DNA from: Chitinophagaceae bacterium
GTDB lineage: Bacteria > Bacteroidota > Bacteroidia > Chitinophagales > Chitinophagaceae
DNA length: 64,000 bases
Direction of reading: 5' to 3'
Assembly (NCBI GenBank): GCA_947447265.1
Contig: CANFKC010000025.1
Span: forward strand, 1-64,000
Shown here: in pieces, positions 1 to 64,000 of the stretch
How the letters are laid out: every line of letters starts with the position of its first letter
Numbering within the stretch: position 1 is the first letter of the stretch
Program-made: the position numbers and the translations under genes
Notes under the pieces: model-generated
Told to the model about the DNA's origin: nothing
The model's database searches: none
Seen by the model: only the letters and a program-made list of their open reading frames with translations

Positions 1-1023
1 ATTATTCATGGATTGCCCTTTAACAACTCCAACACTTGAACTAAGTTTGCGAATAGTAAGATTATAATAAGCATCTTCTCCGTTTATATGCACCACATTG
101 TCTATACTAACTCTTGCTGAACGATTTGCTGAATAGAAGGTTTTGCCAGATAAATAGATATAAACCGATTGATCATCATCAAAAGTAACTGGCGCATTGG
201 TACTGGAGGTGTTATTAGAATTGGAGCTTGCATAAGTATTCTCTATATTTTTATTAATAGGACTGATTTTCAAATCCCTTAGTAGTTTGAAGTCTTCTAT
301 TTTAATAATAGTAAAAAGACCTGGCTCATTCTTGATGATATCTGTGGCAATATCTTTAAAGTTTTTTTCCGCATCTACATTTGCGTATTTCAAAGATGTT
401 GTGGTTTGATATTGTAGGTCATAGCCATATTTAGTGGCATAGTAATATTTTATATCAAATTTATGGTCTGAAAAGTGAGTTTCGCTTTCATCATTCATAT
501 TCCATATACCAGATAAAAGCAAAATGGATTCTCCATTATCACTTACACTATAGAAAGACAATTCACCCGTTCTAATTATTTTAGATAGATTTATCTTTCC
601 GTTTTTATTATCTATTGTAAACAAATTTTCTATATAGCCAGATCCACCACCTGATGAAAATCGGGTAAAAAATAACCTGCCTTTTGAGTTTAAAGGTGCG
701 TTATTACCTTTAAATAGATTATACCTATATGATGCAAACAAATTCAATGTTGTATCAATGAATGCCAGACTCTTTTCAGTTTCATCAATAATTACTAAAC
801 CAACATATGACATGCTTTCAGGATCTTCATTAGTTCCATTTTGTTTGGTTTTTAGCACATAAAATGTAAACATTTTTTCATCTATATTTACACCTGTTAT
901 TGTAGTGTCAATAACATATTTAGATGTATCAACATACAATGAGCTATTACCAGGGTTGGATTTTTTATTACTTGAACAGGAAAACAACAAGAAGACAGAT
1001 ACTATAATAATTGAATATTTCAT
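1..1023 (-). CDS. Lipoprotein of unknown function (3' end off window)
   Basis: An open frame of 341 codons runs without a stop to the left edge, so the gene is partial at its C-terminus. It starts MKYSIIIVSVFLLFSC, a short hydrophobic signal with a lipobox and lipidated Cys at residue 16, followed by a Ser/Asn/Lys-rich linker. This predicts a membrane-anchored lipoprotein. The rest is polar and mixed beta-like, with many Asp, Asn and Tyr residues and no motif that I recognise. It is the leftmost gene of the accessory region. It could be cargo of the island or a surface protein of the host. The function is unknown. Confidence 0.7.
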   Translation of the reverse strand, partial: MKYSIIIVSVFLLFSCSSNKKSNPGNSSLYVDTSKYVIDTTITGVNIDEKMFTFYVLKTKQNGTNEDPESMSYVGLVIIDETEKSLAFIDTTLNLFASYRYNLFKGNNAPLNSKGRLFFTRFSSGGGSGYIENLFTIDNKNGKINLSKIIRTGELSFYSVSDNGESILLLSGIWNMNDESETHFSDHKFDIKYYYATKYGYDLQYQTTTSLKYANVDAEKNFKDIATDIIKNEPGLFTIIKIEDFKLLRDLKISPINKNIENTYASSNSNNTSSTNAPVTFDDDQSVYIYLSGKTFYSANRSARVSIDNVVHINGEDAYYNLTIRKLSSSVGVVKGQSMNN

Positions 1024-1382
1024 AAACCTATAATTGCTTGAAGAAAATATAGCCTTTCGTTTACTATTTACATTAGCTAACGGTAATGTGTATGTATTTC
1101 CCAACAAAGGTAAACACCCTTTTCAAAAAATATTTTCCTTGTTTGAGAACATAATTATTAATGATGTAATCAAGTCTATATAAATCAATACCACAACTTA
1201 TGTTCAACAGGTACATGCCGTTGGCAGTGAACAACGTGGATATGCCTGTGTGTCTGGAAGATCCAATACATTATATATAAATATATATTTTATGTGGCTC
1301 TATCCTTACGCCAAATGAATTATATATATTATAATGTTTTCGGTCTTGCCTATGCCTTTTATATATTCATCCTTTATTGCCA

Positions 1383-1523
1383 GGGGTGGACATGGACGAG
1401 CAAAAACATCACTTTCATAAAGATTTTTTAAAAGTGGCATTAGAAAATGTTATTAAATATGGTTATCAAAGAATGCAGAATAAGTTTCAAAAAACGCATA
1501 TTCTGCTCGTCCACGTCCACCCC
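1383..1523. repeat. 20-bp inverted repeat with 101-bp AT-rich spacer
   Basis: Left arm GGGGTGGACATGGACGAGCA (1383-1402) is complementary to 1504-1523 at 19 of 20 positions. The spacer is AT-rich and non-coding. The arms are far more GC-rich than their surroundings. Possible identities are a MITE-like remnant, a folded recombination site or a structured RNA. I do not recognise a family. Confidence 0.6.
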
Positions 1524-1553
1524 ATGTTACGAAGGATGATACAAAAACAAAAA

Positions 1554-1587
1554 GACCCCAGCATTAAATCATTTAATAACTGGGGTC
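1554..1587. terminator. Two-part hairpin, possible bidirectional terminator
   Basis: GACCCCAG (1554-1561) pairs with CTGGGGTC (1580-1587). Inside it ATTAAAT (1563-1569) pairs with ATTTAAT (1571-1577). The A-rich flank on the left would give U residues after the stem on the minus strand, so it may end transcripts of the minus-strand genes at 1639-3320. A regulatory role is possible as well. Confidence 0.4.
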
Positions 1588-1638
1588 ATTTGGTTGGGTA
1601 GATGCTGAACAGAACTATAATTACGCATCCTCCTTTTT

Positions 1639-1767
1639 CTATTCTTTTATATAAATCTGTGAGCGCACTTGATCCATTGTGAGGATATACATTTTGTTCA
1701 CTGGTGGATTCGGTCTTGGCTGTAAGTCAAGTTTGACCATTCCTTTGTAATTTGCATCGGCAATCAT
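1639..1767 (-). CDS. Short ORF, 42 aa, possibly a gene remnant
   Basis: A 43-codon frame starts at the ATG at 1765-1767 and ends in TAG at 1639-1641, 67 bp downstream of the DUF5131 gene on the same strand. The product is hydrophilic and contains the stretch LDLQPRPNPPVN. The frame stays open for about 15 codons further upstream without a good start codon, which may mean that it is the tail of a decayed gene. No family is recognised. Its position next to the DUF5131 gene is the only functional hint. Confidence 0.3.
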   Translation of the reverse strand: MIADANYKGMVKLDLQPRPNPPVNKMYILTMDQVRSQIYIKE

Positions 1768-1834
1768 TTTATCCAGCTCTGATTTGACGATTATTTTAGA
1801 AATGTATACATGTTATTCTTTATTAATAAATAGA

Positions 1835-2680
1835 TCAAAGCTGGTTATTGTTAGTAATATTATCTTGGATTACTTGTGAGCAAAGGCTATGGCTTAAAAC
1901 ACAGTTAAACACTTTTTCAGGATATTCTCGCCTCATCAAATCATCAGGTATTTGCCTCTTCTTATCGATTTGTTTGAAAAAATAGGCTATACCTTGGGAT
2001 TCGCATTCCAATTTCAATTTTCTGCCCCATTCCAAGTCAAAATAACGTTTATGATGACCAGATTCTCCGCCCTGGATAACCCAAGAGATCTGTTTGGACT
2101 GCAACCAAGGCATTAATGATATTTCAGACAATTGCGGCTCAACTGACAAGAATCTATTACCATTTACCTTGAGTAACTGCTCTATTAACGTTAGAGCCGT
2201 TTTCTGGTTTACGGGGGAGGTGCCAAACATTACATTTTCGGGTGGATTTGACTTCCAGCTTTCAGGAATATACCTATTTATATTGCTGGGGCGTTTGGTC
2301 AAAAGCAAAAACATAAGATTTGGATACATACCATCGGTTATGTTCTTGAAGAACCTATCCCTTAGTTGACCAGTAGTGAAATTTTGCAGGTTTCCTTTCC
2401 AATCCACAACAGGCATTGGATTTTCGAATATATCCATCATGGATCCCACAAACACACGATGTATTTCACCAGCCTCCCGAGCTTTCTTTTGAAACGAGTC
2501 TAACTTAGACCAAACACTGCCAACCAATGCCCTCGGTTTATCATTTCCCCAAACGTCTTTGCCAATTCTTTTTGACGCACTTAGCGCATAACAATTATCG
2601 CAACCTTCGTGTACCTTGGTGCAGCCCCACCATAAGTTAGCAGTATGGTGCGTCCATTCAATCTTACTATTTTCTGCCAT
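1835..2680 (-). CDS. DUF5131 (phage Gp37/Gp68) family three-Cys-motif protein
   Basis: The 281-aa product has the family's N-terminal signature: IEWTHHTANLWWGCT followed by a CX6CX2C cluster at Cys20, Cys27 and Cys30. This kind of spacing could bind a metal or an iron-sulphur cluster. The family is known from phages and mobile regions and commonly sits beside a TcmP partner protein, which is not present here. The gene follows the ORF at 2724-3320 by 43 bp on the same strand, so the two probably form one transcript. The biochemical role of the family is not established. Length and start look normal. Confidence 0.8.
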   Translation of the reverse strand: MAENSKIEWTHHTANLWWGCTKVHEGCDNCYALSASKRIGKDVWGNDKPRALVGSVWSKLDSFQKKAREAGEIHRVFVGSMMDIFENPMPVVDWKGNLQNFTTGQLRDRFFKNITDGMYPNLMFLLLTKRPSNINRYIPESWKSNPPENVMFGTSPVNQKTALTLIEQLLKVNGNRFLSVEPQLSEISLMPWLQSKQISWVIQGGESGHHKRYFDLEWGRKLKLECESQGIAYFFKQIDKKRQIPDDLMRREYPEKVFNCVLSHSLCSQVIQDNITNNNQL

Positions 2681-2723
2681 AAACTATATTATTATTGTTT
2701 TCTAATGCCCTCTGGTAAATAGT

Positions 2724-3320
2724 TTATGAAAGAGATGCATTCTTTTCACGATTCTGTAAAGATTTGTAAACCAATTTTCTAAATTTCCTGGCATACTTCG
2801 CTCTTTCTATGATGGACTCTTGCAGAACTGGAGTAATTTCAAATGGCAGACTATGGTTGTTTTCGCTTAAGTATTCAAAGGAATGCATCCCGTTTACCAA
2901 ACCATTTGAATTACATATTAGGAACTCTGCCATTTTATTTTCATCCACTTTTCGTTTCTCCACACCTACCACATATTCCGAGGAGATTGTCAATTGGTTT
3001 ACAGTTAACAAACCATCATCGCTGATAGTCAGTCGTTTTGTACTGTCTATTCCCATGGCATCTATTTTTATCAGGGCGTAGCTTTTTAATCCGAGAACAT
3101 CATTAGCCACAAAGTCTGGTAAATATGCTTTCGTATCCCAAATAGGTTCAAATTCTTCAAGTTTGTCAAGTACAAATATCTTACCATCTGCATTGGCTTG
3201 GATGCCATCATTCTTAACGATTTTAGCCATGTCGATTGGCATTACACACCAGTAATATTTTGTTGGTAAATTTTGCGACTTTATGCAGTTTGCACTGCTA
3301 CACTCCATTTTCTTTTTCAT
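2724..3320 (-). CDS. Unknown protein, possible ADP-ribosyltransferase-like fold
   Basis: This 198-aa protein has an N-terminal Cys-containing stretch and then TKYYWCVMPIDMAKIVKNDG, reminiscent of the first strand and helix of ADP-ribosyltransferase-fold proteins of the KptA or DarT type (a YH..P..N...I...G pattern). Further on it has DFVANDVLGLKSYALIKID and a final beta-rich part ending near EYVVGVEK. The canonical His is replaced by Trp/Cys, so the fold call is weak. It lies directly upstream of the DUF5131 gene and diverges from the WYL-regulator remnant. I infer a two-gene accessory unit. The alternative is an unrelated orphan protein. Confidence 0.55.
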   Translation of the reverse strand: MKKKMECSSANCIKSQNLPTKYYWCVMPIDMAKIVKNDGIQANADGKIFVLDKLEEFEPIWDTKAYLPDFVANDVLGLKSYALIKIDAMGIDSTKRLTISDDGLLTVNQLTISSEYVVGVEKRKVDENKMAEFLICNSNGLVNGMHSFEYLSENNHSLPFEITPVLQESIIERAKYARKFRKLVYKSLQNREKNASLS

Positions 3321-3447
3321 ACTTATCCTTTTGATTTTAGTTTAACGAAATAATTATTCTATTGCCTTTATGAATCGATAGCACAAAGATGGCAGGTATC
3401 TGTGCAGTGATTCTTCATAGATGTTTTAGCTTTTTTATCAGCCATGA

Positions 3448-3460
3448 TGATAAATTATCA
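3448..3460. promoter_or_regulatory. Perfect inverted repeat, candidate operator of the WYL regulator
   Basis: TGATAA-A-TTATCA is a perfect 6-bp inverted repeat that ends 20 bp upstream of the -7 element at 3481, over the expected -33 region. WYL-type regulators of the BrxR/CapW group are known to repress their own promoter through inverted repeats. The assignment here rests on position and symmetry. Confidence 0.45.
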
Positions 3461-3480
3461 CCAGAGAAACAAAAGTAAAT

Positions 3481-3488
3481 TACCTTTG
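3481..3488 (+). promoter_or_regulatory. Bacteroidota -7 promoter element (TACCTTTG)
   Basis: TACCTTTG fits the TAnnTTTG consensus and lies 73 bp before the ATG at 3562. No clear -33 TTG is seen at the normal distance, which is where the inverted repeat sits. The same octamer occurs at 11298-11305. Confidence 0.5.
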
Positions 3489-3561
3489 TGCAGTACATAT
3501 GCATAGGTATTGAATTGTATATGTTTGCGTGTAATTGAAGGCAACCTTTTAGATAAAAAAT

Positions 3562-3930
3562 ATGGCAACTAATAAACATGCAACTATTCGCTATCATGCT
3601 TTGGATCGTTGTTTCAGTAATGGTGGTAAGAAGTATTTTATGGAAAATCTTATCGAGGCATGTGGCGATGCGATTTATGCTTTCACTGGCACATCGGAGG
3701 GAATTAGTAGACGGCAAATATTTGAGGACATAAAGTTCATGGAAAGCGAGCAGGGCTGGTTAGTGCCTCTCGAACGGTGTAAGGAAGACAAAAAGGTTTA
3801 TTACAGGTATTCGGACTCAAATTATTCAATTAAAAAGCAAGCAATAAATGAGTCTGAAGCCAATCAGCTAAAGGAAACGCTATTAATTCTAGCTTGCAAC
3901 CAGATATGGAACCCCATTGCCTGCCATTAA
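3562..3930 (+). pseudogene. WYL-domain transcriptional regulator, N-terminal fragment
   Basis: The frame begins MATNKHATIRYHALDRC and reads as the winged-helix start of a WYL-domain regulator of the kind found next to restriction and other defence genes (roughly residues 1-110, including RRQIFEDIKFMES and YYRYSDSNYSI). Such proteins normally have about 300 residues or more. Here the family-like sequence stops at LKETLLIL (codon ending 3889). The last 13 codons are the out-of-frame reading of hsdM sequence. The WYL ligand-binding domain is missing, so autoregulation, if it persists, would depend on the DNA-binding part alone. The break is a deletion junction. Confidence 0.75.
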
Positions 3931-4000
3931 CCAGCAGGTAAAGGAACTGGAAGAAAAAGTAAATGCTCACCTTGCTAAAATGGGATTTGTATGGAACTAA
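3893..4000 (+). pseudogene. hsdM: hsdM C-terminal remnant (type I DNA methyltransferase)
   Basis: Reading in the frame that ends with TAA at 3998-4000 gives LATRYGTPLPAINQ followed by a heptad-like segment and AHLAKMGFVWN. This matches the typical C-terminus of type I restriction HsdM subunits. Only 35 codons survive. There is a stop (TAG, 3890-3892) immediately before the segment, and the catalytic NPPY region is absent from the window. The stop codon overlaps the hsdS start by 10 bp, the translational coupling expected in an intact hsdM-hsdS operon. Loss of the rest of hsdM should inactivate methylation by this system. Confidence 0.7.
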
Positions 4001-5199
4001 GGAAAGGGTATAAGCAAACTGAAGTGGGGGTAATTCCAGAGAGTTGGGAAGTTAAATCGTTGGGGAATATTACAGATAGAATTTTAGGTGGCGGCACTCC
4101 AAGCAGGTCAAATACTACATATTGGGGTAATGAAATACCATGGGCAACGGTTAAAGATTTTGCGACATTTGACCCATACGCCACACAGGAATACATTACA
4201 TTGTTAGGTTTGAAAAAATCCTCATCAAATCTTATTCCCAAGGGTATATTAATCACCTCTACAAGAATGGCATTGGGGAAAGCAGTTATATACAATAATG
4301 ATGTTGCAATAAACCAAGACCTAAAGGCACTCTTTTTTAATAAAAATATTGATACTAAGTATCTATATTATTGGTTCCAAGCAAACAGTAAGAAAATTGA
4401 AGATTTAGGTAGTGGGAGTACGGTGATGGGTGTTTCGCTTGTTGACCTAAAGAAATTGTTTTTGGCTCTGCCAAATAAAAATTCCGAACAGACAGCCATA
4501 GCCAATGCCCTCAGTGATATGGATGCTCTTATCAGCAGCGTGGAACAACTGATTGAGAAGAAGAAAGCCATCAAGCAGGGAGCCATGCAGGAATTACTGA
4601 AACCTAAGGATGGGTGGGTGACTAAAACATTAAAACAGGTAGCCACCTATAGGCGTGGTAGTTTCCCACAACCCTATGGTCTTGACAAATGGTACGATGA
4701 TATTACAGGGATGCCATTTGTACAGGTATATGATGTTGATGATAACAAGAAACTGAAAAGCGAAACAAAGAGAAGAATAAGTAAAGATGCTCAAAAAATG
4801 AGCATTTATGCGCCTACTGGTACAATCATTCTTACCATACAGGGTTCTATAGGTCGTATTGCAATTACCCAATATGATGCTTATATTGATCGTACTTTAT
4901 TAATTTTTGAATCTTTCTTGGTTGAATTTGATAAGTATTTCTTCTTGTGGTCGGTTTACCGTTTGTTTGAAAAGGAAAAAGAAACTGCACCAGGCGGAAT
5001 AATTAAAACAATAACTAAAGAAGCTCTTTCGAGTTTTCCTATAAGTTACCCAGACATTGCCGAGCAAAGGAAAATTTCAGCTACTCTGTCTTTATTGGAT
5101 GATGAAATAGCGGTTTTGGAATTGAAATTCAAAAAGCTCACAAACCAAAAACAAGCAATGATGCAGGTATTGTTAACTGGTAAAATAAGGCTGGTATGA
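3991..5199 (+). CDS. hsdS: Type I restriction-modification specificity subunit HsdS
   Basis: The 402-aa product has the usual HsdS layout: first target-recognition domain (about residues 12-160, starting GVIPESWEVKSLGNITDRIL), a central conserved helix (about 165-205, EQTAIANALSDMDALI), a second recognition domain (about 210-360) and a C-terminal helix (EQRKISATLSLLDDEIAVLE). HsdS determines the bipartite DNA target of the M2S methyltransferase and R2M2S nuclease complexes. It overlaps the hsdM remnant by 10 bp and hsdR by 4 bp (ATGA). It is full length, but with hsdM deleted next door it has no local partner. Confidence 0.93.
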   Translation: MELRKGYKQTEVGVIPESWEVKSLGNITDRILGGGTPSRSNTTYWGNEIPWATVKDFATFDPYATQEYITLLGLKKSSSNLIPKGILITSTRMALGKAVIYNNDVAINQDLKALFFNKNIDTKYLYYWFQANSKKIEDLGSGSTVMGVSLVDLKKLFLALPNKNSEQTAIANALSDMDALISSVEQLIEKKKAIKQGAMQELLKPKDGWVTKTLKQVATYRRGSFPQPYGLDKWYDDITGMPFVQVYDVDDNKKLKSETKRRISKDAQKMSIYAPTGTIILTIQGSIGRIAITQYDAYIDRTLLIFESFLVEFDKYFFLWSVYRLFEKEKETAPGGIIKTITKEALSSFPISYPDIAEQRKISATLSLLDDEIAVLELKFKKLTNQKQAMMQVLLTGKIRLV

Positions 5200-8100
5200 G
5201 AAAGGAACGCATCACCCAGAACCGTGTAGCTAAGTTGTTAAATGAGCAGCTTGGTTACCGTTATATAGGAAGCCTTGAAGACTTGGACAATACCAATATC
5301 CGTGAAGAAGACCTGAAAGCCTATCTCAAAGGAACGGGAAAGCACTCTGATGCCATCATCTCAAAAGCACTGTTCAGCTTAAAAAAGGCAGCAGCAATAA
5401 GCCCAAATGATGACCTATACCCCGTAAACAAAGAGGTGTACTCCAAGCTGCGCTATGGTATAAAGGAAAAGGAATCTGCTGGTGAACCTGACCAAACAGT
5501 TAGGCTGATAGATTGGGAGCATCCAGAGCTGAACGACTTTGCCATTGCTGAGGAAGTTACCGTAAGAGGTGTAAACGAAAAGCGACCAGATATAGTACTA
5601 TACGTAAACGGTATAGCATTGGGTATACTGGAGTTAAAGAGAGCCAGCGTATTGGTAAACGAAGGGATAAGACAAAACCTGGATAACCAGCAGCATAGAT
5701 TCATAAAGCCGTTCTTTACCACCATACAGTTGGTACTGGCAGGGAATGATACCCAGGGCTTATACTACGGTACTACCAAGACAACTGAGAAATACTTCCT
5801 GAAATGGAAAGAAGAAAACCACAGCTATGACCCCGATCAGAACCTGCTGGATCAGCACTTGCTTCAATTCTGCACAAAAGCCAGAGTGCTTGAGTTGATC
5901 CATGACTTTGTTGTGTTCGATGCTGGTATAAAGAAGTTATGCCGACCCAACCAATACTTTGGGGTAAGGGCAGCACAGCAATATATTAACAGGAAGGAAG
6001 GAGGCATCATCTGGCATACACAGGGCAGCGGCAAGAGTTTAACTATGGTATGGCTGGCTAAATGGATACGAGAACACCAGACAGATGCCAGGTTACTGAT
6101 AATAACCGATAGAACAGAGCTGGACGAGCAAATAGAAAAGGTGTTCACTGGTGTTGATGAAAAGATATACCGTACCAAAAGCGGTCAGGATCTCATAAAT
6201 AAACTAAATGACACAGCACCGTGGTTGTTATGTACCCTTGTTCACAAATTCGGCAGAAATGAGGATGCTAATGTAGAAGAGTTCGTAAATGAACTTAAAA
6301 AGCCTAAGGACTTTAAACCCAAAGGGAATCTGTATGTTTTTATTGATGAGTGTCACCGCACCCATAATGGAACCCTGCATGATGCAATGACCGAGCTTAT
6401 ACCCGATGCTCTGTTTATAGGTTTTACAGGTACACCATTACTCAAAGCTGATAAGAAGAAGAGCATAGAGATATTTGGCAGGTATATACACACCTATAAG
6501 TTTGATGAAGCGGTTAAGGACGGTGTAGTATTGGATCTGCTCTATGAAGCCAGGGATGTTGATCAGCACGTGCAAGATCAGAGAGGCATAGATGATTGGT
6601 TTGATATTGTAACCAAGGGAATGAATGACCTACCAAAAGCGGAGTTAAAGCAAAAGTGGGGAACGATGCAGAAGATCCTCAGCACGAAAGATAGATTGCA
6701 AAAGGTTGCGTTTGATATCATTAAAGACTTTAAAATAAAGCCAAGGCTTAGAAATGGCAGGGGTAATGCTATTCTGGTAAGTAAAAGCATTTATGAGGCT
6801 TGTAGGTATTACGAGATATTTCAGGGCTTTAATTTCAAGAATTGCGCTATTATCACCTCATACGAACCAACAACAACAAGCATCAAAGGCGAAACTACGG
6901 GTGATGGTGATACCGAAAAAATAGAACAGTATGCCATTTACCATAGAATGCTGAATGGTAAGGACAGGGAAACATTTGAGAAGGATGCCAAAAAACAGTT
7001 CATTGATGAGCCAGCCAACATGCAGCTGCTGATTGTGGTAGATAAACTGCTTACTGGTTTTGATGCTCCTGCATGTACCTACCTATACATTGATAAGGAG
7101 ATGAGAGATCATGGTTTATTCCAGGCTATATGCAGGGTGAACCGTACAGAAAATGATGATAAGGAATTTGGTTACATCGTAGACTACAAAGACCTTTTTG
7201 ATAGCCTGAATGCTTCTATATCAGATTATACCTCCGATGCATTTGACGAGTTCGATAAAGAGGATGTAAAGGGCTTATTGGTTGACAGGTTGAAAAAAGC
7301 CAGGGAACGAATGACCGATGCTCTTGAAACATTACATGAGCTGTGCAGCCCTGTTGAGCCTCCAAAGCAAATTGAACAATATATTAAATACTTCTGCGGC
7401 AACACCGAGGATAAAGCTGCATTAAAGGATAATGAGGAACGCAGGTTAACCTTCTATAAGGCTGTTGTATCATTGATACGGGCTTTCAACAATATAGCAG
7501 CCGAAATGACCGAAGCTGGTTATACCCAGGCTGAGGCTGACAAAATCAAACACACCGTTGATGAATACACAGAACTAAGGAACTCCATAAAAATAGCCAG
7601 TGGCGATTATATTGACCTCAAAGCCTACGAACCAGAAATGCGCCAGCTTCTGGATATGTACCTAAGTGCAGATCCGAGCCGCACTATCTCTGATTTTGGT
7701 GATGCAACTTTGTTGCAGATCATTGTAGAACATGGTATTGAAGCAGCTACAGGTAAGCTACCAAACTCCATAAAGCGAAATAGAGGGGCAATGGCTGAAA
7801 CCCTGGAAGCAAACATGCGAAAGGTTATTACCCAGGAAATGCCCATCAATCCCGTTTACTATGAGAAAATGAGTGTACTTCTGGAAGAACTAATTCGTCA
7901 GAGAAAGCTCGGAGCAATAAGCTATGAGGAGTTCCTGAAGAAGATTGAAGAGTATGCCAGGGATATACAACCGAAGAAAGGTAACCACAATTACCCGCCA
8001 GAGATTGATACTAAAGCAAAAATGTCTTTGTACGATAATCTGAATAAGGACATTGCATTGGTGATAGCTCTGAATGATGAAATCATTGCTAAAAAGAAAG

Positions 8101-8225
8101 ATGATTGGATCGGTGATACTTTAAAGGAACGAATGATAATCAACATCCTTAAAAAACACATTGCCGACCAAGATAGAAGGGATATCGTTTTTGAGATCAT
8201 TAAAAATCAAAGGGAATACAGATAA
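5196..8225 (+). CDS. hsdR: Type I restriction endonuclease subunit HsdR
   Basis: The 1009-aa protein is full length for HsdR. It contains the PD-(D/E)xK nuclease site (D132 and E146-L-K148 in ILELKRA), a Walker A motif (HTQGSGKS, K280), the DEAD-like box DECH (384-387), GFTGTP (409-414) and further helicase motifs such as LLTGFDAP. HsdR translocates DNA with ATP and cuts unmethylated DNA, but only when docked on HsdM/HsdS. The start codon overlaps the hsdS stop (ATGA), and the stop is directly followed by the metallopeptidase ATG. No frameshift is seen. Without HsdM it is expected to be silent. Confidence 0.95.
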   Translation: MRKERITQNRVAKLLNEQLGYRYIGSLEDLDNTNIREEDLKAYLKGTGKHSDAIISKALFSLKKAAAISPNDDLYPVNKEVYSKLRYGIKEKESAGEPDQTVRLIDWEHPELNDFAIAEEVTVRGVNEKRPDIVLYVNGIALGILELKRASVLVNEGIRQNLDNQQHRFIKPFFTTIQLVLAGNDTQGLYYGTTKTTEKYFLKWKEENHSYDPDQNLLDQHLLQFCTKARVLELIHDFVVFDAGIKKLCRPNQYFGVRAAQQYINRKEGGIIWHTQGSGKSLTMVWLAKWIREHQTDARLLIITDRTELDEQIEKVFTGVDEKIYRTKSGQDLINKLNDTAPWLLCTLVHKFGRNEDANVEEFVNELKKPKDFKPKGNLYVFIDECHRTHNGTLHDAMTELIPDALFIGFTGTPLLKADKKKSIEIFGRYIHTYKFDEAVKDGVVLDLLYEARDVDQHVQDQRGIDDWFDIVTKGMNDLPKAELKQKWGTMQKILSTKDRLQKVAFDIIKDFKIKPRLRNGRGNAILVSKSIYEACRYYEIFQGFNFKNCAIITSYEPTTTSIKGETTGDGDTEKIEQYAIYHRMLNGKDRETFEKDAKKQFIDEPANMQLLIVVDKLLTGFDAPACTYLYIDKEMRDHGLFQAICRVNRTENDDKEFGYIVDYKDLFDSLNASISDYTSDAFDEFDKEDVKGLLVDRLKKARERMTDALETLHELCSPVEPPKQIEQYIKYFCGNTEDKAALKDNEERRLTFYKAVVSLIRAFNNIAAEMTEAGYTQAEADKIKHTVDEYTELRNSIKIASGDYIDLKAYEPEMRQLLDMYLSADPSRTISDFGDATLLQIIVEHGIEAATGKLPNSIKRNRGAMAETLEANMRKVITQEMPINPVYYEKMSVLLEELIRQRKLGAISYEEFLKKIEEYARDIQPKKGNHNYPPEIDTKAKMSLYDNLNKDIALVIALNDEIIAKKKDDWIGDTLKERMIINILKKHIADQDRRDIVFEIIKNQREYR

Positions 8226-8933
8226 ATGAAGATAGCGGGCATTGAGGTAGAAGTTATTCGTAAGGACATCAAGAATCTACATCTGGCTGTTTATCCACCA
8301 GATGGCAGGGTAAGGCTTGCTGCACCAGCTGATGTCAATATGCAAACCCTGGAGCTTTATACCACATCAAAGATCGGTTGGATCAAACGCCAGCAAAGAA
8401 TGTTCCTCAACCAGGATAGGCAACCCCCAAGACAGTATGTGGACAGGGAAAGCCATTATTACCTGGGTAAAAGGTATCTGCTTAGGGTTCATGAAACTGA
8501 TAATATTAATCGATACCCCAGGATAATACTCAGGACGAAGACCTACATTGATATATATGTAAAGCCTGGCTATACCATTGAACAAAAATCGGAGCTGTTT
8601 AAAGAATGGTATCGAGCCAGGTTCAAAGAACTGCTGCCTGAGCTGACCAATAAGTGGGAAAGGATTGTGGGAGTGGCTCCCAGTACCTACATGATCAAAA
8701 CCATGAAAACCAAGTGGGGGTCGTGCAAAATAGAAACTGCCAACATCAATCTAAATCTGGAGCTGATTAAAAAACCAGTTGATTGCATTGAGTACGTCTT
8801 GGCTCATGAGCTTACCCATCTATTGGAACGCAATCACAACGATGTATTTCAGGCTTATATGGATCGGCATATACCCAAGTGGAAATCTATAAGAGATGAA
8901 TTAAACAGATTGCCTGTGGGTGAGATTGATTAA
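8226..8933 (+). CDS. YgjP-like (DUF45) zinc metallopeptidase
   Basis: The 235-aa protein has the DUF45/YgjP pattern: a beta-rich N-terminal half, KWGSC at 163-167, then HELTHLLERNH with the zinc ligands H194, E195, H198 and probably H204. The family resembles SprT and WLM metallopeptidases. It is often found as an extra gene after hsdR in type I clusters, as here, where the start follows the hsdR stop without a gap. Its role in those clusters is not settled; protein turnover of the restriction complex has been considered. All catalytic residues are present, so it is probably active. Confidence 0.9.
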   Translation: MKIAGIEVEVIRKDIKNLHLAVYPPDGRVRLAAPADVNMQTLELYTTSKIGWIKRQQRMFLNQDRQPPRQYVDRESHYYLGKRYLLRVHETDNINRYPRIILRTKTYIDIYVKPGYTIEQKSELFKEWYRARFKELLPELTNKWERIVGVAPSTYMIKTMKTKWGSCKIETANINLNLELIKKPVDCIEYVLAHELTHLLERNHNDVFQAYMDRHIPKWKSIRDELNRLPVGEID

Positions 8934-8943
8934 ATTTGCATGT

Positions 8944-9099
8944 ATGGAAATAACTATCAAACACCAAATGGAGTATACGAACCACCCATTTGATGTGGTT
9001 GATCCAAACAAACTCACTTCAATTGAAGTAAGGATGATTTGTACTGAAATGAATGTGCAGGCGGTATTGGTTAATGGGAAATATTATGAGTGCAAATGA
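8944..9099 (+). CDS. Small hypothetical protein, 51 aa
   Basis: ATG at 8944 opens a 51-codon frame 10 bp after the metallopeptidase stop, ending in TGA at 9097-9099. The product starts MEITIKHQMEYTNHPFDV and ends VNGKYYECK. It has a beta-like profile with two Cys residues. The close spacing suggests the last gene of the hsd transcript. No family is recognised, and it is short enough that the call is tentative. Confidence 0.45.
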   Translation: MEITIKHQMEYTNHPFDVVDPNKLTSIEVRMICTEMNVQAVLVNGKYYECK

Positions 9100-9189
9100 T
9101 GATTCTGATATCTGGCTGGTTTTTAAAATCAAAATTCAACATACAATGCCAGGTATAGCACAGTATTAATAACTATTAAAAACTCTACG

Positions 9190-9492
9190 ATGAATATTTT
9201 AAAAGTAACGAACGGCAAGGTTGAAATCCGCAAAGACAACGGATCATTGGTAAGGACTGTTGGTAATGGCGATGCAATAAATGCAGACTTTAATGCCGAC
9301 CAGTCTTTGGTTGCAATTACTACAGTAAAAGGCAAGGTTGAGATCCGAAAGGAGAATGGCTCACTAATAAGAACCATAGGTAACGGTGATGCAACCAATG
9401 CCAGGTGGCATGGTTCATATATAGCTGTAACCACCAGTAAAGGAAAGACGGAGTTAAGGAAGGAGAACGGTTCATTGATCAGAACTATCTAA
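9190..9492 (+). CDS. Small three-repeat protein
   Basis: The 100-aa product consists almost entirely of three copies of a unit of about 33 residues containing K-(V/T)-E-(I/L)-R-K-(D/E)-N-G-S-L-(V/I)-R-T, beginning near residues 9, 48 and 85. The first two copies continue with GNGDA. Such a strand-turn-strand unit suggests a small beta-structure or an assembly of propeller-like blades. No signal peptide is present, so it is probably cytoplasmic. The DNA copies are diverged at many third positions, which indicates selection on the protein. It is followed 25 bp later by a zinc-finger gene. The function is unknown. Confidence 0.7.
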   Translation: MNILKVTNGKVEIRKDNGSLVRTVGNGDAINADFNADQSLVAITTVKGKVEIRKENGSLIRTIGNGDATNARWHGSYIAVTTSKGKTELRKENGSLIRTI

Positions 9493-9517
9493 ATTTATTG
9501 TTTAAACAAACAACACC

Positions 9518-9784
9518 ATGGGTCAGCTTTGCATTAACTGCGGCAATGAAATACCAGCTAAACGCCTCCAGATCATTCCAGGAACCAAAACATGTGTGCA
9601 ATGCTCGGATACTTCTAAAGTTGCTGGACACGCCATTGTGGCTGGTAAAACCGATTATAATGAGCTGCAAATTGTTAATGATAGTGAGGCTGCAACCCTT
9701 CGTTATCTCGGAAAGAGAACTTCATTTTCTGTTTCCGACATACAGAAGAACCAGCCGAAAAAACGTCACCCCAGTCAGTTATAG
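9518..9784 (+). CDS. DksA/TraR-type C4 zinc-finger protein
   Basis: The 88-aa protein starts MGQLCINCGNEIPAKRL and has two CxxC pairs (Cys5/Cys8 and Cys26/Cys29) in the arrangement of DksA/TraR C-terminal zinc fingers (CxxCG..I...RL......CxxC). The rest is polar and lacks the long coiled coil of true DksA, so direct action in the RNA polymerase secondary channel is unlikely. It lies close behind the three-repeat gene on the same strand. Small proteins of this type are common in plasmids and islands. A DNA- or protein-binding role is inferred. Confidence 0.7.
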   Translation: MGQLCINCGNEIPAKRLQIIPGTKTCVQCSDTSKVAGHAIVAGKTDYNELQIVNDSEAATLRYLGKRTSFSVSDIQKNQPKKRHPSQL

Positions 9785-9795
9785 CAATGCGCTTT

Positions 9796-10011
9796 TTAAT
9801 ATTTATGGATCTGCCAGAATGGTTTAGGGTACATACAGGAGAGTATGTATTCTTGGGTATTTTTTTCTATGCTCATCCAATCTGAACATACCCTATGACC
9901 ACAATAACAACATTGCCAGGTTCCGTCTGCATTAACTGTAGTTGGTGCAAACGGAAAATAACACCCCAGACACCAAATATTATCCTTGTATTTTTCGCTA
10001 TGATCTGCCAT
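9796..10011 (-). CDS. Small zinc-ribbon protein, 71 aa
   Basis: The product has Cys pairs CLGC (14-17) and CCYC (34-37), with further Cys residues nearby, in a compact zinc-ribbon-like arrangement, and many aromatic residues. It converges with the DksA-like gene, separated by 11 bp. The ATG start (MADHSEKYKDN) is plausible. There is no family match that I can name. The Cys spacing supports a folded metal-binding protein rather than a chance frame. Confidence 0.5.
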   Translation of the reverse strand: MADHSEKYKDNIWCLGCYFPFAPTTVNADGTWQCCYCGHRVCSDWMSIEKNTQEYILSCMYPKPFWQIHKY

Positions 10012-10532
10012 TCTCTTATGTCTAATTATAGTTAACTGAAGAATCCCAATTGTTAAACATCATCTCCATTTTAAAAAGGCAAAATGATAATGTCTATGAT
10101 ACTCAGACCATTTGGTTCAAGCTGAAAACCATTTGTTTTCTCATGTTTTAGATGCTAAAGATACCGAGATAAACCGATATTGATAATTAGCTGAACTCCT
10201 TACCCATAAAGCCTTTCAGGAAAATAGGCATGTCGCTTTTTGTAGTAACATACCGAGGCGAACAATAATAACATGCAATCTGAAATACAATGAAAACCTT
10301 TCCAGCAAAGGGATAGGGGGGGTGGCTACCTCGGTAACTTTCCCCTAGCCCCCACTACGGGCTACTGCCATATGGGGGTTGGCTTCCGAAAATGAACCAC
10401 TTTTTCAAAAAATCTGGAAATTTTTTTTTGTTCCAAATATTGGACTCGTTTTAAAATCGGAACGGATTTTTAAAAAAATATTTTTTTATAATTTTTCTTG
10501 GATATTTAGGTAATCTCTTTGTGTTAATCAAC
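10012..10532. other. Intergenic region, 521 bp, with a GC-rich foldable segment
   Basis: No gene is visible on either strand. The right half has long A and T runs. The one feature that stands out is the GC-rich, foldable segment at 10316-10384, listed separately. Confidence 0.6.
10316..10384. other. GC-rich structured segment with alternative stems
   Basis: A G7 run and GGCTA (10316-10328) can pair with TAGCCCCC (10346-10353). The same C-rich arm can instead pair with GGGGGTTGGCT (10374-10384). The segment is GC-rich inside a very AT-rich region. It could be a transfer origin, a replication or recombination site, or a structured RNA. Nothing in the sequence decides among these. Confidence 0.35.
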
Positions 10533-11162
10533 TTAGTCAACCTTTGCGAGTTTTAGTCCATTGGGGAAGGCGAGTTTCTTTATTTTAGTAACAGTATTAT
10601 AATGCACCTCAGCTGCCTTGGCAGCATCTCTTCCCGACAAACCTATCTTCAATAGATCGATTACTTTTTTGTTTTGTGGCTTATTGAGAAAAGCATGGAC
10701 ATCTTCTGTGTTGCCTGGCTTACGACCCTTATACAATCCCTTGAGCTTGGCGATCCTTATTCCGTCTTTCTGCCGTTCCTTGATCTGGTTGCGCTCCATT
10801 TCACCAACAATGCCCAGAATGGAAATGATGAGTTTGCTAATGGAGTTTTCTTTGCCATTATCATCCAGGGTTTTCAAACCCTGGTTAACGAAATGGATGG
10901 TTATGTTACGCTCGGTGAAATAGTGGATTGTGTTCAGCACATCTCTGAGGTTCCTGCCCAGGCGGTCGATCTCCCATACAGACAATGAAGTTAATATTCC
11001 TTCTTTTAGGTACTTAAGAATTTCCTTACCCCCTTCCCTTTCGAAAAATGGTATGGCACCAGAACATTTGTCCTCGACAACTAACGCATATTCTTTTTCA
11101 TTAACACGTTGTCTGTCGGTCTTTTGGTCTATGGTGGAAATTCTTGTATAAAGTACCTTCAT
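10533..11162 (-). CDS. Serine recombinase (resolvase/invertase family)
   Basis: The 209-aa protein is a small serine recombinase: YTRIST with the nucleophile Ser9, an Arg-containing catalytic core (WEIDRLGRNLRDVL), the long E helix (about 105-140) and a C-terminal helix-turn-helix (about 165-200, LSGRDAAKAAEVHYNTVTK). Such enzymes resolve cointegrates or invert DNA. They can also integrate, but classical integrases of the family are much larger. The gene starts one base from a 46-bp dyad, and the comM break is about 430 bp further on. It is the best candidate for the island's recombination enzyme. Full length, no defects seen. Confidence 0.93.
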   Translation of the reverse strand: MKVLYTRISTIDQKTDRQRVNEKEYALVVEDKCSGAIPFFEREGGKEILKYLKEGILTSLSVWEIDRLGRNLRDVLNTIHYFTERNITIHFVNQGLKTLDDNGKENSISKLIISILGIVGEMERNQIKERQKDGIRIAKLKGLYKGRKPGNTEDVHAFLNKPQNKKVIDLLKIGLSGRDAAKAAEVHYNTVTKIKKLAFPNGLKLAKVD

Positions 11163-11163
11163 T

Positions 11164-11209
11164 TGTCACAATTTTAGTATGGTGTATATAATACCCTAAA
11201 ATTATGACA
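11164..11209. promoter_or_regulatory. 46-bp dyad, candidate crossover site or operator
   Basis: TGTCACAATTTTAG (11164-11177) and CTAAAATTATGACA (11196-11209) are inverted copies with 13 of 14 matches. The centre (GGTGTATATAATACC) is partly symmetric and rich in TA. The size and position next to a serine recombinase start codon fit a resolvase recombination or binding site that also covers the promoter. Confidence 0.55.
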
Positions 11210-11260
11210 TTTTATCGATTTTTGCAAGTCTTTCAATAAGAACCAAGCAAAAAAAATATC

Positions 11261-11305
11261 ACACCGTAGGGTGTACCCCATTATTATGATAAGAAGTTAC
11301 CTTTG
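11261..11305 (+). promoter_or_regulatory. Promoter with small inverted repeat for the 64-aa ORF
   Basis: The -7 element TACCTTTG is at 11298-11305. ACACC-GTAG-GGTGT (11261-11274) lies just upstream and shares the half-site GGTGTA with the centre of the dyad at 11164-11209. A common binding protein for both sites is possible. Confidence 0.4.
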
Positions 11306-11332
11306 TGTGGGGTAGCAATAAAAAAGAAACAA

Positions 11333-11527
11333 ATGAATCTTAAAGAAAATATTGAAAGTCGGGAAAAAGCAGTTCGATTACATATAGAATATTTAAGGTC
11401 GGTACTCAATGAAGGGAGTAAGATAAGTAAACAGAACCCAAACGATTGGAAGTACTTAATGATGCTTACAACTTGCGATAAAGCACTTACTACACTCAAC
11501 CAAGAGTTGGATGAAATAAAGAAATAA
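11333..11527 (+). CDS. Small hypothetical coiled-coil-like protein, 64 aa
   Basis: I place the start at ATG 11333, since the frame further upstream has only a TTG that overlaps the promoter element. The product (MNLKENIESREKAVRLHI...) is helical, with charged heptad-like spacing and one Cys, and ends LNQELDEIKK. It diverges from the serine recombinase and is the last gene before the comM junction. No family is recognised. A clear promoter and a good ATG favour a real gene. It could serve as a recombination accessory factor, but this is only suggested by location. Confidence 0.5.
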   Translation: MNLKENIESREKAVRLHIEYLRSVLNEGSKISKQNPNDWKYLMMLTTCDKALTTLNQELDEIKK

Positions 11528-11590
11528 ATATATAGTATTATTGTATATGTTTTACAGAATAATTATTGCAGTAGTATTATCGATACCTAT

Positions 11591-12250
11591 TTACATTGCA
11601 TTATGGCCGCCTGCGGCTGCAATTTCCAGCGCGCGCTTTACATTCTCCTGGCCCTTAACATCGTTAAAGTCGATATCGAATACATTTTGCGCGTCAAAAA
11701 ACTCTTCGCGGGTATTTACTTTTACCGGCTTTAGCTCGCCGCGGCCGCTGAAAAAATCTATGACCTCTTTTATATTTTCTACCCCGTACACGTCAAGGTT
11801 ATTCACCAATGCGGCTTCGCGGGCGTTTTCTTTTGGTACTATAAGGCCTTTGTACTTTTCTGCGCGGGTTTGTATGGCAATGGGTAACGCACCTTTTATT
11901 GCCTTTACGCCACCATCAAGCGAAAGCTCGCCCATTATTACATATTCATGTAAAGGGGCGTTAGGTAGCTGTCCAGTCGCAGCAAGCATGCCAATAGCAA
12001 TCGGAAGATCGTATGCCGCACCTGCTTTTTTAATATCGGCCGGCGCCATATTGATAACTATCCTGCCTCTTGGCCGCTCAAATTCGTTATTGAGGATGGC
12101 AGAAAGGACGCGGTCGGTACTCTCCTTTACGGCATTGTCAGGCAGGCCAACAATAAACACGCCTATCGCGCCACCCGGGGTATCTACTTCAATAGTTATG
12201 GTAATAGCGTCAACACCATAAACTGCACTGCCGAAAACTTTTACTAACAT
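11591..12250 (-). pseudogene. comM: comM/yifB Mg-chelatase-like AAA ATPase, N-terminal fragment
   Basis: The frame gives the complete N-terminal LonC-like domain of the YifB/ComM family (MLVKVFGSAVYGVDA, then VGLPDNAVKES, and GELSLDGGVKAIKGALPIA) and enters the AAA domain at NVKRALEIAAAGGHNAM, where a stop follows. Normal proteins have about 510 residues and continue here directly into the Walker A loop. Only 219 residues remain. ComM is a helicase that helps integrate transformed DNA. The cut coincides with the edge of the accessory region, so the gene was interrupted by insertion. Loss of ATPase and helicase parts makes it inactive. Confidence 0.9.
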
Positions 12251-12283
12251 GGTTTTTACTAGCGGTTAAGAATTGTAAATGTA

Positions 12284-12622
12284 GCGATTAATGGGATTCA
12301 CAAACAAAAAAGGAGGTTTCGCGCAAAGGCGCAGAGGCGCAATGTACTAAAACTGGTAATCTCAAGGTTTCAAAGGCGCAATTTGCTGACAATAATCAGT
12401 ATAAGTACGTGTACAAATAGCCAAGTCCGTTAGGGCGTGGTGTCGGGCATTGGTATTACCGCTTTAGCGCAATCAAATCAATAGCGGTTTGGCTAACGCC
12501 GGTTCTTTACATTCATATAGCATTTACTAAAGGACGTGGCTATTAAAAATGAAAATTTGCAGGTCACTGAAGGAGGAGACCCGCTATGAACTGAGCGATT
12601 AAAGGGATTGACAAACAAAAAA
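12284..12622. repeat. Pair of 28-bp direct repeats around REP unit 1
   Basis: GCGATTAATGGGATTCACAA... at 12284-12311 recurs at 12595-12622 with 26 of 28 matches. The copies are 311 bp apart and enclose the first REP-like unit. They point to a local duplication or to an insertion that duplicated its target. Confidence 0.6.
12419..12546. repeat. REP-like palindromic unit, copy 1
   Basis: The unit contains a CCGTTAGGGCGTGG-type half palindrome, CCGCTTTAGCGCAA (core CGCTTTAGCG), GGCTAACGCC and a closing GGACGTGGCTA. The same order of elements is seen in copy 2 (13446-13572). Such units resemble REP sequences mobilised by RAYT-type transposases; no transposase gene is present in the window. Confidence 0.6.
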
Positions 12623-12670
12623 CGAGGATTTGTGCAACGTTGTTCAGTTGCAATATATCTTTATACCATA

Positions 12671-13405
12671 ATGCGCGCCCTGAAACTAATTTGTTTGACT
12701 TTCATTATGACCACTTTGCTTTCGTGTGCGCAGAACCCTAAATCTGGAACGGAGGTAAGAGAAGCAACGCAAAAACGAGATACCACGATTACACCTCCGC
12801 GCCAAATTTATACTGCAATACCCGATACAGTAGTTAAAACAATTCGAGCCTACTTCGTGGAAAATTTCGGAGATAGTACCAGCCGGCTGGAGGAAACTGT
12901 TTCGGACACCTTGGATAATATGGTGTATTATGCTATACCCAAAGCCAAGGATGACTGGGGCGGCTTTTTAATTGACATTGAAATCCCTAAAGCGGATTAC
13001 CAGGACACCAACCACCGGTATAACCCTATTCATGGCGACCTGAACGGTGATGGCGTTAACGATGAAATTATCTATGTGCATACGGAAGGCGATGGCGTTG
13101 GTGGCAACACTTTTACCGACTACTTCTTCTTATACCTCAGCAACAATGGAACTCTACAACCGGCAGGCATATATTGCGGTTTCGAATTGTGTAACTGTCC
13201 TACAAAACCCCATCTCTGGGCTAATGGTTTTTTTCCGCAAAAAATAGAAAATGGCTACCTCATCGGCGAGTCAGCTTGCTATACTGAGAACGATGGCCAT
13301 TGCTGCCCGTCGCTACACTATACCACAAAAGTGAAATTGGTTAACGGGAAGCTGGTGTTTGCTGAGCAAAGGGTGCTTCAGAAAAAGCCGGTTGAAGGAA
13401 ATTAA
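12671..13405 (+). CDS. Lipoprotein with a calcium-binding-like loop
   Basis: I chose ATG 12671 because it starts a signal peptide (MRALKLICLTFIMTTLLSC) with lipobox Cys19; the frame upstream lies within a repeat. The mature part is a single domain of about 225 residues with HGDLNGDGVNDE near residue 120, an Asp-rich loop like those of EF-hand, dockerin and FG-GAP proteins, followed by a Cys-rich stretch (CGFELCNC, ACYTENDGHCC). It is bracketed by two REP-like units. A surface or periplasmic protein of unknown function. Confidence 0.75.
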   Translation: MRALKLICLTFIMTTLLSCAQNPKSGTEVREATQKRDTTITPPRQIYTAIPDTVVKTIRAYFVENFGDSTSRLEETVSDTLDNMVYYAIPKAKDDWGGFLIDIEIPKADYQDTNHRYNPIHGDLNGDGVNDEIIYVHTEGDGVGGNTFTDYFFLYLSNNGTLQPAGIYCGFELCNCPTKPHLWANGFFPQKIENGYLIGESACYTENDGHCCPSLHYTTKVKLVNGKLVFAEQRVLQKKPVEGN

Positions 13406-13445
13406 ATTGATTGAATTTCGATCCCTATTGGTATCGTTTTATTAA

Positions 13446-13572
13446 TAGCCACGTCCTTTAGGGCGTGGTACAAAGTGTGGGTGTTGCCGCTTTAGCGCAA
13501 CCTTATCAATAGCGGTTTGGCTAAAGCCGTTTCTTTACATTCGTATACCACGCCATCAAGGGCGTGGCAATT
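13446..13572. repeat. REP-like palindromic unit, copy 2
   Basis: Begins with the palindrome CCACGTCCTTTAGGGCGTGG, then GCCGCTTTAGCGCAA, GGTTTGGCTAAAGCC and a second arm CCACGCC...GGGCGTGG. It is in the same orientation as copy 1, about 1 kb away, with the lipoprotein gene between them. Confidence 0.65.
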
Positions 13573-13621
13573 GAGATGTGCTCAAATTTCCATGAGCCCC
13601 AAAACGAACATTGATTCAAAT

Positions 13622-13651
13622 AAAAAAACGAGCCTCAAAAATTGAGACTCG
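13622..13651 (-). terminator. Rho-independent terminator of the nucleotidyltransferase gene
   Basis: On the minus strand CGAGTCTCAA pairs with TTGAGGCTCG (one mismatch) across a short A/T loop and is followed by seven T residues, 24 bp after the stop at 13675. Confidence 0.8.
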
Positions 13652-13674
13652 CCAAAACTAAATGCTATAAAAAC

Positions 13675-14673
13675 CTACGCCAAATCAATCTCCGTATTAT
13701 CACCAATATTCAAACTCTGGCTAAGGCCGCGCACATAGGCGTCGCTGCCTATAATGCTTGAGTTGAGCACTACATGATGAAGCTCGGCATATGAGCCTAT
13801 GATGGAGTCTTTTACGATGGACGATACTATTTTGGTATGCTCACCAATCGTTACATTGGGGCCTATTATGGAGTTACTGATATCGCAACCTTCGGCTACG
13901 TTAACGGGGTGAATGATAACCGTATTATTGAACTCATAATTTTGTTTCAAGCCCTGCTCATCTTCCATTTGCTTCAGCAGCGTGGCATTGGTAGAAAGTA
14001 ATGTCTCCTTCTTACCACAATCGAACCAATTATTCACACGGAAGGCATGCAGTGTAATACCATCTTCTACCATGTGCTGCAGGGCACTGGTAAGGTGGTA
14101 TTCTCCGTTTTCGTCGGCTGTATTATTCAGATGCCTATTCAAGGCTGCATACATAGATGCCGCTTCTTTAATGTAGTAAATGCCAACCATTGCCATGTTT
14201 GACTTTGGTATCATTGGCTTTTCTATCATCCTCACCACATTATCTTGTGGGTTCAGTTCAGCAACACCAAAACTGCGCGGATCATCTACTTTTCTTACAC
14301 CTATTTGTGATACAGGACTACTTAGCACCTCTTTAACGTTGTAGTCGCAAACGGTATCGCCCAATACAATCATCACTTCGTCGCTGCCAACAATATCCTG
14401 CGTAAGCCAGATGGCATGCCCTGTTCCCCTGCGGTCATTCTGCATAACAAAAGTACACTTCAGGTTCGGGTAGCGCCTTTCAATATAACGCTGTATTTTT
14501 TCGCCCAGGTAGCCTATTACAAAAACAAATTCAGATACACCCGCATCAATCAGCTGATCAACAATAACGCCGAGTATGGTTTTACCTGCAATAGGTATCA
14601 ATGCTTTAGGCTGGGTATATGTGAGCGGGCGGAGTTTGGTACCGGCTCCGGCAACTGGAATAATAGCTTTCAC
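13675..14673 (-). CDS. Sugar-phosphate nucleotidyltransferase with left-handed beta-helix
   Basis: The 332-aa protein has the nucleotidyltransferase signature near its start (GAGTKLRPLTYTQPKALIPI), the substrate loop GTGHAI, LGDT with the metal-binding Asp, and EKP further on. The C-terminal 90 residues (CDISNSIIGPNVTIGEHTKI) are hexapeptide repeats of a left-handed beta-helix. This is the GlmU/GDP-mannose pyrophosphorylase-like architecture. The enzyme should activate a sugar 1-phosphate with NTP; the exact sugar cannot be read from sequence. It follows pabB by 96 bp. A paralogue is at 29146-30159. Confidence 0.88.
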   Translation of the reverse strand: MKAIIPVAGAGTKLRPLTYTQPKALIPIAGKTILGVIVDQLIDAGVSEFVFVIGYLGEKIQRYIERRYPNLKCTFVMQNDRRGTGHAIWLTQDIVGSDEVMIVLGDTVCDYNVKEVLSSPVSQIGVRKVDDPRSFGVAELNPQDNVVRMIEKPMIPKSNMAMVGIYYIKEAASMYAALNRHLNNTADENGEYHLTSALQHMVEDGITLHAFRVNNWFDCGKKETLLSTNATLLKQMEDEQGLKQNYEFNNTVIIHPVNVAEGCDISNSIIGPNVTIGEHTKIVSSIVKDSIIGSYAELHHVVLNSSIIGSDAYVRGLSQSLNIGDNTEIDLA

Positions 14674-14769
14674 AACAACAAATTAAGCGGTGAATTTACA
14701 ACTAAAAGAGAACTAAAAAACCAATTTAACATTACCTGATTAATTTAACATTCAGCAGGATAGGCCAGT

Positions 14770-16071
14770 TTAGGCGAATATTCTTTCCAGTGCCCAGGCC
14801 TTTAGCCGCATCTCCTCCCATTCCTGTGCAGGTATGCTATCGTAGGTTATAGCCCCACCTGTCTGGTAGCCCAGGTATTGAGTCGCGGCATTATAAAACA
14901 AGCTCCTGATAACAACGTTAAAATCAAAATCCCCACCTGGCGTTATATAGCCTACGGTTCCCGAAAAAAGCTCCCTGCGTGATGGTTCATACCGTTCTAT
15001 CAGCTGCATTACTTTATGTTTGGGTGCACCCGTCATGCTACCCATCGGGAACGAATATCGTAACGCTTCGGTAAAGGCCGTATCTGGTTTCAACCTGCCG
15101 GTAACAGTACTTATCATCTGGTGCACCTGTGGATAGGTGTATATCCCGAAAAGTTCTTCTACTGCTATGCTGCCGGTATTGCAGGTTCGGGCCAGGTCGT
15201 TGCGAACCAGATCGACTATCATCACATTTTCAGCGCGCTCCTTAATATCATTTTGCAACCGCTCTTTTATAGCCGCATCTGTTGCAGGGTCTGCATCACG
15301 GCGGGCTGTACCCTTTATGGGTTGCGATAATAATTTACTTCCATGTTTTTTTATATAGCGTTCCGGGCTGGCGCACATCATGTGCCTATTGTCGAGCCTG
15401 TAATAACTCGCAAACGGGGCTGGAGATATAGCATTAAGCGCTTTAAACACATGAAGTGGATCAACTGCCGCGGGCTGGCAATATCCCTCTGTGCAGAAAT
15501 TAATTTCGTAGCAATCTCCATCAGCAATGTGTGCGCGTAATTTATCGATGGTTTGTACATAAGCTTCCCTGCTCACCACCGCATTAAAGGCCAGCTTTGG
15601 TAGAGCTTGGGGTTCCACGAAGGCTTGATTTAGTTCAAGATATATCGCTTCCGGGTTACCGAAAGTTTCTATATAAAATACGGTCTGGTCCGCATTGATG
15701 TAGCACACGGTTTCGGGGACAAAAAAATAAAGTTCCGGGAATCCGGTTTTCGCCGGATGCTCAGAATGCAATTTGCTTTCCAGTTCGTTCTTAAAATCGT
15801 AGTTGATATGCCCGAATACCCAGTCTTTTCGGGTATTATGCAGATGTTGCAGGTGAGCAAGCGGGTCGCTGGTGGCATTATCAACACTGTCAATAACACC
15901 CGTTGCCAGCAGGCATTCAAAACTCTTGTGTCTGGATGGATAGCTGTTGCTATCTAAAAAAATATGGATGCTGAATTGGTTAGCCCAATCCAGCATCCGT
16001 ACTTTCAAATTTTTAGCCTCATCGGGGCTTATTGCATATCTGGCTACCTGTCTTTGTTGAAGCACAGGCAT
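14770..16071 (-). CDS. pabB: Aminodeoxychorismate synthase component I
   Basis: The 433-aa protein belongs to the chorismate-utilising enzymes. Key motifs are PIKGTARR (251-258), whose Lys253 is the nucleophile typical of PabB rather than TrpE, VDLVRNDL (286-293), SFPMGSMTGAPK (340-351) and AITYDSIPAQEWEE near the end. It makes 4-amino-4-deoxychorismate for folate synthesis, with a glutaminase partner encoded elsewhere. Its start overlaps the stop of the preceding Asp/Lys-rich gene (TAATG), so translation is probably coupled. Start and length are normal. Confidence 0.9.
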   Translation of the reverse strand: MPVLQQRQVARYAISPDEAKNLKVRMLDWANQFSIHIFLDSNSYPSRHKSFECLLATGVIDSVDNATSDPLAHLQHLHNTRKDWVFGHINYDFKNELESKLHSEHPAKTGFPELYFFVPETVCYINADQTVFYIETFGNPEAIYLELNQAFVEPQALPKLAFNAVVSREAYVQTIDKLRAHIADGDCYEINFCTEGYCQPAAVDPLHVFKALNAISPAPFASYYRLDNRHMMCASPERYIKKHGSKLLSQPIKGTARRDADPATDAAIKERLQNDIKERAENVMIVDLVRNDLARTCNTGSIAVEELFGIYTYPQVHQMISTVTGRLKPDTAFTEALRYSFPMGSMTGAPKHKVMQLIERYEPSRRELFSGTVGYITPGGDFDFNVVIRSLFYNAATQYLGYQTGGAITYDSIPAQEWEEMRLKAWALERIFA

Positions 16072-16583
16072 TAAAAATCGTCGTCATCGTCATCAAAGCC
16101 GCTGCCACCTTCGCTGAAAAAGCCAAGGTCCTTAAATTCATCGTCAAAATCGTCGTCTTTTCCTGACTTCTTTTTGCCGGCAGCTTTAGTTTTTGATTTT
16201 GGTATTTCGAACTCTTCAAAATCCTTATCGAAATCATCATCCTTGTCGAAGCCATCGTCTTCGTCTTCATCATCTATATCATCGTCATCTTCATCGTCGT
16301 CATCATCCGATTTTTTAGATGCTGATTTCTTTGCAGCCGATTTCTTTTTCGGTGCATCGTCCTCATCATCGTCGTCATCGTCATCATCACTTTTCTTCTT
16401 CGAAGATGCAGTCGCTTTTTTAGTTGTTTTTTTAGGAGTCTCCTCCAACTCATCATCGTCATCATCATCGTCGTCAATCTTCTTCGACTTTGCTGCTGTC
16501 TTCTTAGATGCCGCTCCTGCGCTTACGTCAGCGCTTTTTTTGCTGGCGGTTTTCTTATCCGTGTTTGATTTCATAGCGCTCAT
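16071..16583 (-). CDS. Asp/Lys-rich low-complexity protein
   Basis: The 170-aa product is made of alternating blocks: Lys/Ala/Ser-rich segments and runs of seven to eight Asp, ending in GFDDDDDDF. The first part resembles a histone-H1-like basic tail; the rest is strongly acidic. It is expected to be disordered. There is no signal peptide. The frame sits between purA and pabB on the same strand and overlaps the pabB start by one base, which supports real translation. Function unknown; a nucleic-acid- or cation-binding role would be speculation. The repeated GAT/GAC codons make the length prone to change. Confidence 0.7.
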   Translation of the reverse strand: MSAMKSNTDKKTASKKSADVSAGAASKKTAAKSKKIDDDDDDDDELEETPKKTTKKATASSKKKSDDDDDDDDEDDAPKKKSAAKKSASKKSDDDDDEDDDDIDDEDEDDGFDKDDDFDKDFEEFEIPKSKTKAAGKKKSGKDDDFDDEFKDLGFFSEGGSGFDDDDDDF

Positions 16584-16658
16584 ACTTTGTTCCGTAAAAT
16601 TTTAATAGTTTGATGAGATTGCCAAATTTTTTTGAAAAATATTGATATAATTTTTTTT

Positions 16659-17927
16659 TTAAGAAATCGCTATCAACTCATTTCTGCCTGTCCCGTTCGA
16701 GATGAAAGCTATTTTTGTACCAAGGTAATCTTCAACAAAACTACAATAGTCTTTAAATGTTTGTGGTAATTCGTCAAAATTTGTTGTGCCGGAAATTGGT
16801 GTATCCCATGCCTCAAAGGTTTTATAGACCGGAACAAGACCAATATCATCATTCACATCGTATGGAAACTCGTTCGTTTCAACGCCATTAACGGTGTAGG
16901 CAACAGCAGCTTTAATCGGGTTAAACTCGTCCAATATATCAGCCTTGGTAATGATCAGTTTGGTAACGCCACTCAGCATAACTGTATAGCGCAGTGCCAC
17001 CAGGTCTATCCAGCCACAACGACGCGGGCGACCTGTTGTCGCTCCAAACTCGGCTCCGGCCTTGCGCAGCGCATCACCTGTTTCATCAAACAGCTCGGTC
17101 GGGAAAGGCCCGCTGCCTACTCTTGTGCAATAAGCCTTGGTTATGCCATACACATCGCCAACCATGCCCGGCGCAACGCCAAGACCACTGCAAACGCCGC
17201 CTGCAATAGTGTTACTCGAAGTAACAAACGGGTACGTACCAAAGTCAATATCCAGCATGCTACCCTGCGCACCTTCTGCAAGTACCTTTTTGCCATTTTT
17301 AAGATGGTTATTCAGCCAGTACTCACCGTTCACTATCTGTAGCTTACCCAACTGTTCAATTGCCTCTAAAAACGGAGCTTCCCACTGCTCCCATTCCACT
17401 ACCTGGTCATATTGCTTCAGCATCTGCAGGTGCTTCTGCTTTAGCTTGTTGTATTTTTCAGTGAAGTTCGGAGAGAGTATATCACCAACCCTGAGCCCGT
17501 TACGGCCCGTTTTATCCATATAAGCCGGGCCAATACCTTTAAGGGTAGAACCTATCTTATCAGAGCCCTTTGCTGCTTCAGAAGCAGCATCTAAAGCCCT
17601 GTGCGTAGGCAATATGAGGTGAGCGCGTTGCGAGACAAACAAGCGACTCAGCAAATCAGGGCAAAGCGGTAATATTTTATGCAGTTCCGCCTGCAGCGTA
17701 ACCGGATCTATAACAACACCATTGCCAATAAGATTGAGGCAATGCGGTTGAAAAACACCTGAAGGTATGGTATGCAATACCACCTTGGTACCGTTCACAT
17801 AAAGTGTATGTCCTGCATTAGGCCCTCCCTGGAAACGTGCAATAATATCGTACTTATCAGCAAGGTAATCTACTATCTTACCCTTGCCTTCATCGCCCCA
17901 CTGTAACCCCAGCAAAACATCTATCAT
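16659..17927 (-). CDS. purA: Adenylosuccinate synthetase
   Basis: The 422-aa protein starts MIDVLLGLQWGDEGKGK, the GTP-binding loop with the catalytic Asp, followed by QGGPNAGHT and later TTGRPRRCGW and NGTGRNE. PurA joins IMP and aspartate using GTP in the first step from IMP to AMP. Its length and ATG start are standard. It stands upstream of the Asp/Lys-rich gene and pabB on the same strand with a gap of 75 bp, so partial co-transcription is possible. Confidence 0.97.
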   Translation of the reverse strand: MIDVLLGLQWGDEGKGKIVDYLADKYDIIARFQGGPNAGHTLYVNGTKVVLHTIPSGVFQPHCLNLIGNGVVIDPVTLQAELHKILPLCPDLLSRLFVSQRAHLILPTHRALDAASEAAKGSDKIGSTLKGIGPAYMDKTGRNGLRVGDILSPNFTEKYNKLKQKHLQMLKQYDQVVEWEQWEAPFLEAIEQLGKLQIVNGEYWLNNHLKNGKKVLAEGAQGSMLDIDFGTYPFVTSSNTIAGGVCSGLGVAPGMVGDVYGITKAYCTRVGSGPFPTELFDETGDALRKAGAEFGATTGRPRRCGWIDLVALRYTVMLSGVTKLIITKADILDEFNPIKAAVAYTVNGVETNEFPYDVNDDIGLVPVYKTFEAWDTPISGTTNFDELPQTFKDYCSFVEDYLGTKIAFISNGTGRNELIAIS

Positions 17928-18160
17928 GATCTAATTTTGAACTTGAATTAAAAACGTTGGTGCGAAAATATGAAAACATGATGAAAGCGTTAAGCTAAAC
18001 CACTAAACAAAATTATTGACGTTCGTCATGGTCCGTCAGAACAACCGGAATGCTCGAAGGTATTTCTTTTCAGCCATGCATATTTTAGAATAAAAAACGA
18101 CCATCAACTGTCGAAACTGACACCACCGGCACCCGCATTTCAAACACTGGAATAAAACAC

Positions 18161-18197
18161 AAAAAAAGCCGTACCACTCTTACAAGCAGTACGGCGT
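18161..18197 (-). terminator. Rho-independent terminator of the 18217-18672 gene
   Basis: GCCGTAC (18168-18174) and GTACGGC (18189-18195) form the stem. On the minus strand it is followed by seven T residues. Confidence 0.75.
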
Positions 18198-18216
18198 TCA
18201 CAACCAATGTTGTCAA

Positions 18217-18672
18217 TTATTTTTGCTGACCTACAGAAGGACCAGGCTGCGGAACAGGCTTTGTTCTTGTGCTTATGTACTTGGCATACTGTGCTGCATT
18301 CATTACCTTTTTAAACTTGGCATCTTTTTCAAACAGCAGTTTTTCATAATCCTGCGTTGTCATCTGCTTGTTTTTGGCTTCCATCTCATTTTGTTTATTG
18401 ATGTGCTCCATGCAAGCTGCATAAATGCCTTTGTATTGTTCTTTGGTTAAGCCATACTGTCTTTCAAAAGCCCGAGCCTGGTTTTCAACGAAATTCAATT
18501 TCATTTGTTCCGGTGATGGGGCGTTTGCCGGACGCGACATAGGCGTCAACGGTGCTGGCTGGCCGGGAGTAGCGGCTGTAGCCACATTCTTTCCCGGAGC
18601 TTTAGAATTCTGAGCGAATGCGCCTACTGTTGCACAAGTTAAAAGCGCACATGTTACCATTAATTTCTTCAT
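18217..18672 (-). CDS. Secreted protein of unknown function (Spy/DUF4890-like size)
   Basis: The 151-aa protein has a clear signal peptide (MKKLMVTCALLTCATVGAFAQ), a Pro/Ala-rich linker and a helical core (about 50-130) with FERQYGLTKEQYKGIYAAC and YAKYI. The helical core with a conserved L(T/S)xEQ pattern resembles small periplasmic helical proteins such as Spy-like and DUF4890 families, but a firm family match is not possible. It ends in a Pro/Gln tail. It has its own terminator and stands apart from purA by 289 bp, so it is probably monocistronic. Confidence 0.75.
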   Translation of the reverse strand: MKKLMVTCALLTCATVGAFAQNSKAPGKNVATAATPGQPAPLTPMSRPANAPSPEQMKLNFVENQARAFERQYGLTKEQYKGIYAACMEHINKQNEMEAKNKQMTTQDYEKLLFEKDAKFKKVMNAAQYAKYISTRTKPVPQPGPSVGQQK

Positions 18673-18894
18673 ATCTTTACCTTATTAAGTATGGATAATT
18701 TTCAACTAAATTAGACAATTAGTTACGAATATCCATAAAAGTAATTTTATTTTTCTGAAATTAACTTTTCCAAAATCGTGAAAGCCGCACTGGTTAAGGG
18801 TTTCGTAAATCTGATTCCGTTCTTTACCAAATGAATGCAATTCAATTTGTGGTTAATAAAAATCAGCATTTTCATTTTAACGCCACCAGCGTTT

Positions 18895-20091
18895 TTACTC
18901 GAAATCGGGGTATAAAAGATACTTTTTCCGCACTTTTTTAAATGCCTTAATTCCAACTTGCCAACTGCGGCTAATTTCTTCGGCACCGAGGCCCTTTTCT
19001 ATCTGCTCTTTTAACTTTCTTGTACCACTCAGTTTGACGAAGAAATCATTAAAGAATTTATTCTTTGAAGGATACGCTTTATAGGCTTGTATCAACCATT
19101 TAAGCTGAAGTTTGTTGCCTGTATTTTTGAGCACCTGTTCCGGCGAATCGCCTACAGTCATACCGTAACATTTTTTAAACTCAAAGAGCGGATTTTTCGC
19201 ACCCGGCTTACTTTCGGGGGTAAAATCATATTTAAAGCTTGCAGCTATTTCTGGGTTGCCGAATTGTTCAAATGGCCGGTCCGTGCCACGCCCTACACTT
19301 ATGCAGGTACCTTCAAAAAAACATAAAGAAGGATATGCAAAAACAGCCATCATGGTGCGCAAATTTGGCGATGGCGCCACAGGCAAAGCATATTTTTTGG
19401 CATGGCTGTAATTTAAACATTTTACGACCTCTAGTTGAATACTGTCAGCGCACGCGAAAAGATGCTCGCCAACCAGCATTTTTGCGTACTCACCAGCCGT
19501 CATACCATATACAACAGGTATACATTGCATACCCACAAACGACTTGTTATCAGGGTCCAGCACCGGGCCATCAACATAAAAGCCATTGGGGTTGGGCCGG
19601 TCCAGTACCATAAACTGCTTATGTTCAGCTGCACTGGCCTCCATGCAATACTCTAATGTACTGATGTAAGTATAAAAACGCACACCCACGTCCTGCAGAT
19701 CATAAACCATTACATCTACATCAGCAATATCTTCAGCCGTAGGCTTTTTATGCTTCCCGTAAAGCGATATCACCTTTATTCCCGTTGCGCTGTCTACCGT
19801 ATTATCAATGTGAGCACCTGCATCTTCCTTCCCCCTGAATCCGTGTTCAGGCACAAATATTTTAGATATGCCAATACCCCTTACCAGTAAAATATCCAGT
19901 AAGGAAGAATCGCCCACACGGGAGGTCTGGTTGATAATAAGCCCTACCCTTTTGCCTTTAAGCATAGGGCAATACTTTGCCGGCACCGCATCAGCAGGCC
20001 TTATAGATGCATCAAACAATCCTTTTGCCGAAATACCTAAAGGAAGCAAAAACAACACAATGCATAAAGCAGCAAGTTGCCGTATTACCAT
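18895..20091 (-). CDS. DUF1343 family protein, NamZ-like exo-beta-N-acetylmuramidase
   Basis: I place the start at ATG 20091 (MVIRQLAALCIVLFLLPLGI, a signal peptide); the frame stays open further upstream only because it runs antisense to the FKBP gene. The 398-aa product contains KGKRVGLIINQTSRVG, FVPEHGFRGKEDAG, YDLQDVGVRFYTYIS and SVGRGTDRPFEQFG, the hallmarks of DUF1343. The family includes NamZ, which releases N-acetylmuramic acid from the non-reducing ends of peptidoglycan fragments, so cell-wall recycling or degradation in the periplasm is likely. Divergent from the FKBP gene, with 75 bp between the starts. Confidence 0.85.
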   Translation of the reverse strand: MVIRQLAALCIVLFLLPLGISAKGLFDASIRPADAVPAKYCPMLKGKRVGLIINQTSRVGDSSLLDILLVRGIGISKIFVPEHGFRGKEDAGAHIDNTVDSATGIKVISLYGKHKKPTAEDIADVDVMVYDLQDVGVRFYTYISTLEYCMEASAAEHKQFMVLDRPNPNGFYVDGPVLDPDNKSFVGMQCIPVVYGMTAGEYAKMLVGEHLFACADSIQLEVVKCLNYSHAKKYALPVAPSPNLRTMMAVFAYPSLCFFEGTCISVGRGTDRPFEQFGNPEIAASFKYDFTPESKPGAKNPLFEFKKCYGMTVGDSPEQVLKNTGNKLQLKWLIQAYKAYPSKNKFFNDFFVKLSGTRKLKEQIEKGLGAEEISRSWQVGIKAFKKVRKKYLLYPDFE

Positions 20092-20166
20092 ACTGTAAAA
20101 ATTTTCATAAAGATAAGGTTGCTTTAAGGTTAATGGTGTAAATTGTGCGCTTATTAAACTTAAAAT

Positions 20167-20595
20167 ATGCAACAAGTACAACAAGGCGATACTGTTAACG
20201 TACACTACCACGGTACTCTTACAGATGGCACAACGTTCGACAGCTCTGCAGGCAGAGAGCCCTTGAAATTTACAGCCGGAACAGGCCAGGTAATAAAAGG
20301 CTTTGACGACGCAATTATGGGAATGGCTCCTGGCGAGAAAAAAACTGTTCAGATACCGGTTGACCAGGCTTATGGCCACCGTAATGACGATATGATGATG
20401 GAATACCCTATCAGCGATTTCCCTGCTGACATGCAACCTCAGGTAGGCATGGAGCTTCAAATGGGCGATAATGCAGGTAATGTTTTCCCTGTTGTTATTG
20501 TTGAAGTTCAGGATGAAACTGTTTTGCTTGATGCAAACCACCCTCTTGCCGGTAAAGACCTCGTGTTTGAGCTGGAATTGGTTTCAATAGGCTAA
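20167..20595 (+). CDS. FKBP-type peptidyl-prolyl isomerase, SlyD-like
   Basis: The 142-aa protein has the FKBP core split by an insert-in-flap domain: VHYHGTLTDGTTFDSS and GFDDAIMGMAPGEKK at the front, the flap domain around residues 70-120, and HPLAGKDLVFELELVSIG at the end. This is the SlyD arrangement, without the His-rich tail. It should be a cytoplasmic folding helper and prolyl isomerase. It has no signal peptide and is followed by its own terminator. Confidence 0.92.
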   Translation: MQQVQQGDTVNVHYHGTLTDGTTFDSSAGREPLKFTAGTGQVIKGFDDAIMGMAPGEKKTVQIPVDQAYGHRNDDMMMEYPISDFPADMQPQVGMELQMGDNAGNVFPVVIVEVQDETVLLDANHPLAGKDLVFELELVSIG

Positions 20596-20621
20596 TTTAT
20601 CCTACCAATATATTTACACGT

Positions 20622-20653
20622 AAAGGCAACTCATTCGGGTTGCCTTTCGTTTT
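20622..20653 (+). terminator. Rho-independent terminator of the FKBP gene
   Basis: AAAGGCAAC (20622-20630) pairs with GTTGCCTTT (20639-20647), followed by CGTTTTTT. Confidence 0.85.
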
Positions 20654-20789
20654 TTGTGCAACTGTATGTTTCATGCAAAGCACACCAAGAACTTCGTAGA
20701 GGAGACGCCCACCGCCTAAGCAGGGATTTGAATGTTAGTGACATCTCTGCAGCGTTACTCCGCGAAACCGCTGCACCCGTTACAGGAAC

Positions 20790-20820
20790 AAAAAAAAATC
20801 CCCCGCCAGTGCGAGGGATT
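20790..20820 (-). terminator. Rho-independent terminator of the NHL-repeat gene
   Basis: On the minus strand AATCCCTCGC pairs with GCGGGGGATT over a 4-nt loop (one G-U pair) and is followed by a run of T residues; it is 28 bp beyond the stop at 20848. Confidence 0.85.
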
Positions 20821-20847
20821 CCCAAAATATCTTAAAAGCATTGACGA

Positions 20848-22203
20848 TTATTTTACGATCTTAACAGTTGCTTTTTTGTTGCCTGCATTGTCAATTACCT
20901 GCAGCAGGTAAACTCCAGTTGCAAGGTTGGCAACAGGGAACGCTTGTTCTGCATTGTTACTTACAGTCCATAGCTGGCTTACCTGACGGCCAGTCATGTC
21001 ATATATGGCAACCTTGTCGTTAACATTCAGACCCATTACGTTAATTTCAGCCTCTGCAGGGTTAGGATATACTTCGATGCCGTTAGCGCCGGTTACATCG
21101 TTAACACCAAGCGTGATGTAGTAAATCTTGCGCACCCTTTGGTTGTTATCGTCTGCTATGTATAAAGTACCAGCCGTATCTATAGCCAAGCCATAAGGGT
21201 TAAATAAATTAGCCCCCAACGGATCACCAAGATCGCCACCAAAGCCAGCAAAGCCATTACCTGCAGTAGTGGTAATATTGCCTGTAGCAGATTCAACCTT
21301 ACGGATAACATTATTGTCAGCATCAGAGATAAATACGTTTAATGAGGTATCAACCGCAATGCCTTTTGGATGGTTTAGCGTTGCCAATGTTGCCAGGCTG
21401 CCATCACCAGTATAACCATAAGTACCATAAGTACCTGCAATTGTGTAAATATTACCTGTTGACGCATCAATAGCGCGAACTACGTTATTTTTATAATCGC
21501 AGAAATAAACATCACCAAACCGGTCTACAGTTACAGCGTAAGGCGAATCTAGACTTGCCGCTGTTGCCGGGCCGCCATCACCCGCATAACCTGCAGTATT
21601 ATCGCCTGCAATTGTAGTAATAGTGCCGAAAGTATCTACCTTCCTGATAACGTTGTTAGCTGCATCGCAGATGTATAAATTACTCTTCCTGTCAGCGAAC
21701 AAACCAACTGGTGAAGAAAGACGCGCAGCGGTAGCAGGTCCACCATCGCCGGTGTAACCAGGTACTCCCCTACCAGCATAGGTAGAAATAATTCCTGAAG
21801 CATTTACCTTACGGATAACATTATTAACGGGGTCAGAGATAAAAACATTACCCCTACGGTCAGCAGCAACACCCTGTGGCCTCATTTGCGCACTTGTTGA
21901 TGTGGTTCCGTCACCTGTATAACCAGGGATACCCGCACCTGCGTACGTAATTACCTGGGTTGAAGCTTTTATTACTTTACGGATCCTGAAGTTGTAAAAA
22001 TCAACAATGTAAAGGTTGCCTGAAGAATCGAGGGCCACATCTTGCGGACCATGGAAAAACGCATTGGTAGCGGTATAACCGTCACCGGAATAACCACCAC
22101 TTCCACCTTTACCGGCATAAGTAACTATCCTTCTGTACTGTGCAGAAGCTGAGAGTGAACAAACAAACAGGGCAATAAGTAAAAAAGAAAACGTCCGTTT
22201 CAT
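20848..22203 (-). CDS. NHL-repeat protein with T9SS sorting domain (paralogue 1)
   Basis: The start is set at ATG 22203, which gives the signal peptide MKRTFSFLLIALFVCSLSASA. The 451-aa product has about six NHL units with the recurring elements AGxGxxGYxGDGGPAT and GNVFISDPVNNVIRKV, predicted to form a beta-propeller. The last 75 residues (EVYPNPAEAEINVMG ... GVYLLQVI) are a T9SS type A sorting domain, so the protein is exported by T9SS and is on the surface or released. Its partner or ligand is unknown. Two paralogues are at 48642-50000 and 50355-52685. Confidence 0.9.
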   Translation of the reverse strand: MKRTFSFLLIALFVCSLSASAQYRRIVTYAGKGGSGGYSGDGYTATNAFFHGPQDVALDSSGNLYIVDFYNFRIRKVIKASTQVITYAGAGIPGYTGDGTTSTSAQMRPQGVAADRRGNVFISDPVNNVIRKVNASGIISTYAGRGVPGYTGDGGPATAARLSSPVGLFADRKSNLYICDAANNVIRKVDTFGTITTIAGDNTAGYAGDGGPATAASLDSPYAVTVDRFGDVYFCDYKNNVVRAIDASTGNIYTIAGTYGTYGYTGDGSLATLATLNHPKGIAVDTSLNVFISDADNNVIRKVESATGNITTTAGNGFAGFGGDLGDPLGANLFNPYGLAIDTAGTLYIADDNNQRVRKIYYITLGVNDVTGANGIEVYPNPAEAEINVMGLNVNDKVAIYDMTGRQVSQLWTVSNNAEQAFPVANLATGVYLLQVIDNAGNKKATVKIVK

Positions 22204-22276
22204 AAGCAATCTTTGGTCAAATGTAATGTAATAAGGTTTTATTTCAAAAGGGTAACGCAAATTGAGCCCTATCTAT

Positions 22277-22624
22277 TTATGAGTTACCCTGTTTTAGCAA
22301 GCCTTCGCGCACTTTCTTAGGTAATTTAGAACTTATAAGCGCGTATGACTGATTCAAATAATACCCCCACTCTTTGGGCTTCATCTTGTTGAATTCGATG
22401 TTTACCCATTTATTTCTGGCCATATAAGCAGTAGATTTAATTCCATCCCGCTCTATCAGTTCATCAAATTCTTCCGGAGTAACTTTGATGCTTGCACCGC
22501 AAAATTCGCCGGTAATGCAGAACATCTTGTCGGCCACCATAAAGCAGAAATGATCTTCCCACTTAATACCCTCGGTAACGCCGGGAAATGACATACAGAC
22601 TTCTCGTACCCTATCAAGCGTCAT
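22277..22624 (-). CDS. MmcQ/YjbR family protein
   Basis: The 115-aa protein is a complete MmcQ/YjbR (DUF419) domain: LDRVREVCMSFPGVTEGIKW at the front, and KWVNIEF followed by a final helix containing SYALISSKLPKK. The fold is a small alpha/beta CyaY-like structure with a proposed DNA-binding role that is not well proven. It is 9 bp downstream of the SGNH hydrolase gene on the same strand, so the two are probably co-transcribed. Confidence 0.88.
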   Translation of the reverse strand: MTLDRVREVCMSFPGVTEGIKWEDHFCFMVADKMFCITGEFCGASIKVTPEEFDELIERDGIKSTAYMARNKWVNIEFNKMKPKEWGYYLNQSYALISSKLPKKVREGLLKQGNS

Positions 22625-22633
22625 GGTGGAGCA

Positions 22634-23356
22634 CTATTTTTTCAATTCCCCTTCTATCGTCCCGGCCAGCTTTTCGGCCCAAACCGCGTATTCTTTACCT
22701 GATGGGTGTAAGCCATCTCCAGCCAGATATGCCGCATTCTGGCCATTCTGCCTGGTGCTTTCGGTAATTTCTATGTAGTGGCATTTGTGCGCAAGGGTTA
22801 TTTCTTTTTCAGCAGCATTATATGCGTCTATTTCGTGGGCAATTGCAGCCCGGTCCCTGCCCTCGGCAAAGGGAGTTACACCCCAGTCGGGCGTAGACAA
22901 AACAAACACCCTGTTGGGTTTGCCATCAGCAAATGCTATCGATTTATTGAGTAACTGCTCAAATTCCTCGCGGTAGTTTTCAACGGTACGGCCACGATAT
23001 TGGTTATTCACACCAATAAGCAGACTAACAAATGAAAATGTTTCGCTGATATTATGCTCTCTTATTGATGCGGCAAGTTCATCAGTGGTCCAACCGGTGG
23101 TGGCAATAATAACCGGGTCTCCCACATCAAGTTTGTTTTGCTTAAGTAATTCAACAGCCTGGTGAGGGAAATTCTCGTTAGAAGATACTTGTTCGCCAAT
23201 GGTGTATGAATCGCCTAGTGCCAGATAAGAATACATATGTTTCGATTTTTGAACTTTATTTTTTGAGTAAGAACATACCGCCAAAGCAATACTCAGCAAC
23301 ATGAAACATGCTGTAGATATAAGAAAGCGGTTTGCCCACATCAGGTTACTTGCCAT
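22634..23356 (-). CDS. SGNH/GDSL-family hydrolase
   Basis: The 240-aa protein has an N-terminal hydrophobic anchor (about residues 10-30), then the SGNH blocks: ALGDSYT with Ser50, TTGWTTDE, LLIGVNNQYRG with the block III Asn, and DGLHPSG with the catalytic Asp and His. It is likely an esterase or lipase-like enzyme facing the periplasm. The anchor has no good lipobox. Two-gene operon with the MmcQ-like gene. The substrate is unknown. Confidence 0.88.
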   Translation of the reverse strand: MASNLMWANRFLISTACFMLLSIALAVCSYSKNKVQKSKHMYSYLALGDSYTIGEQVSSNENFPHQAVELLKQNKLDVGDPVIIATTGWTTDELAASIREHNISETFSFVSLLIGVNNQYRGRTVENYREEFEQLLNKSIAFADGKPNRVFVLSTPDWGVTPFAEGRDRAAIAHEIDAYNAAEKEITLAHKCHYIEITESTRQNGQNAAYLAGDGLHPSGKEYAVWAEKLAGTIEGELKK

Positions 23357-23481
23357 ACTATTTATTTTAACCGGTTTCCTTTTTAGGATTTACGGCGAAA
23401 ACTCTCTGATAGTTTCCTATACATGGCAGGCAATTTTACATCTTACTAGTTTATGCCTACCTGGCCTAGCTTAAACTATAA

Positions 23482-24558
23482 TTATGCTGTAACTGTTTCC
23501 GGATCGCGCTCTATCCTGCCCTTCCTCATAGGGTTAGCGGTATTATTAGCGTATTCGGTGCGTTGTTCCAGCAAATCGAGACAGCTGTATACCGCTTCGC
23601 GGAACGATGCCGGGTCTGCCAGGTTTTTACCGGCAATATCGAACGCGGTACCGTGGTCAGGAGAAGTCCTGATTACCGGTAAGCCGGCTGTATAATTAAC
23701 CCCTTCGCCTTGAGCCAGTGTTTTGAACGCAACCAGTCCCTGGTCGTGATACATAGCCATTATACCATCGAATTCCGTATAAATGCCATGCGCAAAGAAA
23801 CCATCAGCGCTGTAAGGACCAAATACCAAGTTGCCGGCATTTCTTAGCTGGTCAACCACTGGTTTTATGGTAGTCTGCTCTTCTGTACCTATTTGCCCTT
23901 CATCTCCTGCATGTGGATTTAAACCCAATACCGCTATTCTAGGCTTATCTATACCGAAATCCTTGATAAGCGTTTCCTTCATTATCGCCAGCTTTGAGAG
24001 CAATGCCTCTTTTGTAATAGCTGCAGAAACCTTTGAAATAGGAATGTGCTCTGTAACAAGGCCTACGCGTAATTTGTTGTTATACAACAACATCAATACA
24101 TCTTTAGCGCCAAATTTATCTTTCAGGTACGGTGTATGCCCAGTGAAAGGGAAATCAGAAAGGTTGGTATTGCTTTTATGAAAAGGTGCAGTAACCAATG
24201 CATCCAGCTCACCATCTTTAAGACATTGTGTTGCCACCATTAACGACCGAATGGCATATTTACCACCAGCTTCCGTAAGTACACCGGGTTGCAATGGCAC
24301 CTCGTCTTCCCAGCAATTGAAGATATTGATCTGCTTATAATTAAGCTTGGTCATATCTTTTGTACTGGTAAAGTTGAAGGTATGTTCGGGCGTTATGCGC
24401 CTGTAATAATTAATTACTTTATTTGATGCGAAGATAACCGGCGTGCATAGTTCCAGCATACGGTTATCAGAAAATGTTTTTATAATCACTTCCAGGCCAA
24501 TGCCATTCAGGTCGCCTGTAGTGATACCGATAACCGGCTTATTTGTATTTACGTGCAT
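23482..24558 (-). CDS. pdxA: 4-hydroxythreonine-4-phosphate dehydrogenase
   Basis: The 358-aa protein has the PdxA hallmarks: ITTGDLNGIGLEVIIK near the start, TAPFHKSN and FTGHTPYLKD in the substrate region, LGLNPHAGDEGQIG and the metal-binding MYHDQGL and RTSPDHGTAFDIAG. It oxidises 4-phosphohydroxy-L-threonine in the DXP-dependent route to pyridoxal phosphate. It follows the M17 aminopeptidase gene by 21 bp on the same strand. Start and length are typical. Confidence 0.95.
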   Translation of the reverse strand: MHVNTNKPVIGITTGDLNGIGLEVIIKTFSDNRMLELCTPVIFASNKVINYYRRITPEHTFNFTSTKDMTKLNYKQINIFNCWEDEVPLQPGVLTEAGGKYAIRSLMVATQCLKDGELDALVTAPFHKSNTNLSDFPFTGHTPYLKDKFGAKDVLMLLYNNKLRVGLVTEHIPISKVSAAITKEALLSKLAIMKETLIKDFGIDKPRIAVLGLNPHAGDEGQIGTEEQTTIKPVVDQLRNAGNLVFGPYSADGFFAHGIYTEFDGIMAMYHDQGLVAFKTLAQGEGVNYTAGLPVIRTSPDHGTAFDIAGKNLADPASFREAVYSCLDLLEQRTEYANNTANPMRKGRIERDPETVTA

Positions 24559-24579
24559 GTAATATTCTTTTTAGAAAAA

Positions 24580-26016
24580 TTATGCCTTACCCAAATGCGT
24601 AAGGTAATCGAGCAGCATTCGCATACCGTAGGCTGTGCCGCCGGTTGTAAAATACCCTTTTTTGCTCATATTGAAAGAAACACCCGCAATATCAAAGTGC
24701 ATCCACGGATAATCAGTAAAATGTTGCAGGAACTTTCCGGCTGTTATAGCACCGCCGGTAGCACCACCTACATTTTTAATGTCGGCAATGTCTGATTTTA
24801 TCTGGTCGCCATATTCGTCCCATAACGGGTATTCAACCAGACGCTCGTATTGCCTGAAACCGCTTTCTCTCAAAGCCTGCTTCACATCTTCTCCCGCAGT
24901 ACCCATGCAAACGATGCCATGCTCCCCTACCGCTGCTGATGCAGCACCTGTAAGCGTAGCGAAATCCATTACCAGTTCAGGCTTGTAGCGTTTTGCGTAG
25001 TGCAACGCATCGCCCAAAAGCATCCGGCCTTCAGCATCTGTGTTTAGTACTTCAACCGTTGCGCCGCTCATCATCTTAATAACATCGCCGGGTACATAGG
25101 CATTTTCACCAGGCCTGTTATCTGTAGCCGGAACCAAGGCTACGACATGGATCGGCAACTGCATTTTAGCTATGGCGTACATTGCGCCGGTTACCAAAGC
25201 AGCACCACTCATATCGCTCTTCATGCGGTCCATTGAGTTGGCTGTAGGCTTAAGCGAAACACCGCCGGTATCGTACACAACACCCTTACCTACCAGCACA
25301 TACGGCTTTTTATTCAGCGCCTTTTTAGGCACATACTCCATTATTGTAAAGGTTGGAGGGTCAATACTACCCCTGTTTACTGAAAGTAAACCACCCATAC
25401 CTTCTTTTTCTATTCTTGCCTTGTTAAAAACAGTTACTTTAAAACCGCCTTCCTTTCCTATCGCAACAATTTCTTTCGAAAGTTGTTCGGCGCTCAAATA
25501 GCTTAGCGGTTCGTTAACTAATGTACGGGCCTTGTAAATTGCATCGCTGATGATAGAGAGCTGGTTTGCTTCTTTTACCGTTGCCGATTCTTTGGTAAAG
25601 AAAATACGGTTAAGCGTATTGGTTTGCTTTTTCGCTTCCGTACGATACTTCAGGAATTGATAATTGGAAAGCGCAATACCTTCTGCCATCAGGACAGCTG
25701 CATTTTCCCTGTCTGAAAGGTTAGTTAGTGTAATTTCATCCAGCTTGTACTTGTTGCACAAGGCCTGGATCTCAACGCCTGATTTACGACAGGCTTCTCC
25801 TGTTTGCCAATCAGTTTTTTTGTCTTTTAATTGCGCTATAAAAATGAAGTAGCTATAATGATTGATAGTTACCAATGACTGCTCACTCACAAAAGCGGCG
25901 GTAGCGTAGTCAATTTCTTCTTTTTTTAAACCTGGAATAAGGCCCAGCTTATCTGTGCCACTTATTATAAATACCCGGCTTTTAGCGGATGGTTTTGGCG
26001 ATATCTTAAATTCCAT
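24580..26016 (-). CDS. Leucyl aminopeptidase family M17
   Basis: The 478-aa protein has a less conserved N-terminal domain (1-165) and a catalytic M17 domain with VGKGVVYDTGGVSLKP, KSDMSGAA, the family signature NTDAEGRMLLGDAL and the FATLTGAA loop. Two metal ions bound by the Lys, Asp and Glu residues of these motifs are known to cleave N-terminal residues from peptides. No signal peptide, so cytoplasmic peptide turnover is likely. First gene of a probable two-gene unit with pdxA. Confidence 0.93.
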   Translation of the reverse strand: MEFKISPKPSAKSRVFIISGTDKLGLIPGLKKEEIDYATAAFVSEQSLVTINHYSYFIFIAQLKDKKTDWQTGEACRKSGVEIQALCNKYKLDEITLTNLSDRENAAVLMAEGIALSNYQFLKYRTEAKKQTNTLNRIFFTKESATVKEANQLSIISDAIYKARTLVNEPLSYLSAEQLSKEIVAIGKEGGFKVTVFNKARIEKEGMGGLLSVNRGSIDPPTFTIMEYVPKKALNKKPYVLVGKGVVYDTGGVSLKPTANSMDRMKSDMSGAALVTGAMYAIAKMQLPIHVVALVPATDNRPGENAYVPGDVIKMMSGATVEVLNTDAEGRMLLGDALHYAKRYKPELVMDFATLTGAASAAVGEHGIVCMGTAGEDVKQALRESGFRQYERLVEYPLWDEYGDQIKSDIADIKNVGGATGGAITAGKFLQHFTDYPWMHFDIAGVSFNMSKKGYFTTGGTAYGMRMLLDYLTHLGKA

Positions 26017-26111
26017 GAGCGTAAAGTTAACTTAAAACTAAAATAAACCATTACCACCTCAAATAATATTCATCAATTAAGACAAGTAGGTTTCATTATA
26101 ATTATGGGCAT

Positions 26112-26138
26112 AAAAGAAGGATGCCATGTGGCATCCTT
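26112..26138 (-). terminator. Hairpin terminator of the small lipoprotein gene
   Basis: AAGGATGCC (26117-26125) pairs perfectly with GGCATCCTT (26130-26138) over ATGT; on the minus strand it is followed by CTTTTA. Confidence 0.7.
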
Positions 26139-26176
26139 GCTTTAAAAGATTCATTATACTAAAATATTCTCCGATA

Positions 26177-26431
26177 CTACAATCCGCATGAGGCTGAATA
26201 ACCTACGGTTGCGCCGCCACCTGCTGCTGTAGCAGCTGTAATTGCGCTTGACTGTAATGCACTGCAAGCCGACGTAGCGTCGCTTTTTGTTGTATTGGTT
26301 AAAGGATAAGTGTATTTTGTTGTTGCCATGCCAGTTGCGCTAACTGTACAAGTGCAAGTATAGTCTTTTTTGCAAGATGTAAAAGTTGATCCTACAAGTG
26401 CAATAGCTGCAAAAAGAATAATTTTTTTCAT
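26177..26431 (-). CDS. Small lipoprotein, 84 aa
   Basis: The start at ATG 26431 gives MKKIILFAAIALVGSTFTSC, a signal peptide with lipobox Cys20. The mature part is about 64 residues, with Cys residues in KDYTCTC, one in the Thr/Ala-rich centre and one at the end (SASCGL), which could form disulphides. Proteins of this size and type are frequent in Bacteroidota; I know no function. It is bounded by its own terminator and separated from the DUF4292 gene by 89 bp. Confidence 0.75.
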   Translation of the reverse strand: MKKIILFAAIALVGSTFTSCKKDYTCTCTVSATGMATTKYTYPLTNTTKSDATSACSALQSSAITAATAAGGGATVGYSASCGL

Positions 26432-26520
26432 AACAATATTGTTTTTTTGTGTGTCCAAAAGTAGGGATTATGTATTAACATTCAAAAATAGCTGCAGATA
26501 AAAAAAGAACATTCCGGCAA

Positions 26521-27420
26521 CTAATTTTGCTTCAAGATAAATTTTGCAGGAATACTGAACGGTAATTCGACATTTTTATCAAATTCCACGCTCTGAAAAT
26601 CCATTTCAAGCAAAAACTTATCTACGTTATTCTGTATATTTATAGTACGAGACATTGCGATACGCTTACCGCAACTATATTCATAGCGGTTAAATTTAAG
26701 CGTAGCCTGCGGCCCGTTGGGGTCACGGGTATTTACCTGGTCGGTGCTTATAGTGCTATCTGTTTTTGAACAATTTATACTTTGCAAGAAGCTGCTGTCT
26801 GCCACGTGTACCAGCCATGAATTACCTAGTTCGGCAACATCCAGGATAGCCCCGTCGCGTAACGGCTCACCTGTAACCAGGTTCTGTAATGAGGTAAAAT
26901 CAACATCCGTCGGAAGCACTTTTGCAACATCTTTCAGCGCCAGTTTGGTCACTTCTTTCTGCAGGTAATTCAGCATTACAAAACTGTCATTGGTAATCAA
27001 AACGCGAGCGGCATGCACCATTCCACCGAGTGCCGTAACATCAACCCATATGGCGCTATCTTTTTTGACCCGAATACTGGCTGTAAAATCCTGGCTTTCC
27101 TGAGGACCTTCGAAATGAACCTTAGCCTTACCTGACATAGTTTTAAACGACAAGCGTGAATTCCAGACCGGTGTAACCATATCTACCAGCCGCTTCATAA
27201 GTCCTGAGGTATCAGGTACCACCCCGAAAGTATCGGGTTCGGGCAAATTTGCCCTGCGAACGACTATTGGCGCCGCAGTTTTAGTTGAATCGGGAATTAT
27301 AACATTAGTTGTAACTGGTGTAGGGACAGTTTTCTTCCTCCCGATAAGCCGCTGCAACGAACAGGAACTTATGCAGCATGAGAAAATAATTAAAATGCTG
27401 CCGCACAAAAATCTATTCAT
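26521..27420 (-). CDS. DUF4292 family lipoprotein
   Basis: The 299-aa protein starts with a signal peptide ending in CCISSC (lipid Cys20), followed by a Pro/Thr-rich linker and the DUF4292 domain (about 85-295), containing LSFKTMSGKAKVHFEG and VDVTALGGMVHAARVLIT. The domain is LolA/LolB-like in general character, which suggests lipoprotein handling at the envelope, but this is not established. It overlaps the TPR gene by 8 bp on the same strand, so the pair is translationally linked. TPR-DUF4292 pairs are a familiar arrangement in this phylum. Confidence 0.85.
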   Translation of the reverse strand: MNRFLCGSILIIFSCCISSCSLQRLIGRKKTVPTPVTTNVIIPDSTKTAAPIVVRRANLPEPDTFGVVPDTSGLMKRLVDMVTPVWNSRLSFKTMSGKAKVHFEGPQESQDFTASIRVKKDSAIWVDVTALGGMVHAARVLITNDSFVMLNYLQKEVTKLALKDVAKVLPTDVDFTSLQNLVTGEPLRDGAILDVAELGNSWLVHVADSSFLQSINCSKTDSTISTDQVNTRDPNGPQATLKFNRYEYSCGKRIAMSRTINIQNNVDKFLLEMDFQSVEFDKNVELPFSIPAKFILKQN

Positions 27421-29149
27421 ACAATTTTTCTTCGCTTATTTTTTTGGGCAACAGCGGATTTTCGCTGCCTTTTTCTTTGGCTATTTTCCAGTATTCAACA
27501 GCCTTTGCTTTATTGTTCAACTTGAAGTAAACATCACCGAGGTGCTCGTAAAGTGTGGCATCGGCTTTCTTATCGTTAGCACTTACAGCCTTTTCAATGT
27601 ATTCTTTTGCCTTGGCGAACTCACCGTTCTTATAAAGTATCCAGCCATAGGTATCTAAAAAGGTAGTTTCGTTCGGCCTTAATTTCAATGACCTTTCAGA
27701 CATTGTTTTCGCCTTATCCAGGTTTTTGCCACGCTCTGACAGGTAATAACTGTAATTATTCAGTACTGTAGCGTCGCCTGGTTCCAGCTCCAGCGCCTTA
27801 TCGAAAGCCTTATCTGATTCCTCAAATTGTTTGCTGGAATTGTACACATCACCGAGAAAAGCATACATACCCGCCAGCGTCTTGGCATCAGTATCCGGCA
27901 AAAGATCGATTGCGCGTTTCAATGCGTTAGCGGCCTTTGGATAGTTCTTTTTATTGTAATGGCCTACCCCATTATAATAATGCGACAATGCATTGTTCGG
28001 AAACAGCTTTATTGCCTTTTCGCTATACTTGATGAGGGAATCTGAATATTGCTTTTCAGCATAAATATTCAGCAGGTCTTGCCATACAGCATAGCTGGAT
28101 TGCTTCATTGCCAAGGACCTTTTGTATTCCGCTATTGCATTATCAGTTTGCTTATCCGCTTCAAGAAATTTACCATGAATGGCAACCAGCGGTGCATAAA
28201 CAGGATGCTGCGAAAGCAGGTTTTGCAACATTTGCAATCCTTCCCTTATACCAGTAGAATCGGGCAGCGTTTGTATGTAGGCGTCAAACAGTTCCAACTG
28301 TGTTTCCACATCCAGCTTACTGTTCTCAATTGCCTTTCGCGCATATACACGAAACTTTACCGTATCCTTTAGGTTGAGATAATGTTCCTGTAAACCCAAC
28401 TCGATGGCAGGGTCGCCGGGAACTGCTTTTTCGGCATCTTTGTATACCTGCAAAGCCTTATCAGGCATTTTATTATTGTCATATAGCTCACCAAGCAATT
28501 TGTAGTACTTACCGTTCCTCGGATCTTGTGCTATCAGCTGCTTTACAACGTCACCGGCTTTACCAATGTCATTCATGTGCAGGTATAACTGCACTTTCTT
28601 CATCAGTATTTCATCGTCCTGACCACTCTTAACAAGCGCCCTGTCTATGTATTGCACAGCATCGCTATACTTCTTGGCCTTATCAAAATACTCAGCGGCC
28701 ATTATCGCATAGTTTACGTCCGATGTTTCTTTATCGGCTATAGTTGCCATTTGTTTGGCAGCCTCATCATAGCGCCCCAATACGGCAAGCACTGATGCAT
28801 ACTGCTCATTGTACCATTTATTATACTTCACTAATGCAAGCGCCTTCAGAATATTATCTTCTGACTTTTGCATCTTCTTTTCTTCCAGGTACAATTTTGA
28901 TAGCTCGTAGTAACCGGGTGCACCTTCCTGGGGTTCGGCCGATACGAATTGTTCATACAATTCTATAGCCTTTTTAACGTCATTATGGGCCTTGGCCTTA
29001 ACAGCGTCAAAAAACAAGTCGTTAACTTTAGCAAAGTGTCCGGTAACAGGCAAGGCTGTTGAATCAGTGCTTAACTGACCAAACGCCCGCCGCGCAGGAA
29101 CTAAAACAACAAAACAAAATCCGATAAACAGGCAAAATTTCAACCTCAT
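27413..29149 (-). CDS. Secreted tetratricopeptide-repeat protein
   Basis: The 578-aa protein has a signal peptide (MRLKFCLFIGFCFVVLVPAR) and then TPR units over almost the whole length, for example YYELSKLYLEEKKMQKSEDN and the last three, near FDKALELEPGDATVLNNY and YGWILYKNGEFAKAKEYIEK. Such arrays bind other proteins. It is most likely a periplasmic scaffold working with the DUF4292 lipoprotein, with which it overlaps. Its start overlaps the nucleotidyltransferase stop by 4 bp (ATGA), placing all three in one operon. Confidence 0.88.
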   Translation of the reverse strand: MRLKFCLFIGFCFVVLVPARRAFGQLSTDSTALPVTGHFAKVNDLFFDAVKAKAHNDVKKAIELYEQFVSAEPQEGAPGYYELSKLYLEEKKMQKSEDNILKALALVKYNKWYNEQYASVLAVLGRYDEAAKQMATIADKETSDVNYAIMAAEYFDKAKKYSDAVQYIDRALVKSGQDDEILMKKVQLYLHMNDIGKAGDVVKQLIAQDPRNGKYYKLLGELYDNNKMPDKALQVYKDAEKAVPGDPAIELGLQEHYLNLKDTVKFRVYARKAIENSKLDVETQLELFDAYIQTLPDSTGIREGLQMLQNLLSQHPVYAPLVAIHGKFLEADKQTDNAIAEYKRSLAMKQSSYAVWQDLLNIYAEKQYSDSLIKYSEKAIKLFPNNALSHYYNGVGHYNKKNYPKAANALKRAIDLLPDTDAKTLAGMYAFLGDVYNSSKQFEESDKAFDKALELEPGDATVLNNYSYYLSERGKNLDKAKTMSERSLKLRPNETTFLDTYGWILYKNGEFAKAKEYIEKAVSANDKKADATLYEHLGDVYFKLNNKAKAVEYWKIAKEKGSENPLLPKKISEEKLYE

Positions 29150-30159
29150 AGTTGTGTAGAGAAATCACCTAGGCTAAGTTCCTTTGGCTTTTCATTGTAA
29201 TTTACTTCTTTTCCTAACATAGAGGTATGCAGGTTAGCATTTTTAACAATACTATTAGCGCCTATCATGGAATTAACAATGCGGGAATCTTCCACCCTTA
29301 CACCCTGTTCCAGAGAAGCGTGCGGACCCACTACTGAATTTTTGATAACTACACTATCACCTATGAAGCAAGGTGCAATTATTACTGAATTTTCAATAAT
29401 AGCAGTTGACGATACCAATTGCTCCTTGCTGCTCTTTAATTCCAACACCCTTTGATTGGTATAAATAGTAGCATCTTTATTACCGCAATCTAACCACTCC
29501 TGCACCTGGTCGGTGTAGAACTTAACGCCATTTTTCAGCATGTGGTCCATTGCATCTGTTATCTGGTATTCGCCTTTCAATTTAATATCTTCGTCTATCA
29601 GGCGCTGCAACTGCTTCTTGAGGCCATCGCCATCCTTAAAGTAGTAAACACCAATTATAGCTAGGTCAGAAACGAATTCCTTTGGCTTTTCAACAAATGC
29701 GGTAATCTCATTATCGCTATTCAATTTCACCACACCGAACGCACTAGGGTCTTCCACCTTCTGTGTCCAAACTATCGCGTCCTTATTCTTGTCAATGCTG
29801 AATTTAGCATCGAACAAAGTGTCAGCAAAAGCTATGAAAACGTTGCCGGTAAGGGTATCGCCAGCACAAAGAATAGCGTGTGCGGTACCCTGCGGGTTTT
29901 CCTGTACACAAATTTTACCTTTTGCACCCAAGGCAGCTGCAACAGAAAGCAAATGATCCTGAACTTCCTGGTTAAAAGAAGCGCCCGAACCTATGATAAA
30001 AGCTATTTCTTCTACTTTTTCATTACTTGTAGCCAGTATATCTTCAACCAAACGCTGAACGATAGGCTTACCGGCAACCGATATTAAAGGTTTTGCTGTT
30101 GTAAGTGTGTGTGGGCGCATACGTTTGCCCATGCCCGCCATTGGAATAATAATGTTCAT
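29146..30159 (-). CDS. Sugar-phosphate nucleotidyltransferase with beta-helix domain
   Basis: The 337-aa protein begins MNIIIPMAGMGKRMRPHT, a nucleotidyltransferase signature with an insertion relative to the paralogue at 13675-14673, then PQGTAHAIL, FADTLFD with the metal-binding Asp and FVEKPKEF. The C-terminal part has hexapeptide repeats (VIIAPCFIGDSVVIKNSVVG). It should make an NDP-sugar for the surface glycan or cell wall. It is the first gene of the operon with the TPR and DUF4292 genes and follows dut by 33 bp. Confidence 0.88.
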   Translation of the reverse strand: MNIIIPMAGMGKRMRPHTLTTAKPLISVAGKPIVQRLVEDILATSNEKVEEIAFIIGSGASFNQEVQDHLLSVAAALGAKGKICVQENPQGTAHAILCAGDTLTGNVFIAFADTLFDAKFSIDKNKDAIVWTQKVEDPSAFGVVKLNSDNEITAFVEKPKEFVSDLAIIGVYYFKDGDGLKKQLQRLIDEDIKLKGEYQITDAMDHMLKNGVKFYTDQVQEWLDCGNKDATIYTNQRVLELKSSKEQLVSSTAIIENSVIIAPCFIGDSVVIKNSVVGPHASLEQGVRVEDSRIVNSMIGANSIVKNANLHTSMLGKEVNYNEKPKELSLGDFSTQL

Positions 30160-30192
30160 TGTGTGCTATAATTAACGTTTTTAAAAATCATT

Positions 30193-30627
30193 TTAAACTC
30201 CTGAATGCCCGAATCCACCGGCACCACGTTGTGTCTCTTCTAAAAGGGAGACCACTTCCCACTCCACCCTTTCATACCTGCTAACGATCATTTGCGCAAT
30301 GCGCTCTCCGTCACTGATTACCTGCTCTTCGCCCGATAAATTGATCACGGGTATCATTATCTCACCGCGGTAGTCGCTATCTATAGTTCCCGGTGTATTC
30401 ACCAAAGTAAGGCCTTTTTTAATAGCCAGACCGCTGCGCGGCCGCAGCTGCGCCTCATACATTGGTGGCAGGGCCATATACAAGCCTGTTGGTATCAGCC
30501 TCCGTTCCAGCGATTTTAAAGTCACCGGCTCCTGCAACCATGCACAGATATCCATACCACTGGAACCCTCAGTTTGGTAGGCCGGCATTTTATGCGGCGA
30601 TTTATTAATAATAGATACCTGTATCAT
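30193..30627 (-). CDS. dut: dUTP diphosphatase
   Basis: All five trimeric dUTPase motifs are present in the 144-aa protein: SSGMDICA (22-29), RPRSGLA (62-68), GTIDSDYRGE (80-89) with the uracil-binding loop, GERIAQMI (107-114) and RGAGGFGHSG (134-143). It hydrolyses dUTP to dUMP, keeping uracil out of DNA and feeding thymidylate synthesis. Length is normal. It sits between the polysaccharide genes and the second nucleotidyltransferase, all on one strand. Confidence 0.96.
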   Translation of the reverse strand: MIQVSIINKSPHKMPAYQTEGSSGMDICAWLQEPVTLKSLERRLIPTGLYMALPPMYEAQLRPRSGLAIKKGLTLVNTPGTIDSDYRGEIMIPVINLSGEEQVISDGERIAQMIVSRYERVEWEVVSLLEETQRGAGGFGHSGV

Positions 30628-30741
30628 TTAGCGCGGGCAAAGGTAGAAAATATGAGACTAGTTTCAACGTCGGGCAATATTATTATAAGTATACGAATAG
30701 TACATGTTTAAACGGACTGCATTTAACAATGCAAATCCCGC

Positions 30742-33234
30742 TTATCGTTCAATAACTTCCAGTATCCGGGTAGCTATCATTTCGCTATGCTGCGCCGCAG
30801 TTATTTCAAGGTGAGTAGATTTTACATTAAATATTTTAAAATTACCTTTTACATGAGCCTTCCAGTTGTAGCCGTGGGTCGGATGCGTTACAAAATCACG
30901 AGTGGCGCGGAAAAAGACGCAGTTATGAGGTATTTCATGCTTACCCTCCCCGAACACCTTCTTATAATAGTCATGCCAGAACATGTGTTTACGGTTAGTG
31001 CGGAAAGGACTGGCGATTGCACCTTCATTATTTGCTTTGGGAAACCTGCCCGCTATAAACTTCTTCAATATGTGCGAATCTCTGGCGACAACAGTATTCT
31101 TGAGCATAAACAGTGCCTTTAGCACCTTGGACCTTTGCCGCGCATACCCGGTTATTTTGAAGTAATTAAAGGTATCGAGCAGCACACAATCTCGTATCTC
31201 GGCTATAGTTGCGGCCAACTGCTGCGCAATAAAACCCTGAAAACTCAAGCCAAGCACTATCGCTCCGCGGTCGTTTGGCTGCGAGCGAATGGCATCACCC
31301 AGTTCGTGTATTAATGCTTCGGCCCCTTCAATATTTTCAAGCGCTTCCGACTCATGCAACAAATGCATGATATTGAAGTGAGGCGATAATTTGGCGATGA
31401 TAGGCGCGTAATCGTTACCTCCGCGAAAACGATTAATAAAATAGAAGTTCCGCTTAGCCGGCGAATACTCATTAAACAGGGCACAATGCACCTTTTTACC
31501 CCAAAAGCCCGAATCAAGATAAACCGCCAGCTTCTGTGGTGTGGGATATACCCATAAACTATAGGCAGGAATTTTGAGCTGTAACCTTGCCTCAAGCGAG
31601 GCTATTACGGCCAGGCTCATAAGCGAATCGCCCCCCAGATCATTGAAAAAGGAGTTATCGGGTTGTGTATTTTCAATTTCCAGTGCAGCATTAAATGCAT
31701 CAATAATAATTTGTTCCAGCTCGCTCCGAGGTTGCTGGTTAGTATGTCGCTCCCCCACAAGCTGTGCGAACTCCATAGTCTCCAACCGCTTTCGGTCCAC
31801 TTTATCAGTATGTGTTTGCGGAAAATCGGCTACCCTGCAATAAAAATGTGGCAGATGACCTCCCGGAAGTTTTCCGTTGAGGGATGTGTTCAGCTCAGCA
31901 ACGGTAAGTTCGGCTTCATTTGACTGGATAAAGGCCACCAGGTGCTTTTTGCCCGGCCGGGAGTCGTTGATCACTACGACAGCACGTACAACATTGGGTA
32001 GCTGTTCCAATTGCTGCTCGATCAGGGAGAGATCAATTTTAACGCCATTCAGTTTTACCTCATTGTGCTTTCTCCCTTTGTAAAAAATCTCACCTGCGTC
32101 ATTTACAGACCCTAAATCACCGGTTCTATAAATGACAGTACCGTTGTCTGAGCTGAAAGCATTATCGGTTGCTAGTGCATCGCCAACATAGCCGCTGGCA
32201 ATATAACCCGAATCTACTACGATTTCGCCTATTGTACCAGCTGGCAGCTCTATCCCATGCTCATCTGATGCATATACGTTTTTGTGCGCCACAGCCCTAC
32301 CCAACGAATAGTTATACGAATCCAAGTGATCATTATTTCCTAAAATGAGCTGAGCAATAGTTCGGGTTTCAGTTGATGCATATGCGATCTTTAAACGAGT
32401 GGACGCCGGAAACCGGGACCTGAAAAGGTCTATTGCCTGCATGGTGATAGGCTCTGCACCTATTGCCACGCAGCGTACCGGCAAATGATGCAGCGACGGA
32501 TTAAACTTACAAACTGCCTGAAATGTTGACACCGACATGGTGGTATACGTAACCTTCCGTTCCTCCCAAAACCTTACCAACCCACCCATACCCAACTGTT
32601 TCACGGGGTAAAGGCACAGCTCAGCCCCCGAAACCAGGGCCGGAAAAATACATGACAATGCCGCGCTGAACGACATGGAAAATATCAGGTCGAGCTTATC
32701 GGCAGCAGTTATACTGTTATCTTTTATTTGCCGGGTGATATCTTCATTAATTGTTTTGTGGGTATGCACTACCACCTTGGGCGCACCGCTGGTACCAGAT
32801 GTAATAAGCGCACAAAAATTGACATCATCAGCAATTGTAAAATTCGCCAGAAAGGGCTTTCCCAGCGGGACGATGTCCTCAAAATATATGTGCGAATAAT
32901 TCCCTTGCAGGCGATTGTTATCGCTTAGTGATACGATACTGTATTGGATTTGCAAAGGAAATGTAGCGGCAATATGATGCCTATTTTCCGGAGTTACAGT
33001 CAGGTAATAGTTACCCGAAAGCAGAATGCCCAGTATGGCAATAATATGTTCAGCCGGATTTTCGATTTCCACCGCAATACATTGCCCACGAATACCTCTT
33101 TCGGATAGAAGTGTAGCGATAGCGCAGCTGCGATTACCCACTTCAAGATAAGTAGCGCTCTTGCCATTAAAGAAAATTGCAGTCTCCTTCCCGTAGCGTT
33201 CAAAATTTGCAACCAGCCTGCTAACTATCCCCAT
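30742..33234 (-). CDS. Single-module NRPS-like protein (adenylation, carrier, thioesterase)
   Basis: The 830-aa protein has an adenylation domain (1-490) with SGTSGAPK (146-153), YASTET (285-290), YRTGDLG (369-375) and the A10 Lys in DKVDRK (K478); a carrier domain with GGDSL (Ser537 for phosphopantetheine); and a thioesterase-like domain with GLSFQG (Ser664) and THLE (His808). No condensation domain is present. It should activate one amino or aryl acid, hold it as a thioester and release it by hydrolysis, transfer or dimerisation. It is downstream of the O-antigen ligase-like gene and two GT4 genes on the same strand, so acylation of the glycan is a fair guess. The substrate cannot be read. 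Confidence 0.88.
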   Translation of the reverse strand: MGIVSRLVANFERYGKETAIFFNGKSATYLEVGNRSCAIATLLSERGIRGQCIAVEIENPAEHIIAILGILLSGNYYLTVTPENRHHIAATFPLQIQYSIVSLSDNNRLQGNYSHIYFEDIVPLGKPFLANFTIADDVNFCALITSGTSGAPKVVVHTHKTINEDITRQIKDNSITAADKLDLIFSMSFSAALSCIFPALVSGAELCLYPVKQLGMGGLVRFWEERKVTYTTMSVSTFQAVCKFNPSLHHLPVRCVAIGAEPITMQAIDLFRSRFPASTRLKIAYASTETRTIAQLILGNNDHLDSYNYSLGRAVAHKNVYASDEHGIELPAGTIGEIVVDSGYIASGYVGDALATDNAFSSDNGTVIYRTGDLGSVNDAGEIFYKGRKHNEVKLNGVKIDLSLIEQQLEQLPNVVRAVVVINDSRPGKKHLVAFIQSNEAELTVAELNTSLNGKLPGGHLPHFYCRVADFPQTHTDKVDRKRLETMEFAQLVGERHTNQQPRSELEQIIIDAFNAALEIENTQPDNSFFNDLGGDSLMSLAVIASLEARLQLKIPAYSLWVYPTPQKLAVYLDSGFWGKKVHCALFNEYSPAKRNFYFINRFRGGNDYAPIIAKLSPHFNIMHLLHESEALENIEGAEALIHELGDAIRSQPNDRGAIVLGLSFQGFIAQQLAATIAEIRDCVLLDTFNYFKITGYARQRSKVLKALFMLKNTVVARDSHILKKFIAGRFPKANNEGAIASPFRTNRKHMFWHDYYKKVFGEGKHEIPHNCVFFRATRDFVTHPTHGYNWKAHVKGNFKIFNVKSTHLEITAAQHSEMIATRILEVIER

Positions 33235-33315
33235 GTATGCTTCTATCCGATGTTTCGGCCAAAAATAGCAGTAAAATCAAACTATAACAAAAAGGGAAAA
33301 CAGAAAAAAGTAGCA

Positions 33316-34539
33316 CTAAGCAACATTGCGTTTACCACGCCACGTAAAAAAGAAAAGGCTACTGAAAAATGAATAAAAGAATAAGCCATGCTGCGTTGCC
33401 AGTACACTTTCCGTAAAAAAGGTAATTATCAGTATCAATATCAAATACAGATAAACAAAATCTTTGTGCTTAATGGAGGTTACAACATGTGTAATAACTG
33501 CGGCCAGTAGCAATACAATGCCGGCTAAACCAAATGATATCCATTGATAAAAATATTCGTTGTGCGGGTCGTAGGCCAATACATCATAGCCATAATGTAG
33601 TGAATAAAACAGATAACGTACATGCAGCAGGTGCATTAGCCGGCCTGGTCCGCAACCGGCAAGCCAGTAATGCTTCACCAAAGTCGTATCTACTGTCCAT
33701 ATCATTTTACGCACATAGATGGAGTTGTCGGTCACATTACCCTTCATTGCACGACCAGAGAGCCCTGTCATTTCCTGCACGCGCTGGCTTACAAAAGGCA
33801 CAAAAAGGTAGGATAGTACAAGAACGGCCAACATGCCAGCGAATACCCATTTATATTGCCACAGGGTTTTGCGCCTTAACCACGCCTGGTGCGCCATTAT
33901 TAAAGCCAATGCTATTAGTGGCGACTTGGCCAGTAACGGTAACAAGAAAGCAATTATAGCATAGAACATCGTATACTTCAGCATACGGTTCAGGTGTTGA
34001 CCACGAACCAGCAAATAACCTGCACCCATTACCAGATACATGCTCATGTAGGTTGGGTGATGGCCGCATATCTCTTCAAATGAAACGCGGTAGGCTACAT
34101 GGGTTACGCCATGGAAACCGCCGGGCGCCAGGGCATACTTAGCAACAAACGCGATATTGGTAACCACACATATTGCTATCTTAGCATAGACAAACCACAC
34201 CAGTTCGTTATAAATAATTGCCAGTTTATCTCTAGCTATCAAAGAAAAAACCACCGGTAGCAGTAAATACCCCAATCGGTATTCGCATAATTTATGGAGC
34301 ACACCGCTAAACTCAGCAGGCGTAAACGGCAATGCCACGAGGTATAAGAGATAAGAAGCACCAAGAAGAAATGCAATGGCAAGGTTGCTTACCGGAACAC
34401 CACCCGGGCTTTTAAAACTGCGGAATATAAAGTACAAAGCAGACAGAAACACCCCAACCGGTTGCAATTGCATCGGCAGGAAAAACGACACCATCATGAT
34501 GCGCGCAATAACCTTATCTGCTAGCGTGGCTTCGTTCAT
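33316..34539 (-). CDS. O-antigen ligase/polymerase-like membrane protein
   Basis: The 407-aa protein is very hydrophobic, with about ten membrane helices, and a large periplasmic loop before the last helices with CGPGRLMH and AYDPHNEYFYQWISFG, the PHNxYL-like region of O-antigen ligases (Wzy_C family). Ligases transfer the finished polysaccharide from the lipid carrier to lipid A core. A Wzy-type polymerase is the alternative; the ABC export system next door favours the ligase. Its start overlaps the GT4 stop by 4 bp (ATGA). Confidence 0.82.
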   Translation of the reverse strand: MNEATLADKVIARIMMVSFFLPMQLQPVGVFLSALYFIFRSFKSPGGVPVSNLAIAFLLGASYLLYLVALPFTPAEFSGVLHKLCEYRLGYLLLPVVFSLIARDKLAIIYNELVWFVYAKIAICVVTNIAFVAKYALAPGGFHGVTHVAYRVSFEEICGHHPTYMSMYLVMGAGYLLVRGQHLNRMLKYTMFYAIIAFLLPLLAKSPLIALALIMAHQAWLRRKTLWQYKWVFAGMLAVLVLSYLFVPFVSQRVQEMTGLSGRAMKGNVTDNSIYVRKMIWTVDTTLVKHYWLAGCGPGRLMHLLHVRYLFYSLHYGYDVLAYDPHNEYFYQWISFGLAGIVLLLAAVITHVVTSIKHKDFVYLYLILILIITFFTESVLATQHGLFFYSFFSSLFFFTWRGKRNVA

Positions 34540-35669
34540 GGCATTGGCTTTTTATAAAAATCTAAATAGCACTTTTTCACAAATTCGCTCATCTCCTGCT
34601 TAAAACGGGTATCAGAAAACCGCAGGGAATTCATCCGTATCGCTTCCCTGTCCGTTAATGGTTGCTGCTCAAATTTATGAACGCAGGCTATAAGGTGTTC
34701 CTCCGTTTGGTCTTCAAACAGGTAACCTGTAACGCCATCAATTACTGTCTCCTGATAACCACCATAGTCGAGTGCCAAAACAGGGGTACCACACGCCTGC
34801 ACCTCCACGCACAAAATACCGAAGTCTTCTTTAGCCGCAAAAATGCATGCCTTAGCCTGTTGTATATACTGAATCATTTCCGCGTCTTTCTTATAACCCA
34901 GCCATTGAATATTAGGTGAAGTCTTGAGCAATTCGGTAAATTGTTTAGATCCGTAGCCATCCCCTATCAATACCAGCTTTTTATCTGGCATTTGCTGAAA
35001 CGCACGCACAATCATGTCTATCTTTTTATAGGGCACAAACCGGCCAAGGCATAAATAATAATCTTCACGTGGCTTGCTGCCTATCAAAAACTTACCCGTG
35101 CGCACCGGTGGGTAAATAACCGTGGCCGTGCGTTGGTAACTATTTTCAATGCGCTTCTTTACATGTTCAGAATTGGCGATAAAGTAATGCACATTCGCGG
35201 CGGTTCTAAAGTCCCACTTGCGGATGTAATGAATGAACCACTTGTACAAAAAAATACGCGCTATCGCGTGATGGGCCACATAATCGTCATACATATCCCA
35301 TACATAACGCATAGGGCTGTGGCAGTAACATATATTGAGTATCGCTGGGTCGGCACCTATTCCCTTCGCTACGGCATGAGAAGTAGATATGATCAGGTCA
35401 TAATTTTTCAGCCTGAACTGCTTCATCAGCCATGGCATTATGGGCAAGGTATAGCGGTAAAATTTATCGATAAAGGGTATATACTGCAGCAGCGATGTTC
35501 TAATAGTGTTATCCTTCAATATCTCTTCACTGTCAGCGGGAGAAAACTTGTTGAATAGCGTATAAACGGTAACATCTTCATTTTTATAAATATCCAGTAT
35601 ATCGCCGGCTACCTTTTCGGCGCCGCCATTTGCTTTAAACCAATCATGTACAAATGCTAGTCTTACCAT
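34536..35669 (-). CDS. Glycosyltransferase family 4
   Basis: The 377-aa protein starts VRLAFVHDWFKANGGAEKVAG, typical of WbaZ-like GT4 enzymes, with a GT-B fold: acceptor-binding half at 1-180, then YYLCLGRFVPYKKIDMIVRA and the E-x7-E region FGILCVEVQACGTPVLAL. It transfers a hexose, often mannose, during O-antigen assembly on the cytoplasmic side. It lies in the minus-strand glycan operon between another GT4 and the ligase-like gene, with 11 bp to the upstream GT4 gene. Confidence 0.9.
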   Translation of the reverse strand: MVRLAFVHDWFKANGGAEKVAGDILDIYKNEDVTVYTLFNKFSPADSEEILKDNTIRTSLLQYIPFIDKFYRYTLPIMPWLMKQFRLKNYDLIISTSHAVAKGIGADPAILNICYCHSPMRYVWDMYDDYVAHHAIARIFLYKWFIHYIRKWDFRTAANVHYFIANSEHVKKRIENSYQRTATVIYPPVRTGKFLIGSKPREDYYLCLGRFVPYKKIDMIVRAFQQMPDKKLVLIGDGYGSKQFTELLKTSPNIQWLGYKKDAEMIQYIQQAKACIFAAKEDFGILCVEVQACGTPVLALDYGGYQETVIDGVTGYLFEDQTEEHLIACVHKFEQQPLTDREAIRMNSLRFSDTRFKQEMSEFVKKCYLDFYKKPMP

Positions 35670-35680
35670 TTACCTTGTCA

Positions 35681-36745
35681 CTATTTATTACCTGCGTTTT
35701 GCAAAGAACTAACTTTTTCCACTATTGTTTGGGCTGATGCAGCATAATTATATTTGGCAAGCATGGCTTTCACCACATTAGGGTCAGGAAAATGGCTATT
35801 TACCGTGAGCTGCTCCAGGGCTCCAACTATGGAATTTACATCTTTGGGAGGGCAAAACGCGGCTACATCACTAAATAGCTCCCGGTAAACAGAAATATCA
35901 GAGCATAATATTTTGCATCCGAAAAATAAGCCTTCCAGCATAGGTATACCAAAACCCTCATATTCCGATAGGGACACCACTATTTCTGCCCGGGCATATA
36001 TTGCTGCCAGTTCGTCGCCACTTACTTTTTGTAATACTGTAATATTATTCTGTTGAAGATCATTTTCGTTAATGCCACTTTCAGCGAACACTTTATTCTT
36101 GTCACCAATTAACACGAGGCGATGCGTTTTTCGCACCTCGCTCTGCAAAAAGGCCTTCACCAGCATTTGCTGGTTCTTTCTTATACTGAAGGTACCAACA
36201 GAAAGCACTATCTTTTCCTTTGCCGTACCACCCTGCCATTGCAACCAGTCACCAGATATCCCATTATACGTAATCCCTATTTTCGATGCAGAAACCCTGT
36301 AATTGTTTACAATCTCTGCTTTTACCGTTTCACTTACCGTAAAAATATACTTGCTGCGGCGCGCTAAACGCGGAATAAGAAAATTATACCAGGTTGAAAA
36401 TGCTTTGGAGTTCCAATCGGGATGGTGAAAGAAAGCCAGGTCGTGGATAGTTATATAATTATTGCCATAAAAAAGCGGCGCTGTATTAGCCAGATTCAAG
36501 AGCGGGGCATTTCCATTTTTCCGTAAAAAAGACGGCAAATCCAGCTGCTCCCATTTATGTCCGGTGCGTGTGCCAACTACTTTAGCATCAAGCGCTTTGG
36601 CAACATCCGTATGCAATATATTATGCGGCGTAAGGAATATCGTTTCAGGGTATAACTTTTTAATTTGTAAGCTACATTCTATTCCATACCTTTGCACCCC
36701 CGAAATCGGTTGAGTAAGAAAGCGAGCGTTAATAAATAATTTCAT
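35681..36745 (-). CDS. Glycosyltransferase family 4
   Basis: The 354-aa GT-B protein has an N-terminal domain with GVQRYG and ITIHDLAFFHHP, then IVLSVGTFSIRKNQQMLVKA and the donor-site region SEYEGFGIPMLEGLFFGCKI. It belongs to the large GT4 group that forms alpha-linkages from nucleotide sugars. First gene of the minus-strand glycan operon; its start is 55 bp from the divergent wzm start, so both promoters must lie in a very short common region. Confidence 0.9.
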   Translation of the reverse strand: MKLFINARFLTQPISGVQRYGIECSLQIKKLYPETIFLTPHNILHTDVAKALDAKVVGTRTGHKWEQLDLPSFLRKNGNAPLLNLANTAPLFYGNNYITIHDLAFFHHPDWNSKAFSTWYNFLIPRLARRSKYIFTVSETVKAEIVNNYRVSASKIGITYNGISGDWLQWQGGTAKEKIVLSVGTFSIRKNQQMLVKAFLQSEVRKTHRLVLIGDKNKVFAESGINENDLQQNNITVLQKVSGDELAAIYARAEIVVSLSEYEGFGIPMLEGLFFGCKILCSDISVYRELFSDVAAFCPPKDVNSIVGALEQLTVNSHFPDPNVVKAMLAKYNYAASAQTIVEKVSSLQNAGNK

Positions 36746-36800
36746 TTACTTTTATGTGCGGCAACAATTGCCGATGTAAAATATCAACAAAATTGTCAAC

Positions 36801-37547
36801 GTGCAAAATATCACACGCATATATGCATTAAGTAAGCGTAATGTTATTTTAAGGTACAAAAACTCGCTCGTTGGCTTTCTATGGGGTTTTTTTAAACCTT
36901 TGTTATACTTACTGATACTTATTATTGTTTTTAGCAGAATGTCGGGTATCGACAATTTTGTGCTTTACGCTACATCGGGCCTTATTTTCTGGTTTTACTT
37001 TGCAAATGTCACCAACCAGTCTATAGCGAGCATCATTGCATCAGCAGGCATTATTAAATCGCTGAATGTGCCTGTAGCATTTTTCCCTTTGTCTGAAATA
37101 CTGAGTGAGCTGTTTAACTTTATGCTGACCATCTTTGTGTTCCTGGTGGCTATGAACTGGTTTGGCATTGTATATTCCCCTAAACTCTTTCTGATACTGC
37201 CTGTCGCATTGTTGTTTAGCTTTTTCACTTTAGGTATTACACTTGTGCTGTGTGCACTGAACGTCTTTTTCCGTGATGTAGGTATCTTATGGACAACCGT
37301 ACAGCCCGCTTTATTCTATTTAACACCTATAGCCTACCCTGAAAACCTGATACCAACGCATTATGCGTTCGTAGTAAAATTTAACCCTGTATACCATTTT
37401 ATAAAGCTCGCGCGCACAATTCTGCACGATAACGCCTATCCGTCAAGTGCATTGTGGTTGCATTGTATTATTATTGCAACACTCAGTTTCGCAGTGGGTT
37501 ACTTTGTTTTCAACAAACTTAAAAACCAGTTTATTTCGTCTATTTAA
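36801..37547 (+). CDS. wzm: ABC transporter permease for polysaccharide export (Wzm-like)
   Basis: The 248-aa protein has about six membrane helices and the ABC-2 pattern of O-antigen exporters, including the early FLWGFFKPLLYLLIL and the PALFYLTPIAYPENLIP loop. With the ATPase encoded 4 bp downstream it should export lipid-linked polysaccharide across the inner membrane. Start ATG with normal length. Confidence 0.93.
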   Translation: MQNITRIYALSKRNVILRYKNSLVGFLWGFFKPLLYLLILIIVFSRMSGIDNFVLYATSGLIFWFYFANVTNQSIASIIASAGIIKSLNVPVAFFPLSEILSELFNFMLTIFVFLVAMNWFGIVYSPKLFLILPVALLFSFFTLGITLVLCALNVFFRDVGILWTTVQPALFYLTPIAYPENLIPTHYAFVVKFNPVYHFIKLARTILHDNAYPSSALWLHCIIIATLSFAVGYFVFNKLKNQFISSI

Positions 37548-37551
37548 GCAA

Positions 37552-38280
37552 ATGAGCAACGACACACTTATATCGTTCGATAATGTTTCTATCAGCTTCT
37601 GGCAGAACAATATGGGTGTGCACTCTATCAAGGACCTTATCACCAACCGTAAAAACCCTTTCGTAAATAAAACCATTCTCAAAAACATATCTTTTGAGGT
37701 GAAACGCGGTGAGTGTATGGGCATACTGGGCAGAAATGGTTCTGGCAAAAGCACACTGCTTCGCACTATTGCAGGCCTCATTAAGCCACAGGTAGGCAAG
37801 ATGACTATTAATGGCACCTTTGCCCCAATATTAGCTATCGGCGCAGGGCTTGAACTGGAACTGAGCGGATATGAAAATATGCACCTGTTGCTGTCTCTTT
37901 ATGGCAAGGCAAGAAAAAACACGAATGCGATACAAAGCATAATTGATTTTTCTGAGCTGAGTGATGAAGTATTACGCATGCCTGCAAAACGATATTCATC
38001 GGGTATGCTGGCCAGGCTGGCTTTTTCTATTTCGGTAGCTAATGATGCCGATATACTGATAATAGATGAAGTGCTTGCCGTTGGCGACCAGGGGTTCCAG
38101 ACGAAATGCATGGAAAAAATATACCAGGTAAAGGCTGAAGGGAAGACCATATTGTTCGTTTCACACTTTCCGGATGATGTGATGAGGTTATGCGATACCG
38201 CAATTTTGTTGGAAAACGGGACCATAAGTTACCGTGGACCATCGAAGCTTGTTTGCGAGCAATATAATAACCTGTTTTAA
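37552..38280 (+). CDS. wzt: ABC transporter ATPase for polysaccharide export (Wzt-like)
   Basis: ATG 37552 is chosen because it follows the wzm stop by 4 bp; an upstream extension would overlap wzm. The 242-aa protein has GRNGSGKST (60-68), the signature SSGM (149-152), ILIIDE (168-173) and the switch His in VSHF. It ends right after the ATPase domain, so the C-terminal carbohydrate-binding domain seen in some Wzt proteins is absent. Export should then not depend on recognising a terminal cap. Confidence 0.93.
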   Translation: MSNDTLISFDNVSISFWQNNMGVHSIKDLITNRKNPFVNKTILKNISFEVKRGECMGILGRNGSGKSTLLRTIAGLIKPQVGKMTINGTFAPILAIGAGLELELSGYENMHLLLSLYGKARKNTNAIQSIIDFSELSDEVLRMPAKRYSSGMLARLAFSISVANDADILIIDEVLAVGDQGFQTKCMEKIYQVKAEGKTILFVSHFPDDVMRLCDTAILLENGTISYRGPSKLVCEQYNNLF

Positions 38281-38306
38281 ATAATTTCTAGAGTAAAACT
38301 TTAATT

Positions 38307-40181
38307 GTGGGATTAATTACGCGCACGGTAAAATTTATTAATAAAATTGGGTCCCCTGAAAATACTAAAGCACAGAACATATTTGGTTTTATTAAATTTT
38401 TAGTTACAAAACCAGGCCTGAGGCTTGCTAAAGACAAGATTAAGCGCCTATTACTTAACCAGGACCAATACAACCTTAATTTTTACAATACCTGGGTAAC
38501 GGACAGGCTGAATAAAGACTTGCTTGAAGGGCAGTATAATATTGGCAGTAAAACTCTAAAAACAAGGCCAGTATTCAGTATTGTAGTTCCGGTATATAAC
38601 CCTCCGGTAAAATACCTGAAACTTGCTATAGATTCTGTTCTTGAACAGTTCTACCCTAACTGGGAACTTTGCCTTGCCGATGATAATTCACCCAACCCTG
38701 AAGTAAAAAAAATGCTACAGGCTTATGCCGAAAAGGATGCGCGTATTAAAATAAACCTCCGCACTACCAATGGCCATATCTCAGCTTGCTCAAATTCGGC
38801 ATTAGAGCTGGCAACCGGCGAGTATATTGTTTTTATGGATCATGACGATCTGCTCACACCGAATTGCCTGTTTGAATTTGCCAAGCACATTAATAAAAAG
38901 CCCGAAGATGACATCATCTATTCTGACGAAGACAAAATAGACGATAAAAACTTTTTCAGTTCGCCGCATTTTAAACCTGATTGGGCACCCGATAACCTGC
39001 TTTCCCGCAATTATATGGGGCATGTTATTGTAATGAAAAAGGCGCTCGTAGACAAAACTGGTGGTTTCAGGCTAGGTTACGAAGGCAGCCAGGACCATGA
39101 CCTGCTTTTAAGGGCTACAGAACTGACCAAACACATAGGCCATATTGCAAAAATACTGTACCACTGGCGCATACACGATATGTCTGTAGCGCAGGGCACG
39201 GAAGTAAAACCTTATGCCTATACTGCCGCAGAACGCGCCCTTAACGATGCACTGGAACGCAGAGGAACACCTGGAACTGTTGAACATGTGCCCGATACGC
39301 TCGGTGCCTACCGAATAAAATACCAGGTAATTCAGCCGGGTAAAGTGAGTATTATAATACCTACTAAAAACCAGGCACTGATACTTGATAAGGCATTGCA
39401 ATCAATAATTACGCTGACTACTTATAAGAATTACGAAATTATATTACTCAATAACAATAGTGATTCACCAGACTTCTCCCAGCTCGTAGACCGCTATAAA
39501 AAAGACCATGGTGATGTTTTCAGTTGTTATGAGGCTGCATTCGAGTTCAATTATTCTAAATTAATGAACCTCGGTGAGTCGAAAGCTACGGGAGATTACA
39601 TATTAATGCTGAATAACGATATTGAGGTGATTCACGGCGACTGGATGACTGAAATGGTATCGTTTGCAGAAAGAGAACACACAGGTGTGGTAGGAGCAAA
39701 ACTACTGTTCCCCGATAGCACCATACAGCATGCCGGCGTAGTATTAGGATTGGGCGGTGCCGCAGGTCATGTTTTTGCCAAAAAGCATAAGGCTGAACGC
39801 GGTTACTTCAATTACATACGCATGCTGAATAACTATTCGTCGCTCACGGGGGCATGTATAATGGTGCGTCGGAAACTATTTAAAGAAGTTGGCGGATTTG
39901 ACGAAGCACTGCGCGTAGAATATAATGACATTGATTTCTGCCTGAAACTGGTTCAAAAAGGGTATTACAATGTTTACGTGCCTGATGTTGAATTGCTGCA
40001 CCATGAGTCAGTATCGCGTGGCCAACCCTATCTTAACAAAGAAAACTGGGCGCAGCACGAAAAAGATTTTGCCATTTTCAGGGGTAAGTGGTTACCATAT
40101 ATTGAAAATGATCCTTTCTATAATCCTAACCTTAGTGTATTTACCGATGATTTCCAGATAAACCCGGACGCAGTATGGTAA
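38307..40181 (+). CDS. Glycosyltransferase with two GT2 domains
   Basis: The 624-aa protein starts at GTG 38307 (26 bp after wzt). It holds two GT-A modules: the first (about 90-320) with SIVVPVYNPP, ADDNSPN and VFMDHDDLLTP, the second (about 350-600) with KVSIIIPTKN, LNNNSDSP, MLNNDIEV and an EYNDIDFC segment. Two active-site sets in one chain suggest that it adds two sugars or a repeating pair. It is in the plus-strand part of the glycan locus after the exporter genes. Confidence 0.9.
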   Translation: MGLITRTVKFINKIGSPENTKAQNIFGFIKFLVTKPGLRLAKDKIKRLLLNQDQYNLNFYNTWVTDRLNKDLLEGQYNIGSKTLKTRPVFSIVVPVYNPPVKYLKLAIDSVLEQFYPNWELCLADDNSPNPEVKKMLQAYAEKDARIKINLRTTNGHISACSNSALELATGEYIVFMDHDDLLTPNCLFEFAKHINKKPEDDIIYSDEDKIDDKNFFSSPHFKPDWAPDNLLSRNYMGHVIVMKKALVDKTGGFRLGYEGSQDHDLLLRATELTKHIGHIAKILYHWRIHDMSVAQGTEVKPYAYTAAERALNDALERRGTPGTVEHVPDTLGAYRIKYQVIQPGKVSIIIPTKNQALILDKALQSIITLTTYKNYEIILLNNNSDSPDFSQLVDRYKKDHGDVFSCYEAAFEFNYSKLMNLGESKATGDYILMLNNDIEVIHGDWMTEMVSFAEREHTGVVGAKLLFPDSTIQHAGVVLGLGGAAGHVFAKKHKAERGYFNYIRMLNNYSSLTGACIMVRRKLFKEVGGFDEALRVEYNDIDFCLKLVQKGYYNVYVPDVELLHHESVSRGQPYLNKENWAQHEKDFAIFRGKWLPYIENDPFYNPNLSVFTDDFQINPDAVW

Positions 40182-40273
40182 ATAAATAAATACACGCGTT
40201 TTACCCCTTTAATTTTATTTTTGGGAAATTTAGCACGATTTTTGCTGCAAAATAGGAAAGTTATTTTATTTAA

Positions 40274-41014
40274 ATGAAGCAAAACGGCACCTTAGAGTTT
40301 ACATTAGACCAACCGCAGTTAGCACCGCTACCGCAGTCTAATATATCAAGCATACGTTACATGTTTCAGGAAATTGATCAACTCTACCTGGACCACAAGC
40401 CGGCTGCCTATTATTATGTTACCAAACGCGTGGTTGACATTGCCATCTCTTTTGTTTTCATAGTAATGGTTATGTCGTGGCTCACACCTATTTTAGCGCT
40501 ACTTATTAAACTATCATCAAAAGGACCGGTATTTTTCATTCAGAAGCGCACAGGGCTAATGGGTCAGGAATTTGACTGTTATAAGTTCCGCACGATGTTT
40601 GTAAACGATGAGGCTGACATTAAGCAGGTTTCTATTAACGACAAACGGATAACCTGGATTGGTAAGTTCCTCCGTATTACACATATAGATGAAACGGCAC
40701 AATTTTTCAACGTCTTGTTGGGCGATATGAGTATTGTAGGCCCTCGCCCGCACATGGTTTACCATACCGAATACTATTCTGAAGTAATCCCCTATTATAA
40801 CCTGCGCCTTGAGGTTAAACCAGGTATGACAGGAATGGCCCAGATTAAAGACTACATAGGCGAAATTAACGGCGAAAGAGAGCTCCGCAAACGCATTCAG
40901 TGGGACATCTACTACATGAAGAACCGTAGCATGCTACTCGACATACAAATACTGACTACCACCTTCTTTAAAGTTTTTGAAAAAGCTTTTGGGATGTTGG
41001 GGAAGAAAAAATAA
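40274..41014 (+). CDS. Polyprenyl-phosphate sugar-1-phosphate transferase
   Basis: The 246-aa protein has one hydrophobic helix (about 57-80) followed by the bacterial sugar transferase domain with KRTGLMGQEFDCYKFRTM, VGPRPHM and VKPGMTGMAQI. Such enzymes start glycan assembly by loading a sugar phosphate on undecaprenyl phosphate at the inner membrane. The short form with a single helix is like the catalytic half of WbaP or PglC. It is the last gene before a strong terminator. Confidence 0.93.
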   Translation: MKQNGTLEFTLDQPQLAPLPQSNISSIRYMFQEIDQLYLDHKPAAYYYVTKRVVDIAISFVFIVMVMSWLTPILALLIKLSSKGPVFFIQKRTGLMGQEFDCYKFRTMFVNDEADIKQVSINDKRITWIGKFLRITHIDETAQFFNVLLGDMSIVGPRPHMVYHTEYYSEVIPYYNLRLEVKPGMTGMAQIKDYIGEINGERELRKRIQWDIYYMKNRSMLLDIQILTTTFFKVFEKAFGMLGKKK

Positions 41015-41031
41015 TTAAATTATCAATATTG

Positions 41032-41068
41032 AAACGGGCTGATACTTTTGTGGTATCAGCCCGTTTTT
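41032..41068 (+). terminator. Strong terminator closing the glycan operon
   Basis: AAACGGGCTGATAC (41032-41045) pairs perfectly with GTATCAGCCCGTTT (41053-41066) over a 7-nt loop, followed by more T residues. Confidence 0.92.
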
Positions 41069-41239
41069 CGTTTTATGGAAAATTCCAACAAAATATTTTC
41101 TCCAAAATGCTATCCAGTAACCCAACCGAGTTCGCAATCTTTGCGCCTGCTTTGCTAGTCACAGCGTTCTTTGCGTTGAAACACTGTTAGGGGAGTAATT
41201 TCTACCACTCTTGTTGTTGGCTCTAATCTCTTACATTTT

Positions 41240-42112
41240 TTATTTTATCACCAGCAACTTCTGCGTAGCAGATATTTGCCCGTTCACTACAATATTGTAA
41301 TAATACATGCCTGGTGCCAACTGTGAATTATCCAACATAATAAAACCAAAGCGGTTATCTACCTGGTAGGTTCTTATTCTTTTACCATCCGTAGCAAAGA
41401 GTTGTAATTCTCCTCTGCTTACACCCTCGGGTAATGTAAACGTTATCTTAACTTCATCCTTCGATGGATTGGGGACGGGTTGGCTGAGGATATTATTTAT
41501 TGGCTTTTCTATGCTGACCATGCCAAGGCTGCCACCGCAGGCATCACATGGTAAACTTCCAGGAAGACCATATATATCAATTCCGTTAATCGTGGAAACC
41601 ACCAACTTATATGCTCCGGCACTATCCTTGTATGCCCGGTACGAGGTTGCATGATACGCAACAGCATTGGGCATGGAATCTACGATACTCCCATTCTCAT
41701 TTATAACATAATACTTTCCTGTTTGAAAACTAGCCGAAGTAGAGTTGCTATCAATATAATAGACTGCAACTTCAAGGAATGTATCGGTATTGAAAAATAA
41801 CTCAGATGGATAATGGACAGTTACGTCCTGTTCCTCAGAATAGAAATTGAACCTTCCGAAAAGACCTCGCAAGTGAGGACAGGGTATCATCTTCCAGAAG
41901 CTAAAATCCAAATTGTAAAAAAATATTGTATCGGGAATTGGCAGATCTGATTGCATTTTCATAACCATCAACTTCTTGCCAGACCGACTTAGGTCAACAA
42001 TTGCTCCTTCTACGGCCGCACCACCAGAGAAACTGTGAAGAAGTGTTGCCTGCCCAATCGACAAATTGCTAAATGTGCACAAAATCGCGATAGTGAGAAT
42101 ACAATTTTTCAT
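41240..42112 (-). CDS. Secreted protein with T9SS sorting domain
   Basis: The start at ATG 42112 gives the signal peptide MKNCILTIAILCTFSNLSIG. The 290-aa product has a short N-terminal region of unknown fold and a C-terminal T9SS domain (QPVPNPSKDEVKITF, then GKRIRTYQV and GMYYYNIVV). There is no enzyme motif. Two Cys in PCDACGG precede the sorting domain. It should be surface-bound or released. Convergent with the glycan operon, separated by 225 bp with a terminator. Confidence 0.8.
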   Translation of the reverse strand: MKNCILTIAILCTFSNLSIGQATLLHSFSGGAAVEGAIVDLSRSGKKLMVMKMQSDLPIPDTIFFYNLDFSFWKMIPCPHLRGLFGRFNFYSEEQDVTVHYPSELFFNTDTFLEVAVYYIDSNSTSASFQTGKYYVINENGSIVDSMPNAVAYHATSYRAYKDSAGAYKLVVSTINGIDIYGLPGSLPCDACGGSLGMVSIEKPINNILSQPVPNPSKDEVKITFTLPEGVSRGELQLFATDGKRIRTYQVDNRFGFIMLDNSQLAPGMYYYNIVVNGQISATQKLLVIK

Positions 42113-42161
42113 ATAGTATAATTTTGCAGAAAGATACACATAATAATTCTCCCAAAACAAC

Positions 42162-42187
42162 AAAGGATGCTCAAATGAGCATCCTTT
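42162..42187 (-). terminator. Hairpin terminator downstream of metK
   Basis: AAAGGATGCTC (42162-42172) pairs perfectly with GAGCATCCTTT (42177-42187); T-rich DNA follows on the minus strand, though broken by G residues. Confidence 0.75.
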
Positions 42188-42212
42188 ATCTATTTCAATT
42201 ACTTAATGTCAA

Positions 42213-43466
42213 TTATTTCAAGCCAAAAGCTTTCTTTACTTTACTTACGTAGTCCAGCTTTTCCCATGTAAACAGTTCCACTTTTACTTTTTTGTTTTTG
42301 CCATCGGCAGCAACGAAAGTCTTGGTAACTGTTTCTGGTGTACGGCCCATGTGGCCATAAGCTGCGCATTCGCTATACATTGGCTGACGCAGTTTCAGGC
42401 GCTCTTCAATAAAGTAAGGACGCATGTCGAATACTTCCTGAACGATAGTGCTGATTTGGCCATCGGTCATTTTTACTTTAGCAGTACCCTTGGTATCAAC
42501 GAAAATGCTGGTTGGTTTAGCAACACCAATTGCGTATGATACCTGTACCAGTACTTCGTCGCAAAGACCAGCAGCAACAAGGTTCTTAGCAATGTGACGT
42601 GTAGCATATGCCGCACTCCTGTCTACCTTGCTAGGATCTTTACCGCTGAATGCACCACCGCCGTGTGCACCTTTACCACCGTAAGTATCAACAATGATTT
42701 TACGGCCCGTAAGGCCTGTATCGCCATGAGGGCCACCGATAACGAATTTACCGGTAGGGTTAATGTGATACTTTATCTTATCGTTGAATAAATGCTTGTA
42801 CTGAGGATAGCTCTTGATAACGCGTGGAATCAAAATAGATTTTACGTCTTTTGAAATACGCTCCTGCATTGCCTTTTCTTCAGCGAAATCATCGTGCTGA
42901 GTTGAAATTACAATCGCATCAATGCGCACTGGCTTGTTGTTATCATCATACTCCAGTGTTACCTGGCTTTTAGCATCCGGGCGCAGATATTTCATCTGCT
43001 TGCCTTCGTTACGGATTGCCGAAAGTTGTAGCAAAAGGTTATGAGCGAGGTCTAATGCCAAAGGCATGTAGTTTGCTGTTTCATTGGTAGCATAACCGAA
43101 CATCATACCCTGGTCACCTGCGCCTTGTTCTTCTTTTACTTTACGCTCTACGCCCTGATTAATATCGGCAGACTGCTCATGTATAGCTGTAAGCACAGCG
43201 CATGATTCAGCTTCAAATTTATATTCGCTTTTGGTGTACCCTATTTTCTTAATCACATCACGCGCAATAGTCTGCACATCAATGTAAGTATTGCATTTTA
43301 CTTCTCCCGCCAACACTACAAGACCAGTAGTTACAAGGGTTTCACAAGCAATTTTTGACTGAGGGTCCCAGGCAAGAAAGTTATCTACTAATGCGTCAGA
43401 TATCTGGTCAGCTACTTTATCCGGATGACCTTCTGATACTGATTCTGATGTAAAAAGATATGGCAT
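42213..43466 (-). CDS. metK: S-adenosylmethionine synthetase
   Basis: The 417-aa protein has [18 protein letters not shown] near the start with the catalytic His14, the hexapeptide-like [25 protein letters not shown] and the P-loop-like GGGAFSGKD. It makes SAM from methionine and ATP in the cytoplasm. Only 50 bp separate it from glmS upstream, so no room exists for a SAM riboswitch, and co-transcription with glmS is likely. Confidence 0.97.
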
Positions 43467-43516
43467 GCTGTTTCTAAAATTTATATTTAATAAATGAAAT
43501 TCAAATTTGCCGCAAA

Positions 43517-45355
43517 TTACTCTACAGTCACTGATTTTGCAAGATTACGCGGCTGGTCTACATTACATCCCCTCATAATAGCTATGTGATAAGCCAGCAA
43601 TTGCAAAGGAACTATAGTGATCAATGGCGAAAGTATCTCTTCAGTCTCAGGCACCTCGATAATATGATCTGCAAGTGCGCGAATCTGGGTATCACCTTTA
43701 TGCACTACTGCAATAATGCGGCCTTTACGTGCTTTTACTTCCTGCACATTAGAAACGATCTTATCGTAGGCGCTCTTATTGGTTGCCAGGAACACGACAG
43801 GCATGTTCTCGTCGATCAACGCGATAGGGCCGTGCTTCATTTCTGCAGCAGGATAGCCTTCAGCATGTATGTAAGAAATCTCTTTCAGTTTTAATGCGCC
43901 TTCCAACGCCACCGGGAAGTTATAACCACGACCGAGGTAAAGGAAGTTAGTAGCATCTTTATAGATGGCAGCTATTTCTTTAATCTGGGCGTCCAAAGCA
44001 AGCGTTTCTTCAATCTTCTTTGGAATGTTCTCCAGTTCATACAGAATCTCCCTTATTTTAGAAGTAGGCATAGTACCCTTAACCATTGCTATTTGCAATG
44101 CAATAAGTGTAATTATAGATATCTGTGTAGAAAATGCTTTTGTTGATGCCACGCCTATTTCAGGACCGGCATGTGTATAAGAACCGGCGTGAGATGCACG
44201 GGCTATTGAAGAGCCAATAACGTTACAAATACCATATATCAACGCCCTGCGCTCTTTAGCAAGATCAATAGCGGCCAGCGTATCTGCAGTTTCACCTGAT
44301 TGTGAAATTGCGATAACAACATCATTCTCGTTAATAATCGGGTTACGGTAACGGAATTCAGAAGCGTACTCCACTTCAACCGGTACCCTTGCCAGGTCTT
44401 CAATAAGGTATTCGCCTATAAGGCCGGAATGCCAAGATGTGCCACAAGCTGTAATAAGAAACCTGTCTGCTTTATCAATACGGTTAATGTATTCATTCAA
44501 GCCACCTAGCCTTATCCAACCACCGGAAGCGCTCATTCTGCCACGAAGCGAATCAGCTATTGCCTTAGGTTGCTCGTAAATTTCCTTAAGCATGAAATGC
44601 TCAAAGCCACCTTTCTCAATCATCTCCAATGAAAACTCCAGCTTCTGGATAGCGTGAGATTTCTGAACATTACCGAGGGTTTTGATGGTGTATTCGCCGT
44701 TGCGGTTAATTACAGCATATTCCTGGTCATCAAGGTATACAACGTTCTTTGTGTACTCTATTATAGGCGATGCATCAGAGGCTATGTAAAACTCATTTTC
44801 ACCAATACCTATAACCAACGGACTGCCTTTACGGGCTGCTATCAACTGGTCAGGGTTATTCAGGTTCAGGACTACAATAGCATATGCACCCACCACTTCA
44901 TTCAGCGCTATACGAACAGCATCATCAAGTGTTGAATTTTCTGTTTTCTTTACTTCTTCAATCAGGTTCACTAATACTTCTGTATCGGTGTCAGAATGAA
45001 AAACATAACCACGCTTTTTAAGTTCTTCTTTAATAGCAGCATAGTTCTCAATGATACCATTATGAATAATGGCTAACTCACCCGATTGCGAAATATGAGG
45101 ATGTGCATTCCTGTCATTTGGTTCTCCGTGAGTTGCCCAACGTGTATGCCCTATGCCTATAGTTGCAGTTGGCTTTTCATCCCCTACAACTTTCTCCAGA
45201 TCAGCAACCTTACCTGCCTTTTTAAAAACGGTCATACTGCCATTTAACAAAGCAATACCCGCACTATCGTATCCACGGTATTCTAACCTTTTCAGGCCCT
45301 TTATTATTACCGGATACGCTTCCTTGTTACCAATGTAACCTACAATGCCACACAT
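43517..45355 (-). CDS. glmS: Glutamine--fructose-6-phosphate aminotransferase
   Basis: The 612-aa protein starts MCGIVGYIG, exposing the catalytic Cys after Met removal, and has the glutaminase domain (1-240, with [18 protein letters not shown]) and two SIS isomerase domains ([41 protein letters not shown]). It makes glucosamine 6-phosphate for peptidoglycan and glycans. The stop of the DUF4270 gene is 3 bp away on the same strand, so they are one operon with metK. Confidence 0.97.
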
Positions 45356-45358
45356 TTG

Positions 45359-46780
45359 TTAGTTTTTTAAGGATGAATGTACAACAATTAGCTTTGTTTT
45401 GTACCTACTATCGGAATAATTTCCGCCTGCAGCAATCATACGGTAAGCACCATAGTAAATCTGTGTGCCATGTATATGAAGGTGCAATGTGTCATTCTTT
45501 GCTGCAATGCTAGCAATCACTTCTCTCGGCAAGCCTATTGTGTATGTTGTTATATTAGTGTTACCATAGGTTATAGTATGAGATTTACCATCTAACACAC
45601 CATAAGGACTTAAACTGGTAAGGGGTTTGCGGTCTTCAACAGCATATTCCTTACCTGCGTCAATACCCGCTGGGTAAGTGCCATTACCAATACCTACAGG
45701 AAATACCTGGTCAGGCACAAAAAATGAAGCACTATTCAAATTACTGATAAGCGATATTTGCAATGTAGCTTTATTGATCACAACGTCTTTTGGAATATCA
45801 GTTGCAATACCATAAACCTTAACGTCAATTGAAGCACCCGGCTGGTTAGCGAGCCCTATCAGGCTATCGTTAGCCTGAGTAGAATTAAAGAAGTTGGCTA
45901 CCGGGAATCTGCCGTAGCTTTTTGTAATCGCATTAAAATGCGAACAAGCAGCCTGGGCATGATAAAATTCAAATGAATCTTTAACTCCGGAGTAGTTGTG
46001 ATAATGCATCATAATACCGGCTTCACTATAAGCACCAGTGCCATTAAGCCTGAAGTAAGGCATTGCTTTTGTAAACGTACGGGTATCAGCAGGCCTTACG
46101 CATAAACCTTTAAACGCACTTACGAAAGAAGCGTTTTTATCAGATGCCGAAAAGCTGGTTTTCAGCGCGTTGTGAAGCTTGCTTAGAATAGCGGTCTTAT
46201 TCAATTTAATGTGCAGACCAGGATGGTAATAGCGGCCATTTACATAAACAGAATCTTTTAAATGTGCGAGATTAATAGTTACCGGGTCGCTCACAGGAAT
46301 TTCAAGAGGCTTGTCAGAAAACGGATAGTAGTAGGTACTATAACCTAAAGTATCGCCAATATAAAACACCTGGTAGGTCTGGGTGAGGTCAGTACTCAAA
46401 GTATCACCATATCTAAAACCGCTGTAGGGCAATGTAAGAAATAATGAATCGACATACATACCCGTATCAATACCGTTGATGTAAGACTGCGGAATGATAT
46501 TGAAGAAGGTAGAACCTGTCATGTTACCGAAAAAACTGTCGGTAACATTACCAACCGCCTGGTTAATGTCGAGCCCGCCAATATTAACACTGGTAAGCAC
46601 ATCATTATCATAGTAGGTATGAGTAATACAGCTCAGGGTTGTAGCATGCACCCCCACAGTGTCATTTGCAGGAGATACCTTCGAACTGATAAGCGTATTT
46701 TCGCGGCAACCGGAAGTTGCAATTAATGCGACTGCCAATAACGTAAATAAGCCCTTCAGGGTATTGGAATTACGATTCAA
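45359..46780 (-). CDS. DUF4270 family lipoprotein
   Basis: The 473-aa protein starts with a signal peptide ending in ATSGC (lipid Cys25). Its body matches the DUF4270 pattern: repeated DSLFLTLPYSGFRYGD-like strands, HYHNYSG and final beta strands. The family is restricted to Bacteroidota and has no assigned activity; it is predicted to be on the outer membrane surface. It stands between a GlgA-like gene and glmS on the same strand, with 3 bp to glmS. Confidence 0.87.
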   Translation of the reverse strand: MNRNSNTLKGLFTLLAVALIATSGCRENTLISSKVSPANDTVGVHATTLSCITHTYYDNDVLTSVNIGGLDINQAVGNVTDSFFGNMTGSTFFNIIPQSYINGIDTGMYVDSLFLTLPYSGFRYGDTLSTDLTQTYQVFYIGDTLGYSTYYYPFSDKPLEIPVSDPVTINLAHLKDSVYVNGRYYHPGLHIKLNKTAILSKLHNALKTSFSASDKNASFVSAFKGLCVRPADTRTFTKAMPYFRLNGTGAYSEAGIMMHYHNYSGVKDSFEFYHAQAACSHFNAITKSYGRFPVANFFNSTQANDSLIGLANQPGASIDVKVYGIATDIPKDVVINKATLQISLISNLNSASFFVPDQVFPVGIGNGTYPAGIDAGKEYAVEDRKPLTSLSPYGVLDGKSHTITYGNTNITTYTIGLPREVIASIAAKNDTLHLHIHGTQIYYGAYRMIAAGGNYSDSRYKTKLIVVHSSLKN

Positions 46781-46817
46781 AATGCAAAATTTAAGTGCTA
46801 AGATGATAAAAGAAAAA

Positions 46818-47645
46818 CTAAGACTCTGTTAAGCTTTTATAAAGCTCTAAAAGAGGCGTTACATCTTCTGTCCAGGTAGCGTCATAAGGTATCACTTTTT
46901 TAGTGCGGCTTGGTTTCAGTTCGTCTGTTATAGAAGACGGAATTTCTTCCGACCCGAATACCACAACATCTGCAGCCTTGCCAGCACCAATTGTAAGTGC
47001 ACTATTGGTGCCCTCTTTAAAATGTTCAAAGTCCTTGTCTTTTATTTCAGCGCTTATCATTGCCTTTTTAGCAAAATTAGCGTGTAATGTTTCAGAGAAC
47101 TGATCGGCCTGGGCAGTGTAAATAACCTTAGAATATCCAAAAACAGGTTCTTTCTTGTACGTTGTTTTCAGGTATAAAGGCGCAAGCGATGTCATCCAGC
47201 CATGGCAATGAATAACGTGTGGAGGCCAGCCAAATTTCTTAACGGTCTCCAGCGCACTCTTGCAGAAGAATATCATACGTTCTCCATTGTCATCGAAGAA
47301 GTTATCCTGATCGTCGCGAAAAACTGCTTTGCGTTTAAAATAATCTTCGTTATCCATAAAATAAACCTGTAATCTTGCACTAGGCAAAGAGGCTACTTTT
47401 ATCATTAACGGATAGTCATCCTTATCAATAATTACATTGATACCTGAAAGGCGAACTACTTCATGCAGTCTGTGACGGCGTTCATTTATCAGGCCAAACC
47501 GAGGCATAATAACCCGTATTTCAAGACCTGAATCAAAAGTTTTGATTGCTAACTTGTTAAGTATGTGCGCAAAGTCCGTAAACTCAGTGTATGGAGACAA
47601 CTCGTTGGCAATAATTAATACTCGTTTCTTTGTGTCTGCTGACAT
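46818..47645 (-). CDS. GlgA-like protein, glycogen synthase N-terminal domain only
   Basis: The 275-aa protein has the GT5 N-terminal domain: RVLIIANELSPYTEFTDFA, EIRVIMPRFGLINERRH, DNFFDDNGERMIFFCKSALE and PHVIHCHGWMTSLAPLYLK. Typical glycogen synthases have about 480 residues with a second GT-B half; here the protein ends after about 55 percent of that length and the KTGGL loop start is absent. Such short forms next to panC are known in this phylum. Activity as a synthase is doubtful. Divergent from panC. Confidence 0.8.
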   Translation of the reverse strand: MSADTKKRVLIIANELSPYTEFTDFAHILNKLAIKTFDSGLEIRVIMPRFGLINERRHRLHEVVRLSGINVIIDKDDYPLMIKVASLPSARLQVYFMDNEDYFKRKAVFRDDQDNFFDDNGERMIFFCKSALETVKKFGWPPHVIHCHGWMTSLAPLYLKTTYKKEPVFGYSKVIYTAQADQFSETLHANFAKKAMISAEIKDKDFEHFKEGTNSALTIGAGKAADVVVFGSEEIPSSITDELKPSRTKKVIPYDATWTEDVTPLLELYKSLTES

Positions 47646-47751
47646 TCGTAAGATTAATTATTAATAATTATTATAACAAATAGTCTGCAAAATTACGAAA
47701 ATATTGAATTGCAACCGTATTTTGCACCACATTTCCATCTAAAAAAAGAAT

Positions 47752-48597
47752 ATGGTTATTTTCAAGACGGCTGCGACGTTGCAAAAGTACCTGCAGGAAC
47801 AGCGCGAAAAAAATAGTGCAATTGGCTTCATACCCACTATGGGCGCGCTTCACGAGGGACACCTCTCGCTGATTAAGCGTGCGAAAAACGACAATTTACT
47901 TACTGTTTGCAGTATATTTTTAAACCCGACACAATTCAACAATAAGACTGATTTTGAGAAATACCCGGTATCAACAGACGAAGATATCGCCTTATTATTA
48001 AAAACAGAATGTGATATTTTGCTTTTGCCCGCGGTTGAAGAAATTTACCCTAATGGCACCAATGAAGTAAAAACTTACGATTTTGGCTACCTAGATACGA
48101 TACTGGAAGGTGCAAAAAGGCCCGGGCATTTTAAGGGTGTTGGCCAGGTGGTTGGCCGCCTGCTGGATATAGTTAAACCCGACACTTTATACCTTGGGCA
48201 AAAAGACTACCAGCAATGCATGGTCATCAGTAAGCTAAAAAACATGCTTGGCCTTAGCAGCCTGACCATTAAGGTATGCCCTACCCTTCGGGAACCCGAT
48301 GGCCTTGCTATGAGTTCGCGTAACCGACGCCTCAGCGAACCGAACAGGAAACAAGCTGCCGCAATTTACCAATGTCTGGTTTCCATACAGGCAAAAAAAG
48401 ACACTGCAGACTTCAATATTGTTAAGAAAGAATGTACTGATCTGCTGAATGATAAAGGTTTTGTTACCGAATATGTTAGTTTGGCCAATGCCGATACATT
48501 ACAGCCCCTTGAAAATTACACGCCTGGATTACCTATGGTCGCGCTAATAGCAGCCAGCATTGGTGAAATAAGGCTGATAGACAATATGATTTTGTAG
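47752..48597 (+). CDS. panC: Pantothenate synthetase
   Basis: The 281-aa protein has PTMGALHEGHLSLIK with the HxGH nucleotide-binding motif (34-37), FLNPTQFN, GQKDYQQ and the KMSKS-like MSSRNRRL. It joins pantoate and beta-alanine with ATP to give pantothenate. Start and length are normal. It is divergent from the GlgA-like gene with 106 bp between the starts. panD and panB are not in the window. Confidence 0.95.
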   Translation: MVIFKTAATLQKYLQEQREKNSAIGFIPTMGALHEGHLSLIKRAKNDNLLTVCSIFLNPTQFNNKTDFEKYPVSTDEDIALLLKTECDILLLPAVEEIYPNGTNEVKTYDFGYLDTILEGAKRPGHFKGVGQVVGRLLDIVKPDTLYLGQKDYQQCMVISKLKNMLGLSSLTIKVCPTLREPDGLAMSSRNRRLSEPNRKQAAAIYQCLVSIQAKKDTADFNIVKKECTDLLNDKGFVTEYVSLANADTLQPLENYTPGLPMVALIAASIGEIRLIDNMIL

Positions 48598-48641
48598 TCA
48601 TTTATTTCCCTGAAATTGAACTGAGGGCGCCCCATAATTAT

Positions 48642-50000
48642 TTATCGGACGATCAAAGTCATTGCCTGTTTTTCACGTCCTATTTCAACTGAAACATTAA
48701 ATAATCCTGACGGGAGCCCGGACTGAATCAGTGCATCTTCATTCGGCTGTACTGTCAATTCCCGGACTACTTCGCCCAGCACATTGGTAATAGTCACAGT
48801 GGCTTTTTGCCCCTGCGTGGCTGTAGAAATCTTCAAAGAAAAATTACCATCGGATGGATTGGGCCAGGTTTTGATCTCGAAGATTTTACTTCTTATCGTT
48901 GCTAAGCCGGACGGCGGCATGGTAACCTTCCTTATCCTGTTATTATTGGCATCTGCCACATACAAATCGCCCCGTGCATCAACCGACAACCCTGATGGCC
49001 TTGATAATTTTGCATTGAGTGCAGGACCGCCATCGCCTGAAAACCCTGCTATTTTCGGGGAGTTGATAACCAGGCTTACAATGCCGGCAGCATCAATTTT
49101 ATATACCTGCGACCAGGCAACAACTGAAGTATAAAGGGTGCCATTATTATCAATAGCAATACCCGTAAGGAGATCAAAATTCGCAGCGGTGGCCATAACT
49201 CCGTCCGCTACAACGTATGTCCCCCCCCCTGCTATTGTAGTAATAACACCTGCTGTACTAACCTTGCGGATTGTTTTGTTGCTCGTTAAATAAATATTAC
49301 CCGCAGCATCAGCTGCCAATGCAGTTACCATGCCTATCTGAGCATCAGTTGCCGGGCCGCCATCGCCTGAAGCTCCATTAGTACCAGTTCCCGCTATTGT
49401 TGTAATGGTACCTGTTGTTGCAACCTTTCTGATTCTGAAATTGCCCTGGTCAGCTATATAGATATTCCCTGAACCATCGACAGCAACATCGGATACCCTG
49501 GCCAGCTGAGCTGCATAGGCAGGACCACCATCACCGCTATACCCTGCAGTTCCATTCCCCGCCAAAGCAAAGATGGTACCCGCACTATTAACCTGCCATA
49601 CAATGTTGTTAGCGTAGTCGGCAAAAAAAATGTTATCTGTAGCATCAGCGGCTACGCCGTAAATAGCACCCAATGTTGCATCTGTTGCAGGCCCGCCATT
49701 GCCGCTGAATCCACTAACGCCATTGCCAGCCACCGTGCTGATAGTGCCACTTGTTGTAACCTTTCGCACAACATGGTTGAAGTTATCTGCAATAAACATA
49801 TTGCCATGTGTGTCGAACCGGACGCCGCAAGGCCTTTTTAGCCTTGCCGCAGTAGCAGCGCCGCCATCACCTGCATAGCCAACGGAATCGCTACCAGCTA
49901 CCGTCGTAATTATTTGTGCTTCAGCAGAGTTATTCCAGCAAAGTGAGGAAAGTAAAAGCAATGCAAAGTGTAGCCTTTGGGCAATTGTAGATATGTTCAT
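48642..50000 (-). CDS. NHL-repeat protein with T9SS sorting domain (paralogue 2)
   Basis: ATG 50000 gives the signal peptide MNISTIAQRLHFALLLLSSL. The 452-aa protein has about six NHL units (TTVAGxGxxGYSGDGGPATxA and GNIYIADQGNFRIRKV) and a T9SS domain at the end (WPNPSDGNFSLK, GLFNVSV). One unit is degenerate at residues 258-260, where three Gly codons form a G9 run (49221-49229) that could slip. It diverges from paralogue 3, 354 bp away. Surface or secreted propeller protein of unknown ligand. Confidence 0.9.
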   Translation of the reverse strand: MNISTIAQRLHFALLLLSSLCWNNSAEAQIITTVAGSDSVGYAGDGGAATAARLKRPCGVRFDTHGNMFIADNFNHVVRKVTTSGTISTVAGNGVSGFSGNGGPATDATLGAIYGVAADATDNIFFADYANNIVWQVNSAGTIFALAGNGTAGYSGDGGPAYAAQLARVSDVAVDGSGNIYIADQGNFRIRKVATTGTITTIAGTGTNGASGDGGPATDAQIGMVTALAADAAGNIYLTSNKTIRKVSTAGVITTIAGGGTYVVADGVMATAANFDLLTGIAIDNNGTLYTSVVAWSQVYKIDAAGIVSLVINSPKIAGFSGDGGPALNAKLSRPSGLSVDARGDLYVADANNNRIRKVTMPPSGLATIRSKIFEIKTWPNPSDGNFSLKISTATQGQKATVTITNVLGEVVRELTVQPNEDALIQSGLPSGLFNVSVEIGREKQAMTLIVR

Positions 50001-50354
50001 AAAAGTGCTATTGAGGTATAAGCAAATGTTGCTCATTGAATTAGACGTTAAAAAGCAGTCCATTCTTGGGTAACGCTAAACTAATACATTCCGGTTGTAA
50101 TATCGTGATTGAATTTTCAAAATATCGGGAATGAGCTGGCTTTACCTACCCGAAAGACGAGCCACCAAAAAGCTACATTGCCAATAGCTGCCTAATAACC
50201 AAGAAGCTGATTAAACCTTTGCACTACATTTTGGTCAAAAAATGAATTTATTAAGAATGAGCACTTTGAACATCAACAAAACAATAACAATTATCGGGTA
50301 TTGAAACCTCTCCTATTGTATATTTTTGCACAACAAATTAAATTTGAGTTAACA
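50001..50354. other. Divergent intergenic region between the two NHL-repeat genes
   Basis: This 354-bp stretch has no gene. It holds the plus-strand promoter at 50301-50328. No clear promoter was seen for the minus-strand gene. Confidence 0.6.
50301..50328 (+). promoter_or_regulatory. Bacteroidota-type promoter of NHL paralogue 3
   Basis: A -33 TTG (50301-50303) and a -7 TATTTTTG (50321-50328) are separated by 17 bp, the consensus arrangement. The start codon at 50355 lies 27 bp after the -7 element, which argues against translation from any upstream codon. Confidence 0.7.
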
Positions 50355-52685
50355 ATGAATAGAAATTTCTTCAAATCAGCCCTATTAACACTAATGGCCG
50401 GGATAGCACTTTCAGCCAATGCACAGAACATTTATACCTATGCCGGCATTGGCATGGCCTCCGGTTATACCGGCGATGGAGGCAATGCGGTATTGGCACA
50501 AATAGCAGGCGCAAGGGGTATTGCGGTTAGCCCGGCAGGCGATGTGTTTTTCAGCGATGTGCGCAACAATGCTATCCGTAAAGTGAACGCAGCCGGCATA
50601 ATAACCACCATTGCAGGTAACGGCACGGCCGGCTATACAGGCGATGGCGGAGCTGCGACCGCGGCACTTATTAACAACCCTACAGGTTTAAGGGTTGACA
50701 GGTATGGCAACATCTTTTTCAGCGATAGCCGTAACAATGTTATCAGAAAAATAACCACATCGGGCATCATTACCACAGTTGCAGGCAACAGCACTGCGGC
50801 CTATACCGGTGATGGCGGACCGGCTACAACGGCTAGCCTGAACCGGCCCGGAGGTTTAGACATAGATACTGCCGGTATTCTTTACATTGCCGATACCCGC
50901 AACAATGTAATAAGGTCAGTGAATACATCTGGCGTTATCACCACTATAGCCGGGACCGGCGCTGTAGGTTACAGCGGTGATGGCGGACCCGCAACTGCGG
51001 CATTATTTTCTACCCCTACCGATGTTGCAGCACTTGCCAACGGAACTTTGTATGTTGCTGATGCGCGCAATAATGCCATCAGGACAATTAGCACAGCCGG
51101 CACCATTAATGCCTTTGCCGGTAACGGAACCGCAGGCTATGCTGGTGATGGCGGACTCGCAACTGCAGCCAGAATAAATAATCCTGTGGCTGTAACTGCC
51201 GACGCTGCCGGAAATGTGTTTATAGCAGACCTCAACAATCTGGTTCGTGTGGTCAATATTCACGATACCATTAGCACAATAGCAGGCAATAGCATCGCAG
51301 GTTTCAGCGGAGATGGTGGTCCTGCCCTATCTGCAAGGCTGAATGGCCCACAAGGCACAGCCGAAGACGCATCAGGCAACATTTATATTTCAGACAACGG
51401 CAATGTTGCCATCCGCAGGGTTGGTGCACCGGTGAAAAGTATTACTATAACTACCAGCCACCACGATACCGTTTGTGCAGGTGGTACTATCCATTTTACC
51501 GCTACCGCTTATGCTGACGCATATCCAAATTATCAATGGCGCGTTAATGGCGCTGTCGTTGGTTCTGACAGCGTATCATTTACTTCATCAACACTTACCA
51601 GGGGCAACAGGGTTGTTTGCTTCCTTATGGATAGCGCAGGCACTACCCGCATTGCTGTATCAGGAACTATTTTTGTAGACTCTGCTGCATTTGCCGGATA
51701 CATACTTGGCCCTAACACTATCTGCACGGGTTCTACCACTGTACTCAGGGACAGCGCGAGCTCAGCTGGTGGTGGCGGAGCTGCACCGGGAGTATGGTCG
51801 ACCGCTGATGCAACAGTCGCAACAGTTAGTAACGGCACTCCTCCGGGCAGGGTTACAGGCGTATCCTTAGGAACCGATATTATCTACTACATAGTTACTA
51901 ATATATGCGGTGCTGACACAGCAAGCTATAACATTACAGTGGTGCCTAATTACATGGGCACCATAACAGGCCCTGCAAGGGTATGTGCACTCGACACCGC
52001 AGTATTTGCAGATACAGCCACTGGTGGAACCTGGCGCAGCAGGCCTGGCTTCATAGGCGCAATTGACCCTGCTACGGGCGTTTTCGTTGCCAATGCAGCG
52101 CCGGGCATCGCATACATTTCTTATGGAGTTCCTGGTTGTACCGCTATCGACTCTATTATTATCGACTCCCTACCTGTAGTACCAGCTATAGCCGGACCAA
52201 CTACTGTGAACACAGCTTTTATTATTACACTTACCGATGCCCTTGCTGGTGGCACATGGAGCAGTAATGCACCAGCTATCGCTTCAGTAAACGCCACAAC
52301 CGGTGCTGTTTATGGTGTAACCGTTGGCACTGCTACCATTACCTACACGGTGACCAGTGCTTTCGGATGCAGCGGCTTTAACACTTACGATATAACCGTG
52401 GTTGATGCTTCTGGGATAGCCAATGTAGGCAACAATGCTGCGATTAGCATTTACCCTAACCCCATTAATGAGGCAACAACTATCAATTGGACAGGCCTTG
52501 CAACCGGCAGCGCGGCGGTAACAATAACCGATGTAACCGGACGTGTAGTACTTAATACCCCATTGCAACTTAATGCACCGAATGGCAACCTAAAGCTAAA
52601 TCTTCCGTCTCTTAAGCCGGGAGTTTATGTTTTGCAGCTTACCGCCAATAACAGTAAATACTACACTAAGATTGTAGTTGAGTAA
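50355..52685 (+). CDS. NHL-repeat protein with Ig-like region and T9SS domain (paralogue 3)
   Basis: ATG 50355 gives the signal peptide MNRNFFKSALLTLMAGIALS. The 776-aa protein has about six NHL units (20-370, with TTIAGNGTAGYTGDGGAATA and GNIFFSDSRNNVIRKI), then Ig-like or Big_2-like domains (about 375-690, with GTWSSNAPAIASVNATTGAV) and a T9SS sorting domain (ISIYPNPINEATTINW). The added Ig-like part distinguishes it from its two paralogues. It is a likely surface adhesin or binding protein. A strong terminator follows. Confidence 0.9.
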   Translation: MNRNFFKSALLTLMAGIALSANAQNIYTYAGIGMASGYTGDGGNAVLAQIAGARGIAVSPAGDVFFSDVRNNAIRKVNAAGIITTIAGNGTAGYTGDGGAATAALINNPTGLRVDRYGNIFFSDSRNNVIRKITTSGIITTVAGNSTAAYTGDGGPATTASLNRPGGLDIDTAGILYIADTRNNVIRSVNTSGVITTIAGTGAVGYSGDGGPATAALFSTPTDVAALANGTLYVADARNNAIRTISTAGTINAFAGNGTAGYAGDGGLATAARINNPVAVTADAAGNVFIADLNNLVRVVNIHDTISTIAGNSIAGFSGDGGPALSARLNGPQGTAEDASGNIYISDNGNVAIRRVGAPVKSITITTSHHDTVCAGGTIHFTATAYADAYPNYQWRVNGAVVGSDSVSFTSSTLTRGNRVVCFLMDSAGTTRIAVSGTIFVDSAAFAGYILGPNTICTGSTTVLRDSASSAGGGGAAPGVWSTADATVATVSNGTPPGRVTGVSLGTDIIYYIVTNICGADTASYNITVVPNYMGTITGPARVCALDTAVFADTATGGTWRSRPGFIGAIDPATGVFVANAAPGIAYISYGVPGCTAIDSIIIDSLPVVPAIAGPTTVNTAFIITLTDALAGGTWSSNAPAIASVNATTGAVYGVTVGTATITYTVTSAFGCSGFNTYDITVVDASGIANVGNNAAISIYPNPINEATTINWTGLATGSAAVTITDVTGRVVLNTPLQLNAPNGNLKLNLPSLKPGVYVLQLTANNSKYYTKIVVE

Positions 52686-52710
52686 TTGCTTAAATTGAAC
52701 ACTATTGTAG

Positions 52711-52741
52711 AGTCCCCGGTTGTTCCGGGGACTTTTTTTTG
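52711..52741 (+). terminator. Rho-independent terminator of NHL paralogue 3
   Basis: AGTCCCCGG (52711-52719) pairs with CCGGGGACT (52725-52733), followed by eight T residues. Confidence 0.93.
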
Positions 52742-52842
52742 TGCTCAATTTATTTTAACTCTTTGGCTTCAATGTATATTTCAGTTCTCACTTTTTGACA
52801 ACCGAACCTTTATAACGATATTCGCTCTCATACATAACACTC

Positions 52843-53559
52843 ATGAACAGGATATTTGTTACACTATTAGCGATATTGACATTTTCGGCAACAGTTTTTG
52901 GGCAGGAGCCAAAACTGGAAACTGATCTTGCACTTAAATACATAGCATTCACGCCGAAAAAAGTGGTACATGCCCCGGTAATAATTTTATTACACGGTTA
53001 CGGCAGCGATGAAAAAGACCTTTATGGCCTTAGGAGTGTTTTCCCGCCTAACTACATTGTCGTATCTGCAAGGGCACCCTACCCTTTAGCTGGCGGGGGC
53101 TATCAATGGTATGAAAGCACACTCATTAACGGCCAAAAAGATGGCAAGAAGGAAGAGTTAGATAACAGCAAGGCACTCCTTACCAAATTTGTAACCCAAA
53201 TAGTGAACAAATACAATGCAAACGCACGGAATGTATATGTTATGGGCTTTAGCCAGGGTGCCATTATGAGTTATGCGGTTGGCCTATCGGCACCAGATAA
53301 AGTAAAAGGCATTGGAGTTCTGAGCGGTATGCTCTACCCTTCGGTTAGAGAAACGATTGTAATGAGCCCGCAATTAAAGAAGCTTAAAATTTTCATAGCA
53401 CACGGCACTGCCGATGAGCGAATAACTTTTGCCTATGGCAGGGCCGCTAAAGACCATCTTGTATCCATCGGACTCAAGCCTGAATTTCACCAGTACGAAG
53501 CGATGGGACACAGCATTAGTAATACCGTAATGAGCGACCTGATGGCATGGTTAAAATAA
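52843..53559 (+). CDS. Secreted alpha/beta-hydrolase esterase (PF02230 type)
   Basis: The 238-aa protein has a signal peptide (MNRIFVTLLAILTFSATVFG) and the carboxylesterase/phospholipase pattern: LLHGYGSDE oxyanion region, GFSQG with Ser137, HGTADERI with Asp191 and GHSI with His223. The catalytic triad is complete. It is expected to hydrolyse small esters in the periplasm or outside. Monocistronic by spacing. Confidence 0.9.
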   Translation: MNRIFVTLLAILTFSATVFGQEPKLETDLALKYIAFTPKKVVHAPVIILLHGYGSDEKDLYGLRSVFPPNYIVVSARAPYPLAGGGYQWYESTLINGQKDGKKEELDNSKALLTKFVTQIVNKYNANARNVYVMGFSQGAIMSYAVGLSAPDKVKGIGVLSGMLYPSVRETIVMSPQLKKLKIFIAHGTADERITFAYGRAAKDHLVSIGLKPEFHQYEAMGHSISNTVMSDLMAWLK

Positions 53560-53631
53560 ATCTGTTTATAGCACTATTGAGAACCGACTAGCCAAAAATA
53601 GCAGAAGGATTTTATCTTTGTAAATACACAT

Positions 53632-54609
53632 ATGGCACTTTCAAGTCAGAAATCAAGATTAAGAGATATTAATAATACGGGCTTCGGCCCAAATAGCAGC
53701 GTTGAAGGCGGACGGCTCATCAATTCCGATGGATCGACCAACCTGAGAAAGCGTGGCATCCCGCTTTGGGAGCGTACCAGCATCTACCATACCCTGCTTA
53801 AAATGGAGCGGTCTTATTTCTTCCTCTCCATTTTTGTGTTTTATACTATCATCAACATCAGTTTTGCCATCGTTTATTTTATGACTGGTGTTGAACACCT
53901 GGTGGGTGCTGAAACTGCCAAAACCTTTTTTGAACAATTTTCCGAAGCTTTCTTTTTCAGTTCCCAAACACTTACCACTGTTGGATATGGCCGTGTTGCG
54001 CCTACGGGCATGCTAACCAACTGTATTGCCTCACTGGAATCGTTATTGGGCATACTCGTATTTGCTGTAGTTACCGGGCTTATCTATGGCCGTTTTTCCC
54101 GGCCAAGGGCATATCTGCTATTCAGTAACAATTTACTAATTGCTCCCTATAAACAGGGGAAAGCGCTTATGTTGCGTATAGCAACCTATAAAAACAATCA
54201 TTTAACCGATGTAGAAGCCAATGTTACACTGGCGCTGCATGTTAATGAGGGTGATAAAAAAGTAACGCGTTTCTACCCGCTTAATCTTGAAATTTCAAAG
54301 GTTAATTCCCTGGCGCTGAGCTGGACGCTGGTTCACGATATCAATGAAGAAAGCCCGCTTTATGGCTATACGAAAGAGCAGATAGCAGATTCTAAAATGG
54401 AGGTTATCGTCAACATAAAGGGCTTTGACGACCATTTCAGCAATATGGTGCAGCAGCGCACTTCTTATACCTATAAGCAGGTAGAATACGGAGCCAGGTT
54501 CCTGCCCATGTTTGAGCGCGCAACCGATGGCGAATACACATTGCTGGAGCTGGATAAGATCAATGCCCACGAACCTTATGTTTTTGAGGAAGATGCTGTG
54601 GTGGCGTAA
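53632..54609 (+). CDS. Inward-rectifier potassium channel (KirBac type)
   Basis: The 325-aa protein has TM1 (about 61-86), the pore helix and selectivity filter TTVGYGR (115-121), TM2 (about 131-151) and a cytoplasmic beta-rich C-terminal domain (about 160-310, with LFSNNLLIAPYKQGKALMLR). The N-terminal slide-helix region (GIPLWERTSIYHTLLKMERS) is also typical. It should conduct K+ across the inner membrane. ATG start, full length. Confidence 0.94.
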   Translation: MALSSQKSRLRDINNTGFGPNSSVEGGRLINSDGSTNLRKRGIPLWERTSIYHTLLKMERSYFFLSIFVFYTIINISFAIVYFMTGVEHLVGAETAKTFFEQFSEAFFFSSQTLTTVGYGRVAPTGMLTNCIASLESLLGILVFAVVTGLIYGRFSRPRAYLLFSNNLLIAPYKQGKALMLRIATYKNNHLTDVEANVTLALHVNEGDKKVTRFYPLNLEISKVNSLALSWTLVHDINEESPLYGYTKEQIADSKMEVIVNIKGFDDHFSNMVQQRTSYTYKQVEYGARFLPMFERATDGEYTLLELDKINAHEPYVFEEDAVVA

Positions 54610-54674
54610 CATGCGCTTGAGAATTGCGACAAACCACTGCTACTTTAGTATATTCGCTTTTACAAATAAATATT

Positions 54675-56441
54675 ATGAAAGCTATACTTATTTACACAGC
54701 CCTTTTCATTAGTTTATCTTTCAATAAGTGCTTTGCCCAGACAGGCTGGGTTTGGGGTGTTGGCCAGACGTTAAGTGACCCGGTGGGATTCACTGAGGCT
54801 TTGGCTGGCGGCATTGATAAAGACGGAAATATTCTTACTGCACTAAGTACAAGCTGCGATTCCGCGCACTTCGGCTCATTTGTAATCAGGAATACAGGCC
54901 ATGTTCAAAAATTGGTGGTAACTAAAGTTGATACTGCAGGAAATGTACTTTGGGCATTCGGCACTAAAAAGGCAAAGGCCGCACCTGCGGGATTAGCATG
55001 CGACACTGCAGGCAATGTATACGTTTATGCTATTTTCGAAGGCGACAGTATTAATGTTGGCGGAGTAACACTATTTGGCAGCGTTGGACATCTTAGTGAT
55101 TTTTTAATAAAGCTTTCGCCTACGGGCACAGTAATATGGGCGAAAATAATTGCAATGGCCAACTACGGGGGAGGAATGTATATGCCCATTTCCGGACCAA
55201 GGTTGGGCATAGATAAAGCCGGATTCTTCTATGTTCATGGCTACTTTTCAGTAACTACGCCAATTGTTATCGGTACAACAACGCTGATGTCGCGTGGCGC
55301 CAGCGATGGATATATTGCGAAATATGACCAAAGCGGTAATGTTATCTGGGCTAGAAGCTATGGTGCAGCTTCAGGCTCCGAAGTTGCAAGAAATATTGCA
55401 GTATCGCCAAAAGGAAATATTTATGGCTCGGGTTCTTTCTCTTCCGACACTTTAGTAATTGGCAGCGATACACTTTACGATCCGTATCTTACTTCCATCG
55501 GCACAAAGGCAATGCTCAACTACCTGGTAAAATTTGATAGCAGCGGCACTGCTGTCTGGGCTAGGGCATTCGATAAACGCATTACTATATCTGAACTGGC
55601 ATTAGATGCTATTGAAGGTGTCTACGCAGTTGGCCGCATTGATTCTTCTATTATTTTGGGGCATGATACGCTGATTACCGCTGGCGACAGAGACGTTCTG
55701 ACTATGAAGTTTGATTCCTCAGGCTCGCTTTTGTGGGCGCGATCTGCAGGGGGTACAGGGTCAGATTATGGGAACTCTATAGCTATTGATTCCTGCCGCA
55801 ATGTATGGATAAACGGTGCATTTGGAGGCAATACCGGATATACTATGAATTTTAGCGGCCATACATTAGCTGCGCCCGGTGGCACCTATGGCGACCCAAT
55901 GTTCATGGTAGAATATGACTATATGGGCAACTTCGTAAATTCTGCAACACTTGATTGCGGTGGCGATGACTTCTGCGGCATGTATATGGATGGCCGGGGC
56001 AATATAGCCCTTGCTGGCGATATGACCTGGCCAATGGTAGTTGGCCATGATACCCTTTCCTTCGATACAACCACCGTTACTACAGAATTCTTCTTTAACG
56101 CACGCTATAACTATCGTTTAGAAGCCTGCGTTTTCCACGATAGTGTCGCGCATATTGACAGCAGCTACTTAGCGGTTAATGCATTACAATTTGATGCGGC
56201 ATCTTTACAACTTCACCCTAACCCCGCAACAAGTGAGTTTACCATTAGCTGTAATGTACCTTTTAGTGAGGGTAGTATAGCCAGTCTGTATGACGTTACA
56301 GGAAAGCTAATTACCACGTATGCTGTTACAGGTAATGACGTTTCGCTACAATTAAGAAATATAACTTCTGGCCTATACTTGTGTAAAATAACCAACGGCA
56401 ATGACCTATACGCTATCAAAAAATTAGTAGTAGCGAGATAG
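54675..56441 (+). CDS. Secreted repeat protein with T9SS sorting domain
   Basis: ATG 54675 gives the signal peptide MKAILIYTALFISLSFNKCF. The 588-aa body consists of degenerate repeats of about 50-60 residues with the pattern KxDxxGxxxWARxxGG and GNIYGSGSF (for example KFDSSGSLLWARSAGGTGSD), like SBBP-type beta-propeller proteins. A T9SS domain ends the protein (LQLHPNPATSEFTISC, GLYLCKIT). It is a surface or secreted protein of unknown ligand, related in architecture but not in repeat to the NHL proteins. It follows the K+ channel by 65 bp. Confidence 0.85.
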   Translation: MKAILIYTALFISLSFNKCFAQTGWVWGVGQTLSDPVGFTEALAGGIDKDGNILTALSTSCDSAHFGSFVIRNTGHVQKLVVTKVDTAGNVLWAFGTKKAKAAPAGLACDTAGNVYVYAIFEGDSINVGGVTLFGSVGHLSDFLIKLSPTGTVIWAKIIAMANYGGGMYMPISGPRLGIDKAGFFYVHGYFSVTTPIVIGTTTLMSRGASDGYIAKYDQSGNVIWARSYGAASGSEVARNIAVSPKGNIYGSGSFSSDTLVIGSDTLYDPYLTSIGTKAMLNYLVKFDSSGTAVWARAFDKRITISELALDAIEGVYAVGRIDSSIILGHDTLITAGDRDVLTMKFDSSGSLLWARSAGGTGSDYGNSIAIDSCRNVWINGAFGGNTGYTMNFSGHTLAAPGGTYGDPMFMVEYDYMGNFVNSATLDCGGDDFCGMYMDGRGNIALAGDMTWPMVVGHDTLSFDTTTVTTEFFFNARYNYRLEACVFHDSVAHIDSSYLAVNALQFDAASLQLHPNPATSEFTISCNVPFSEGSIASLYDVTGKLITTYAVTGNDVSLQLRNITSGLYLCKITNGNDLYAIKKLVVAR

Positions 56442-56523
56442 ACTCACTTTGGAACCAGCGCTATTATATAAAAAAAGCGAACCCAAAACAGGAGTCGCTT
56501 AACTATTATTTTCACAAAGAATT

Positions 56524-57390
56524 CTAGATTTTACCGATCAGCCCTTTCAGGTATTTGCCATAGCCGCTCTTCATGTAGAAACTAGCTAACTTTTCCATCT
56601 GCTCATCGCCTATCCAGCCGTTGCGATATGCGATCTCTTCTATGCAACCTATTTTAAGGCCCTGGCGTTTTTCAATTACCTCTATAAATTCGCCAGCTTC
56701 AATAAGCGAATCGAAAGTACCCGTATCGAGCCATGCTGTGCCACGATCGAGAACACCAACTTCCAACTTCCCTTTTTCAAGGTAAACCTTGTTAACGTCG
56801 GTAATCTCTAACTCTCCCCTGTGCGATGGCTTAATTGCCTTGGCAATTGCCACAACATCGTTATCGTAAAAATACAGCCCGGGAACGGCAAAATTTGACT
56901 TTGGATGTTCCGGCTTTTCTTCGATGCTGATAACCCGGTTGTTCTTATCAAACTCCACTACGCCATAGCGTTCAGGGTCATGAACCTGGTATGCGAATAC
57001 TACTGCACCATCTGGATTAGCCTTTTTCTTAAGTAAGGTACCCATTCCGGAGCCATAAAATATATTATCTCCCAGTACCAATGCAGCAGGGTCTTTGCCG
57101 ATAAAATCAGCACCTAAAATAAAGGCTTGCGCCAGGCCTTCAGGCTTTGGCTGCACCACATATTCAAAACGACACCCAATATTACTACCGTCACCCAACA
57201 GCTTTTTAAATGCAGGCTGATCTTCCGGAGTTGTGATAATCAATATCTCATTAATACCAGCCAGCAACAAAGTTGACAGTGGATAATAGATCATAGGCTT
57301 ATCAAAAACCGGCATCAACTGCTTACTAACAGCAATAGTCAATGGATATAAACGCGTTCCGGAGCCCCCGGCAAGTATGATTCCTTTCAT
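56524..57390 (-). CDS. rmlA: Glucose-1-phosphate thymidylyltransferase
   Basis: The 288-aa protein starts [18 protein letters not shown] with the nucleotide-binding loop and has [24 protein letters not shown] with the metal-binding Asp, [17 protein letters not shown] and [12 protein letters not shown]. It makes dTDP-glucose from glucose 1-phosphate, step one to dTDP-rhamnose. rmlB is the next gene upstream, but the two are now separated by an inserted cassette; rmlC and rmlD are not in the window. Confidence 0.96.
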
Positions 57391-57395
57391 GTTTC

Positions 57396-57969
57396 TAGTC
57401 GTAAGTCGTAAGTCGTGAGTCGTAAGTCCTTCTAAAATAGAAGTATATTAGTTTTCGCTACTTAGATTAGTGAAAAAATGCATTTTATTTATTGTAAGTC
57501 CTTCGTTCTTAAAAGTAAATACTCCCAGCTATTAACAATTTAAGCCACTTACAACTTATTTGGTCAACGATTTTATTAGTCCTCTTATAATTTTTGACAC
57601 CTCATCTGATTGACGAATTTGGTCAACCATTTCATCTTCACTTATATAATTCAATTTTTGCGCAAGATAAAGCATTGATTTTGTTTCACTAGCCGAACCA
57701 ATCGCATAATACAAAAAACGAGTAAAATCTGCATCAGAGCCTCTGTCAAAACCTTCTGCGATATTGTTTAATATTGAAACTGCCGCTTTACATATCTGGT
57801 CTCTAAATCCCCAATCCTTACTTTCCCTGAATTTGCTGTAAATATTGACTGCTAAATCCTGTCCTTTCTTCCAACAAATCAAGTCTTCAAACTTATTAAT
57901 AACCATACCTGAGATTTGAAATATTCCATTCAGAAGGACTTACGACCTATGACTTACAACTTACGACTA
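57396..57969. mobile_element. 574-bp cassette: four-helix-bundle gene between 38-bp inverted repeats
   Basis: The ends, 57396-57433 and 57932-57969, are inverted copies with 34 of 38 matches. Each consists of TAGTCGTAAGT units and closes with GTCGTAAGTCCTTCT on the inner side. The only gene inside encodes a four-helix-bundle protein. The right end contains the rmlB stop codon (TAG), and the left end begins 5 bp from the rmlA start, so the cassette fills exactly the gap between the genes. No transposase is encoded. Confidence 0.7.
57556..57906 (-). CDS. Four-helix-bundle protein (S23/IVS family)
   Basis: The 116-aa protein has the family pattern: FEDLICWKKGQDLAVNIY, a Trp/Phe-containing second helix with RDQICKAAVSILNNIAEGFD, then RFLYYAIGSASETKSML. 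The family was first seen in intervening sequences of 23S rRNA genes and includes the Avd accessory proteins of diversity-generating retroelements, where it binds nucleic acid. No retroelement is nearby. It is the sole gene of a cassette with terminal inverted repeats, located between rmlA and rmlB. Confidence 0.9.
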   Translation of the reverse strand: MVINKFEDLICWKKGQDLAVNIYSKFRESKDWGFRDQICKAAVSILNNIAEGFDRGSDADFTRFLYYAIGSASETKSMLYLAQKLNYISEDEMVDQIRQSDEVSKIIRGLIKSLTK

Positions 57970-59016
57970 ATTATACTGCGTAGAATAATATTTCTGGTAC
58001 TCACCCGAAGTTACGTTGTTCAGCCATTCGTCGTTAGCCATGTACCAATCAATGGTTTTGCTTAAGCCTTCTTCGAATGTTACTGATGGATACCAGCCCA
58101 ACTCTTTGTTCAGTTTGGTAGCATCAATTGCGTAGCGCCTGTCGTGACCCGGACGATCTTTAATATAGTTGATGAGTTTTTCAGATTCACCTGCCTCTCT
58201 GCCTAATCTTACATCCATTTCTTTGCAAAGCAGCTTCACTAGTTCAATATTCTGCCACTCGTTAAAACCACCAATATTGTAAGTTTCACCGTTGCGACCT
58301 TTATGGAATACCAGGTCTATTGCTCGCGCATGGTCTACGACGTACAACCAATCGCGGGTATATTTACCGTCACCATAAACCGGCAGCGGCCTGTTAGTTT
58401 TGATATTATGGATGAATAACGGAATCAGTTTTTCGGGGAAATGATTAGGACCATAATTGTTAGAACAGTTGGTAATAACAAATGGCATATGATAAGTGTT
58501 GCCATAGGCACGCACCAAATGGTCAGACGCTGCTTTCGATGCCGAGTACGGAGATTGTGGATCGTAAGGCGTGGTTTCGAGGAAGAAACCTGTTTCGCCC
58601 AGTGAACCGTACACCTCATCGGTTGATACATGATAGAAGCGTTTGCCTTCTTCATTACCCTTCCATAAAGTACGGGCAGCATTCAGCAGATTAGCCGTAC
58701 CCATAACATTGGTTTGTATAAACGCATTAGGGTCGGTAATGGAACGGTCCACGTGACTTTCAGCAGCCAGGTGTATTACGCCATCGAACTTATACTTTGC
58801 GAATAGGCCATTGATCTGTTCTGCGTTATTAATGTCAGCATGCTCAAAAATATAATTAGCTGCATTTTCAATGTCCTTCAGGTTTTCAAGATTACCGGCA
58901 TAAGTCAATGCATCGAGGTTTACTATTCTGTAATTAGGATAGGTATTTACAAATAACCTCACCACATGCGAGCCAATGAAACCGGCCCCACCTGTTATCA
59001 ACAAAGTTTTTTCCAT
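57967..59016 (-). CDS. rmlB: dTDP-glucose 4,6-dehydratase
   Basis: ATG 59016 is chosen since it starts directly at the NAD-binding fold (MEKTLLITGGAGFIGSH). The 349-aa protein has the SDR motifs: GGAGFIG (9-15), STDEVYG and YSASK (Y157, K161). It converts dTDP-glucose into the 4-keto-6-deoxy sugar. It should have formed an operon with rmlA before the 574-bp cassette was placed between them; its stop codon lies within the cassette end. Confidence 0.96.
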   Translation of the reverse strand: MEKTLLITGGAGFIGSHVVRLFVNTYPNYRIVNLDALTYAGNLENLKDIENAANYIFEHADINNAEQINGLFAKYKFDGVIHLAAESHVDRSITDPNAFIQTNVMGTANLLNAARTLWKGNEEGKRFYHVSTDEVYGSLGETGFFLETTPYDPQSPYSASKAASDHLVRAYGNTYHMPFVITNCSNNYGPNHFPEKLIPLFIHNIKTNRPLPVYGDGKYTRDWLYVVDHARAIDLVFHKGRNGETYNIGGFNEWQNIELVKLLCKEMDVRLGREAGESEKLINYIKDRPGHDRRYAIDATKLNKELGWYPSVTFEEGLSKTIDWYMANDEWLNNVTSGEYQKYYSTQYN

Positions 59017-59090
59017 GTGGCGAAAATAATTCAAAATAACGAGGGTTGAAAATCAGATGGTCAGTAATAATTATTTTTCACTTTTTTTAT

Positions 59091-59122
59091 AAAAAAATAA
59101 GGCAGCGCTTTCGCGCTGCCTT
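59091..59122 (-). terminator. Rho-independent terminator of the Hsp20 gene
   Basis: AAGGCAGCGC (59099-59108) pairs perfectly with GCGCTGCCTT (59113-59122) over TTTC; on the minus strand an AT-rich T run follows. Confidence 0.88.
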
Positions 59123-59147
59123 GCTCACTCACTACACACTTTTACCA

Positions 59148-59582
59148 CTAGTTAATTACTATTTCTTTTACGGGTTGCTCACTCTTTTCCTTCTTGGCTA
59201 TGGCAAGATGCAGTATTCCGTCGTTGTATTTAGCTGAAATATTTGCTGCATCAATTTTGTCGTTAAGCAAGAAACTTCTCTTAAACGACTTAGTCTGGTA
59301 TTCAGATCTAAGCAATTTATTATCAGTTTGTTCGGTTGTTTCTTCTTTATGCTCGTAAGCAATAGTCAAAACGTTTTTATCAACACTGATCTTGAACTCT
59401 TCCTTTTTGATTCCGGGAGCGACCAACTGCATTTCGTAGCTTTTATCAGTTTCCTGTATGTTAACTGGCGCAACACCTACATTTACGTCTTCCGTAAACC
59501 GATGCATCCCGCCTGGGAACATTTCTTCCAATAATCCACCAAATGTCCTTGGCATTAATCCGAAATTTTTTCTCTGGTACAT
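59148..59582 (-). CDS. Small heat-shock protein Hsp20
   Basis: The 144-aa protein has an N-terminal arm, an alpha-crystallin domain (about 40-135, with DKSYEMQLVAPGIKKEEFKI and VLTIAYEHKEE, then DGILHLAIAKKE) and a short tail that lacks the usual IxI motif. It holds unfolding proteins during stress in the cytoplasm. The terminator is 26 bp downstream. The AT-rich 529 bp upstream have no other gene. Confidence 0.93.
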   Translation of the reverse strand: MYQRKNFGLMPRTFGGLLEEMFPGGMHRFTEDVNVGVAPVNIQETDKSYEMQLVAPGIKKEEFKISVDKNVLTIAYEHKEETTEQTDNKLLRSEYQTKSFKRSFLLNDKIDAANISAKYNDGILHLAIAKKEKSEQPVKEIVIN

Positions 59583-60111
59583 AGTTGTTATTTTTTTTAG
59601 TTTTTGAATAATTTGATTTGCAGCTATCAGTACAAACTCAATACCAACTCAAAAAACACGCCATTATGTCTGAATTTAAAAATACAAGGCGCCAAATTGG
59701 CACTTTTGTAAAATTTTCAAGTAGAATTTGCGACAAAATGTTCAAACTATGATTGTAAACAAGCAGGAAAACAATTGGCTACCTCGCACAAAGCGCTCAT
59801 TAGCAATAGGAGGAGATGCAAAGTGAAAATAATTATATGTTGATTGAAAATTAAAAAGGTGAGATTTATTTTAAAATTCCAATCCTTTTTCTGATATTTG
59901 CTACGCTTACGATGGGTTAGTAAGTGCAGTCCCTTCCCGACATACCAAGGTATGTCGGGACTTTTTTTGTACTGACTACAAAAAATGAAAGAGCAACTTC
60001 CGCCTCAAACGTCGGTTATTATCCCCTTCGCTATTCCCCCAAAATAATTGATTTACAATTTCAACCGCAATCTGTCTCAACTAAATTTAGATTTCGGGAC
60101 AGAAGAAAAAA
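59583..60111. other. Intergenic region, 529 bp, with orphan terminator
   Basis: No protein gene is supported here on either strand. The right part contains a strong plus-strand terminator (59935-59969) with no gene in front of it, listed separately as a possible small RNA. Confidence 0.6.
59905..59969 (+). ncRNA. Candidate small RNA ending in a strong terminator
   Basis: TCCCGACATACC (59935-59946) pairs perfectly with GGTATGTCGGGA (59949-59960), followed by CTTTTTTTG. No gene precedes it on this strand. GATATTTG (59893-59900), one mismatch from the -7 consensus, lies just upstream, and a short RNA of about 65 nt would result. The 5' end is a guess. The alternative is a terminator for read-through from an unseen transcript. 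Confidence 0.35.
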
Positions 60112-60567
60112 CTAGTTTCTTACTACGAATTTGTTGGTAACAATATGATTGCTTTCGTTGTGAGCTCTGTCGGTAATATATACCTCGTAATAGAGCGTAT
60201 CGCCGTTAGCCTGGTGGTTAGCATCTGCGCGGGGAGCGGGCATGCCGGGTGAAAAAATACAAACACCAGTAAGTCCTTTTTTAGGATCTTCCACAGTGGC
60301 ATCAATATCAGGAAAGGGAAATGTTGTCTCGCTCATGGTATCGGTTCTTATATCCTTAACATGAATCACAGAAATGGTATCGTTGCCAATGTCACCGTCA
60401 CCATCAGTTAATTTAAACTCCAGCCAGGTGGTATCAATATTAACGATCATAGAGTCTTTCGGAATGAAGGCTACAAACGATATTCGGGGTATCTTTGACA
60501 CCATGTTCTTAGTGCAGGAAGAGATGATGATGCAACCCAGTAAAAGAGCAATACCGTACCTTTTCAT
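60112..60567 (-). CDS. Small lipoprotein of unknown function
   Basis: ATG 60567 gives MKRYGIALLLGCIIISSC with lipobox Cys18. The 151-aa product has a beta-rich domain with LEFKLTDGDGDIGNDT, an Asp-rich loop that may bind calcium, and a final strand ending TNKFVVRN. Similar small domains are seen in Bacteroidota lipoproteins without known function. The start is only 14 bp from that of the divergent LuxE-like gene. Confidence 0.78.
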   Translation of the reverse strand: MKRYGIALLLGCIIISSCTKNMVSKIPRISFVAFIPKDSMIVNIDTTWLEFKLTDGDGDIGNDTISVIHVKDIRTDTMSETTFPFPDIDATVEDPKKGLTGVCIFSPGMPAPRADANHQANGDTLYYEVYITDRAHNESNHIVTNKFVVRN

Positions 60568-60581
60568 ATTAACCAAAGTTA

Positions 60582-61583
60582 GTGAAAGTGAGCAATAAAA
60601 ACGCGTTAACGAAACCTGAAAATATAATACCAGAAAATGCCGTGGCGTTTGAAAAAGCAGCGCTCGATATCTTTCATTACCAATATCACAACAATGATAT
60701 TTACCACAAATATTGCAATGCGCTTCACATTAATACTAACGCTGTAAATCGCCTTACAGATATACCCTTCCTTCCTGTTTCTTTTTTTAAAACGCATGTT
60801 GTGAAAACCGGTCAGTGGGCTAATGATGCGCTCCTGTTTGAAAGCAGCTCTACCACCGGCGCTGTTACTTCAAAGCACCATGTGCGCGATGCCGCATTGT
60901 ATGAAACCGCATTGCTGCACGGCTTCAGACAATACTATGGCCAGCCCGATCAGTACGCGATATTAGCGCTACTCCCCTCTTACCTGGAACGTAAAAATGC
61001 CTCGCTGGTTTACATGGCTAAGGTGCTTATGCAGCGCAGCGGACACGCCGATAATGGCTTTTATATAAATGAATGGCAGGCCCTCCATGATAAACTGCAA
61101 ATGCTGAATAACGAAAACAGAAAAGTGATTTTACTCGGCGTCACATTTGCATTACTTGATTTTGCGGAAGCCTACCCAGTGAACATTGAAAACACGATAG
61201 TGATGGAAACGGGTGGCATGAAAGGCCGCCGCGAAGAATGGACCCGTAAACAAGTGCACGATTTTTTGAAAGAGCGCTGGCATGTGAACAACATACACTC
61301 AGAATATGGAATGACGGAACTGCTGTCTCAAGGCTATAGCAGCGGCGATGGAATATACGCATGTACTGACACTATGCGCGTTTTTGTCCGCGACATAAAC
61401 GACCCGCTTGAAGTAAACGTTGCCGGCAATGGCTGCATTAACATTATTGACCTGGCCAACATTGATTCGTGCGCATTTATTGCAACGGAAGATATCGGTA
61501 ATGTTTTTGCCGATGGCAGTTTTGAAATATTAGGTAGGATGGACCATAGCGCGCTTAGGGGCTGCAGCCTTATGACTGCTTAG
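60582..61583 (+). CDS. LuxE/PaaK-like acyl-protein synthetase
   Basis: The 333-aa protein resembles the LuxE acyl-protein synthetase domain: PFLPVSFFKTHVVKTG, FESSSTTGAVTSKHHV (the nucleotide-binding Ser/Thr-rich loop), METGGMKGRREEW and HSEYGMTELLSQ. Such proteins activate a carboxylic acid with ATP. The start is GTG 60582, or GTG 60588; no ATG exists nearby. No fatty-acid reductase (LuxC-like) gene is adjacent, so the physiological acceptor is unknown. Divergent from the lipoprotein gene with 14 bp between starts. Confidence 0.82.
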   Translation: MKVSNKNALTKPENIIPENAVAFEKAALDIFHYQYHNNDIYHKYCNALHINTNAVNRLTDIPFLPVSFFKTHVVKTGQWANDALLFESSSTTGAVTSKHHVRDAALYETALLHGFRQYYGQPDQYAILALLPSYLERKNASLVYMAKVLMQRSGHADNGFYINEWQALHDKLQMLNNENRKVILLGVTFALLDFAEAYPVNIENTIVMETGGMKGRREEWTRKQVHDFLKERWHVNNIHSEYGMTELLSQGYSSGDGIYACTDTMRVFVRDINDPLEVNVAGNGCINIIDLANIDSCAFIATEDIGNVFADGSFEILGRMDHSALRGCSLMTA

Positions 61584-61664
61584 CGTGCGAGCAAATTCCA
61601 GGCGAGAAATTCCAAAATCTACAACTCAGGTGTGGCACTCTTTAAAGTGCACCGTACAGCCATG

Positions 61665-62411
61665 TTACAACTTTGCCACAGGCATTTTTACGTCATGGTA
61701 GAATAAAAACTGCCACCCTTCCCTTGTGCCTTCTTCGGCATATTGTGCTCTCAGATTCATGGCTTTTTTGCCATCGAAGTCGTACTTGGCTATGTACTTT
61801 ATTTTAAGTTGTTTGAGTTGGGGTGCTTCGTCTCCGCCATAAAAAACTTTATCAGTTCCATCGTCAATAAGGTATACGATGTGTTGCGGACAATGCCCTC
61901 CGGAATGCCGGAATTGAATATAGCCATCTATCATTCCTTCCTCTCCGTCCAGCCACTTTATCTGGTTAGTAGCAAACAAAGGTTCAATATCTTGCGTGAA
62001 GTAAGACGGAGCGCCTGTTTGCAATGCATAGTCGGCCTCTGCCCTGTAAATGTAATAATCGGCAGATGGGAATGTGGCTTTCACCATGCCGTTGTCATCG
62101 CTATATACCATACAACCTGCATGGTCTTTATGCAGATGCGACATCAATACTTTTGTAATGTCTTCCGGCTTATAACCATGCGCAGCAATATTTTCATGTA
62201 TTTGCAACTGTCCGTTCTTACTGCTGAAGCCAAGGCCAGTATCCAGCACTATTACATCTAAGTCTGTTACTACCAGAAACGGTTGCACTTCAACGTGCAA
62301 TGAGCCTGTTGCGCGGTCGTTCAGTACATCGGTTTCTTCGTTAAACGGAATAAATATTTTATCGTGACCTATTGTAAACTGCCCCTCTGATAAAGGAAAT
62401 ATTGTAGCCAT
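61665..62411 (-). CDS. MBL-fold metallo-hydrolase
   Basis: ATG 62411 is used, as the frame upstream runs through a repeat region. The 248-aa protein has the metallo-beta-lactamase fold with SHLHKDHAG (His92, His94, Asp96, His97), a preceding VIVLDTGLGF and HSGGHCPQH in the second half. It should bind two metals and hydrolyse a small ester, lactone or phosphodiester; the substrate is unknown. No signal peptide. Confidence 0.88.
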   Translation of the reverse strand: MATIFPLSEGQFTIGHDKIFIPFNEETDVLNDRATGSLHVEVQPFLVVTDLDVIVLDTGLGFSSKNGQLQIHENIAAHGYKPEDITKVLMSHLHKDHAGCMVYSDDNGMVKATFPSADYYIYRAEADYALQTGAPSYFTQDIEPLFATNQIKWLDGEEGMIDGYIQFRHSGGHCPQHIVYLIDDGTDKVFYGGDEAPQLKQLKIKYIAKYDFDGKKAMNLRAQYAEEGTREGWQFLFYHDVKMPVAKL

Positions 62412-62430
62412 GGTGAAGCAAAGGTAGGGC

Positions 62431-62574
62431 AATTCGACAATTAGTGAATTCGACAATTCGGCAATACCAAGCATGACGCAGACAATTTAATGCCCTTTGC
62501 TAATCAATAATTATTTTCCTTACCCAATTCGTTCTCCATCTGACAATTGTCGAATTGCCGAATTACCGAATTGG
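62431..62574. repeat. Octamer repeat clusters AATTG(T/C)CG in inverted arrangement
   Basis: On the plus strand 62545-62574 reads AATTGTCG, AATTGCCG, AATTACCG, AATTGG. The cluster at 62431-62466 contains the same octamers on the other strand (CGACAATT, CGGCAATT-type). They flank the gap between the MBL gene and rodA. Their function is unknown. Confidence 0.55.
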
Positions 62575-62578
62575 CTAA

Positions 62579-63901
62579 TTATCTGATCATCGCATTTCTA
62601 TCTGCATCCAACCTGATAAGGATGAACATGAGGGCACTGAAAGATAACAGGGACGAGCCTCCGTAACTAAGGAAAGGCAGAGTAATACCAATTACCGGTG
62701 CAAGGCCAATGGTCATGGAGATGTTTACCGCAAAGTGGAAGAACAGAATAGAAGCAACGCAATAAGCATAGATACGCGTAAACACCGAGCGCTGTCGCTC
62801 GGCAACAAAGACAATTCGCAGCATCAACGATACATAAATACCTATTAGCACAAGACTCCCGATAAAGCCAAATTGCTCCGCAATTGCGGTAAAAATAAAG
62901 TCGGTATTCTGCTCCGGCACAAACTGGTTTTTGGTAGATGTACCATTCAGGAAACCCTTACCCCACAGTCCACCGGAACCAATAGCTATTTTAGATTGCA
63001 GTACGTTGTATTCTGAACTATTCGTTTTATGCTCATCACCTTCTTCGGCGTTCTTATTGTATTCTACCGGCACTTCCTTTCCCAACATCGAGTAGATCCT
63101 GTCTATCTGGTGTTGTTTCAGTCCGTGTTTGAAAACCATTGGCACAGCCACCTGCGAAAATAAAATGCAGAACAGCCACGTACCTACCAGCAATATTTTA
63201 GCAATAAGGTCGCGCTTCAGAACTGATCTTGTAAGGAAACCAATCAATACCGCTACCAGCGTAAGAATAACAAAGAGTAGTTTTCGTTCTATAAGCAAGG
63301 TACCTAAAACAAGGGCAATCATTGAAAACCCAACCACCAGTACGGCATTAGGCAAACCCTCGCGATACATAACCAGCAGAAAACAGAAATACACCAATGC
63401 AAGGCCGGTTTCATTTTGAAGCAACACAATAACAGCGGGGCCCATTGCTATGGCAACACCCACCAACCGATGTTTAAGCGTTTTAAAATTGGTTTCGGGT
63501 AACGAAAGAAATTTGGCAAGGGCAAGAGCCGTAAATATTTTACAGACCTCCCCGGGCTGAAACCTGAAACTACCAACACCCAGCCACGAATGCGAGCCCT
63601 TTACATCGACCCCTATGAATATGGTTAGTATGAGCACGACAATGCCTACGGTGTAACCCAGAAAGGCCGTTGAAGCAAACAACTTACTATCTGTTAGTAA
63701 AATAAGCATACCCAACGCAAGCGAATAACCAAACCAGATGAATTGCTTCATATAGTTCTTATTCGCAATAAAAATTGTAAGGTCGGTGGTACGGTGCTCC
63801 ACTGAAAATACAGCAAGCAACCCGATGATCACCAACGATACATATAACAGTACCATAATACCGTCTATGCGCTGAAAAAGTGATTTGCCTATTGAATCCA
63901 T
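62579..63901 (-). CDS. rodA: Rod-shape protein RodA (SEDS glycosyltransferase)
   Basis: The 440-aa protein is a SEDS membrane protein with about ten helices. It has FQPGEVCKIFTALALAKF, a polar insert of about 60 residues after HGLKQHQIDR, GLWGKGFLNGTSTKNQFVPE and PFLSYGGSSLLSF. It polymerises peptidoglycan for elongation together with a class B PBP, whose gene would be expected beyond the right edge. Start ATG with normal length for Bacteroidota RodA. Confidence 0.94.
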   Translation of the reverse strand: MDSIGKSLFQRIDGIMVLLYVSLVIIGLLAVFSVEHRTTDLTIFIANKNYMKQFIWFGYSLALGMLILLTDSKLFASTAFLGYTVGIVVLILTIFIGVDVKGSHSWLGVGSFRFQPGEVCKIFTALALAKFLSLPETNFKTLKHRLVGVAIAMGPAVIVLLQNETGLALVYFCFLLVMYREGLPNAVLVVGFSMIALVLGTLLIERKLLFVILTLVAVLIGFLTRSVLKRDLIAKILLVGTWLFCILFSQVAVPMVFKHGLKQHQIDRIYSMLGKEVPVEYNKNAEEGDEHKTNSSEYNVLQSKIAIGSGGLWGKGFLNGTSTKNQFVPEQNTDFIFTAIAEQFGFIGSLVLIGIYVSLMLRIVFVAERQRSVFTRIYAYCVASILFFHFAVNISMTIGLAPVIGITLPFLSYGGSSLLSFSALMFILIRLDADRNAMIR

Positions 63902-63971
63902 TGAAAAATTAAAACTAAAAAATTAAAAATTAAAAACTCCCTTCCCTGCCTTACAAAAGCCCGACGCAATA

Positions 63972-64000
63972 CTTACGACTTATGACTTATGACTTACGAC
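63972..64000. repeat. GTCGTAAG-type heptamer tract at right edge
   Basis: The last 29 bases consist of ACTTACGACTTATGACTTA-type units, the same heptamer family that makes the ends of the cassette at 57396-57969, in the orientation of its right end. The tract continues beyond the window. Confidence 0.55.

Follow-up and report, generated by a model that had tools for sequence, protein, structure and literature searches.

Mobile DNA is known to enter comM by more than one route. According to Durrant et al. (2022), 12.4% of the large serine recombinases (LSRs) predicted to be site-specific target the magnesium chelatase/ATP-dependent protease gene, and LSR targets are enriched in competence genes (PMC10083194). 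The targeting of comM near Walker B by Tn7-like and Tsy elements has also been published and tested (PMC10293859). The comM gene of the genome analyzed here (G000) shares features with each of these systems. As in the LSR elements of Durrant et al., a small element within a comM-family gene has an LSR at its edge; the present data differ in that the comM sites of Bacteroidota are resolved to three codons, with the LSRs largely sorted by site, and in that G000 appears to have two comM sites occupied. The initial annotation of the locus had drawn a parallel with the comM resistance islands of Acinetobacter. With AbaR/Tn6022 (Tn7-like, with the target selector TnsF) it does share the target gene, the splitting by an accessory island, and the probable loss of ComM. 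As a mechanism, however, the parallel is not supported, since AbaR/Tn6022 is Tn7-like and uses a transposase, whereas here the DNA adjoining the comM 3' half encodes an LSR, and neither tns genes, among the island ORFs scanned, nor a target duplication were found. Tsy elements, which combine a tyrosine recombinase with TnsF (PMC10293859), are likewise site-specific elements inside comM, located near Walker B, but tyrosine recombinases were not found in the assembled part of the present island. As a hotspot for LSRs, comM is already known, and G000 is a well-resolved new example. Probably new are the resolution into three codons, between which the LSRs are mostly sorted, and the probable double occupancy; we did not find either the three-codon resolution or the double occupancy stated in the main texts of the papers cited, supplements aside.

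The interrupted comM and its island

The window (the whole stretch of 64,000 nucleotides analyzed, C25:1-64000) is part of a draft assembly of 98 contigs that is 98.8% complete, and its left edge is the start of the contig. Its features are compiled in Table 1. The comM 5' part consists of codons 1 to 218 and the AT of codon 219, that is, the N-terminal ChlI/Lon-like domain without Walker A. The corresponding open reading frame (11591-12250, minus strand) matches Pfam ChlI (E 4e-43) and the first 25 positions of Mg_chelatase, and it ends in GGHNAM-stop; where it stops, intact comM of the same genus reads on as GGHNAILIGPPGAGKT. The break before the Walker A loop, reported in the initial annotation, was confirmed by the ORF, by Pfam, and by alignment to the intact same-genus copies. 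The comparison with close relatives that had been proposed there found comM whole in six genomes of the genus (G001, G003, G005, G006, G009, and G010). Agreement with comM extends as far as the AT (11595-11596) of the Ile codon, whereas the G and TAA that come next are island sequence; the M codon of GGHNAM is a junction artifact.

TABLE 1 Features of the comM interruption in the window
Feature	Position	Strand	Evidence
Assembled window-side island, runs off contig start	1..11594	.	Contig start = window position 1; GC
DUF5131 protein	1835..2680	-	Pfam E 1e-46 and PADLOC candidate-defense models
122-aa ORF directly before hsdS, no family found	3562..3930	+	ORF, Pfam; by eye
HsdS, type I restriction specificity subunit	3991..5199	+	Pfam and PADLOC
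HsdR, type I restriction subunit	5196..8225	+	Pfam and PADLOC, 1366 bits
YgjP-like metallopeptidase	8226..8933	+	Pfam E 6e-58
Small resolvase-type serine recombinase of 209 aa	10533..11162	-	Pfam Resolvase E 3e-27
Small ORF of 65 aa without a family match	11330..11527	+	ORF, Pfam, PADLOC
comM/island junction, GCA-AT-G	11593..11598	-	Comparison with intact copies and site-C insertions
comM/yifB 5' part	11595..12250	-	ORF and Pfam, versus intact copies of six same-genus genomes

The view that an accessory island interrupts comM is supported by the GC content, which is 0.379 (38%) in the island compared to 0.429 (43%) in the backbone. Neither conjugation genes nor phage structural genes were recognized in the assembled window part of the island. 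No HsdM was recognized beside hsdS and hsdR (window region 3562-5199) and, by eye, the 122-aa ORF is possibly a cut regulator; the restriction locus may therefore be broken. DNA methyltransferases or other candidate restriction genes are also carried by other comM elements, as judged partly by eye. The small serine recombinase, to which the insertion had initially been attributed, is 62% identical to those inside the comM elements of G160 and G316. It was rejected as the likeliest mover, and a role as the integrase is not supported, because it is devoid of the LSR Recombinase domain and homologues of it occur in comM elements equipped with an LSR of their own.

The comM 3' half was found on a different contig (C63:21280-22030, minus strand), where it starts with codon 281, the GAC of HHTIS|D. 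It had been anticipated beyond the left edge; it is present in the assembly but not past that edge on the same contig, since the window begins at base 1 of C25. Between the two halves, 61 codons (~184 bp) that include the Walker A loop are missing, and they have no significant match anywhere in the G000 assembly. In addition, no contig-end overlaps join C25 to C63. An absent 3' half or an intact second comM would, according to the initial annotation, have spoken against an interruption; the half is on C63, and G000 has no spare copy, the remaining ChlI-domain matches being frames of 465 and 810 aa that are RadA- and Lon-sized. The short duplicated target that had been suggested is absent from the break, where 184 bp of comM are missing instead of duplicated.

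The LSR on C63 (P0001, 543 aa) possesses Resolvase, Recombinase, and Zn-ribbon domains and begins ~40 bp from the comM 3' half. C63 ends inside a small recombinase gene of its own, which shares 72% protein identity over 82 aa and 76% DNA identity with that of the window. Outside comM, G000 has five further LSR Recombinase domain matches (on C17, C24, C27, C47, and C57).

Recurrent integration sites in comM across the phylum

When 299 genomes of the order were searched, five homologues of P0001 were found in four other genomes. Those of G160 and G220 and one of the two in G164 abut a comM half, whereas for the homologue of G133 and the second LSR of G164 there was no comM within 1.5 kb. A further homologue, from the Mucilaginibacter MAG G316, is also in comM. 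The comM insertions of G160, G164, G220, and G316 share one codon with the C63 junction (site A). The complete elements of G160, G220, and G316 have sizes of 7.3, 10.5, and 12.2 kb, respectively, with a GA(T/C) core and inverted arms around it. In G160, the small recombinase is at the 5' end and the LSR at the 3' end; in G164, the LSR is on the 5' side of the element. The search used in IMG/VR returned no P0001 relatives, and those in phages are only distant (best, ~28% identity). Besides its interrupted comM, G316 has a second, intact one (C95:81735-82100), which is a paralogue or contamination. Two genomes of the window's genus, G007 (L041/L063) and G008 (L042/L062), have contigs that end exactly at the comM site-A core, with halves that overlap by 2 to 4 bp; no comM element is assembled there and an LSR is absent from the G008 assembly, so that these contig ends are suggestive only.

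We then surveyed 392 genomes of the phylum, of which 376 had comM; sixteen with two matches were re-searched. Five genomes whose comM looked split (G105, G318, G571, G578, and G644) were left out of the count, since their frames overlapped or adjoined each other, a contig edge was involved, or a partial copy was present in addition. An interrupted comM was found in at least about 11 of the 375 genomes other than G000. The breaks occurred mostly at three spots, namely, (i) site A, HHTIS|D (G409, G528, and G650); (ii) site B, SMNP|CPCG (G112, G359, G477, and G670, as well as G004 of the window's genus); and (iii) site C, GGHNx|AT (G388, G531, and G618), with inserts of 9.5 to 11.3 kb. At every comM split at one of these sites, an LSR adjoins the junction (identified by Pfam for those tested and by homology for the others). 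The site-A and site-C elements examined in full contained an LSR together with a small resolvase-type recombinase. This pairing was seen in G160, G220, G316, G528, G388, G531, and G618 and on C63 of G000, and a second small recombinase of G000 is found in the window.

In a tree of 23 LSRs, the site-B and site-C enzymes each formed one clade with a support of 100/100. Those of site A fell mostly into one clade, with two non-comM members inside it and G409 outside; the G000 LSR grouped with the site-A LSRs of G316 and G164. Since sites B and C correspond to single clades and site A mostly to one, specificity follows LSR lineage, although site-A specificity has changed more than once.

A number of individual observations were also made. 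(i) The site-B island of G004 (C11, ~903000-923090; L040, L061) is 20 kb long and contains a UvrD-like helicase, two LSRs that differ from each other, and, as judged by eye, two VirD4-like ATPase ORFs. (ii) In G568, a Tn7-like transposon of ~45 kb (C1:36850-82300; L136, L137) is inserted in comM a few codons past site A; it has TnsA, a TnsB-like protein, and TniQ, a 5-bp duplication (TGGAG), and TGT...ACA ends. (iii) Downstream of the intact comM of G009 (C36; L044, 17648-19285) there are repeated fragments of the 3' end, 83 to 90% identical, that by eye alternate with small toxin-antitoxin-like ORFs.

Two integrations or one

The codon of the window junction coincides with that of the site-C core in the insertions of G388, G531, and G618, and its AT matches their position to the base; by our estimate, a break placed at random would have a chance of ~3 in 513 of lying no more than one codon from the site-C core. 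Because the window junction is on the site-C AT and the C63 junction is on site A, comM of G000 was probably struck by two separate site-specific integrations. Island 1, which would form the window side, would have entered at site C, where the Ile codon that follows GGHN supplies the AT and Walker A is about to begin. Island 2, moved by the C63 LSR, would have entered at site A, whose GA core belongs to the Asp codon of HHTIS|D. In either event the LSR would act on its own attP and a short attB in comM, and the resulting order would be comM 5' part, island 1, the 184-bp Walker A piece, island 2, and comM 3' part. The stretch from C25:1 to C63:24248, including the Walker A piece and the predicted site-C LSR, would then be unassembled, unbinned, or deleted. 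The distinct small recombinase genes in the window and at the C63 end lend support to two events. A site-C-type LSR was not detected in the G000 assembly, using a query that had no positive control and with the other end of the island unassembled; because this LSR was not found and the Walker A piece is missing, it is the two junctions that carry the case for two islands.

A single site-A island, inserted by the C63 LSR and later fixed in place by a deletion that took the comM-5' attachment site and the 184 bp, is a serious but unlikely alternative. A plain deletion ceased to be the favored explanation once the survey revealed site C to be recurrent in its own right. Several data agree with it: the C63 LSR is at site A, G160 has the same layout, and the assembly yielded no site-C LSR. 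The partner attachment site of site A is not in the G000 assembly, the assembled comM 5' part stopping 184 bp before site A, as either a second event in between or a deletion would leave it. The type of small recombinase present in the window is otherwise known in this analysis only from site-A elements, which counts against two islands. Furthermore, the sequence just inside the window junction weakly resembles the site-A element of G160 in its left arm (in one of five comparisons, with 2.3% of shuffles as good); such a likeness would be expected if a site-A island had suffered a deletion at one end, and it also counts against two islands. However, the deletion would have to end, by chance, at the exact AT used by three independent site-C elements, and there is a small recombinase gene on either side of the gap, the two being different, whereas one each was seen in the complete site-A elements examined.

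That the split is an artifact of assembly or binning of an intact comM is very improbable; the assembly is a draft and the comM halves are on different contigs, but both contigs run unbroken from comM into foreign DNA, and the breaks are at two codons where other genomes carry complete elements, among them the single-contig assembly G220. Insertion of a Tn7-like element of the AbaR/Tn6022 kind or of a Tsy-type element, as in Acinetobacter, is likewise very improbable, because, although comM is a target of such elements (PMC10293859) and a Tn7-like one of the same phylum is present in comM of G568, no tnsA/B/C, tniQ, tnsF, or tyrosine recombinase was found with Pfam and PADLOC among the ORFs scanned in the assembled part of the island, there is no target duplication, and an LSR is at the 3' junction.

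Two integrations thus remain the preferred explanation. We put forward more tentatively the wider reading that two unrelated islands occupy two LSR sites at once and that the comM islands of the phylum share the paired layout of LSR and small recombinase, in which the small partner may have a conserved job.

Probable consequences for ComM and its islands

ComM is described as the branch-migration helicase of transformation in Gram-negative bacteria (PMC11612176; Nero et al. 2018, cited in PMC8383284). For Riemerella, another member of the Bacteroidota, deletion of comM has been stated to abolish transformation, a remark based partly on unpublished data (PMC8383284). In Acinetobacter, island-inactivated comM goes together with low transformation, and it has been argued that this possibly protects islands from removal (PMC11472951). 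The ComM protein of G000 is almost certainly nonfunctional, because the ATP-binding loop has been parted from the rest; a protein severed from its Walker A loop would be expected to lack ATPase activity. By analogy with Riemerella, a reduced transformation in the G000 organism is plausible.

The data provide a phylum-wide view of a known hotspot, in which a few fixed codons around the ATPase motifs serve as entry points into comM for LSRs and, in one genome, for a Tn7-like transposon. The comM att sites are candidates for new LSR/attB pairs. Since ComM aids the recombination of foreign DNA during transformation and islands can be removed by this process, the pattern makes it possible to test whether the silencing of comM is of advantage to islands.
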